From Actinomycetes bacterium (GTDB taxonomy: Bacteria; Actinomycetota; Acidimicrobiia; Acidimicrobiales; JAJZXF01): a stretch of DNA of 39,448 nucleotides. Below the pieces are notes generated by a model. That model had not been told where the DNA came from and did not search any database. It worked only from the letters and a program-made list of their open reading frames with translations. Of the stretch, positions 1-39,448 are shown in pieces. The DNA lies in NCBI GenBank assembly GCA_021802485.1, contig JAJZXF010000016.1, forward strand, positions 1 to 39,448. Reading direction: 5' to 3'. The stretch's first letter is position 1, and every line of letters begins with the position of its first letter. Position numbers and translations under genes: made by a program.

Positions 1-1040
1 GTAGTGCCCCGCGACGAGGAGCTGGGGGTATCTCACACCTCGATTACCCCAGGACTTGCGGCGATGACAGACCGGGTGGGTGCTGCTGTTCCCTTTGCAA
101 AAGGCCGTGATCTGCTTTCTGAGCTCGCGGGGATTGAGCTTTCCACCAAACGGGTGGAGCGCTGCGCAGAAGCTGACGGCAAGGCAATAGCAGCAGCAAT
201 TGACACCTATGCAGCGTGTGTCGCAACCGGAGAGGTGGTGCCACTTCCTCCAGCTGGTGCGATCCCGAAGCTATACGTAGCTGTTGATGGCACCGGGATA
301 CCAGCAGTGCCTGTGGACACCGCTCACAGGAAGGGCAAGGGCCCAGACGGGCGAGCACATACCCGGGAGGTAAAGCTCGGGGTGGCGTTCACCCAGACCA
401 CCACCGACGACGAGGGCTACCCGATCAGAGATCCAGACTCTTCGAGCTACGTGGCTACCTTGGAACCCGTCGAGCACTTCGGCACCCTCATCTCCGCCGA
501 GGCCCGCCGCCGAGGCTCAGCGAAAGCAACAGAGATGGTCATCCTCGGCGACGGCGCAGTGTGGATCTGGAACCTAGCGAAGGCGCACTTCCCCTCTGCG
601 ACCCACATCGTCGACCTCTACCACGAAAGAGTGCACCTCTCAGACCTCGCAAAGCTGCTCGCCTGCGTGCTCGGAGACGAACGGGCTGCATGGCTCGCAG
701 AGCGCAAAGATGAGCTCGACGACGGCGACATCCCTGCGATCCTCGCTGCGGCTAGAACACTCGATGTCCCTGCTGACAAGACCAACGACCTCGACACAGC
801 ACTCGGCTACTTCGAGAACAACGCAGCCCGGATGGCCTACAAGGCCTTTCGGGCTGCAGGGCACTTCGTCGGCTCCGGCACGGTCGAAGCAAGGCCGTGA
901 TCGCCCAACGCCTCAAGCTCTCGGGAATGCGCTAGAGCGTACGAGGCGCTACCGGCATCGCAACCCTACGCTGTCAGGAAGCAAGCGGGCGCTGGGAAGA
1001 AGTCTGGAAGTTGCCCCGCACTCAGACGAGCGTGGCGTGA
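1..1040 (+). pseudogene. ISKra4-family transposase, 5'-truncated by window edge and broken
   Basis: The open frame from base 1 encodes the central and C-terminal part of an ISKra4-type DDE transposase: the PRDEELGVSH segment, then VAVDGTG (first catalytic Asp region), VILGDGAVWIWNLA (second Asp region), HIVDLYHERVHL, and GYFENNAARMAYKAFRAAGHFVGSGTVEA. The family continues with a Gly-Cys-Lys-Ala-Val-Ile block. Here the frame breaks at 890/891 as if 7 nt were lost, and the next frame carries KAVIAQRLKLSGMR. A TAG at 933-935 then replaces the usual Trp codon, and the C-terminus continues (SVRGATGIATLRCQEASGRW) to TGA at 1038-1040. The N-terminus lies outside the window. The two lesions make activity very unlikely. 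A second fragment of the same family lies at 29244-29450 on the minus strand. Confidence 0.88.
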
Positions 1041-1508
1041 CCCCGCTACCTACAAATCTGGCGCACACCCGTCGCCTCCCGACTCACGACTTTTCGGCTG
1101 GTCGGCAAGGCTTGGGTATTGCGGTCGCTCAGCCAGCCCCAGTTCGAGGATCTAAGGGCCCTGTTGGACCGAAGTTCCCTCCGGTGATACGCTGCAACGT
1201 TTCTACCTGGCAAAACGCGTATCTCACATGACTACGCGTTGGCATGTATTTCTGGCCCCTGAGCCTCTGTGACCTGGGCAAATGAACGGCTCTTGGTGGG
1301 GCCGGGGGGGAACTTCGGACTAGAGCGAGACCGAACCCGAACGCAGGCAAGTGAATCATGGCTTTGCCCAAGTCTTGCGTCCTAAGGTCGTCCCGACAGG
1401 CAGTTGTCGATACCGGCCAGGATGTGTCGATACGCTGATCACATCCACCCACGCACTCTAGCCCGCAAAGTGGACCTGGAAATGCGTTGTGAGCGCAGAT
1501 AGCAAAGC
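1041..1508. other. Non-coding gap after the transposase relic
   Basis: About 470 bases lie between the ISKra4 relic and the adenosine kinase stop. Short open frames on both strands have no recognisable product. The only structure seen is a perfect 8-bp inverted repeat at 1214-1240, listed separately. The gap probably holds the downstream end of the IS, but I cannot identify its terminal repeat. Confidence 0.5.
1214..1240. repeat. Perfect 8-bp inverted repeat
   Basis: AACGCGTA at 1214-1221 is repeated in inverse as TACGCGTT at 1233-1240, separated by 11 bases. It could be a small hairpin or a dyad protein-binding site. It has no T-run, so it is not a typical intrinsic terminator, and nothing ties it to a particular gene. 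Confidence 0.45.
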
Positions 1509-2534
1509 TCAGCCAAGAACACCCGCCGCGCCAGCGACAGCAGCAAGCGACGCTACAGGTCGGGCGCCAAGGTGAGTGATCACCTCCGCCGCGCACAGGC
1601 TTCCCAGACGAGCACAGGCTTCATGCCCCAACTGGCGGGAGAGTCCGAACAAGAAACCAGCAGCGTACAGATCTCCCGCTCCCGTCGTGTCAACAACCTC
1701 ACTCACGGATACCGGATCCACCTCAGCCACCACACCTGAGTCGATAACCAGCGAGCCGCGCTCGCCCCTCGTAACAGCTGCAAGCAGGTCCATCCGAGCA
1801 AGCTCGGGAACAGCAGCCTCGAGATCATCGACACGAAAGAGCGACGCCACTTCAGCTTCGTTCGCAAAAACGAGATCCACCGGACCACGCAGCAAGTCCA
1901 GGAACTCGACCCGGTGCCGGTCCACGCAGAACGGATCGGAAAGCGTGAACGCGACCCGCCCACCTGAGTTCCGGGCTAGCTCCATCGCTAGCCGCATAGC
2001 CTCCTTCGCCTGGGGTAGATCCCAGAGATAGCCCTCCAGGTAGACGATGCCCGAACGCGACAGTACGGCCGGGACCACGTCGTCGGGAGCGAGCCCAGAG
2101 GCCGCACCGAGGTGGGTGGCCATCGTCCGCTCACCGTCGGGAGTGACGAACACCATGCAGTGGCCCGTAGCGTGCCCGGCCGCACGGCTACAGAAGACCG
2201 CTGCCCCCTCTCGCTCCATGTCATCAAGAAAGAACCCGCCGAGCCCGTCCTCGCCCACTTTTCCTATATAGGCAACCTTCCCGCCTAGCGCAGCCACTCC
2301 CACGACTGTGTTAGCGCTCGACCCGCCAGAGCGTCGGGTCGTCCCAAGTGGGAGTGCTTCGATCAGGGAGCCAAGGGCATCCGCCTCCGTAGCGTCCACG
2401 AGCGTCATCGCTCCCTTCGCCAGACCGAGTCTGGCGAGGTCCTCGTCTTCGAGTTCGACGACGACGTCTACGAGCGCGCTACCCACCGCGGCCACATCGA
2501 AATGGTCTTCCTGCAGATCCTCGCCTTGCGTCAT
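1509..2534 (-). CDS. Adenosine kinase, PfkB/ribokinase family
   Basis: A 341-aa PfkB-type sugar/nucleoside kinase that most resembles bacterial adenosine kinases (ATP + adenosine to AMP + ADP, purine salvage, cytosolic). The start FDVAAVGSALVDVV is followed by the substrate-lid segment RRSGGSSANTVVGVAALGG, then ERTMATHLGAA, YLEGYLWD, TLSDPFCVDRHR, FANEAEVASLF, and PfkB signature 2, DTTGAGDLYAAGFLFGL, with the catalytic Asp in the GAGD anion hole. YLEGYLWD and the SDPFCVDRHR block are typical of the adenosine-kinase branch rather than ribokinase or fructokinase. The ATG at 2534 is chosen because the family homology begins a few residues later; the frame is open to 2879 but that stretch overlaps the divergent aminopeptidase gene and has no family similarity. 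Only 81 bp separate it from that gene. Confidence 0.85.
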   Translation of the reverse strand: MTQGEDLQEDHFDVAAVGSALVDVVVELEDEDLARLGLAKGAMTLVDATEADALGSLIEALPLGTTRRSGGSSANTVVGVAALGGKVAYIGKVGEDGLGGFFLDDMEREGAAVFCSRAAGHATGHCMVFVTPDGERTMATHLGAASGLAPDDVVPAVLSRSGIVYLEGYLWDLPQAKEAMRLAMELARNSGGRVAFTLSDPFCVDRHRVEFLDLLRGPVDLVFANEAEVASLFRVDDLEAAVPELARMDLLAAVTRGERGSLVIDSGVVAEVDPVSVSEVVDTTGAGDLYAAGFLFGLSRQLGHEACARLGSLCAAEVITHLGARPVASLAAVAGAAGVLG

Positions 2535-2615
2535 TGTTGTCACGGGATGCGACCTTACCAAGAACACAGACCGGGACCGGTGAACGCCTCGGGCGGCTAA
2601 CCCGAACCGTGTAGT
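2535..2615. promoter_or_regulatory. Divergent promoter region, adenosine kinase / aminopeptidase
   Basis: The 81 bp between the two divergent starts must contain the promoters of both genes unless either is transcribed from within the other. No convincing Shine-Dalgarno lies before the GTG at 2616 or the ATG at 2534, so one or both transcripts may be leaderless. Promoter boxes are not clear enough to place. Confidence 0.4.
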
Positions 2616-5342
2616 GTGCCCACTGTGGACAACCGAGAGAGCAGCGATACCGCCACTGGCGCTAACAAGATCACCCAGAACCCACAGAGCAGCTACAGGC
2701 TGGCGAAAACCGTCGTGCCAAGGCGTTATGAAATCACCATCACGCCTGATATTGCCTCTGGAAGCTTCAGCGGCACCGAACAGATCGAGTTCACGGTCCT
2801 GGAGCCGGTCACTGAGCTGGTCTTGAACGCCGCCGAACTCGAAATTAGCAACGCCCGCATCCACGAGCGAGGAGTTCACATAGCGCCGTCACAGATCGAC
2901 ATGGACGCTGAGTGGGAACGGGTGCACATACACCTGAATGAGCCGCTCGATGCCGGGTCCTTGACACTGGAGCTGGATTTCTCCGGAAGCCTGGATCAAA
3001 AGCTACGCGGCTTCTACAAGAGCGTCTACCACCGCGACGGCGTAGCACACGCCGTCGCGGTGACCCAGTTCGAAGCCACTGATGCCCGCAGAGCCTTTCC
3101 CTGCTGGGACGAACCCGACATGAAGGCCGTCTTCTCGATCCGCCTCGCGGTCGAGGAGGGCCATCTGGCAATCTCGAACACACCGATCGCTGAAGAGCTC
3201 CCCGTCGAGCAGGGGCGGCGGCTCGTTCGCTTCGAGGACACCATCCCGATGTCAACATACCTGGTCGCGTTCGTGATCGGACCGCTAGAGACGACGGCCC
3301 CCGTCGAGGTCGACGGGGTCCAAGTCCGCATCGTCCATGCTCCAGGTCAGGGGCACCTGACCTCCTTCGCCCTCGAGGTCTGCTCTCACGCGCTTAGCTT
3401 CTTCTCGGACTACTTCGCGATCCCATACCCGGGCAGGAAGCTAGACCTCATAGCGCTTCCCGACTTCGCGTTTGGAGCGATGGAGAACCTGGGCGCGGTC
3501 ACCTTCAGGGAGTCGCTGCTCATCATCGACCCCGAGAGCGCGTCCCGCTTGGAGTTGGAGAGGGTGGCCGATGTCATCTCGCACGAGATCGCGCATATGT
3601 GGTTCGGTGATCTCGTCACCATGAAGTGGTGGAACGGGATCTGGCTGAACGAGGCGTTCGCGACATTCATGGAGCTCGCATGCGTCGATCACTTCAGGCC
3701 AGAGTGGGAGCGCTGGACAAGCTTCGGGCTTTCCCGTGAGGCCGCAATGTCAACCGACGGGCTGGCGTCCACGCGACCGATCGAGTTCCCTGTCGCGCAC
3801 CCGAGGGAGGCCGAGGGAATGTTCGACATCCTCACCTACGAAAAGGGCGCGAGCGTTCTACGAATGCTGGAGCAATACCTTGGGGCGGCCCGCTTCCGGG
3901 AAGGCATCCGCGCATACCTCGCAAAGCACCTGTACGCGAACGCAGAGACCACGGACCTCTGGGACGCGCTTGAGGAGTCTACTGGCGAGCCCATTCGGGC
4001 GACGATGGACTCTTGGATCTTCCAGGGCGGATACCCGGTCATTTCGGCCACGCTCCGAGCTGGCGGTAGCGAGTCCGGAGCGTCCGAGCCTCCCTCTTTG
4101 CGCCTAGCCCTGGAACAACAGCCTTTCCGGTACCGCAAGTCGCCTGACGCTTCGGATGCCACATGGATCGTCCCCATCGTCGTGAGTGCTCGCGTAGGGG
4201 ACGAGACAGTAACGAGGAAGGAACTGCTCGAGCAGCCAGCCAAGGGCATCGCAACCAGCGATGCAAGAGGGCCAGGTGCCGGACCCATCACGGGACGCGT
4301 CGTAGTTGACCTGCCCGGCTCTACTCAGTGGGCCTTTGTTAACGCAGGCGGATGGGGCTTCTACAGGGTCGCATACGACGCAAACTCCAGGGAGAAGCTC
4401 CTCGACCCATTTTCATCCAAGCGACTCAACACACTCGAGCGCTTCAACTTCACGGCGGATTCTTGGGCGAACGTACTCTGTGGCGAAAGCCCGCTAGAAG
4501 AGATCATCGCTGTCCTCAACGCAGCTCGGGACGAGAACGATCACAACATCTGGACGTTCATCACCGGCATCCTCGGCTTTTGGGACCACGTCGCGCGCGG
4601 TGACCAACATGACGCCGTGCGCGAGTTCTCAAGGTCGCTGCTTCGCCCACAGCTGGAACGCTTCGGCTGGGATGCAAGCCCCGGACAAGAAGACCTGGAG
4701 GGCACGCCGATCCTAAGAGGGAGGCTAATCGAGGCTCTCGGCACCACGGGAGATGATGAGGAAGTGCGTGCGCACGCGATCTCCCTGCACGGGGAGTTCC
4801 TTCAGGGAAGAGGCCGGGGGGCGTCTCTCGATCCGAACATCCTCTCCGCCGTTGTCTGCGTAGCAGCGACTTGGGGGACTCCAGACGATCTCGACACCTT
4901 CTTGGATCGCTACCGGCACCCCCGCGACCCCCAAGAGGAGTTGCGCTACCTCTACGCTATGGCCTGCTTTCGGGACGCCACGGCAATCGATCGCGTGCTC
5001 GATCTCGCGCTCAGCGAGGTTCGCACACAAAATGCTCCATTCCTGCTGCGTCAGCTCCTTGCGAGCAGGAATGCCTGCGAGACCGCTTGGGTCTTCCTGA
5101 AAGAGCACTGGGACGAGATACTGTCGCGCTTTCCGGACAATACGATACCCCGCATGCTTGACGGCGTTCGCAGCCTCTGCACCTCAAGCGATCTCGTAGA
5201 AGACGTGATCACATTCTTCGACGCCCACCCCCTGAAGTCCGGCCAGCGAACACTCGATCAATCACTTGAACGGCTCTGTGTGAACCTCTCGTTCGCACAG
5301 AGGGAGGCTCACCGGTTCCGGGACCTGCTGCAAGGTCAATAG
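2616..5342 (+). CDS. pepN: Aminopeptidase N, M1 family zinc metallopeptidase
   Basis: A 908-aa M1 (gluzincin) aminopeptidase that removes N-terminal amino acids from peptides in the cytosol. Domain order: N-terminal beta saddle (about 1-220), catalytic domain with the exopeptidase motif GAMENLGAVTF (near residue 290) and the zinc site HEIAHMWFGDLVTMKWWNGIWLNEAF (near 325), where HExxH and the Glu of NEAF bind zinc; then a beta domain and an ERAP1-like helical C-terminal domain (about 570-905). Length and order match PepN-type enzymes. There is no signal peptide. The start is GTG (a second in-frame GTG lies three codons on); no good ribosome site is visible. It is transcribed away from the adenosine kinase gene and is followed by a candidate hairpin at 5489-5518. 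Confidence 0.93.
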   Translation: MPTVDNRESSDTATGANKITQNPQSSYRLAKTVVPRRYEITITPDIASGSFSGTEQIEFTVLEPVTELVLNAAELEISNARIHERGVHIAPSQIDMDAEWERVHIHLNEPLDAGSLTLELDFSGSLDQKLRGFYKSVYHRDGVAHAVAVTQFEATDARRAFPCWDEPDMKAVFSIRLAVEEGHLAISNTPIAEELPVEQGRRLVRFEDTIPMSTYLVAFVIGPLETTAPVEVDGVQVRIVHAPGQGHLTSFALEVCSHALSFFSDYFAIPYPGRKLDLIALPDFAFGAMENLGAVTFRESLLIIDPESASRLELERVADVISHEIAHMWFGDLVTMKWWNGIWLNEAFATFMELACVDHFRPEWERWTSFGLSREAAMSTDGLASTRPIEFPVAHPREAEGMFDILTYEKGASVLRMLEQYLGAARFREGIRAYLAKHLYANAETTDLWDALEESTGEPIRATMDSWIFQGGYPVISATLRAGGSESGASEPPSLRLALEQQPFRYRKSPDASDATWIVPIVVSARVGDETVTRKELLEQPAKGIATSDARGPGAGPITGRVVVDLPGSTQWAFVNAGGWGFYRVAYDANSREKLLDPFSSKRLNTLERFNFTADSWANVLCGESPLEEIIAVLNAARDENDHNIWTFITGILGFWDHVARGDQHDAVREFSRSLLRPQLERFGWDASPGQEDLEGTPILRGRLIEALGTTGDDEEVRAHAISLHGEFLQGRGRGASLDPNILSAVVCVAATWGTPDDLDTFLDRYRHPRDPQEELRYLYAMACFRDATAIDRVLDLALSEVRTQNAPFLLRQLLASRNACETAWVFLKEHWDEILSRFPDNTIPRMLDGVRSLCTSSDLVEDVITFFDAHPLKSGQRTLDQSLERLCVNLSFAQREAHRFRDLLQGQ

Positions 5343-5488
5343 CCAGCGAGTCCACAACGGTAGGTCAAGCGTTTCTCAACCGGCGGCTGACGGCGCGAAG
5401 CAAGAGTGGGTGCCAGCGTAACAGCTCGAGGTCTCACTTCACCCGCGCGCGCAAGACTAGCGGGGACTCACAAGGCGCTGCACGGTCC

Positions 5489-5518
5489 GAAAAACCGAAC
5501 CCACTGGGGAGGTTTTTC
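5489..5518. terminator. Candidate terminator hairpin after pepN
   Basis: GAAAAACC at 5489-5496 pairs exactly with GGTTTTTC at 5511-5518, with a 14-base loop, and the downstream sequence is T/C-rich. It lies between the pepN stop and the next gene, so it may end pepN transcription. The stem is A/T-rich and the loop is long, so this is a moderate candidate only. Confidence 0.4.
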
Positions 5519-5565
5519 CTTTTCCCAAGACACGAGAGCTGCGAAAGCGTGGCAAGCTGATAATC

Positions 5566-6270
5566 GTGGCTGAGGATGGAGATTGCAGCGAGACCCCCAG
5601 TGCAGTAGCTGGTGAGATGCCCGCGATGGACGCACGGCTATTCGAGCTTGCGCGAGCCACCAAGGGCTTTATGCCGGACTCCGAGGGCATGGCCCTTTAC
5701 CACGCGGCGCTCGCAACCGCGGGCGATGAGAGCACGTCCTGGGTGGAGATCGGCGCATACTGCGGAAAGTCCACCGTCTACCTAGGCGCCGCCGCAATGT
5801 CCGCAGGATCAGTTCTTTTCAGCGTGGACCACCACAATGGCTCAGAGGAGAACCAGCCGGGATGGGAACATCACGATCCCTCCCTGGTCGACCCAGACAC
5901 GGGACGCATGGACACCCTCAGGAACTGGCGAAAGACCATAAACGAAGCCCGCCTAGGCTCACACGTCGTGGGCGTGATCGGAGACTCATCAACCGTGTCA
6001 GCCCACTGGGCCACGCCGCTCGCATTCGTGTTCATCGACGGCGGCCATGCAGAAGAGGTCGCCTGGGCGGACTACAGAGGGTGGGCACGACACATTGCTC
6101 CGGGCGGAACCCTCGCAATCCACGACGTCTTTGACAATCCGCTGGAAGGAGGCCGGCCTCCGTTCGACATTTGGAAGGCCGCGCTGGAGTCCGGGGCCTT
6201 CGTTGAATCAGGAGCTTTGGGGAGCCTAAGGCTGTTGCGCAGGATCGGCGACGGCGCCGACCGACGCTGA
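5566..6270 (+). CDS. Class I SAM-dependent methyltransferase (Methyltransf_24 type)
   Basis: A 234-aa protein with the Methyltransf_24 pattern. The SAM-binding strand and loop are WVEIGAYCGKSTVYLGAAA (near residue 62). An acidic strand, LFSVDHHNGSEENQPGWEHH, contains the HHNGSEENQPGWE block seen in this subgroup, and LAFVFIDGGHAEEVAWADY (motif III/IV, often metal-binding Asp/His) is followed by WARHIAPGGTLAIHDVFDNP. The methyl acceptor is unknown. The start is GTG at 5566 with a weak ribosome site. Its last 45 bases overlap, tail to tail, the C-terminal end of the toroid-protein gene on the other strand. That gene, the neighbouring methyltransferase and the GT4 glycosyltransferase probably act with it on one glycan or glycolipid (inference). 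Confidence 0.8.
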   Translation: MAEDGDCSETPSAVAGEMPAMDARLFELARATKGFMPDSEGMALYHAALATAGDESTSWVEIGAYCGKSTVYLGAAAMSAGSVLFSVDHHNGSEENQPGWEHHDPSLVDPDTGRMDTLRNWRKTINEARLGSHVVGVIGDSSTVSAHWATPLAFVFIDGGHAEEVAWADYRGWARHIAPGGTLAIHDVFDNPLEGGRPPFDIWKAALESGAFVESGALGSLRLLRRIGDGADRR

Positions 6271-7359
6271 CAGATCTGGGAGATCCGGGAGCCCCTCCCC
6301 CCTGAACAGCCCTGACGATGCCCCTTGTCCCGCAAGTGCATTCGCCGCCAGCACCACAGCAGCTGCTGTGTAGGTACTCCGCTCGCCGCCTGGAAACGGG
6401 ATCTGCTCCGGAAATACTAGCCCAGTCCAGTAAGAGCCGTCCTCGCAACGCAACCCGCGAGTCGTCTCGAATAGAGCGCGCGCCTCGCCTGAAAGGCCTA
6501 GGCAGTCCAAGGCGATGACGCACTCCGCTGTCTCTGCAGCGGTTACCCACGGACGCTCGGAGACGCACCTCACACCCAGTCCCCCCATGACGAACTCCAT
6601 CCATCGCTCACGGATCCGCTCAATGCCCTTCGTAGCGCGCACAGCGCCGGAGAGGACGGGATAATACCAGTCCATAGCGTAATTGCGCTTTGGTTCAAAC
6701 AGCTCGTCTCCGCGGAGGATCGCGTGGCGAAGGCGACCAGCAGAGAGCTCCCACTCCGGGCGCTCCAATCCAAGTTGCTCCGCGCAGGCAACCGCGCATC
6801 GCAGGCTCAGGTAGATCGAGGACGATCCAGTAAGGAGCGCGTAGCTGCCGGGGGTGCCGTCGGGCTCCAGCGACCACAGCACCGTGCCGTCCGAGCACTG
6901 CCATGCAAGAACGAAGTCAATCGCACGAGCCACCACCGGCCACATCGAAGCAAGGAAACCAGCATCTTTGGTATGCAGGTAGTGAAACCACACGCCGGTT
7001 GCCACATAAGCGCACACATTCGTGTCCTTGCGGTAATCCTCGATCCCCGATTCGAGGTAGTAGTTATACCAGGAGCCATCTGGCAATTGAGTCGATGCAA
7101 GCCATTGGAAGGCACGCTCGGCTTCGACACGGTATCCCGCGACAAGCAATGCCATCGCGGCTTCAACATGGTTCCAAGGATCGCAGTGACCGCCGGGGAA
7201 CCAGGGGATCATACCGTCTTGTAGCTGGACTCCAGCTACCGTTTCGGCAGTCGTCCCCAGGCAGTGGCGTTCAAATAGGTCGCCTCCTAGATCATCGTTA
7301 TACGCTGGTTGTTGCACCCTGCTGCCAGCGGCTTCAGGTCCCAGTTCCTGCGGGTTCAA
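6226..7359 (-). CDS. Alpha/alpha-toroid protein, 'prenyltransferase / squalene-cyclase-like'
   Basis: A 377-aa all-helical repeat protein. Recurring helix pairs with aromatic and Gly-Asp turns are visible: AERAFQWLASTQLPDGSWYNYY (a QxxDGSW repeat as in terpene cyclases), AYVATGVWFHYLHTKD, FVLAWQCSDGTVLW, TAAETAECVIALDCLGLSGEA and RCEDGSYWTGLVFP. Such proteins are usually annotated as prenyltransferase or squalene oxidase repeat, but the fold is also that of (alpha/alpha)6 glycosidases, so the catalytic role is open. The start chosen is TTG at 7359, because its TTGA overlaps the stop of the upstream methyltransferase and GGAG lies 8 nt before it; the frame is open further upstream only inside that gene, and a GTG about 15 codons later is an alternative. 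It is co-transcribed with the methyltransferase and GT4 gene and overlaps the opposing methyltransferase gene by 45 bp. Confidence 0.65.
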   Translation of the reverse strand: MNPQELGPEAAGSRVQQPAYNDDLGGDLFERHCLGTTAETVAGVQLQDGMIPWFPGGHCDPWNHVEAAMALLVAGYRVEAERAFQWLASTQLPDGSWYNYYLESGIEDYRKDTNVCAYVATGVWFHYLHTKDAGFLASMWPVVARAIDFVLAWQCSDGTVLWSLEPDGTPGSYALLTGSSSIYLSLRCAVACAEQLGLERPEWELSAGRLRHAILRGDELFEPKRNYAMDWYYPVLSGAVRATKGIERIRERWMEFVMGGLGVRCVSERPWVTAAETAECVIALDCLGLSGEARALFETTRGLRCEDGSYWTGLVFPEQIPFPGGERSTYTAAAVVLAANALAGQGASSGLFRGEGLPDLPDLSASVGAVADPAQQP

Positions 7360-8069
7360 CTCGCCTTCTCCAGGTATACAACCAGGCTCTTCCCGATGAA
7401 CGGGTCCAGGAGCCGCCCGATGGCGCGAGTGATAAATGGCCGGTCGACTATGTCCCACACAAGGAAGCGATGGTACGCCTTGACCAGTGGATGGTCCTCG
7501 CGTCCAGGGCCGACGAAGCACCTGAGCCACCAGTACGGTGAGTGAAGGCTGTGAGCGTGATGAAGTGCCACGGGCTCGAACCCTACCTCAGCAAGCCGGC
7601 CAATTAGCGTAGAGCGCGGATAAATTCGCACGTGCCCCCCCTTCACGCTGTGGTAGGAGTCCGACAAAGCCCAGTTCACCAGCTCTGGCCCGAACCTCGG
7701 AACCGTAACCGCCAGTAGGCCCCCTGGACGAAGGACGCGGTGGATCTCGGCCATAGCCTTGGTGTCCGCCGGCACATGCTCCAGCACCTCCGCAGCCACA
7801 ATCCGGTCAAAGCTCCCGTCGAGAAATGGCAGGCGGAGTGCGTCTGCGTTGACCACAGAGCCCGATCCTCCCTGTAATACCCGGTCCTCAGCCGCGAGAG
7901 CTCCCATCATTCCCCGAACCTCCGTGAGAGCAGTGCGATCCGCATCCACCGCCACCACGCGCTGGCCTAGACACATGGCTTCAAACGCGTGTCGTCCGCC
8001 ACCACAGCCCATGTCGAGAAGGCGTTCTCCAGGCCCGAGGCGCATCCTTTCAAAGTCGACCGTTAGCAT
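7356..8069 (-). CDS. Class I SAM-dependent methyltransferase (Methyltransf_11 type)
   Basis: A 237-aa methyltransferase with a textbook SAM-binding fold: motif I LLDMGCGGGRHAFEA (residues 18-32), an acidic strand VVAVDADRTAL, DALRLPFLDGSFDRIVAAEVLEHV (motifs II/III) and LRPGGLLAVTVPRFGPE. The C-terminal half, with HVRIYPRSTLIGRLAEVGFEPV and HHAHSLHSPYWWLRCFVG, is typical of small-molecule or lipid/sugar O-methyltransferases; the acceptor is unknown. The ATG at 8069 follows the GT4 stop by one base (TGAGATG), and its own TGA overlaps the TTG start of the toroid protein, so the three genes are almost certainly one translationally coupled operon. Confidence 0.85.
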   Translation of the reverse strand: MLTVDFERMRLGPGERLLDMGCGGGRHAFEAMCLGQRVVAVDADRTALTEVRGMMGALAAEDRVLQGGSGSVVNADALRLPFLDGSFDRIVAAEVLEHVPADTKAMAEIHRVLRPGGLLAVTVPRFGPELVNWALSDSYHSVKGGHVRIYPRSTLIGRLAEVGFEPVALHHAHSLHSPYWWLRCFVGPGREDHPLVKAYHRFLVWDIVDRPFITRAIGRLLDPFIGKSLVVYLEKAS

Positions 8070-8070
8070 C

Positions 8071-9444
8071 TCAGACCGCTACGTCCTCATCCCCCGGGCT
8101 CATGCCGTACGGATCGAGGCCGTCCTGCGCTCTGCCTTGGACTAGCACCTCGCGGTCCCTGCCACCCCGAGATCTGGCTTGGGGTCGCATCTTCATCTCC
8201 GACAGCAGCACGCCGTACTGCTCAGCGGTGCCCTGAGCAGTAGCCTGCCATGTGAAACGGCCCAGCACCCTCTTGCGCCCAGCCTCTCCAAGGCGATCTC
8301 GCAGCTCCGCAGACCCAAGAAGGTCGCATATAGCAACTGAAAGCGCCTCGTGATCACCTGGCGGAACCAGCAAGCCCGTCTGCCCGCTCGTCCCCACCAC
8401 CTCTGGAAGCGCTCCGCCGGTTGTTGCGACGACCGGCACACCGCACGACATCGCCTCGATGGCCGGCAGCGAGAAACCCTCGTAAAGCGAGGGAACTACT
8501 GCCAATTCCGCCTCCGCATAGAGCCTGACCACCTCCTCGTCGCTGATCCCACTAACGAAGCGAACCGCGTGGCGAATGCCGAGACGCTCAATCACGTTCT
8601 GCGTAGGGCCACCTTCCCGAGGCCTGCCCACGACCACAAGCTCAGCAGGCCGATTTGAGAGCACCTTCGCTATCGCCTCAAGCAGGGGAATCAGCCCCTT
8701 CATCGGAACATCTGCGCTCGCGGTCGTCATGATCCTTCCAGGCACCCGCTGGACCGATTCGAGCGGGCGGAACACAGCATGGTCCACCCCAACCGGCACG
8801 ACGGCCATGCGTAACTTGTCCACCCCCATCTGCGCAGCGATGTCGCGCTTGGACGACTCTGAGACCGTTACCACTCTCGGCAGTTGACGAGCTACCCGCG
8901 CCTGCATCCGCAAGAACCCATACCATCGCCTCAGGGTGAGGCGCCTGCGAAAGCTCGCCGCGTGGGACAGCTCGAGATCTCTGTCCACGGTGATCGGATG
9001 GTGCAGCGTCTCCATCACCGGCCAGCCATCCCGCACCATCCCGAGAAGGCCGGTCCCCAAGCATTGATTGTCATGAACGAGATCAAACTCCCCCCTCCGC
9101 TCAGCAAGGAGCTTCCTTGCCCTCAAGCTGAATGTGAGCGGCTCGGGAAATCCAGCCGCGCACATGATCCCGAACTCGAGCAGGTCCGTCTTCGTGCGGA
9201 ACTCCCTCAGCCGGGGAACACGGAACGGGTCTGGTTCCCTGTAAAGGTCCAAGCTGGGAACAGGAACGAAGCCAACACCGGCATCGAGCACAGGGTATGG
9301 CTGACCAGCAAAGACTACGACCTCGTGACCAAGCGCGACGAGTTCACGAGTCAGATGCCGGGTATAGACCCCCTGCCCACCGCAACGGGGATTACCCCGG
9401 TAGACCAGGAAGGCTATCCTGAGCCGCTCCGAAGCATAACCCAT
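8071..9444 (-). CDS. Glycosyltransferase family 4 (GT-B)
   Basis: A 457-aa GT-B glycosyltransferase. The N-terminal acceptor domain begins RIAFLVYRGNPRCGGQGVYTRHL, with the Gly-Gly-x-Gly loop expected for GT4; the donor domain has VVPVGVDHAVFRP, then RIMTTASADVPMKGL, and the nucleotide-sugar signature EAELAVVPSLYEGFSLPAIEAMSCGVPVVAT with the E-x7-E pair. It would transfer a sugar from an NDP-sugar at the cytosolic membrane face. The ATG at 9444 is preferred because homology begins within ten residues; the frame is open to 9552. It is first in the operon with the methyltransferase and the toroid protein. The last 40 residues, rich in Arg, Gly and Asp, are a variable tail. Confidence 0.87.
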   Translation of the reverse strand: MGYASERLRIAFLVYRGNPRCGGQGVYTRHLTRELVALGHEVVVFAGQPYPVLDAGVGFVPVPSLDLYREPDPFRVPRLREFRTKTDLLEFGIMCAAGFPEPLTFSLRARKLLAERRGEFDLVHDNQCLGTGLLGMVRDGWPVMETLHHPITVDRDLELSHAASFRRRLTLRRWYGFLRMQARVARQLPRVVTVSESSKRDIAAQMGVDKLRMAVVPVGVDHAVFRPLESVQRVPGRIMTTASADVPMKGLIPLLEAIAKVLSNRPAELVVVGRPREGGPTQNVIERLGIRHAVRFVSGISDEEVVRLYAEAELAVVPSLYEGFSLPAIEAMSCGVPVVATTGGALPEVVGTSGQTGLLVPPGDHEALSVAICDLLGSAELRDRLGEAGRKRVLGRFTWQATAQGTAEQYGVLLSEMKMRPQARSRGGRDREVLVQGRAQDGLDPYGMSPGDEDVAV

Positions 9445-9571
9445 GGCCCGAAAGCCTTCACCCGAAAGGCCCTCCAGCGCAAGACGAGAATTCAGTGCTC
9501 GAAGCAACGGGTACCGAATGCTGCCTTGAAGTGCGGAAACGCCCACCCCCACCTGGGCGGATTCAGTGCCC

Positions 9572-10003
9572 TCAGACGCTCAGCGGGTCGCGCCAGCGCA
9601 CTCCAGGAAAGCGCCCGAAGTCACGATCACACGAGCACAACTCCGCGCCGTGCTCGATCGCAAGTGCTGCAAGGTGAGCATCGCTGGTCAAGTTCCCCGC
9701 GGAACCAAACGGGGCGAGAAGCCCTCGCAAGACCTCCGAGTGTCGTTGCGTCGGATGAATGATCATTGCATTTGGCTGATCCAGCCAAGCATCGACTAGG
9801 TCAAGCGCCTCGTCGATGGTAAGTGGATCAACGAATACCGACGCCTGCGTGCTCAAGCGGAGGAAAGCTATGATCACGAGCCAGGAAAACGCGACGGTCT
9901 CCGTACCTGAGAGAATCCTCGAGAACCAGCTGCTCGCGTCCTCATTGCGAGGCGAGGACGCGTCATACGCGTACAACAGCACGTTCGCATCCAAGAGCTT
10001 CAC
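9572..10003 (-). CDS. vapC: PIN-domain toxin of a VapBC pair
   Basis: A 143-aa PIN-domain ribonuclease toxin. The N-terminal strand LLDANVLLYAYDASSP carries the first catalytic Asp; the acidic residues in the middle (IDEALDLVDAWL), the TSDAHLAALAIEHG helix and CSCDRDFGRFPGVRW supply the remaining acidic cluster that binds Mg2+. Known VapC toxins cleave tRNA or rRNA; the target here cannot be told. The start is GTG at 10003, overlapping the antitoxin TGA as GTGA, which shows translational coupling to the upstream vapB. It sits between the glycosyltransferase operon and a gene-poor stretch. Confidence 0.85.
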   Translation of the reverse strand: MKLLDANVLLYAYDASSPRNEDASSWFSRILSGTETVAFSWLVIIAFLRLSTQASVFVDPLTIDEALDLVDAWLDQPNAMIIHPTQRHSEVLRGLLAPFGSAGNLTSDAHLAALAIEHGAELCSCDRDFGRFPGVRWRDPLSV

Positions 10004-10260
10004 TTACGCAACTCCAGCTTGCGGATAACCTCTCCATCCTCGAGCTCACCTGCAAGGAGAAGAGACTTGTCCAGGTTGATCCCTGGTCGCAAGCCCATCG
10101 GCCGCGCGGTTACCCGGAACGTACGACCCCTCGCCTGGGGAGCGGCGAGCCCGGCACGCACTGCATCGTTCAGAACGGTCTTGAACGGTAAGCCTCGGGT
10201 TTGCATCACGGCACGAAGCTTTGCCGCAACATCTGGGTCGAGGGTCACCGTCGTTCGCAT
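10000..10260 (-). CDS. vapB: VapB-type antitoxin
   Basis: An 86-aa antitoxin placed directly before vapC. It begins RTTVTLDPDVAAKLRAVM, a ribbon-helix-helix DNA-binding segment, followed by FKTVLNDAVRAGLAA (second helix), and a C-terminal tail (RPMGLRPGINLDKSLLLAGELEDGE) that in this group wraps the toxin. The ATG at 10260 is chosen because the RHH domain starts there; upstream ATGs at 10269 and 10272 are in frame and would add three or four residues. The stop overlaps the toxin start by GTGA. It is expected to repress its own promoter together with VapC; an inverted repeat lies just upstream. Confidence 0.8.
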   Translation of the reverse strand: MRTTVTLDPDVAAKLRAVMQTRGLPFKTVLNDAVRAGLAAPQARGRTFRVTARPMGLRPGINLDKSLLLAGELEDGEVIRKLELRK

Positions 10261-10265
10261 AGCAT

Positions 10266-10300
10266 GCATCATAGCATCAATGTAGTGCTCATCATGATGC
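10266..10300. promoter_or_regulatory. Inverted repeat upstream of vapB, possible operator
   Basis: GCATCAT at 10266-10272 is mirrored exactly by ATGATGC at 10294-10300, immediately upstream of the vapB start. RHH antitoxins commonly bind such dyads to autoregulate. The half-sites are short and 21 bases apart, so this is tentative. Confidence 0.35.
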
Positions 10301-10843
10301 CACAATCGGCAATCACGTTTGCTCCGATAGAGCCGACGATGCCGGAGATGTCCAAACGCCGGCAGATGAATAGCCTGCCTGGCAGTCATTCCGCCTTCCA
10401 GCTTGTTCAACAGCTCACACCTATCCAGAAGTGGACCACAGCTGGATATCCTGTCATCGGATGCGACCACCCAGCAGCCTCTTTCGAGCACCGACTTACG
10501 AGGCCCGGGTAAATGAGACCACAAACCAATCCGCCTCCCTCGCCGCACGGCGCAGCAGGCAGCACTTCATTGAACACGATGCCAAGAGGTCACTCGGGTG
10601 GCGTTCGTCGGCAGGCACCCAGCGTGCCCGATCGGCCCGTGGGTCACGAGGACGGTTCCGGGCGCGGCCATCCCGGGTGAGCCAATGAAATGAACCCGAT
10701 TTCTGCTAAAACATGCATGTCAAGTAGGCAAGACCTCTTGGGTACGGCTCCCGCGGAGCAACTTGACGAGGTGTGCCGCGGCCAAACTTCGGTCACGGTA
10801 CAGGGATCGGTTCACCAACTGGAGCGCAGTAGCTGGATTGCCG
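10301..10843. other. Gene-poor stretch between vapB and the acyl-CoA dehydrogenase
   Basis: About 540 bases with no convincing gene. The open frames are short, lack family motifs and contradict one another on the two strands. I see no IS end, tRNA or terminator. The stretch probably carries the promoter of the following gene at its right end. Confidence 0.5.
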
Positions 10844-10849
10844 TACAGT
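10844..10849 (+). promoter_or_regulatory. Candidate -10 element of a leaderless promoter
   Basis: TACAGT at 10844-10849 lies seven bases before the GTG start at 10857. This is the distance at which transcription would begin on the start codon itself, as in actinobacterial leaderless genes. No Shine-Dalgarno precedes this GTG, and no clear -35 box is visible. Confidence 0.35.
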
Positions 10850-10856
10850 TGTGTAA

Positions 10857-12674
10857 GTGCTACCCGATTATGCAGAACATGAAGAGGCTATAGGGCTCAA
10901 CTGGTACGAGGCGGACCCCAACCTCGCATTCATCCTCGATCACTTGATCCCTGAGGAGAAGTACCGCTCGTTCGCCGAAGATCATTCCTGGACCTTTGGC
11001 GAGCTCGTTGGCAAGTCACTTGCAGCCCGAGCTGAGCAAACGGACAAACACGGCCCAGTGCTCGTGCGCTACGACCGCTGGGGCGAGGAGATCTGCAAGA
11101 TCGAGCACCACCCCACCTGGCTCGCGAACAAGGCCGATCTGATCCGCAACGGATTCGTCGGCCTGCCAGCCCATGCTGGCCATCCGGTGCCACATGTGCT
11201 CATGTCGTCCCTGTCCTACCAGGTGTGCCAGGCAGAGACCGCTGCCTACTGCGCACTCGGGATGACAGTGGAAGCAGCGGAGATGATCAACCGCTACGCT
11301 CCAGACGCAGTCCGGGAGGAGTTCCATCGCAGGCTTTGCTCGCTTGACCCCACCGAGGCGTGGGAAGGCGGGATGTTCCTCACAGAACGCCAGGGGGGCA
11401 GCGACGTCGGAGCGAATACCACAGCGGCATTCCCAGATGGGGACGAGTGGCTCATCCGCGGTGACAAGCATTTCTGCTCCAACGTGGACGCGGATCTTTT
11501 CATCATCCTCGCAAGACCAGTTGGAGCGCAGCCAGGACCAAAGGGTCTCGCGACCTTCGCGATGCCGCGACGCCTTCCAGACGGATCTTCCAATGCGTTC
11601 CACATCAAGCGCCTGAAGCCCAAGCTCGGCACGATCGGGGTGCCAACAGCAGAGGTGACCCTCAGCGGCGCAAGAGCATGGCTGCTTGCACCACAGCATG
11701 CACCCGCAGTGGAGTCACTCGCTGACGCAGACGGCTGGGATCCAGCCCGGGACGGCAAGGGCCTGCGCCGCATGATGGAGATGGTGGACGAGAGCCGTTA
11801 CGGAGTGGCGCTGATGGGCCTTGGTATACAGCGGCGATCGTTCCTAGAAGCTTCCATCTACGCTGCACGGCGCCAGCAGTTCGGAGAGCGCATCGACGCC
11901 TACCCACTTGTCAGGGAGACGCTCGTAGACATGCTCGTCGATCTGGAGGGCGGCGCTGCTATGACATTTGAGTGTGCGGCAGCTGCCGACACCGCGGACG
12001 GCATCCGAACGCCAGAGTCCGGACTCGCTGAACGCGAAGAAGCAAGCCTGCTCAGACGCATCCTCATCCCTCTTGCAAAGATGCGCGCAACGAGGAACGC
12101 CATCAACACCGCAAGCGCGGCACTGGAAGTCCTTGGTGGCAACGGGTACATGGAAGACTGGCCGCTCGCTCGCCAGCTCCGTGACGCTCAGGCAAACACG
12201 GTTTGGGAAGGCACCGACAACATCCTCTGCATGGACGTCCTTCGGGCCATGCGCAAGGAAAAGGCACACGCTCCGCTGCTCGCCAGGCTGGAGCGCACGC
12301 TCGATGCATCACCGCAGCACCCGTTGCTGGAAGACCCTGCTAACGCACTTTTCGCCGCCCTCGGCTCACTCAACGAATCCCTCGATCACCTTGCGATGGC
12401 GCCACAGGACGTCGTCAATCTTCAAGCCAGGAGGTTCGCTGAACTTCTGGCAGACATAGCCGAGGGGACTCTACTGCTGGAAGAGGCGTCGTGGTCGCTT
12501 GATCGCGATGGGGATGCGCGCAAAGCAGTCATAGCCCGCAGGTTTGCCAAGAAGAAGTTCGGCTACACGCCTTCCCGCGGGATAACCGACCCGGATCGGA
12601 CTGTCATTGACCTCTTCGAGCCACTGGTCCGCTACGGGAGGATCGAGCCAGACGCTCTGAGCGGCTCAGCGTAA
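10857..12674 (+). CDS. Acyl-CoA dehydrogenase, large AidB-like type
   Basis: A 605-aa flavoprotein of the acyl-CoA dehydrogenase family, much longer than the usual 380-400 aa and organised like the AidB / long-ACAD branch. Visible are the FAD-binding segment GGMFLTERQGGSDVGANTT (near residue 170), a beta-barrel domain with WLIRGDKHFCSNVDADLF, and the C-terminal helical domain with ALEVLGGNGYMEDWPLARQLRDAQ followed by NTVWEGTDNI (near 445), where the Glu of WEGT is at the position used as catalytic base in isovaleryl-CoA-type enzymes. It has an extra C-terminal domain of about 150 residues. It could oxidise an acyl-CoA or act as an alkylation-response protein; the sequence does not decide. The start is GTG at 10857, possibly leaderless. 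Confidence 0.85.
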   Translation: MLPDYAEHEEAIGLNWYEADPNLAFILDHLIPEEKYRSFAEDHSWTFGELVGKSLAARAEQTDKHGPVLVRYDRWGEEICKIEHHPTWLANKADLIRNGFVGLPAHAGHPVPHVLMSSLSYQVCQAETAAYCALGMTVEAAEMINRYAPDAVREEFHRRLCSLDPTEAWEGGMFLTERQGGSDVGANTTAAFPDGDEWLIRGDKHFCSNVDADLFIILARPVGAQPGPKGLATFAMPRRLPDGSSNAFHIKRLKPKLGTIGVPTAEVTLSGARAWLLAPQHAPAVESLADADGWDPARDGKGLRRMMEMVDESRYGVALMGLGIQRRSFLEASIYAARRQQFGERIDAYPLVRETLVDMLVDLEGGAAMTFECAAAADTADGIRTPESGLAEREEASLLRRILIPLAKMRATRNAINTASAALEVLGGNGYMEDWPLARQLRDAQANTVWEGTDNILCMDVLRAMRKEKAHAPLLARLERTLDASPQHPLLEDPANALFAALGSLNESLDHLAMAPQDVVNLQARRFAELLADIAEGTLLLEEASWSLDRDGDARKAVIARRFAKKKFGYTPSRGITDPDRTVIDLFEPLVRYGRIEPDALSGSA

Positions 12675-12750
12675 GACATGACCCGCCCGGGCAAAACGCC
12701 AGTTCGGGAGGCCGCCAGGACAGCGGGTGAACGACCAGAAAACGCGGCGC

Positions 12751-13062
12751 TCAAAAACGCGACACGTAGCTGCCCCGACCCAGAGCCTCGCTGAAGGACA
12801 TGTCAGCGTCTTCGTCTACGCTCCCACGGACTTCAGTCACCCACGCAAGCCGGTCTTTCAAGATACGCTCCACGCCGTCCTGAAGTGTAGATGAGCTGAT
12901 TGCACACGAGCTGCACGCACCTTCAAGCATCACCTCAACTACACCCTTATCCGTGTCGGCATCTACGAGCGAAAGATCGCCGCCATCTGCCTGGACCGCC
13001 GACCTGATCAGCTCTACAAGCGCGGTCAGCTCCGCCATCCTCGCTTCATCCTGAGCGGACAC
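12751..13062 (-). CDS. NifU C-terminal-domain Fe-S scaffold/carrier protein
   Basis: A 103-aa protein consisting of a NifU-like (Nfu) domain: LIRSAVQADGGDLSLVD, then VVEVMLEGACSSCAISSSTLQDGVERIL. The CxxC pair in GACSSC is the motif that binds or transfers a [4Fe-4S] cluster between two subunits. The expected role is delivery of Fe-S clusters to target enzymes in the cytosol. The start is GTG at 13062 with GGAG eight bases upstream (aaaggagcctgcaGTG). The gene is convergent with the acyl-CoA dehydrogenase gene. About 235 bp upstream begins a MITE-like element, so its promoter lies in 13063-13296. Confidence 0.88.
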   Translation of the reverse strand: MSAQDEARMAELTALVELIRSAVQADGGDLSLVDADTDKGVVEVMLEGACSSCAISSSTLQDGVERILKDRLAWVTEVRGSVDEDADMSFSEALGRGSYVSRF

Positions 13063-13296
13063 TGCAGGCTCCTTTCACTTGATCGACCTGATCGCCGGCT
13101 TCCAATCCTCCCCTCACCTATTCCACAATAGTCCACAAAGTCCCCCAACCCTGCCAGCGCCAATGGAGCTCGCCTGCTGTCCGGGAACGCGAGCGTAGGC
13201 TCAAATACAGCGGGTTCGTGACGAACCTCGTGATCCAGCAACTACTCACCAGATGCTCAGCAACCGCGTCAGGCGTACGTGCTCCACAGACCAATT

Positions 13297-13664
13297 CCGG
13301 ACCTCCAGGCATGAATGTGGGTCACTCGAACCCCCCTCTGCGGCGAAGCTGCAGGTAATCAGCGTTGTTGGACAGCTCCACAGCCGACGCAATCAGCGCG
13401 CATTTCTTCTCCCGCTTGCGGAGGCTCGTCAGGGGGCCGCGCAGCCGACGGCCGCCACGGGCAACGACCCGACCCTTGACGAGCCGTGGCTGAACACGTC
13501 ACCAGTCACAATGGGAACGAGCCAGCCGGCCTGCGGCCGGCCTGACCGTGTCCCTTGTCCTGCCGTCGCATCAGCCAGCGCTATGGACAGACATTCGACG
13601 AGATCGACCCACACTTATGCCAGAAGACCCCTAAAATCACCCACATTCATGCCTGGAGGTCCGG
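13297..13664 (-). mobile_element. 368-bp MITE-like element with 26-bp perfect terminal inverted repeats
   Basis: Bases 13297-13322 (beginning CCGGACCTCCAGGC) are repeated exactly and inverted at 13639-13664. Between them lies the 3' end of a transposase frame on the minus strand, about 150 bp, ending in LTSLRKREKKCALIASAVELS and a TGA near the left repeat. The same 3' end, about 85 percent identical by eye, occurs at 37262-37410 with a slightly diverged repeat. It therefore looks like an internally deleted IS that kept both ends. No target-site duplication is obvious. The IS family is not identified. Confidence 0.7.
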
Positions 13665-14010
13665 AAAGGAGAGGCACAGCGCGCAAGGGCTTGAGATCAC
13701 AAAGCGTGACAAGGTGAAAAAGCTTCGAGACCTTGAGGCTGAGATCGCCTCCTTGGTGACAAAGCGCAAGTCACTGCCAACGCACGTGAGCCTTGTGGAC
13801 TTCGCCATCCACCGCGAGGTGCTGTGTCATGAGGCCAAAGCGATCATGGATCGGGTCAAGATCTGTGCCTACAACGCTGAGGAGTGGATGTTGGACCGTC
13901 TCATCCACCACTACGGCAATGCCCACGACGTACGTGCTCTGCTGCGCAGTTTCGCGGAGCTCTCCCGGCAGTGGCGTCGGGGGCACCGCCGGGCTCGCGG
14001 AAAAGACTAA
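13665..14010 (+). pseudogene. C-terminal transposase fragment
   Basis: An open frame running from within the MITE-like element to 14010 encodes, after the element's right end, a coiled-coil-like stretch (KLRDLEAEIASLVTKRKSLPTHVSL), then LCHEAKAIMDRVKICAYNAEEWMLDRLIHHYGNAHDVRALLRSF. This matches the C-terminal tail of a group of DDE transposases in which 'K-IDxIKMxAYxAE' is followed by a region about the size of this one. The catalytic part is absent. The fragment probably had its 5' part replaced by the MITE-like element or a deletion ending there. Confidence 0.55.
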
Positions 14011-14098
14011 GTCCACCCCACTACAGCCGACAGGGACAACGGTGAACAAGCGTCTCCCTTTGCACCTGTATGCGAGCCCGAGTGCACAAAAAGACGTC

Positions 14099-14275
14099 AT
14101 GCCCGAGCTTCCTCCCCAGCCCAACCTCGATCACCTCCGGCACCAAGAGCGTCAGCTCCCGCGCGACACCCAGGCAAGCGACCCCGGCGCCCTCCAGCGC
14201 ATGGGCGCCGGGTCGACACAACTCACCCTTTCCGCCGCACAACTCGCCATCGCCCACGAGTACGGGTGGAGGAGT
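14099..14275 (+). pseudogene. N-terminal fragment resembling actinobacterial ankyrin-type proteins
   Basis: From an ATG at 14099 the frame reads PELPPQPNLDHLRHQERQLP, then DPGALQRM and LTLSAAQLAIAHEYGWRS. This resembles the N-terminal module 'LPxRPxLExLRKQAKxLLRAxxxGDPxALxR ... LxxAQLxIAREYGFxSW' that heads many actinobacterial ankyrin-repeat or related proteins. After the expected Gly-aromatic-x-Ser the similarity stops, and no ankyrin repeats follow. It is most likely a decayed fragment. Recognition is from memory of the pattern only. Confidence 0.4.
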
Positions 14276-14760
14276 CCGGGAAGCCATCCGTCACCACGCT
14301 CGCGCCCGCCTGGATCGCCGAACGCCCCATGAACCACGAATCGTCGTCCGGCGCCCCCAGCGGCGTCTGGCGTGGCGAAGGCGAGGTCGTGCTCCGCGGG
14401 GCAACTGGCCGCGCTTCGAGACGAGATCTCGCCCTGATCGCGAGACGAGTCGTAGCTGCTCCGATGAATGAGTCGGCTCGCCGTCTCGGTGGTGCCAGAA
14501 ACGTTTGCGCGGCCTGACCCGGGCTCAAGCGGCGCACTCGTGGTAAGGCCGCAGCCCCGACGCTTAGCTCGCCAGGCGAATCGCATCGAGAGAGATCGTC
14601 GCGCTCGACGCGGATTCCGCTCAGGGCGAGCTGGAGGATCCAGAGCAACTCGATGACGCGGCGGGCGAGGTTCACGAAACTTGAAGCCACCGTCCGACAG
14701 GATCGCCACCCGGATCGTGGCTGTTGAAGCCGAGGAGTCGGTTACTGGACCCTTCAGACG
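14276..14760. other. Unassigned stretch before the F420 module
   Basis: About 485 bases with overlapping short frames on both strands and no reliable product. On the minus strand near 14690 the segment FVNLARRVIELLWILQLALSG slightly recalls the start of IS481-type integrases, but the rest does not follow, so I do not call it. Confidence 0.4.
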
Positions 14761-15570
14761 TCACCCCGGGCCGCTGGCTGGGTTCGTCTGCGGTGTCGGT
14801 GCAGCTCGGAACCGATTCAACCAGGCGTCGAATTCGACAGCGACGATCCGCTCCCCGGTCAGCCCCTCTGCCTCAGCTGAGGCGAGGAACACCACGGGCG
14901 GGCCCATGATCTCGGGGGGAAGGAGCCCGCTCTTGGCTGCCTCGGGCAACTCTTCGGGGATCATGCCGGTGGCGGTGGCCCCTCCCGGCAGAAGGACGTT
15001 GACCGCCACCCCGTAGGGGCGAAGGTCCTCGGTCATGATGAGGCTGAGCGCTTCGGCCCCGGCGCGCGACGGCCCATAGGGCACGAACCCGCGCCGGCGC
15101 ATCGTTTCGTGGTTCATCGACACGTTAATCAACCGGCCCTGTCCCTGAGAGACGAAGTAGCCGGCGAAGGCCCTGGCCACCAAGAAGTAGCCCGTGAGGT
15201 TCGTGGAGACCACATCGATGAACTTGTCCTCGGAAACCTCGAAGAAGGGCCTCGGCTCTTCGAAGAAGCGTGGGTTGACGGTGCGCATCCCAATCCCGGC
15301 GTTGTTGACCACGAGGTCCACCCTGCCCCATCTTTCGAGTAGCCCGCGGGAGGCCGCCGAGACGGACGCCGGATCGCGCACGTCCATGGGTAGTGCTTGG
15401 GCCGCCAGGCCGTCGCCGTTTCGTGCGGCTACCGCCTCTTCGAGCCGGGGCGTAGGACGTGCCGCCATGGCGACGGTTGCCCCGGCCTGCAGCAGGGCAT
15501 CTGCCATCGCTGCGCCAAGGCCGCTGGTGGCTCCAGTTACCACCACCTTCACGCCAGCGAGATCTGTCAT
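14761..15570 (-). CDS. Short-chain dehydrogenase/reductase (SDR)
   Basis: A 269-aa classical SDR: NAD(P)-binding TGATSGLG at residues 12-19, DVRDPASV (cofactor adenine pocket), NNAGIG (near 90), STNLTGYF with the active-site Asn, INVSMNHET with the catalytic Ser, and YGPSRAGAEALS. In the last motif the usual Tyr-x3-Lys has Arg in place of Lys, which may alter proton relay. Residue MAARP after the second strand suggests NADP preference. The ATG is at 15570, ten bases after the stop of the LLM oxidoreductase gene, so it is the last gene of a DLH-LLM-SDR operon. The substrate is unknown. Confidence 0.87.
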   Translation of the reverse strand: MTDLAGVKVVVTGATSGLGAAMADALLQAGATVAMAARPTPRLEEAVAARNGDGLAAQALPMDVRDPASVSAASRGLLERWGRVDLVVNNAGIGMRTVNPRFFEEPRPFFEVSEDKFIDVVSTNLTGYFLVARAFAGYFVSQGQGRLINVSMNHETMRRRGFVPYGPSRAGAEALSLIMTEDLRPYGVAVNVLLPGGATATGMIPEELPEAAKSGLLPPEIMGPPVVFLASAEAEGLTGERIVAVEFDAWLNRFRAAPTPQTNPASGPG

Positions 15571-15580
15571 CCGTCCGTAC

Positions 15581-16465
15581 TCAAAGACGCTCGGGCTCGA
15601 TGGCGGCTAGGTCGCCCATGGCCGGGCCGAAAGTGTCTTCTAGCCACGAAGCCGGATCGTCGCCCACTGGGCCGGTGACGAGGGTGGAAACGCCGATCCG
15701 GGCGAGTGCTTGCGCCCCCCGCAGCACCTCGCCAACCCCCGCCCCCGGCGGCAAGGCCCGGTAGCTGGCCGTCACCTCGATCTCGTTGGGGTCCCTGCCA
15801 ATGTCGTCGCAGTGTCGACGCAAGACGTCAAGTTTGGCGGCGATTTCGTCCGGGCCGCCGAAGATGTTGCAGGCGTCGGCATACCGGGCGACCAGTCGGA
15901 GAGTCTTGCGTTCGCCGCTTCCACCGATGAGAATCCGGGGCCGCGGCCGGCTCACCGGTAGCGGACTGCACAGGGTTTCCGCCAGCCGATAATGGCGGCC
16001 TTCGTAGGCACCGTTGTCATCGCTCCACATCTGCAGGCATATCTCGATGGTCTCCTCGAGGCGCTCGAAGCGCTCGGCGAGCGCCGGGAACGGGACTCCC
16101 AAGCCTATGTGCTCGCGCTCATACCAGGCCGCACCGATACCGAGCTCGGCCCTGCCGACCGATAGGACGTCCAGGGTCGAGACGATCTTGGCCAGCAGGC
16201 CGGGATGGCGGTACGTGACGCCGGTCACCAGCAGGCGGAGCCGGATGCGCTCTGTGACCCCCGCGACGAAGCCGAGAGCTGTGTATCCCTCCAGCATCGG
16301 ATCCTCGGCTGGGGCCATCTGCTCCATCTGGAAGTAATGGTCCATGAAGGACACAGTGCGCACCCCGATTGCCTCGGCCCGCTCCGCCAGGTCCCTCACG
16401 CTGACGCCGATCCGAGAGGGGCCGCCCGCCCAGTCGAAGCGGTGAATATGCAGATCCAAATGCAT
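15581..16465 (-). CDS. LLM-class F420-dependent oxidoreductase
   Basis: A 294-aa luciferase-like monooxygenase-fold protein. Typical features are VSFMDHYFQMEQ near the N-terminus, RIRLRLLVTGVTYRHPGLLAKIVSTLDVLSVGRAELGIGAAWYEREH (the segment that shapes the flavin/F420 site), EICLQMWSDDNGAYEGRHY, and RPRPRILIGGSGERKTLRLVARYADACNI. The pattern is that of actinobacterial 'LLM class F420-dependent' enzymes that transfer hydride with reduced deazaflavin. The reaction is not known. It lies between the dienelactone hydrolase (24 bp gap) and the SDR (10 bp gap). The ATG at 16465 has no strong ribosome site. Confidence 0.88.
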   Translation of the reverse strand: MHLDLHIHRFDWAGGPSRIGVSVRDLAERAEAIGVRTVSFMDHYFQMEQMAPAEDPMLEGYTALGFVAGVTERIRLRLLVTGVTYRHPGLLAKIVSTLDVLSVGRAELGIGAAWYEREHIGLGVPFPALAERFERLEETIEICLQMWSDDNGAYEGRHYRLAETLCSPLPVSRPRPRILIGGSGERKTLRLVARYADACNIFGGPDEIAAKLDVLRRHCDDIGRDPNEIEVTASYRALPPGAGVGEVLRGAQALARIGVSTLVTGPVGDDPASWLEDTFGPAMGDLAAIEPERL

Positions 16466-16489
16466 CCGGTCCCTACACCTGTTTCCGGC

Positions 16490-17242
16490 TCATCCGAGTG
16501 TTGAAGCGAAGAGACTCTCCAATGCCTGCCAGTGGCGCTCGGCCGCGGCCTGGTCGTAGTTGGCGTTGTCCAATACAGCGAATCCGTGGTGGACGGGGTA
16601 GGTCTCGATGGTGTGGGATACACCGGCCTCGGTCAGAACCTTCTCAAGCCGGTCCTTCTGCTCGTCAGAGAACGACTGGTCCTCGACCGCCCCAGCCACA
16701 TAGACGGTGGCCTTGATGCTGCTTGCCTTGTGATGAGGGCTGTCGGGGTCATCCTCCTTGGCAATGTTCCCGCCGTGGAACGAGGCGACTGCCGCAACCC
16801 GTTCCCCCAGGTGGCCGGCTGCAATGAGCGATAGCCGGCCGCCCATGCAATATCCGGTGATTCCAATGCCACCCGCCTTCTTCTCAGGCAACGAGTCCAA
16901 GTAGTCGGCAAAGGCGCGGGCGTCACGGACCGCCATGTCCGCCCTGTAGCTGCCGATCATCGCCATGAGCTTGTCCCTTGACTCCTTGTTCTGGAACGCA
17001 GTGGCCATGTCGGGCGGTTCGTACGGGCCGTTACGGTAGTAGAAGTCGGGCACCAAGACGACGTAGCCCAGCCCGGCGAGCCGTTCGCCCATTTGGCGCA
17101 TGGCATCGCGCATTCCCCCGGCATCGGGATACATGACCACCGCCGGCCAAGGTCCCTGGCCTTCTGGCGTACTTAGAGCCGCCGGGCAACTCCCGTCCGC
17201 GGTGTCGATCTCTACAGTGCGTTGTGGCATCGGACGTCTCAT
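16490..17242 (-). CDS. Dienelactone hydrolase family protein
   Basis: A 250-aa alpha/beta hydrolase of the dienelactone hydrolase type. The catalytic Cys sits in GITGYCMGGRLS (nucleophile elbow, near residue 130), a likely Asp in VAGAVEDQSFSDEQK, and the His in TYPVHHGFAVLDNANYD, giving the Cys-Asp-His triad of the family. Such enzymes hydrolyse enol lactones or related esters in aromatic or ring-compound breakdown. The start chosen is ATG at 17242, with GGGAGG about 14 bases upstream; an ATG at 17230 is an alternative. It heads the operon with the LLM and SDR genes and is divergent from the Ddn-like gene. Confidence 0.88.
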   Translation of the reverse strand: MRRPMPQRTVEIDTADGSCPAALSTPEGQGPWPAVVMYPDAGGMRDAMRQMGERLAGLGYVVLVPDFYYRNGPYEPPDMATAFQNKESRDKLMAMIGSYRADMAVRDARAFADYLDSLPEKKAGGIGITGYCMGGRLSLIAAGHLGERVAAVASFHGGNIAKEDDPDSPHHKASSIKATVYVAGAVEDQSFSDEQKDRLEKVLTEAGVSHTIETYPVHHGFAVLDNANYDQAAAERHWQALESLFASTLG

Positions 17243-17365
17243 CGTTGTCTCTGTCGCCTCCCTTGCACCTCGAAACCTACCCGTTCCCAGCCTGCCCGCG
17301 CAACGGGCCGAGTTTGTAAGCTGTCAGCAACCCATCTTGCGACGCGAAGAGCGGAGCCGCACTGC

Positions 17366-17788
17366 ATGGCCAAGACGACCGATTGGAACCAAGAGATCAT
17401 CGAAGAGTTCCGAGCCAACGGGGGGCGGGTCGGGGGCAACTTCGCGGGAGCGCCGATCCTTCTGCTCCACACCTGGGGAGCCAAGACGGGCAAGGAGCGG
17501 GTCAATCCGATGATGTACCTGGATCTAGACGGGGACCGCTACGTGTTCGCCTCCAAAGCAGGCGCTGGCACCAATCCCGACTGGTACCACAACCTGGTGG
17601 CAAACCCCGACGTTACCGTCGAGGTCGGTACCGAGACCTACCAAGCTCGTGTTGTGATCGTTCCCCGCCAGAGCAGGGACCGCATCTATGCCGAGCAGGC
17701 GAGTCGCTATCCACAGTTCGCCAACTACGCGGCGAAGACGAAGCGAACCATTCCCGTGGTGGAACTCCTCCGCAAGGTGGAGACGTAG
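17366..17788 (+). CDS. Ddn-like F420(H2)-dependent oxidoreductase (nitroreductase family deazaflavin-dependent)
   Basis: A 140-aa split beta-barrel protein of the Ddn/FDOR-A family. It starts DWNQEIIEEFRANGGRVGG, then PILLLHTWGAKTGKERVNPMMYL, with the Lys/Thr-Gly-Lys segment that contacts the F420 phosphate and poly-glutamate tail, YVFASKAGAGTNPDWYHNLVANPDVTVEVG (highly conserved in the family) and a C-terminal helix with YPQFANYAAKT. It reduces quinones or other activated double bonds with F420H2, often membrane-associated. The ATG at 17366 is preceded by a weak purine-rich site. The divergent placement next to the DLH-LLM-SDR operon suggests a shared F420-dependent pathway (inference). Confidence 0.9.
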   Translation: MAKTTDWNQEIIEEFRANGGRVGGNFAGAPILLLHTWGAKTGKERVNPMMYLDLDGDRYVFASKAGAGTNPDWYHNLVANPDVTVEVGTETYQARVVIVPRQSRDRIYAEQASRYPQFANYAAKTKRTIPVVELLRKVET

Positions 17789-17879
17789 CATCGCGGCGAT
17801 ATGCGCACCCTGCGATTGTGGAGACACAATCCAAGTGATTGCCTGGGACTCCAAGATCAATCGGATGTGGGCTGGAAGA

Positions 17880-18195
17880 GCTTAAGGGCCCGTGCAGCAA
17901 TTTGAGCGTCCAGCGAAGCGGGCTCATCGGGTCCCCCCGACTCTCGGGCTCCGTCAGCGAGTCGAGGATCACAAGCAACTCGGGGTCTAAGTCGATCTTG
18001 CGTTGAGGACCTCCCCCGGGACGGCGTACGCGTTCTGCGAGCACCGGACCCTCTGCTCAGTCCTTCGCTCCTACGATCAGCGTGTTACGACTCATCCCCG
18101 TTGCACTAGCGACACGGGCGCCAAGCACCTCCACCATCGACGACGCGAGCAGCCGCCGCTGACGCTCATCGAGAAACGGTGTCGTAAGGGAAAAA
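17880..18195 (-). pseudogene. ISAzo13-family transposase N-terminal remnant
   Basis: On the minus strand the frame reads TPFLDERQRRLLASSMVEVLG, then ATGMSRNTLIVGAKD (helix-turn-helix), an in-frame TGA at 18057-18059, and directly after it LAERVRRPGGGPQRKIDLDPELL and LTEPESRGDPMSPLRWT. These are the N-terminal blocks of ISAzo13 (Rhodopirellula-type) transposases. Beyond RWT the similarity is lost, so the catalytic domain is missing. The stop and the truncation make it a dead relic. It borders the F420 module on its right. Confidence 0.75.
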
Positions 18196-18265
18196 GAACC
18201 GAGACAGACCTTCTTCACTAAACTCCATACCGATACACCACCGCGCGTAGTAAACCCGCGGGCCG

Positions 18266-18700
18266 TTAGTGGCGTGCCAGGAGCCATTGGCGCACCTCCC
18301 TCGCCGCTTCGAGGCGGTCGGCCCCGCCGAGATCCTGAAGGTCCCCAATCATCTGGGTGGGGTCGGCTAGGGGGAGTTCGACGCCGTCGAGCTCGGCCAC
18401 CAACGATGGGGTGGCGAAGACCGAACGGTCGGGCCAACAGGCTCCCGAACAATCACGTTGGCATCGGCGATGCCCTGAGCCTCGACGAGTCCGAATCCGT
18501 CTAGAGGAAAGTCGGCGACGGCATAGGCGATGACGACGCTGGGCCGTCGCCACGAGGCAACCAGGTCGGGGCCCACGTCGGCCGAGATGACGAAGAAATG
18601 CGGCGCTCTGCGTCGAGCTAAGCCGACGGCGACTGCAGAGGGCTGATCAAGGGAGTACAGGTAGCGCGCCGTCCCCCCGGGGCAAAGAATCGCTGCCAGC
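18266..18700 (-). pseudogene. AbiEi-like antitoxin C-terminal remnant, frameshifted
   Basis: Two minus-strand frames together give a C-terminal half recalling type IV antitoxin AbiEi-family proteins: GTARYLYSLDQPSAVAVGLA, then PHFFVISADVGPDLVAS, and IADANVIVREPVG; then after a frameshift near 18440, VFATPSLVAELDGVELPLADPTQ and DRLEAAREVRQWL to a TAA at 18266. The N-terminal wing is missing: upstream of about 18700 the DNA belongs to a gene on the other strand. The assignment is by pattern (Ala-Asn-Val, VF, the Asp-Pro-x-Gln block, and the final EA-W helix), so family membership is tentative. Confidence 0.45.
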
Positions 18701-19339
18701 GCTTGCCCCGTCTGCGATCAAATTCTCGACGGGAAAACCTGCCCAAACCGGCTCAGTTCTGATCCCAGGCGGCGCATTGTAAGGATTCGGGCCATAGCCT
18801 ATAGCTCCGGACCTCTCCGGCGGAAGATTCTCAGCTACAAATATAAAGACCGTTCAGACTGGTCTCTCATCTTTGGTCGTCTTCTGGTTGCCTGGCTTGA
18901 TCGACACGCGAGGGAAGACCCGCCTGACCTGATCATCGCTAACCCCACATTCGTAGGCGTGGGAGGCGCGCCCTTTGGCCATACAGAACGAGTCCTCGAT
19001 GTTGCTGCGGCTGAGGATGCATTAGGGGAGTGGTCGTTCGATGTCGCTAACCCAAGGGTCCTGGTCAAGACCGCCCCTACGGCTAGAACGGCTTGGACCT
19101 CTGAACCCGCTAGACGAGAAGCCGCAGCCGACCTACCGACCGCTCTCCGCCTTTCCGATCCCAGAAAAGTCCAAGGGAAGCGAACCCTGTTGTATGATGA
19201 CGTATGTACCACAGGCAACCAGCTCAACGTCGTGGCTGGGTACCTCATCGATGCAGGCGGTGCGGTCCACGTCGAAGGCGTCGTGCTTGCTCGCGCTACC
19301 GCGACCAACGGATCTTGCTCCAAAGAGCTGGCGGATTAG
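18665..19339 (+). pseudogene. ComF-like phosphoribosyltransferase without a recognisable start
   Basis: The frame open from 18665 carries ACPVCDQILDGKTCPNR (zinc-ribbon, one Cys of the usual four appears as Ser), then IRAIAYSSGPLRRKILSYKY and LIIANPTFVGVGGAPFGHTE, and the PRPP-binding loop LLYDDVCTTGNQLNVVAGY, ending at a TAG at 19337. This order matches ComF-type amidophosphoribosyltransferase-like proteins. However, the frame has a TAG at 18662-18664 and no ATG, GTG or TTG before the zinc ribbon; the first possible start is GTG at 18959, inside the domain. The gene therefore either lost its start or uses a non-standard codon. The body (about 225 codons) is undamaged. Confidence 0.6.
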
Positions 19340-19485
19340 ATTGCTTACTTCGGCTTACACGACGTTTCCGCCAAGGCCCGGTTCTGGGCGCTGCTCAGGG
19401 TCATGGCCTTTCTGCACTGCACCACACGGTGTGTGTTGCGCTGCTCAGGTAGCGAGCGCTTGTCGTCCCGGAGCTACGTGATACC

Positions 19486-20862
19486 TCAGGCGCCCAAGTC
19501 GTCGCCATCACTTCCGGGGTCGATGTCGAGGCGCATGTGGCGAGTCTCGGGAAGGAATCGCCATACAACCCATATGATCGGGATCGTCGCAATTGCAAGC
19601 AAGCTCACCGAGTTCCCGACATTGCCAAGCAGTCCCTCACCGGCCAGGATGCCCACAAGTGCAGGTCCAAGCAGGGAGCCAGTGTTCGCGAAGCCATTCC
19701 TTACCCACGCAGACGCCTGAGCCCTTGTCGCAGTGGGAAAGGGCTCTGTGGCGAATGCCGAGAGCACCGGCCCGATCCCCGATCCGAAGAAGACCGCCAG
19801 TAGCAAACTTATGAACATCACCACATGAATCGCGCTCTGGAACGCAACCACGCCAGAGATCGCCATTCCGATGACGTATGCAATTGCGGTTGGCCGCCTA
19901 CCGAACCTCTCCATCACAACACCACAGACGTAATAGCCAAGGGTGCCGAAGGCCGCCGCTGAGATCACGAACTTACCTGCCTCCCCCGAGCTGAAGTGCC
20001 GCTGATGCTCGGCGTAAAAGGTCCACCACGCAACGCCTGCGGTCGTCGGAAGCGCCTGGAGAAAGGACATCGTGCCCACCGCCAGCAACAAGCCTCCACG
20101 CGGCCCTCGCCACACGGAGAAGACACTGGCCAGCATGTCACGCACGTTGCGCCAGCCGACTCGCTGGCGCCAACCTTGCCTTCGCGACCCGCCTAGCCCG
20201 CCAACGTCATGCTCCTGCGAGGCCAAGCTCCGCGCAAGCCGCTCGCGTTCCATGGCCTGGAAGGCAAGCGTCTCCTCCAACCAGCGCCGGGCAAGAGCGA
20301 TCAGGATGAGGGGCGCTATTCCAACCAGGTAGAACGCACGCCATGAGAGCGGGCTGTGAGCAAGCCCCGCAGCCAGCAAGGAGCCGGCCAGCACGGCGCC
20401 GAGTGGTCCCAACAGCAAGAGTTTGCTCAGGGCCTTTGCTCGCTTCTCAGCGGGGAACTCCTCCACCACCACGGTGACAGCTACACCGAACTCAGCACCA
20501 ATGAATGCTTGTGCCGCGAACTGGCAAGCGGCAAAAGATGCAAGGCTCCACGTTGCTGCGGTCAGGCCAGTAAAGAGCGTGTAGCCGACGATCGACCATG
20601 TTAGAACCCTCTTGCGACCAGTACGATCGGACATCCGCACGATGAAGAAGGCTATGAATTGGCCGGCCTGGATCGGGATGTTCGCCACACCAAGCGAGGC
20701 GACGCTTGCATGGAATGTGTGCTGGATCTGAGGAAGGAGCAACCCCCTCAGCTGAGAATCGTAGCCGTCAAACAACGCTGACGGCAGGAGCAGCACAAAC
20801 AGTAACCGCAGATATGCCTGCGAACGCACTGCTCCCGACGGTTCGTTCTCTACCGTCGGAGT
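19486..20862 (-). CDS. Major facilitator superfamily transporter
   Basis: About 458 aa with twelve predicted hydrophobic segments. The motif between TM2 and TM3 is RMSDRTGRKR (MFS motif A), and the central loop is long and basic (QEHDVGGLGGSRRQGWRQRVG). The sequence style, with LFDGYDSQLRGLLLPQIQ and EFPAEKRAKALSKL, is that of the sugar/aromatic-acid metabolite:H+ symporter branch; the substrate is not evident. The start is uncertain: the frame is open to a TTG at 20994, but that overlaps the divergent gene, so GTG at 20862, shortly before the first TM, is preferred. Confidence 0.82.
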   Translation of the reverse strand, partial: TPTVENEPSGAVRSQAYLRLLFVLLLPSALFDGYDSQLRGLLLPQIQHTFHASVASLGVANIPIQAGQFIAFFIVRMSDRTGRKRVLTWSIVGYTLFTGLTAATWSLASFAACQFAAQAFIGAEFGVAVTVVVEEFPAEKRAKALSKLLLLGPLGAVLAGSLLAAGLAHSPLSWRAFYLVGIAPLILIALARRWLEETLAFQAMERERLARSLASQEHDVGGLGGSRRQGWRQRVGWRNVRDMLASVFSVWRGPRGGLLLAVGTMSFLQALPTTAGVAWWTFYAEHQRHFSSGEAGKFVISAAAFGTLGYYVCGVVMERFGRRPTAIAYVIGMAISGVVAFQSAIHVVMFISLLLAVFFGSGIGPVLSAFATEPFPTATRAQASAWVRNGFANTGSLLGPALVGILAGEGLLGNVGNSVSLLAIATIPIIWVVWRFLPETRHMRLDIDPGSDGDDLGA

Positions 20863-20980
20863 CACGAGACTTGATGCTACCGGAAGATCATGCCCGAGTT
20901 CGCGCCTGGGAGCATTTGCCCGGACAGAGCACTCACCGACCTCGCTCTCGACGGCTACGTCTTGTACTACCCTCAACTGC

Positions 20981-21514
20981 GTGGAGATCGGCAAGGGCTA
21001 CCGACTGCCTACCTGGATCGCGCTCATTGCGCTCCTAGCAGCAATAGCGTTTTCATGGCTCGAAAGTGCTACGCGCACCTTCACGTGGCAGGCTGAAGTT
21101 TTCACTGGCATACCGGTAGCCGCGATGTTTGCCTTAGCGATGCTGAACCGACCGAAGCGGAGCGACCTCGGCGCGTGGCTCGCAGGCCTGCGCAGGTCTC
21201 TTTCCAGATCCACCAGCACCGCCACGAAATCCGCGGGCCTATCTGCCACACTCGGATCGAGCGGCCCCGAACACGCACCTGAGTTCTCGTCGGGAGCCTT
21301 CGCGTCTCGCCTGCGCGAAAGCCTCCTCGTGTGGTCGCTTTGGTGTGCGGCGGTCATAGTGCTCGAACTGGCCGAGCTGTCCTACCTCCCTCGCTCGCAG
21401 CACCCCACCTTGAGCTCGATTGTCGAGCCACTACTAGCGGGATCGCGTCCAGTTCACGCTGTGGCTTTCTTCGCGTGGATGTGGGTGGGATGGCTGTTCT
21501 CGTCGAAATGGTGA
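20981..21514 (+). CDS. Predicted membrane protein, DUF6186-like C-terminus
   Basis: A 177-aa protein with hydrophobic segments at about 11-25 (LPTWIALIALLAAIAFSW), 40-56 (IPVAAMFALAMLN), 115-130 and at the C-terminus. The final segment AVAFFAWMWVGWLFSSKW closely parallels the end of the next gene (WVVLLGWMWVGWHFFVR), which marks both as relatives of the DUF6186 proteins. The middle (60-105) is hydrophilic and Ser/Arg-rich. The function is unknown. The start is GTG at 20981 with no clear ribosome site. The stop overlaps the next start (ATGGTGA), so the two are translated together. Confidence 0.6.
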   Translation: MEIGKGYRLPTWIALIALLAAIAFSWLESATRTFTWQAEVFTGIPVAAMFALAMLNRPKRSDLGAWLAGLRRSLSRSTSTATKSAGLSATLGSSGPEHAPEFSSGAFASRLRESLLVWSLWCAAVIVLELAELSYLPRSQHPTLSSIVEPLLAGSRPVHAVAFFAWMWVGWLFSSKW

Positions 21515-21711
21515 CCACGGCCTCGATTGGCATCGTCGCTTGGTGTGTCCTTGGTCTCGTCGCTGTGGGCCTTGAGTTCCTGGCCCGGTTTACGAAAAAC
21601 GGATTTCTCACAACAGGCCAAGTCCTGCACTACGTCATGCGCTCAACCGTCGGAAGGTGGGTGGTCCTGCTGGGCTGGATGTGGGTTGGATGGCACTTCT
21701 TTGTCAGGTAA
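21508..21711 (+). CDS. DUF6186-type small membrane protein
   Basis: A 67-aa protein with two transmembrane helices: IGIVAWCVLGLVAVGLEFLA and VGRWVVLLGWMWVGWHF, separated by a short basic loop (RFTKNGFLTTGQVLHYVMR). The ending WMWVGWHFFVR is the hallmark of the actinobacterial DUF6186 family, whose role is unknown. The ATG at 21508 lies inside the end of the preceding gene; the 7-base overlap indicates translational coupling. Its stop codon falls within the first copy of a tandem 22-bp repeat. Confidence 0.7.
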   Translation: MVTTASIGIVAWCVLGLVAVGLEFLARFTKNGFLTTGQVLHYVMRSTVGRWVVLLGWMWVGWHFFVR

Positions 21712-21751
21712 TACCCCGAGGTTTGCAAGGTAATGCCCGCGGGTTTGCAAG
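21708..21751. repeat. Two tandem 22-bp repeats
   Basis: Bases 21708-21729 and 21730-21751 are consecutive 22-bp copies differing at three positions: both run GTAAT-CCC-G-GGTTTGCAAG. A third, poorer half (CACATGCCTGCAGATAAGC) follows. The first copy includes the TAA stop of the DUF6186 gene. The repeats could bind a protein or RNA factor, or be a replication-slippage product. Confidence 0.7.
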
Positions 21752-21921
21752 CACATGCCTGCAGATAAGCCCTTGTCCCCAGGATGCCCTAGAATTCGAA
21801 AGGTGCTCCTGGTGCAACAATGTGAAGAAATAGCGTTTCGAGCCCTATGGGGGGCGTGCTTGAGGCAGCATCTGCCCCGTGAGCCTCGGGGTAGTTGCTG
21901 CCATCTCGACGCCTTGGCGCA

Positions 21922-22917
21922 ATGACGCGCTCTTCACGGCTAGGCGCATCTCTTGGGTTGAACTCGGTCCTCGTCGGGCTGCTGGCCGGCTTCGGGCTGT
22001 GGGCGCATTCGCTCGCCCTCCTTGCAGATGCGGGGCACAACCTCGCAGATGTTGCCGCTATCACAGGCACATGGGTCGCGGTGAGGTGGGCAATGAGACC
22101 ATCGACGCAAGCGCGGTCCTTTGGCTACCACAGGGGAACCATCCTTGTGGCACTCGCAAATGCAACCTTGACGATAGCGGTGACCGCGGTCATCGCCTGG
22201 GAGGCGGCCCACAGGATCAGCCACCCGGGGTCCGTCAACGCCGTAGCGATGGTGGGCATCGGAGCGGTTGCACTCGCAGTCAACTTGGCGTCGGTCCTCC
22301 TCCTGAACGACCGCTCTGAGGATCTCAATATGCGCACGGCCGCCTGGCACATGGCCGCAGATGCCTTCGCTGGCCTTGGGGTCATTGCGGCAGGCGTCGT
22401 GATAATGACAACGACCGGCTTGCAGGTGATAGACCCCGCTGTCTCACTCGGGATCGGTGCCGTTATCGTTATCCAATCCTGGAAACTCGTACGCGAGAGC
22501 GTTGACGTCCTCTTGGAGTCAACTCCCAGTGATATGGATCTGTCGCATCTCACCTCGGCAATGGAGGCGGTGCGGGGGGTTTCAGAGGTCCATGACCTGC
22601 ACGTGTGGAGCCTCTCCAGTGAGGTGAGAGCGCTCTCTGCGCACCTCGTGCTTTCCGGGCATCCCAGCCTGGAGGGTGCCCAAGCGGTCGCAGACGAGGT
22701 CAAGGGTGCGATATCGAAGCCATTCTCCATCAGCCATGCGACCCTCGAGACCGAGTGCGAGAGATGCGTCGACGCGGCCGAAGATCCATGCGGCGTCGAC
22801 ACCGCCTTGCACGCGAATGCACACAGGAACGAGGTATCGTCTGCACGCGATGATGGTACGGCGGCGGGTTCTCATCAGCGGAAGGGTGCAAGGCGTCTTC
22901 TTCCGCGACACCTGTAG
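21922..22917 (+). CDS. Cation diffusion facilitator (CzcD/ZitB-like) metal exporter
   Basis: A 331-aa CDF transporter exporting Zn2+ or similar ions in exchange for protons. TM2 carries LLADAGHNLADVAAI and TM5 carries AAWHMAADAFAGLGVI, the paired HxxxD metal-binding motifs of zinc-type CDF proteins. Six TMs are followed by a C-terminal cytoplasmic domain with VSEVHDLHVWSLSSEVRALSAHLVL. The ATG at 21922 is chosen over the GTG-initiated extension at 21895 because homology begins there. The last 22 residues overlap the acylphosphatase gene in another frame and look non-native (QRKGARRLLPRHL), so an old frameshift may have lengthened the protein. Confidence 0.88.
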   Translation: MTRSSRLGASLGLNSVLVGLLAGFGLWAHSLALLADAGHNLADVAAITGTWVAVRWAMRPSTQARSFGYHRGTILVALANATLTIAVTAVIAWEAAHRISHPGSVNAVAMVGIGAVALAVNLASVLLLNDRSEDLNMRTAAWHMAADAFAGLGVIAAGVVIMTTTGLQVIDPAVSLGIGAVIVIQSWKLVRESVDVLLESTPSDMDLSHLTSAMEAVRGVSEVHDLHVWSLSSEVRALSAHLVLSGHPSLEGAQAVADEVKGAISKPFSISHATLETECERCVDAAEDPCGVDTALHANAHRNEVSSARDDGTAAGSHQRKGARRLLPRHL

Positions 22918-23119
22918 GCGAGAAGCGACCCAGCTCGGTGTCGCTGGAGGTGCGAGGAATCTCACAGACGGTCGGGTCGAGGCGACGTTCGAGGGAGAAC
23001 AAGATGCGGTCGAGCGCTTACTCGAATGGTGCGCCCACGGTCCTCCGAGGGCTACGGTAACCGAGGTCGAGATCTTCGATGAGCCTCCATGTGGGGAAAA
23101 GGGATTCGTGATCGCATAA
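22850..23119 (+). CDS. acyP: Acylphosphatase
   Basis: An 89-aa acylphosphatase that hydrolyses acyl-phosphate bonds in the cytosol. The signature SGRVQGVFFRDTCRREA (residues 10-26) supplies the phosphate-binding loop and catalytic Arg, and GGARNLTDGRVEATFEG supplies the catalytic Asn. The C-terminal strand VTEVEIFDEPP completes the ferredoxin-like fold. Two adjacent ATGs (22850, 22853) can start it. The first 68 bases lie within the end of the CDF gene in another frame. The next gene begins 22 bases after its stop. Confidence 0.9.
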   Translation: MMVRRRVLISGRVQGVFFRDTCRREATQLGVAGGARNLTDGRVEATFEGEQDAVERLLEWCAHGPPRATVTEVEIFDEPPCGEKGFVIA

Positions 23120-23141
23120 GGCGAGAGGGCTTCGCGGGCGA

Positions 23142-24095
23142 GTGGTGCGCTATCGTGTTCCGCATGCCGACGACAGCCTGCAGATGGGGAGACCAAGAAG
23201 GGAGCGGGGACCCGCACAAGTGAGCTACGACGCTGGAGAAGTGGAGCGGTTGCCAAGATGGCCCTCGTACCCGCCGCGTGGATACCTGGGGCAACTTGAG
23301 GACGAGTGCCAGGTGGCGTTCAGATCCGAGCGCTCTTCATTGAGCTTGCAAGACTGCAACTTCTACCACACATCGGTGCTTCGCGACACTACGGTTATCC
23401 CTGGCGCGTGGGATCTTAGGGGCGTAGAGAACAGCTACCTCGGCAACCTGGAGGGGCTGGCAGGCGCCCGGGTATTAGAACTCGGTCCTGCGAGCGGACA
23501 TCTCAGCTTCTTCATGGAAGACAAGGGCGCATCGGTTGTCAGCTTCGAAGTGGGCTTTGATCGAAGCATCGACCTGCTGCCGTCCATACCGCGCACCGAC
23601 ATGCGGGCCGAGCGCGCGCAGGTGATGTCCAGCGCGGTCATGGCTGTGAACAACTCATGGTGGTACCTTCACAAGGATCGTTCCTCCTCGGCAAAGATGG
23701 TCTACGGGAACATCTACGAGATGCCAGGAGATCTTGGGGTCTTTGATGCTGCAATCTTCGGCAGCATCTTGTTGCACCTACGCGATCCGTTCATGGCGCT
23801 TGAGGAGGCCACAAGACGTACCACTCGGAGTGTTGTGGTAACCGAGCCGTACTACGAGGAGCTGGATGGAGAAGGCGCTAACGTCATGCGGTTTGCTCCG
23901 GAGAGTGGGAACAGAGGGATAAGCACCCTATGGTGGAACCTGACTCCGGGCGCTGTCGCTAACATGCTGGACAGGCTGGGCTTCGATGTCGCAGAAACAA
24001 CCCACTACACCGTAAAGCACCATCTCGGCCACCATCTTGATCAAGAGCCCGTGGATCTTCGCATGTTCACTGTCGTTGGAACCCGTCCGTCGTGA
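23142..24095 (+). CDS. SAM-dependent methyltransferase, CmoB/DUF1698-like
   Basis: A 317-aa methyltransferase. After an N-terminal extension of about 65 residues comes GVENSYLGNLEGLAGARVLELGPASGHLSFFMEDKG, motif I of a class I fold, then ASVVSFEVG, DAAIFGSILLHLRDPFMALEEA (motifs of CmoB-type enzymes) and RSVVVTEPYYEE. The layout recalls the tRNA uridine-5-oxyacetate enzyme family, but many relatives act on other acceptors, so the substrate is not assigned. The start is GTG at 23142; ATG at 23184 or GTG at 23217 is also possible. It follows the acylphosphatase gene by 22 bp and precedes the kinase gene by 84 bp. Confidence 0.75.
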   Translation: MVRYRVPHADDSLQMGRPRRERGPAQVSYDAGEVERLPRWPSYPPRGYLGQLEDECQVAFRSERSSLSLQDCNFYHTSVLRDTTVIPGAWDLRGVENSYLGNLEGLAGARVLELGPASGHLSFFMEDKGASVVSFEVGFDRSIDLLPSIPRTDMRAERAQVMSSAVMAVNNSWWYLHKDRSSSAKMVYGNIYEMPGDLGVFDAAIFGSILLHLRDPFMALEEATRRTTRSVVVTEPYYEELDGEGANVMRFAPESGNRGISTLWWNLTPGAVANMLDRLGFDVAETTHYTVKHHLGHHLDQEPVDLRMFTVVGTRPS

Positions 24096-24179
24096 GGCGG
24101 AGCGCGGTTCGCTTCGCATTGCCCCGCGCCGCTAAGCAATACCCTCGCGGAGTTCCACAAAGATCGGCACTAGCTGAGC

Positions 24180-25376
24180 GTGGATGAGCACCTCGTCCTG
24201 GAATCGCTTGGCTCGCACTTCGGAATCGACGGCAAGCTGGCAGGTTTCAGGCAAACAAACGGTGGCCATGTGCACGACACCTACATTGCTACATACGAAT
24301 TTTCCGGCTGCCGAAGACGCTATGTGCACCAGCGCATCAGCCCGGTTTTCGCAGATGTGACAGGCCTGATGTCGAATGTGGTCATGATCTCTTCACACCT
24401 CGAAAAGAAGCTTGCGGAACCCAGGCGCAGCACGCCAAGCCAAGGACGGCGCGCACTGCGAGTGATCAAGACGCGCTGGGGCAGGCACCACTGGGAGGAC
24501 CCCGACCAGAGAGCGTGGCGCACGTTCGAGTTCATCCCAGGCGCTCATTCATGCACAGACGTGGACACCCCTTCACAGGCGTACGAAATTGGCGCCGCGT
24601 TTGGAAATTACCTCGCGCTTCTCGACGACCTTGGCACAACGGTCAGCTCCAACACCCACGCAGCAGACTTGACCGCTCGCACAGGCGCTGCCAGCAGCGC
24701 CTGTGCGACCACAACGGCCCTCTTCGAGACCATCCCTCGGTTTCACGATCTGGATCGCTACCTCGCGAACCTGGAGAACAGCGTCACAGAAGATGCTTGC
24801 GCAAGGGTCACATCAGCTGGAGTCGCGACGACCTTAGAGGAGGTGCTTCGCATGCGCTGGATAGCCCGCGAGGTGCGCAAGAAGATCAGCCTCGGCGACC
24901 TTGCCTCACGCCCGGTTCACAACGACTGCAAGTCTGCCAATGTCCTCTGCGACGACATCACCGGTGAATGGGTCTGCGTCATCGACCTCGACACCACAAT
25001 GAACGGGTACGCACTGCACGACTTCGGAGACATAGCGCGGACTGCGGCAACACCCGCAAGGGAGGATGAACGAGATCCTGAACTCTCAAGGCTCGACCTG
25101 ACGCTGTTCAACGCGGCAGCACGAGGCTACTTGGAGGCTTGCGCGCATCTGCTTTCTGAACCCGAGCTTGACAGCTTGCCCCTTGGGGCTATCGCGATGG
25201 CCTACGAGGCCGCAGTGCGCTTCCTTACGGACTTCCTGAACGGCGACACATACTTCAAGGTGGACTACCCGGATCACAATCTGGTGCGATGCAGAGCGCA
25301 GCTCGCGCTTGCGAACTCCATGATCAAGGACGCGGATCGCATGTCAGCAATCGTCGCGAATCTGCAGGCTTGCTGA
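24180..25376 (+). CDS. N-acetylhexosamine 1-kinase-like phosphotransferase (APH fold)
   Basis: A 398-aa kinase of the aminoglycoside-phosphotransferase fold. The catalytic loop SRPVHNDCKSANVLCDDITG and the metal loop VCVIDLDTTMNGYALHDFGDIAR match the HNDxKxxNVL ... VIDLDTxMxGxxxxDFGD pattern of the N-acetylhexosamine 1-kinase (NahK) family, which makes GlcNAc-1-P or GalNAc-1-P. The N-terminal lobe has GFRQTNGGHVHDTYIATY (nucleotide loop). Near the middle, FEFIPGAHSCTDVDTPSQAYEIGAAFGNYLALL resembles the same family. The start is GTG at 24180 with a weak ribosome site. Its 3' end meets the GH20 gene 12 bases away, head-on. Together with that gene and the nucleotidyltransferase it forms a plausible hexosamine-salvage set (inference). 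Confidence 0.78.
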   Translation: MDEHLVLESLGSHFGIDGKLAGFRQTNGGHVHDTYIATYEFSGCRRRYVHQRISPVFADVTGLMSNVVMISSHLEKKLAEPRRSTPSQGRRALRVIKTRWGRHHWEDPDQRAWRTFEFIPGAHSCTDVDTPSQAYEIGAAFGNYLALLDDLGTTVSSNTHAADLTARTGAASSACATTTALFETIPRFHDLDRYLANLENSVTEDACARVTSAGVATTLEEVLRMRWIAREVRKKISLGDLASRPVHNDCKSANVLCDDITGEWVCVIDLDTTMNGYALHDFGDIARTAATPAREDERDPELSRLDLTLFNAAARGYLEACAHLLSEPELDSLPLGAIAMAYEAAVRFLTDFLNGDTYFKVDYPDHNLVRCRAQLALANSMIKDADRMSAIVANLQAC

Positions 25377-25388
25377 GCTCGCGTTTTC

Positions 25389-27188
25389 TCAGAGTTCCCC
25401 TGGTCCAAACCCCAGCGATATGTCTGGCCCCGCCCAACCCGGATCTGTCTCGCCGGTCTCGTAACACTCTCTCAGGTGCTCCAGCCACGCGACGCTTCGC
25501 GCTAGACCACCGCCGCGATTGCGCGCCAGCCACAGCTCCCTGTGGTGCTCGATCAACGGTGCGAGCTCTCGCGCGAAGTTGCCCCGTTGGGGCGCGGGCA
25601 ACGAAGAAAGGGTGCCATCGCCCTCCAAACGGGCTATCCCATCTCGTGCTAGCAACGATACGAGCGCGGTAGCGCTACGGAGCTCGTCAACTGCAAGCAC
25701 CGCGTCTTCGGAACGAGGCTGCGCTGAGTCAAGGCTCGCCACCGCGTGAACAAGGTACTCCTCCACCCTGTTCAGATCTTGGACGCTCAAGCCAGCAGTA
25801 AAGCCAACCCCCAAGGCGAGCTGTGGAAAGTACAGGTGCAATACGAGCGTTGAAAGATTAGGAAACTGGCAGCTCAAAAGGTCATATGTGTCTCCAAGCG
25901 CAACAGCGGCACCCCCCATCTCCATCGACGGGTCGTCGAACACATGCAACGAGAGCGCAGTTGCAAGGTCGATTGAGCGGTTCTGCTCCCAGCACCACGA
26001 CACACCAGCTCCGTACGCGAAGCCCGGATAGCTGATTGGCAGATACTGCAGATGCCCCATGTCCCCCCAATCGGTGATCAAGTAGCCTGTCGCTCCACCT
26101 CCAAGGCCTTCCTTTGCGGCCTTGCTGCAGTTGCGAACCATGTTCCCAGTCCTACCGAGAATGCTCAGCCAGCTAGAGGTACCCGAGCAGACCCATGCCT
26201 CCCTGCCCTCTGCTGAAAGTGCAGCAAGCTTCTCGGCAAACGGATGCCAGTCCTCATAGCCCCACTCGCAGACAACGACTCCCTCTGGAAGCTGCGAGAT
26301 CATGGACGGGTCGGAGGAGATACGATCGCCCCAGACCAGCATCGTCTTGGTATCAAGCTCATCCAAGGCCCGTAGATCGCGCATCCACGACAGGTACTCA
26401 TTCGCTGCCTCAGCGGGCAGCTCCCAGGGCTCGTCGAGACCCACATGGAACCTCCGGCTTTCGAAGCAGCTTCCGAGCTGACCAAGGAGGTCTCGCACCA
26501 GCGCGAGAGAGCCTGGGTTCGAAGGGTCAAGCGTGCTCGCCGGATGGCTCAGGCCGAACCCATCCACACGCCCCGCTGGCGCGATCGCAAGATCGTGGTA
26601 TCTCGGATGCCACAGCCAGCGTTCCATGTGGCCGAGGGTGTTCTGGTTCGGCACCAGCTCGACGAAGCGTGCTCTGCAGAATGCGTCCAGGTGCAACACC
26701 TCCTCTGGAGTGAGAGCGCTTGCAGCAGCCCAGACCTCTTCATGCCCTTCGTAGGCGAAGGTGTGCTCCATGTAAAGCTGAAGTTGGTTGATCTTCCAGG
26801 ATGCAAGAAGGTCCACGAGAGACTCGAGGGTGGAAAGCGCTGGGACCTTGTCCCGAGAGATGTCGATCATCACGCCCCTCACCGGGAAGTCGGGCCAGTC
26901 CTCTATCCTGCAGCTCGGCAATCCATGCGGGTTGAGGCGCCTCAACTGAGCGAGCGTGCAGCCTCCGTAGAACGCGCCGGCCTCATCGGTCGCAGTGATC
27001 ACGATCCGGTCACTCGCGACCTCGAGCACGTACCCCTGGCTCCGGCCCTTGCTACGAGAATCAGGAGATGCGTCTATAAGAACTTGCTCGTCGCGATCTT
27101 CGACGAGCTCATCTCCAGCCTTCACGGACCGGGGTCGGGGAAGAAGCCCATCCAGCCTCTGCTGCGCGCGCCGCGATCCAGAACTCAT
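25389..27188 (-). CDS. Glycoside hydrolase family 20 beta-N-acetylhexosaminidase
   Basis: A 599-aa GH20-type enzyme. A small N-terminal domain (about 15-105) with SDRIVITATDEAGAFYGGCTL precedes the TIM barrel that starts FPVRGVMIDISRDKVPALSTL. The catalytic Asp-Glu pair is in RFHVGLDEPWEL (near residue 270), corresponding to the HxGxDE motif; the Glu is the acid and Asp assists the substrate acetamide. Then come KTMLVWGDR, VVCEWGYE and ITDWGDMGHLQYLP, with Trp residues lining the sugar site. It has no signal peptide, so it would act in the cytosol on imported or recycled oligosaccharides. The ATG overlaps the stop of the GNAT gene (ATGA). It is the last gene of its operon. Confidence 0.85.
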   Translation of the reverse strand: MSSGSRRAQQRLDGLLPRPRSVKAGDELVEDRDEQVLIDASPDSRSKGRSQGYVLEVASDRIVITATDEAGAFYGGCTLAQLRRLNPHGLPSCRIEDWPDFPVRGVMIDISRDKVPALSTLESLVDLLASWKINQLQLYMEHTFAYEGHEEVWAAASALTPEEVLHLDAFCRARFVELVPNQNTLGHMERWLWHPRYHDLAIAPAGRVDGFGLSHPASTLDPSNPGSLALVRDLLGQLGSCFESRRFHVGLDEPWELPAEAANEYLSWMRDLRALDELDTKTMLVWGDRISSDPSMISQLPEGVVVCEWGYEDWHPFAEKLAALSAEGREAWVCSGTSSWLSILGRTGNMVRNCSKAAKEGLGGGATGYLITDWGDMGHLQYLPISYPGFAYGAGVSWCWEQNRSIDLATALSLHVFDDPSMEMGGAAVALGDTYDLLSCQFPNLSTLVLHLYFPQLALGVGFTAGLSVQDLNRVEEYLVHAVASLDSAQPRSEDAVLAVDELRSATALVSLLARDGIARLEGDGTLSSLPAPQRGNFARELAPLIEHHRELWLARNRGGGLARSVAWLEHLRECYETGETDPGWAGPDISLGFGPGEL

Positions 27189-28132
27189 GCGATCCTCTCA
27201 CTATTCCGTGCGATGGCCTCAGCTCCACCGGATCCCGCCAGGGATGGAGCCGTCAAGCGCTTTCGGTACATTATGTAGGTTTCGATTATCGTAGCTCCAA
27301 CGCGCGCATAAGGTGACATGACGCTGACCCACGACACCCGCACCTCATGACGACCGTGCTGGCGAAGATGCGCCAGCGCGGCGTCTAGAACCCGCGCACC
27401 AGCGCCCTTGCCCATGAGGTCCGGACGAACGGCCACGGGGCCAAGCAGGCCGTAACGGTTCACGTCTACCGCGCAAAAGCCGGTGATGCCCTCGTCGTCC
27501 TCACCGAGGAACAGTGTCGATCTGTCCAGGGCCTTCATGACCTCTTTCTTCCAGAAACACCAGTGGGCATCCATGAACGCCACAAGCCGGCTGCGATCGG
27601 CCTCGGTGGCCAACCTCGCCCCATCACTGCGAAGGCCGTCGAGTGGGTCCAGGTCGATCGCCATGTCAAAGTTCACCTCAGCACGCTCGTAGTGATATCG
27701 CTCGAGAAGGCACTGCATCGGTGTCCAGGCGACTGAAACGCCTGGGAAAAGGTAGTACGGGGCATCTGCTCCAATAGTGATCGTGGAAGCACCGGCGAGA
27801 TCCTGCTCAGCTGCCACAAGAAGAGACCTGCCGTGGCCATTGCGTTGATGAGCGGGGTCAACGACGAGCAGCTTCACAAAGCCGCGGCGCTCACCATCGG
27901 GACCCCGGTCCTGAAGAGCCGTAGCTACCACCCCTACTTGCGGATCTCCACGAACACACGCAGGTTCGTCATCAGCAAAGAGGCAACCAAGGAGCTCCTC
28001 TGCTCCGGGAGGTTCGGAGAACGCCCTGTCGCAGAGGTCCGCGATCTCATCAACGCGATCGGCCTCCAGAACCGGATGCGGCGTTCTGCCCAGGGGTGCC
28101 TCGTGCGACACCGCCGTCGCGGTCCCTTCCAC
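27185..28132 (-). CDS. Tandem-domain GNAT acetyltransferase
   Basis: A 315-aa protein with two GNAT domains. The first has GFVKLLVVDPAHQRNGHGRSLL (acetyl-CoA P-loop, near residue 85) and the second GPVAVRPDLMGKGAGARVLDAALAHLRQHG (near 245). The core of domain 2 ends in ETYIMYRKRL. Start: GTG at 28132, or TTG at 28135 one codon earlier; both lie just after the stop of the nucleotidyltransferase gene. Its TGA overlaps the GH20 start as ATGA. The acceptor is unknown; since it is placed between sugar genes it may acetylate hexosamine or glucosamine-type amino groups (inference), though GNATs also act on proteins. Confidence 0.82.
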   Translation of the reverse strand: MEGTATAVSHEAPLGRTPHPVLEADRVDEIADLCDRAFSEPPGAEELLGCLFADDEPACVRGDPQVGVVATALQDRGPDGERRGFVKLLVVDPAHQRNGHGRSLLVAAEQDLAGASTITIGADAPYYLFPGVSVAWTPMQCLLERYHYERAEVNFDMAIDLDPLDGLRSDGARLATEADRSRLVAFMDAHWCFWKKEVMKALDRSTLFLGEDDEGITGFCAVDVNRYGLLGPVAVRPDLMGKGAGARVLDAALAHLRQHGRHEVRVSWVSVMSPYARVGATIIETYIMYRKRLTAPSLAGSGGAEAIARNSERIA

Positions 28133-28138
28133 CAATGC

Positions 28139-29086
28139 CTACGCCAGCACTCTGTGCCCGGCCCAGAGTGGGTCCGGAATCACGCCTTGTGAGACCAGTG
28201 TCTCAACCTCCTCACGCACTGCGGTGAGGTCCGCTCCATGAGTCACGCCGATACAACGCCCCTGCGTCGCCAGCACCCGAACCTGCTCACCCAGCGGATC
28301 CGCGACCATCTCTCCGACCACATCGGGCAGGAGCAACTCCCTGCCGTCTCTCTCGCCTCCGGCCGCGATAAAGCGGTCGAACGCAGCTTGCAGCACGCTA
28401 AAGATCGACGGCAGGAAACCCCACATGTTCACCGATACGAGCTCGTCTCCCGTAAGGGAGGCCTCGGAATCATCCGTGACAGCACAGAAGCTGCCGTCAC
28501 CGGCAACCGTGATGGTGCGCTCGGTAATCGCTACCAGGAATCCCTCCTCGCTCTGTTCGCAAATGGCCCTCTTCACAGGACCCTGGCCGACAATCGTGTT
28601 ACGAAGCCGGAAGCCCACGAGCGCATGGGTACGCACCTCGTCGGGAGCGCGACAGAGGTGCTCATAGAGAAGGCGATACGAGGCGGTTCCGTACAAGTCG
28701 TCTGCGTTGACCACACCGAACGGAGCGTCTAGGAGGGCACGAGTCGACAGCACTGCCGGGGCTGTGCCTAGGGGCGCGCGACCGCCAGCAGACCCCTGGT
28801 CGCCCGGAGCACCATAGGCAAGCGAAGCTCTTGCAGCATCCTGGCGAACCAGCTCCACATCGAGATTGGTTGGCCAGCATCTCTTGACGTGGTAGCCAAG
28901 CGTAGCTTCGATCTCTGGCCGGACGACTAGGACTACCGAGCCAAACCCTGCGTCTATTGCGTCGCGAACAGACAGATCGATGATTGCCTCCCCACGCGCT
29001 CCTATTGGCGCCAACGGCTTCAGGCCGCCGTAGCGACGACCCAGACCCGCAGCCAGGATCACGAGGACAGGTCTTTCAGATTTCAT
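28139..29086 (-). CDS. NTP_transferase-type sugar nucleotidyltransferase
   Basis: A 315-aa sugar-1-phosphate nucleotidyltransferase. It begins MKSERPVLVILAAGLGRRYGGLKPLAPIG, the LAAGxGxRxGxxKxLxPIG signature that binds NTP and metal; FGVVNADDLYG near residue 130 supplies the Asp pair, and LVGFRLRNTIVGQGPVKRAICE and LVSVNMWGFLPSIF shape the sugar pocket. The ATG at 29086 is fixed by GGAGG nine bases upstream; the open frame extends to 29308, but that extra part is an ISKra4 remnant. It would activate GlcNAc-1-P or GalNAc-1-P to a UDP-sugar (inference from the neighbouring kinase). It is the first gene of the operon with GNAT and GH20. Confidence 0.85.
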   Translation of the reverse strand: MKSERPVLVILAAGLGRRYGGLKPLAPIGARGEAIIDLSVRDAIDAGFGSVVLVVRPEIEATLGYHVKRCWPTNLDVELVRQDAARASLAYGAPGDQGSAGGRAPLGTAPAVLSTRALLDAPFGVVNADDLYGTASYRLLYEHLCRAPDEVRTHALVGFRLRNTIVGQGPVKRAICEQSEEGFLVAITERTITVAGDGSFCAVTDDSEASLTGDELVSVNMWGFLPSIFSVLQAAFDRFIAAGGERDGRELLLPDVVGEMVADPLGEQVRVLATQGRCIGVTHGADLTAVREEVETLVSQGVIPDPLWAGHRVLA

Positions 29087-29243
29087 GGGGTAACGCCTCC
29101 TTGTGAAGCTTCTCGAATACTCTAGAGGACAGCACCGTTCAGCAATTGCCAACAACGTTGCACCGTCAAACCCGAGCATGCCAGCTGAGCAAGAAACAGC
29201 TCGTAATCTGCACATCTCGCAATCCCAAGTCCGAAAACGCCAG

Positions 29244-29450
29244 GAACGTGCTTCGACAGCGCAGGATCCGACAAAGTGCCCGGCGTCGCGAAACCTCTTG
29301 TAGGCCATCCAGCCGGCGTTGTAAAGAAAATAGCCGAGTGCTGTGTCGAGGTCCTCGGTCTTGTTGGCGGGGACATCAAGTGCCCTCGCTGCCGCGGGGA
29401 TCGCCGGGATGTCACCGTCGTCGAGCTCATCTTTGCGCTCTGCGAGTCAT
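29244..29450 (-). pseudogene. ISKra4-family transposase fragment
   Basis: The minus strand carries ELDDGDIPAIPAAARALDVP, then KTEDLDTALGYFLYNAGWMAYKRF and HFVGSCAVEA, nearly the same as residues 240-295 of the relic at 1-1040. Both ends are cut. The end of this fragment lies about 160 bases before the start of the nucleotidyltransferase gene, so it may supply part of that operon's upstream region. It has no function as a transposase. Confidence 0.8.
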
Positions 29451-29985
29451 ACCGCTCGCGTCGACTACCTCATAGAGGCGCACCTCGCGCGTCGCGCGCT
29501 GAGCTCGAACCGGGCAAGCCCCGCTGCGAGGCACCTTCTCCCATGACGTAGCTCTCCAGCGCGAAGTGGTCCAGGCTCACCGCCCGCTCGGAGCAGAAGA
29601 AGCGTCGCATCTTGTTGACCTGGGCATCGACAGCGTCACGTGAATCGCCTCGGCGAGGTGAGGCGATTCAGATGCGGCCTTCAGCCCCTCGTCTTTGCTC
29701 GTGCGAGGCGGATGTTCACCCCTGCCAGCCCCACATTGCCCTCGGCTTCTACGCGGCTCTTCGCTGCCCTGAAATACTCCGTCGCCATGCGCAGTGCTTC
29801 CACCTCCGCCGCAGACAGCATCAGGCGCTTGCTCTCGCGTCCCTGCTTGTAGCTGAGCACCGTCGACTCGCGAAGCTCTTCGCCGCTCACTCAGTGACAG
29901 TTCGTCTTCCCGCACTTCCTGCGGTTAACCAGAACCGTCTCCCTCACCATCTTGGGAAGCCCGCGTAGCCTGTGACCAGTCACCA
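29451..29985 (-). pseudogene. DUF6788-like and unidentified transposon remnants
   Basis: Read on the minus strand, near 29970-29890 comes PRWGRETVLVNRRKCGKTNCH, the RKCGKxNCxC signature of DUF6788, with a stop directly after it; the same frame then continues STVLSYKQGRESKRLMLSAAEVEALRMATEYF to a TGA at 29681. Further on (29650-29530) another frame has RRFFCSERAVSLDHFALESYVMGEGA, which looks like the start of an unrelated transposon protein. Nothing is intact. DUF6788 proteins usually accompany ISKra4-type or related transposases, which fits the surroundings. Confidence 0.5.
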
Positions 29986-29989
29986 CGTT

Positions 29990-30473
29990 TCATGGCCTTA
30001 CACCTCGTGTCTGATGTCCAACGGATGTCAACTTCTCCCACGCGAGCACCCGAAAGTGTTGGATTTCCGAGGTGATCAGATCGGGCTGTCGGCTAATACA
30101 GGCCCCTGCACAGGCACATGGACAATGGTGTAGCTGGCGTGACTCCAGTAGAACTGCACCCGTCGCCGCTGTGATCGCGAGCTCCGGCGCTGCCATACCA
30201 TCGCAAGCCGATGCGCTCAGCGTCTCCGCCGCCAGCGTCGCGAGGTGCTCTAGCTCGGAGGCGAACTGTGCTTGGAGGTCACCGACGAGCCCCCTTTTTC
30301 GGGCACTTGTGACACATCCGTAGGCGGGTGTCCGGCTGCGCACAAGCGCGGTTCGCCTTACCGCAGCGACGGTGATTCTCGGTGATCGAGCCCCGCCGGA
30401 AATCGCCGATGGCGCTGAGTCGTCGATAAAGCTCGGCTCCGCGCTCCTCCAAACCGACAAGTGATTCATCCAT
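29990..30473 (-). pseudogene. DUF6788 plus ISKra4 N-terminal remnant
   Basis: From 30473 downwards the frame reads LEERGAELYRRLSAIGDFRR, GSITENHRRCGKANRACAQPDTR, the start of a DUF6788 protein with its Cys cluster, ending at 30279. A second frame (30300-29990) has LQAQFASELEHLATLAAETL and APELAITAATGAVLLESRQL, which recalls the N-terminal helical region of ISKra4-family transposases. The two frames are shifted and the rest of both proteins is missing. It shares this region with other IS debris. Confidence 0.55.
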
Positions 30474-30597
30474 GCATTCTTAGCCTCCTCATCCCTACTG
30501 AAGGCACCTGATGGGACCTACGTTTTCGTCGCAAACCCGCTCGCAACACGCTCGCGGCATCCACTACCCGAGCGAGGTGTGGTGGTACGCTCGACAC

Positions 30598-32055
30598 GTG
30601 AACGACACTGGACGCAACGACCCGTGTCCATGCGGCAGCGGGAGCAAATACAAGCGGTGCTGCCTAAACGCGCGCGACGCGGCCGAGCGGGACCGACTTG
30701 AATGCGAGAAGATGTGGGCTCGTATGCAGCGCTGGGCGTTCGACCGCTTCGAGCAGGAGCTCGGCCCAGCGCTGGTCGAGCACCTGAGGAGTCGAGGGGT
30801 CGGAAGCGCGGCCAATCCAGCGAACGACGACGACATGTCGCTGGCTTTGGGCTGGCTGCTGATCGACCGCCGGCTCGCGTGCGGCGATACGCCCGCGCGC
30901 CTCTATGCTGGGCTGCCTGAGCTGCCCGCACGAGAGCGGTGGCTTGCTGAGCGGGTTGCCGGCAGCTGCCTCGGTGTGCATCGCGTGATCGACGCCGAGC
31001 CCCGCGCCTGGATGGAGCTGGAGGACGTCCTCACCGGAACGCGCTCACGCGTGGACAGCCCGAATGTCTCGGAGATCGCTGTACGCTGGCACGTCCTCAT
31101 CTGCCGGGTGGAGCGCGGTGGCCCGGTGCCTGTGCTGTGGGGCGGGGCCGCCTTCTACGAGCCGAACGACGAGGTCGAGATCCTTGCTGAGCTGCGGCGA
31201 ATCGCGGAAGCCAACCGCCTGGGCACCGACGCGGCCGGACTGGCGGCCGCGCTCGACGCAAGCGCGCGAGACATGACGTGCTTTGTGCCACCCAGCCGCC
31301 TGGCAGAGCGAACCATCCATACTCTCGAGGGCGATCCGGTGACTCTTGGGGAGGCGACCTGGCGGCTGCGCGACCGGGCCGCTGCGTTACGCACGCTATG
31401 CGACATGTCGGAGCTCGCGTTGCGCCCAAGGGACAACGATAGGGACGACTACATCTTCGACTGGCTGACCAGCCGCCGGGATGTTCTCGCGCTCCGGCCG
31501 GTGCTTCCCCCGAACGCGGTGGTCATAGAAGACGGGCTGGTGGCCCTGGACGAGCGAGGCGAGTTCCAGGACAGCGACATCACCTCCTTTGGCACCTTCA
31601 CCGTGCGCGGGAAGGTCCTCGAGTTCTCCTGTCTCTCAGCGCAGCGCCTGGAGCGCGCCGTCGCTCTCGTCGAGCGGAGCCTCGGGCCTCTCGCCACGGA
31701 GCCAGAGCGAGGTCTTCGCTCCATCGAGGAAGCTCGGGAAGAGCCCGACGATGGACCAGCTGGTGAGCGCGCCGAGACGACCTCGCGCGAGCGGCGCGTC
31801 GGATCCGCTGACGCGCCCGACGAGCGCGTCCAATTGCTCTATTATCGGCTCTGGATTGACGACCCCAACCCGCATCTGGGCGGGCTCAGCCCGCGCGAGG
31901 CCGCCGGGCGCCCGGAGCATCGCGAGCAATTGGAGCGGCAACTGCGCATCCTGGAGCATCGCAACGCCCTCAATCGCAACGACCCACACCCTGGACCGGA
32001 GGTCGCCTGGCTGCGCGGTGAACTGGCGCTCGACTGCGAGCCGGTAACGCTATAG
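30598..32055 (+). CDS. SEC-C zinc-motif protein with MbcA/ParS-like C-terminus
   Basis: A 485-aa protein that begins VNDTGRNDPCPCGSGSKYKR followed by CC, the SEC-C motif (CPCGSGxxxKxCC) that binds zinc and in SecA contacts SecB or ribosome. The centre (60-400) is a helical region of unknown type, rich in charged residues. Near the C-terminus, DDPNPHLGGLSPREAAGRPEHREQLERQLRIL resembles the 'NPxLGGxTPREAxxxPExRxxV' end of MbcA/ParS/Xre antitoxin-type proteins. The GTG at 30598 is preferred because the motif starts a few codons later; the frame opens at 30511. No ribosome site is visible. Role unknown; it is surrounded by IS relics. Confidence 0.72.
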   Translation: MNDTGRNDPCPCGSGSKYKRCCLNARDAAERDRLECEKMWARMQRWAFDRFEQELGPALVEHLRSRGVGSAANPANDDDMSLALGWLLIDRRLACGDTPARLYAGLPELPARERWLAERVAGSCLGVHRVIDAEPRAWMELEDVLTGTRSRVDSPNVSEIAVRWHVLICRVERGGPVPVLWGGAAFYEPNDEVEILAELRRIAEANRLGTDAAGLAAALDASARDMTCFVPPSRLAERTIHTLEGDPVTLGEATWRLRDRAAALRTLCDMSELALRPRDNDRDDYIFDWLTSRRDVLALRPVLPPNAVVIEDGLVALDERGEFQDSDITSFGTFTVRGKVLEFSCLSAQRLERAVALVERSLGPLATEPERGLRSIEEAREEPDDGPAGERAETTSRERRVGSADAPDERVQLLYYRLWIDDPNPHLGGLSPREAAGRPEHREQLERQLRILEHRNALNRNDPHPGPEVAWLRGELALDCEPVTL

Positions 32056-32418
32056 CGAGTTCTTTTATCTGCTGATTTGCTCGCGGCTGTCACAAGACCG
32101 GGCAAGCGCCTGTGGGGAGGCAGTGGAGAAATACCGCCGCAGCGACTCGCCGCCTGGACTTTTTCGTCTTGGAGGATGGCGGGTCCACAAGGTCTGCCAC
32201 CAGTTTTGCCAGGAACAACGACTCGGTCATGGCCCTTGGCGTCCTCTACCACTTGGCCTTGCGCTTCATCGAGTGGGTCAGGCTCTGCCAAGTAGACAGG
32301 CCAGCCAGTACTTAGCGGGACTTCCCGGGCTCGCGAGCGACTCCGGGCTCGCTAGCGACACGGTGGCGTTGTCGCAGGGCAGTGGTGGGTTTTCGCCTGT
32401 CGGGTTGTAGTACCTAAC
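32056..32418. other. Non-coding gap between the SEC-C gene and the IS1634 relic
   Basis: About 360 bases without a recognisable gene. The only structure seen is the pair of imperfect 16-bp direct repeats at 32326-32359, listed separately. Confidence 0.5.
32326..32359. repeat. Two 16-bp direct repeats
   Basis: CGGGCTCGCGAGCGAC (32326-32341) and CGGGCTCGCTAGCGAC (32344-32359) differ at one base and are spaced by two bases. The first contains the perfect palindrome GCTCGCGAGC. They lie in the gap upstream of the IS1634-type relic; role unknown. Confidence 0.55.
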
Positions 32419-35379
<2,961 letters not shown>

Positions 35380-35381
<2 letters not shown>

Positions 35382-36420
35382 GTCATCACCTCCCACCCGT
35401 GATTCCAATACTCATTCACATCACACCAGCACGCCAGCGGGCAACGCGAGCGCGCTGCAGGCAGCTGGCCTTGGTGAGAAAAAAGCAAGCCACACCGCGC
35501 TGGCAGCAATTCACCTATGTGACCTACACAAGCATTTTGGTTCCGTAAGAGCAGTTCAGGGCGTCAACCTGACTATCCGTCCCGGAGAGGTGGTCGCCTT
35601 CCTCGGCCCAAACGGCGCCGGAAAGACCACGACGATCGACATGATCCTCGGGTTGTCCCGTCCAAGTACCGGACAGGTCGAGGTTTACGGCCTATCGCCA
35701 GAGCAGGCCGTAAGTAGGGGATTGGTCTCGGCCGTCATGCAGAACGGCGGCCTCCTGAAGGACTTCACGGTCGAAGAGACGGTGCGCTACATATCCAAGT
35801 TGTTTTCCGCTAGCCGCCCTGTAGCTGAGGTGCTCGAACGCGCTGGGATCGCTGGTATCGCAGGGCGCATGGTCTCCAAGTGCTCCGGAGGAGAGCAGCA
35901 GCGCTTGCGTTTTGCCATGGCACTACTGCCCGACCCTGATCTGCTGATCCTCGACGAGCCAACCCAAGGCATGGACGTAGAGGGCCGACGGGACTTCTGG
36001 AACGCGATCCGCAAGGACGCCGCCAAAGGACGCACCATCCTCTTCGCCACCCATTACCTGGAGGAGGCCGATGCCTACGCAGACCGGATCATCCTCATAC
36101 GCCGCGGCGAGATCGTCGCCGATGGGACGGCTGCGGAGGTAAAGGCCATGGCGTCGGGACGTACGCTGCGAGCAACGCTCGCAGGTGCGGACGCAACGAG
36201 CCTGAAGGGCATTCCCGGCGTTGAGGAGGTCAAGCTGCAAGGCGACACGGTCATAATCAATTCAGCGGATACCGACAGCGTCGCCAGGTACCTGCTAAAC
36301 GAGACCGATGCCCGTGACCTGGAGATCACCGCCCGCGGCCTCGAGGACGCGTTCCTCGCACTAACAGGCGACGAAGCTCACGACATCGGAACCGCTCCTA
36401 CACCAAGGGGTGCCCGATGA
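35380..36420 (+). CDS. ABC transporter ATP-binding protein, DrrA-like
   Basis: A 346-aa ATPase. The nucleotide domain has Walker A FLGPNGAGKTTTIDM (near residue 82), Q-loop VMQNGGLLKDFTVEETVRY, signature CSGGEQQRLRFAMALL (first residue Cys for the usual Leu), Walker B LLILDEPTQGMDVEGRR and the switch His in ILFATHYLEEADAYADR. A DUF4162-type C-terminal region follows (RTLRATLAGADATSLKGIP...). It energises the ABC-2 permease encoded next (ATGA overlap). The ATG at 35380 overlaps by two bases the start codon of the divergent hypothetical gene; the first 45 residues are Ser/Thr/His-rich and low in homology, so a later start is possible, but no other good one is visible. Substrate: likely lipid, antibiotic or polysaccharide export. 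Confidence 0.87.
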
Positions 36421-37214
36421 CATCCACCCAGGCAACTACTACCAGCCCTGAACGCTCCACGCCGCCAATCGGCGGGTTCAGCCTCGGAATAGTTCGCTTG
36501 GAGGTTCGCCGCCTCCTTCGCAACCACCGGACCGTGATATTCACGATGGTCACGCCAGTCATCTTCTTTCTCATCTTTGGACTGAACAGCGCCTACGCAG
36601 ACCGGCGGGTGGGGCACGGGAACGTGTCGGCATTCATCATGGTCTCCATGGCTCTCTACGGCGCCGTGATGGCGAACACGAGCGGCGGAGCGATGGTCTC
36701 GCTCGAACGGGCGCTCGGCTGGAGCAGACAGCTACGTGTAACACCGTTATCGCCCACAGCGTACATAGCGATCAAGATGCTCACCTCGATGGTGCTTGGA
36801 TTCACTTCCGTCCTCGTCGTCTACGCGGCGGGCCTTGTCACCCACAAGCCGTCTATGCCACTCTTCGTGTGGATCTCAACCGCTCTCTGCGTCTGGGTCG
36901 GGTCGCTGCTCTTCGCTGCGTTCGGGCTCTTCATCGGTTACCTGCTCCCTTCGGAGAACGTGATGCAGGTCATCGGGTTTTCTCTCATGCTGTTCTCGTT
37001 CGGCGGCGGGCTCTTCATCCCCCTCAGCCAATACTCGCCCGCGCTGCGTAGGGCGGCCGCCTTCACCCCGCTTTACGGGCTCAACCAGCTCGTGCACTAC
37101 CCACTTACTGGCGGGGGCTTGGACTGGACCTGGCCCACAAACCTCCTCGCATGGCTCGTGATCTTTGTGGGCGGGGCCGTATGGCTGTTCAGGCGCGACA
37201 CCGCTCGGGTCTGA
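36417..37214 (+). CDS. ABC-2 type transporter permease, DrrB-like
   Basis: A 265-aa membrane protein with six helices: VIFTMVTPVIFFLIFGL, FIMVSMALYGAVMANTSGG, MLTSMVLGFTSVLVVYAAGL, FVWISTALCVWVGSLLFAAFGLF, MQVIGFSLMLFSFGGGLFI and LLAWLVIFVGGAVWLF. SLERALGWSRQLRVTPLSPTAYIAIK is the cytoplasmic coupling segment typical of DrrB-type permeases. The ATGA overlap shows co-translation with the ATPase. In many actinobacteria such a pair is followed by a histidine kinase and LuxR regulator; here an IS end starts 48 bases after the stop, so a downstream part may be lost. Confidence 0.88.
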   Translation: MTSTQATTTSPERSTPPIGGFSLGIVRLEVRRLLRNHRTVIFTMVTPVIFFLIFGLNSAYADRRVGHGNVSAFIMVSMALYGAVMANTSGGAMVSLERALGWSRQLRVTPLSPTAYIAIKMLTSMVLGFTSVLVVYAAGLVTHKPSMPLFVWISTALCVWVGSLLFAAFGLFIGYLLPSENVMQVIGFSLMLFSFGGGLFIPLSQYSPALRRAAAFTPLYGLNQLVHYPLTGGGLDWTWPTNLLAWLVIFVGGAVWLFRRDTARV

Positions 37215-37261
37215 CCCACTCACCGACCGGGCAGGGTCAGATCGCCGCCCATGGCGGCCCT

Positions 37262-37410
37262 CGTCTGCGCCGCCCATTGACGAGCCCCCGCGTGCGGGAG
37301 AAGAAATGCGCGCGAATTGCGTCGGCTGTAGAGTTGTCAAACAGTGCTGCTGATCTGCGGCTTCGCCGCGGAGGGGGTCCGAGCGACCCACATTCATGCC
37401 GGGAGGCCCG
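37262..37410 (+). mobile_element. IS right end, homologous to the MITE-like element
   Basis: This stretch matches 13297-13445 read in reverse: both contain TGACGAGCC followed by GCGGGAGAAGAAATGCGCGC, the CTTCGCCGC block, and end in the terminal repeat ACCCACATTCATGCC (37386-37400) then GGGAGGCCCG. The encoded tail is REKKCARIASAVELS, as in the other copy. The left part of the IS is absent; it abuts the ABC permease on one side and a TnpB remnant on the other. Confidence 0.65.
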
Positions 37411-37419
37411 TTTTTTCAC

Positions 37420-37823
37420 TCAATCCGGCCCAGAGAAGACCCTGGTCAGGGCTGTGAGCCAAACTCGGTTCCGGAGGTCTGAGCCCTTGGAGAAGCTCAG
37501 CAGCCGGTAGTTCTTCTTGCACGTCAGGAAGCGCACCTTCATGCCGTTGGACCTGTTGGTGCGAGCGGTCTTGATCGCCTCGTGCAAGTCGTGGGCAATC
37601 GCTTCGGGATGTGGACATGGAGAGCGCGCTGTTCTCGCGACAAGGATGTCAGAAATGCTTGGATGTCATACTTGCCTGGATTGCGCTTAGCTTTCCACTC
37701 GGCATGCACCCAATCGACCGCCTAGTCCCAGAGACCAGCTGCAATGTGGTGAGCGTCGTGGGCTCGTCGGTGGTCAGGACCTGACAAGGTAATCGGGATG
37801 ATCGCTGTGCGTGTGTTTGACAC
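37420..37823 (-). pseudogene. TnpB-type (IS605/IS607 OrfB) N-terminal remnant
   Basis: From GTG 37823 the frame reads SNTRTAIIPITLSGPDHRRAHDAHHIAAGLWD, an in-frame TAG at 37722-37724, then AVDWVHAEWKAKRNPGKYDIQAFLTSLSREQRALHV; a frameshift near 37615 leads to PEAIAHDLHEAIKTARTNRSNGMKVRF and KKNYRLLSFSKG before similarity ends. The layout is that of the N-terminal domain of actinobacterial TnpB proteins (RNA-guided nuclease ancestors). The RuvC half is missing. It lies next to the IS end. Family assignment is by pattern. Confidence 0.6.
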
Positions 37824-37995
37824 CTCACAGATATTCTCTCATCGGGGTGTGACAGCCAGGCTTGTTCTGACGCCATGACGGCGGCCTTGACCCCTCCTTT
37901 GGGAAGGGGATTGCGGCAGCATGGGGTTCAAGCCTCGGAGAACTGCAGGAATGGATCCGTGCGCTTGGTCCGTCTCGGCGCGGGCGGTGACCTGA

Positions 37996-38379
37996 TCAGA
38001 CCCGGATCACCTCGACACCGGGGATGGCCTCATAGTCATTGTCCTGGGTGACGACCGGGATCTGCTCGACAATCGCGGTGGCAGCCACAAGCGCGTCGAG
38101 GATCGGGACCCGGCGACCACCAGTGCGCAGGGCCGCGACGATCCGGGCGAACTGACGCGCCACCTCGGCATCTATCGGCAGCGGATCCCAGGCTGACTCC
38201 ACGGCCGAAAGCGTCGCCAGTCGCGCCGAGCGATCATTGTCGTCGGCCATGAGCACGCCAGCGGTCAGTTCGGCCAGCGTCACCACCGACACCTCCGTCT
38301 CGGTGACGATCTCCATATTGCCAAGAGGCCGACCCGACTCCGTGGCGATGAAGAACGAGGTGTCGAGCAGAGCCCTCAC
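37996..38379 (-). CDS. vapC: PIN-domain toxin of a second VapBC pair
   Basis: A 127-aa PIN-domain toxin: LLDTSFFIATESGRPL with the first catalytic Asp, VSVVTLAELTAGVLMADD with the Glu, GRRVPILDALVAATAIVEQIPVVTQDNDYEAIPGVEVI with the remaining Asp residues. This is the standard four-acid Mg2+ site of VapC ribonucleases. The GTG start at 38379 overlaps the antitoxin stop as GTGA, the same arrangement as in the first pair, though the two toxins are different in sequence. The target RNA is unknown. Confidence 0.88.
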   Translation of the reverse strand: MRALLDTSFFIATESGRPLGNMEIVTETEVSVVTLAELTAGVLMADDNDRSARLATLSAVESAWDPLPIDAEVARQFARIVAALRTGGRRVPILDALVAATAIVEQIPVVTQDNDYEAIPGVEVIRV

Positions 38380-38621
38380 AGGTCGTCGGTCGTTTCGGCC
38401 AGCACGCCCCGCACATCCTCGAGAAAGCCGCGGTCAGCGGCGTAGCGGGAAGCTATGGCAAGCGCCTCGGCCGCCGGCACGGTCCGGCGGCGGCGAAGTG
38501 GCACGATCTCGGCTACGGGACGCCGATCTACCGTTACGGTCAACCGCTCGCCAGCTTCGACCCGACGAAGCACTTCGCTGACCGTGTTTCGCAGGTCGCG
38601 GACGGATATCGAGCTACCCAT
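38376..38621 (-). CDS. vapB: Phd/YefM-type antitoxin of the second VapBC pair
   Basis: An 81-aa antitoxin: SSISVRDLRNTVSEVLRRVEAGERLTVTVDRRPVAEIVPLRRRR, the Phd/YefM-like DNA-binding fold, then a C-terminal helix (PAAEALAIASRYAADRGFLEDVRGVLAE) for toxin binding. The ATG at 38621 is chosen because the fold starts there; the frame opens much further upstream but without any family similarity. It precedes a GTGA overlap with vapC. A -10 like element and a palindrome lie just upstream. It differs from the RHH antitoxin of the first pair, so the two loci are unrelated copies. Confidence 0.85.
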   Translation of the reverse strand: MGSSISVRDLRNTVSEVLRRVEAGERLTVTVDRRPVAEIVPLRRRRTVPAAEALAIASRYAADRGFLEDVRGVLAETTDDL

Positions 38622-38632
38622 GGAATCACTGT

Positions 38633-38653
38633 AGCATATATAGCCACATGTGG
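38633..38653 (-). promoter_or_regulatory. Promoter and palindromic operator of the second vapBC
   Basis: On the minus strand TATGCT (38638-38633) would be a -10 box; transcription would start about six bases before the ATG, a very short leader. Upstream, CCACATGTGG at 38644-38653 is a perfect 10-bp palindrome between the expected -35 and -10. It is a good place for the antitoxin to bind and repress its own transcription. Confidence 0.45.
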
Positions 38654-38715
38654 ACCGGTGGAGAAGGCGACCTCCAATCCGAACCTCGCCGACTTGCGGA
38701 TCCGCTCCAGCGTAC

Positions 38716-39448
38716 CTAGGCATTCCTAGGCGTCCGTGTCCGTGTCCTCTCGTTTTCGCTCTCCAGCCGCTGAGTCTCCCCCGAGCACGCCGTGTGCTCA
38801 GGACTCTGCGAGTCGGTGGCATCACCACCTCCCACGACGAGCCGGGGACCTTCGTGGTTTGCTTGGAGTCCTGCCGTGAGCGGTAGCTCCGTTATCAACA
38901 CACGCACCCAGGACACCGTTGCCGGTGGTCCCCAGTGGGACGATACGTGCTCCAACTCGGCCTTCCTTTCGGCGACAGAACCTCTCGTCCAGGATCATCT
39001 TCACCTCGCTGTAGTGGGCAAAGACACTGATCTGTCGATCAGTGATCCTGGATTTGAGGTTCGTGGCGGCAACGTGGTCTGCATCACCTGGTGAGTTGCG
39101 ATCCCAATAGGGGTTGCGGCAGTGAAACGTGTCCCCACTGCAGTTGTCGGATGAGACATACCCGCAGGTCAGCTCTGGCAGGTTTGGCTGGTGTAGGCCG
39201 CGGTGACCGTTTTGGCATTGACACCGCCGATGCTCGCATGCACTACCATGCGACCTTCGTTCTCGGAACGCATCCAGGTGGAACATATCCGAAAGAGCTT
39301 CTTCGACTTAGTCTTTCCTTGCAAATGCAAGAGATCTTCTATCGCCACCAGTACCTTTGGGCGTTGCGACGGGTCCGCTGGAGCCTTCCCTCTTGCTCTT
39401 TCCTGTTGCCTATCCCGTAGACGACCTCTTTTACCGCCTGGCCAGACA
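38716..39448 (-). pseudogene. TnpB-type transposase, RuvC and zinc-ribbon half, frameshifted
   Basis: The gene enters from the right window edge. The first frame reads PSQRPKVLVAIEDLLHLQGK (RuvC-II Glu), RICSTWMRSENEGRM and NAKTVTAAYTSQTCQS to a TGA at 39169. A second frame continues LTCGYVSSDN, GDTFHCRNPYWD (zinc ribbon) and GDADHVAATNLKSRI (RuvC-III Asp) followed by SEVKMILDERFCRRKEGR; a third frame near 38955 reads EHVSSHWGPPA and ends at 38716. It shows at least two frameshifts, so it is inactive. The N-terminal remnant at 37420-37823 lies 3' of it on the same strand and therefore is not simply its missing half. Confidence 0.72.

Follow-up and report, generated by a model that had tools for sequence, protein, structure and literature searches.

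Four neighbouring genes in a 39,448-nucleotide stretch of DNA (the window) from a member of the order Acidimicrobiales encode a NahK-type kinase, a GH20 beta-N-acetylhexosaminidase, a tandem GNAT protein and a 3pnn-family sugar-1-phosphate nucleotidyltransferase. Judged by homology and gene neighbourhood, these four enzymes would together salvage GlcNAc oligosaccharides, partly de-N-acetylated, to UDP-GlcNAc in the cytosol, a reading to which we assign a probability of roughly 0.55.

Gene layout and enzyme families

The kinase gene lies on the forward strand (24180–25376; GTG start at 24180, stop ending at 25376, 398 aa). The other three genes occupy the reverse strand in the order nucleotidyltransferase, GNAT, GH20 (29086–25389). 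Ahead of the nucleotidyltransferase gene (28139–29086; ATG at 29086, stop at 28139, 315 aa), the sequence reads as a Shine–Dalgarno motif, AAGGAGG (29096–29102, reverse strand). The gap to the tandem GNAT gene (27185–28135; TTG at 28135, stop at 27185, 316 aa) is 3 nt with the TTG start and 6 nt with a GTG start, and an ATGA overlaps the GNAT stop with the start of the GH20 gene (25389–27188; ATG at 27188, stop at 25389, 599 aa). The GH20 and kinase genes are convergent, with 12 nt between their stop codons. All four open reading frames and the motifs described in an earlier sequence-only reading were confirmed by inspection of the sequence. Its three-gene operon also held, but with a different membership: the genes are those for the nucleotidyltransferase, GNAT and GH20, whereas the earlier list had wrongly taken in the kinase. 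Promoter and terminator scans with consensus models gave nothing above chance, and PHROGs returned no match. The family assignments were far above chance (NahK, E = 1e-46; GH20, 1e-12; GH20b, 1e-9; 3pnn, 1e-47).

The kinase is a NahK homologue and a predicted N-acetylhexosamine 1-kinase. A phmmer comparison with the Bifidobacterium longum NahK structures 4ocu, 4wh1 and 4ocj gave E values of 1e-46 to 1e-47 over the full length, and a profile of the 17-member kinase family had NahK as its sole strong match, along its whole length (E = 1e-121). The protein carries the motifs HNDCKSANVL and IDLDTTMNGYALHDFGD; the HND and DLDT catalytic motifs are conserved in the family, as are the RFLTD and GDTYF regions. 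NahK itself accepts both GlcNAc and GalNAc (PMC6264712). In one relative (G043) the kinase lies within an open frame of 997 aa; a fusion was considered and rejected: the frame is GC-rich, and Pfam sees the kinase domain alone in its 827-aa ORF.

In the hexosaminidase, Pfam identified GH20 (1.1e-12) and GH20b (1.2e-9) domains, both above cut-off. The catalytic pair D252–E253 and the active-site arginine R104 are invariant across 19 aligned GH20 proteins, and the HVGLDE motif is present. No signal peptide was visible on reading the N-terminal sequence. AlphaFold models built from two-sequence alignments reached pLDDT values of 40 for GH20 and 42 for GNAT and were rejected as a basis for fold searches.

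The GNAT protein contains two GNAT domains (Pfam). Its profile found 5kga/5kf1 (8e-13) and 4zm6, the structure of RmNag (2e-11), as the best solved relatives, both ahead of mycothiol synthase. The former, named 'predicted acetyltransferase' in the PDB, we take to be C. acetobutylicum GlmA. W269 is invariant in all 16 GNAT relatives and aligns with the sugar-stacking Trp835 (W835) of RmNag; of the other residues of the RmNag sugar pocket, D834 aligns with S268, and W735 and T738 lack a confident alignment. In RmNag, a beta-N-acetylglucosaminidase is joined to a C-terminal tandem GNAT that acts as a glucosamine N-acetyltransferase; bacterial enzymes of this activity re-acetylate the GlcN that ends peptidoglycan fragments, which are then cleaved (PMC4680927). 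The GNAT is thus most likely a glucosamine or glucosaminide N-acetyltransferase and a putative member of the pathway, and the view that its place in the middle of the operon is an oddity was not borne out. Two points count against the salvage reading: the similarity to GlmA is distant (1e-12), within a superfamily that is promiscuous, and S268 stands where RmNag has D834.

The nucleotidyltransferase matches 3pnn_A, a 'conserved domain protein', over its full length (E = 1.5e-47). Its family profile again finds 3pnn (2e-97), followed by GalU-type UTP--glucose-1-phosphate uridylyltransferases (1e-12), and this proximity points to UTP as the probable donor. It carries LAAGLGRRYGGLK and combines homology to UTP-using pyrophosphorylases with the LAAGxGxRxGGxK signature, as expected of a uridylyltransferase. 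Against NCBIfam, it gave no GlmU match (TIGR01173) above cut-off. A second 3pnn-type branch, with ~32–38% identity to the window protein, is common across the order outside any GH20 setting (L083, L084, L085, L086, L088, L090 and others).

Conserved neighbourhoods and host metabolism

Conservation of the neighbourhood, which had been proposed as a check, proved strong across the order. In a census of 198 genomes, two genes were scored as neighbours if they lay no more than 2 kb apart, and each total refers to the genomes with both: GH20 adjoined the kinase in 8 of 10, GNAT in 13 of 18 and the nucleotidyltransferase in 12 of 16; kinase and GNAT adjoined in 7 of 10. The chance expectation is roughly 0.002 per pair. 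One genome, G171 (L053), has all four genes in a single adjacent run on one strand, overlapping in the order nucleotidyltransferase (8113–8964), kinase (8901–9908), GNAT (9908–10759) and GH20 (10759–12474). Kinase, GNAT and GH20 also run together, co-directional and adjacent or overlapping, in G029, G078, G113 and G196, and the nucleotidyltransferase runs with GH20 in families f39, f43 and f45. The opposite-strand kinase, remarked on earlier as unusual, is real in the window but gives way to one-strand runs elsewhere; its strand in the window is thus a local arrangement of the conserved module. Against the salvage reading, several genomes hold GH20 with GNAT, or GH20 with the nucleotidyltransferase, where no kinase was detected; the module is therefore not an obligate one. 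Kinase and nucleotidyltransferase genes are also paired outside the order: in Defluviitaleaceae (L035, L036) they stand next to a GalE-like SDR, and in Holophagaceae (L028) their companions are an SDR and a SIS-domain gene, with a transport permease alongside.

No sugar transporter is present in the window cluster, which also counts against the salvage reading. A zinc-type cation-diffusion-facilitator (CDF) gene recurs close to the nucleotidyltransferase and GH20 genes in several of the order's families (window 21895–22917, forward strand; L017 5674–6804; L019 1901–2839; L057 10514–11554; L064 5474–6391; L065 10775–11776; L066 6931–7845; L094 6914–8008; L095 5747–6679). It directly follows the nucleotidyltransferase gene in G060 and lies downstream of it in G102. 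In the window, the CDF gene and a methyltransferase-like gene just ahead of the kinase flank an acylphosphatase gene (22676–23119, forward strand; Pfam 8e-23).

Searches of the host genome, which is 97% complete, targeted chosen families. NagA and GH3 (NagZ) gave no match and MurQ nothing above cut-off, and one GH18 was found. The sole NagB-family gene was rejected as NagB: it is a 6-phosphogluconolactonase gene (pgl) beside zwf. Taken together, the lack of NagA, GH3/NagZ and an above-cut-off MurQ, with the NagB-type gene being pgl, makes the GlcN-6-P route look absent, in keeping with a direct conversion into an NDP-sugar. The host may have a free-GlcNAc route via another kinase.

The proposed route and its alternatives

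The conserved neighbourhoods and the kinship of the GNAT to GlmA and RmNag lead to our best reading. The substrates would be GlcNAc oligosaccharides that have lost some of their N-acetyl groups, for example fragments of peptidoglycan or chitin. The tandem GNAT would restore the acetyl group on non-reducing glucosamine ends or on free glucosamine, and the cytosolic GH20 would next release terminal GlcNAc. The kinase would then use ATP to form GlcNAc-1-phosphate, which the nucleotidyltransferase would convert with UTP to UDP-GlcNAc. By analogy, the coupling of a GlcN N-acetyltransferase to a beta-N-acetylglucosaminidase offers a precedent, being an established logic (PMC4680927). The sequence-only reading had proposed that N-acetylhexosamine is released, phosphorylated at C1 and converted to an NDP-sugar without GlcN-6-P. 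Homology, the neighbourhoods and the host gene content support that core; it needs revising in that the GNAT most likely belongs to the pathway and in its comparison with Bifidobacterium.

An alternative, possible but on balance unlikely, is that the nucleotidyltransferase, perhaps with the GNAT, serves mainly in de novo UDP-GlcNAc synthesis in place of GlmU, the kinase and GH20 merely feeding the same GlcNAc-1-P pool. Neither the host genome nor its sister has a clear GlmU match (best 73 bits; none above 74), compared with a clear GlmU in 31 of 40 genomes surveyed in the order. A 3pnn-type nucleotidyltransferase occurs in 7 of the 9 GlmU-lacking genomes versus 7 of the 31 GlmU-bearing ones (Fisher p = 0.004; p = 0.022 without the two genomes of the host genus). 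The GlmU homologues in these 31 genomes mostly align to TIGR01173 over positions 2–344 of 452. The two that we inspected (L080 1396–2586 and L081 1378–2580) end before the acetyltransferase region and are closely followed by prs; some other GlcN-1-P acetyltransferase must therefore exist in the order. Against this alternative, GlmU is kept alongside module genes in G009, G029 and G038, the tandem GNAT was found in only 33 of the 198 genomes, and the genomes are drafts. Several GlmU-lacking genomes, moreover, hold the second 3pnn-type branch: in the tree, the nucleotidyltransferases of the GlmU-lacking families f27, f28, f34 and f35 form a separate branch outside GH20 context. That the 3pnn family has taken over from GlmU is therefore a possibility short of being established. 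It is similarly doubtful that the 3pnn-family enzyme, with acetylation by a separate GNAT, replaced bifunctional GlmU in this lineage, the cell-wall precursor UDP-GlcNAc then being made by the salvage-operon enzymes. Given the link to the missing GlmU, simple complementation could address this question, which concerns a precursor essential to the cell wall.

We regard as improbable a muramic-acid recycling of the AmgK–MurU type, in which the kinase would act on MurNAc and the nucleotidyltransferase would form UDP-MurNAc. The chemistry, a 1-kinase plus a nucleotidyltransferase, is identical, the host has no MurQ match above cut-off, and GH20 could free GlcNAc from muropeptides, GH3/NagZ being absent; however, the kinase profile fits NahK at its whole length, and the GalE-like epimerase beside the kinase in relatives is ill-suited to MurNAc. 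Still less probable is a Bifidobacterium-like catabolism of GalNAc or LNB-type sugars leading to glycolysis. The dual specificity of NahK and the epimerase adjoining the kinase–nucleotidyltransferase pair in distant relatives would suit it, yet the Pfam-annotated neighbours in the window cluster include no GLNBP (GH112) or other phosphorylase, GalT, GalE or sugar ABC importer, and a GlcN acetyltransferase indicates GlcN/GlcNAc chains. That the kinase is an unrelated APH-fold enzyme, for antibiotics or other small molecules, placed by chance beside a hexosaminidase operon with which it is convergent and not co-transcribed in the host, is scarcely credible given its NahK match and its co-directional runs with GNAT and GH20 in the five genomes above.

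Comparison with known systems

The proposed salvage route shares elements with several characterized or predicted systems. The Bifidobacterium LNB/GNB route proceeds through GLNBP, NahK, GalT and GalE (PMC8106489) and has in common with the window a homologous anomeric kinase and a UDP-sugar product. It relies on the phosphorylase GLNBP and on GalT, whereas the window has a GH20 hydrolase, a 3pnn-family nucleotidyltransferase and an extra GNAT. The label 'Bifidobacterium-type' hence suits the kinase only, GalE-like genes appearing only in distant relatives. Pseudomonas AmgK–MurU, a cell-wall recycling system, likewise places a 1-kinase before a nucleotidyltransferase and bypasses GlcN-6-P (PMC5371407); it differs in that the window kinase is NahK-like, its proposed substrate is GlcNAc rather than MurNAc, and the product would enter at UDP-GlcNAc.

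RmNag (PMC4680927) and clostridial GlmA pair a tandem GNAT with an N-acetylglucosaminidase, acetylating and then cleaving. RmNag is a GH3 fusion, while in the window the hydrolase is a GH20, the two functions sit on separate genes that overlap, and both are coupled to NahK and to a nucleotidyltransferase. GalY, a member of the NTP_transferase family encoded beside galE, is a predicted replacement for GalT (PMC5583593); it offers a parallel in that a nucleotidyltransferase would stand in for an enzyme of uridylyl exchange, but it belongs to the galactose pathway, and the likeness drawn here is one of predicted role. The kinds of enzyme are already known, and it is their combination that appears new: the literature searched describes none that unites a conserved repair acetyltransferase with a nucleotidyltransferase that is neither GalT nor GlmU. 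A likely function can now be proposed for 3pnn, a nucleotidyltransferase family of known structure and no name, and for a tandem GNAT. The four-enzyme aminosugar route would place repair acetylation before hydrolysis, analogous to HGSNAT in lysosomes.
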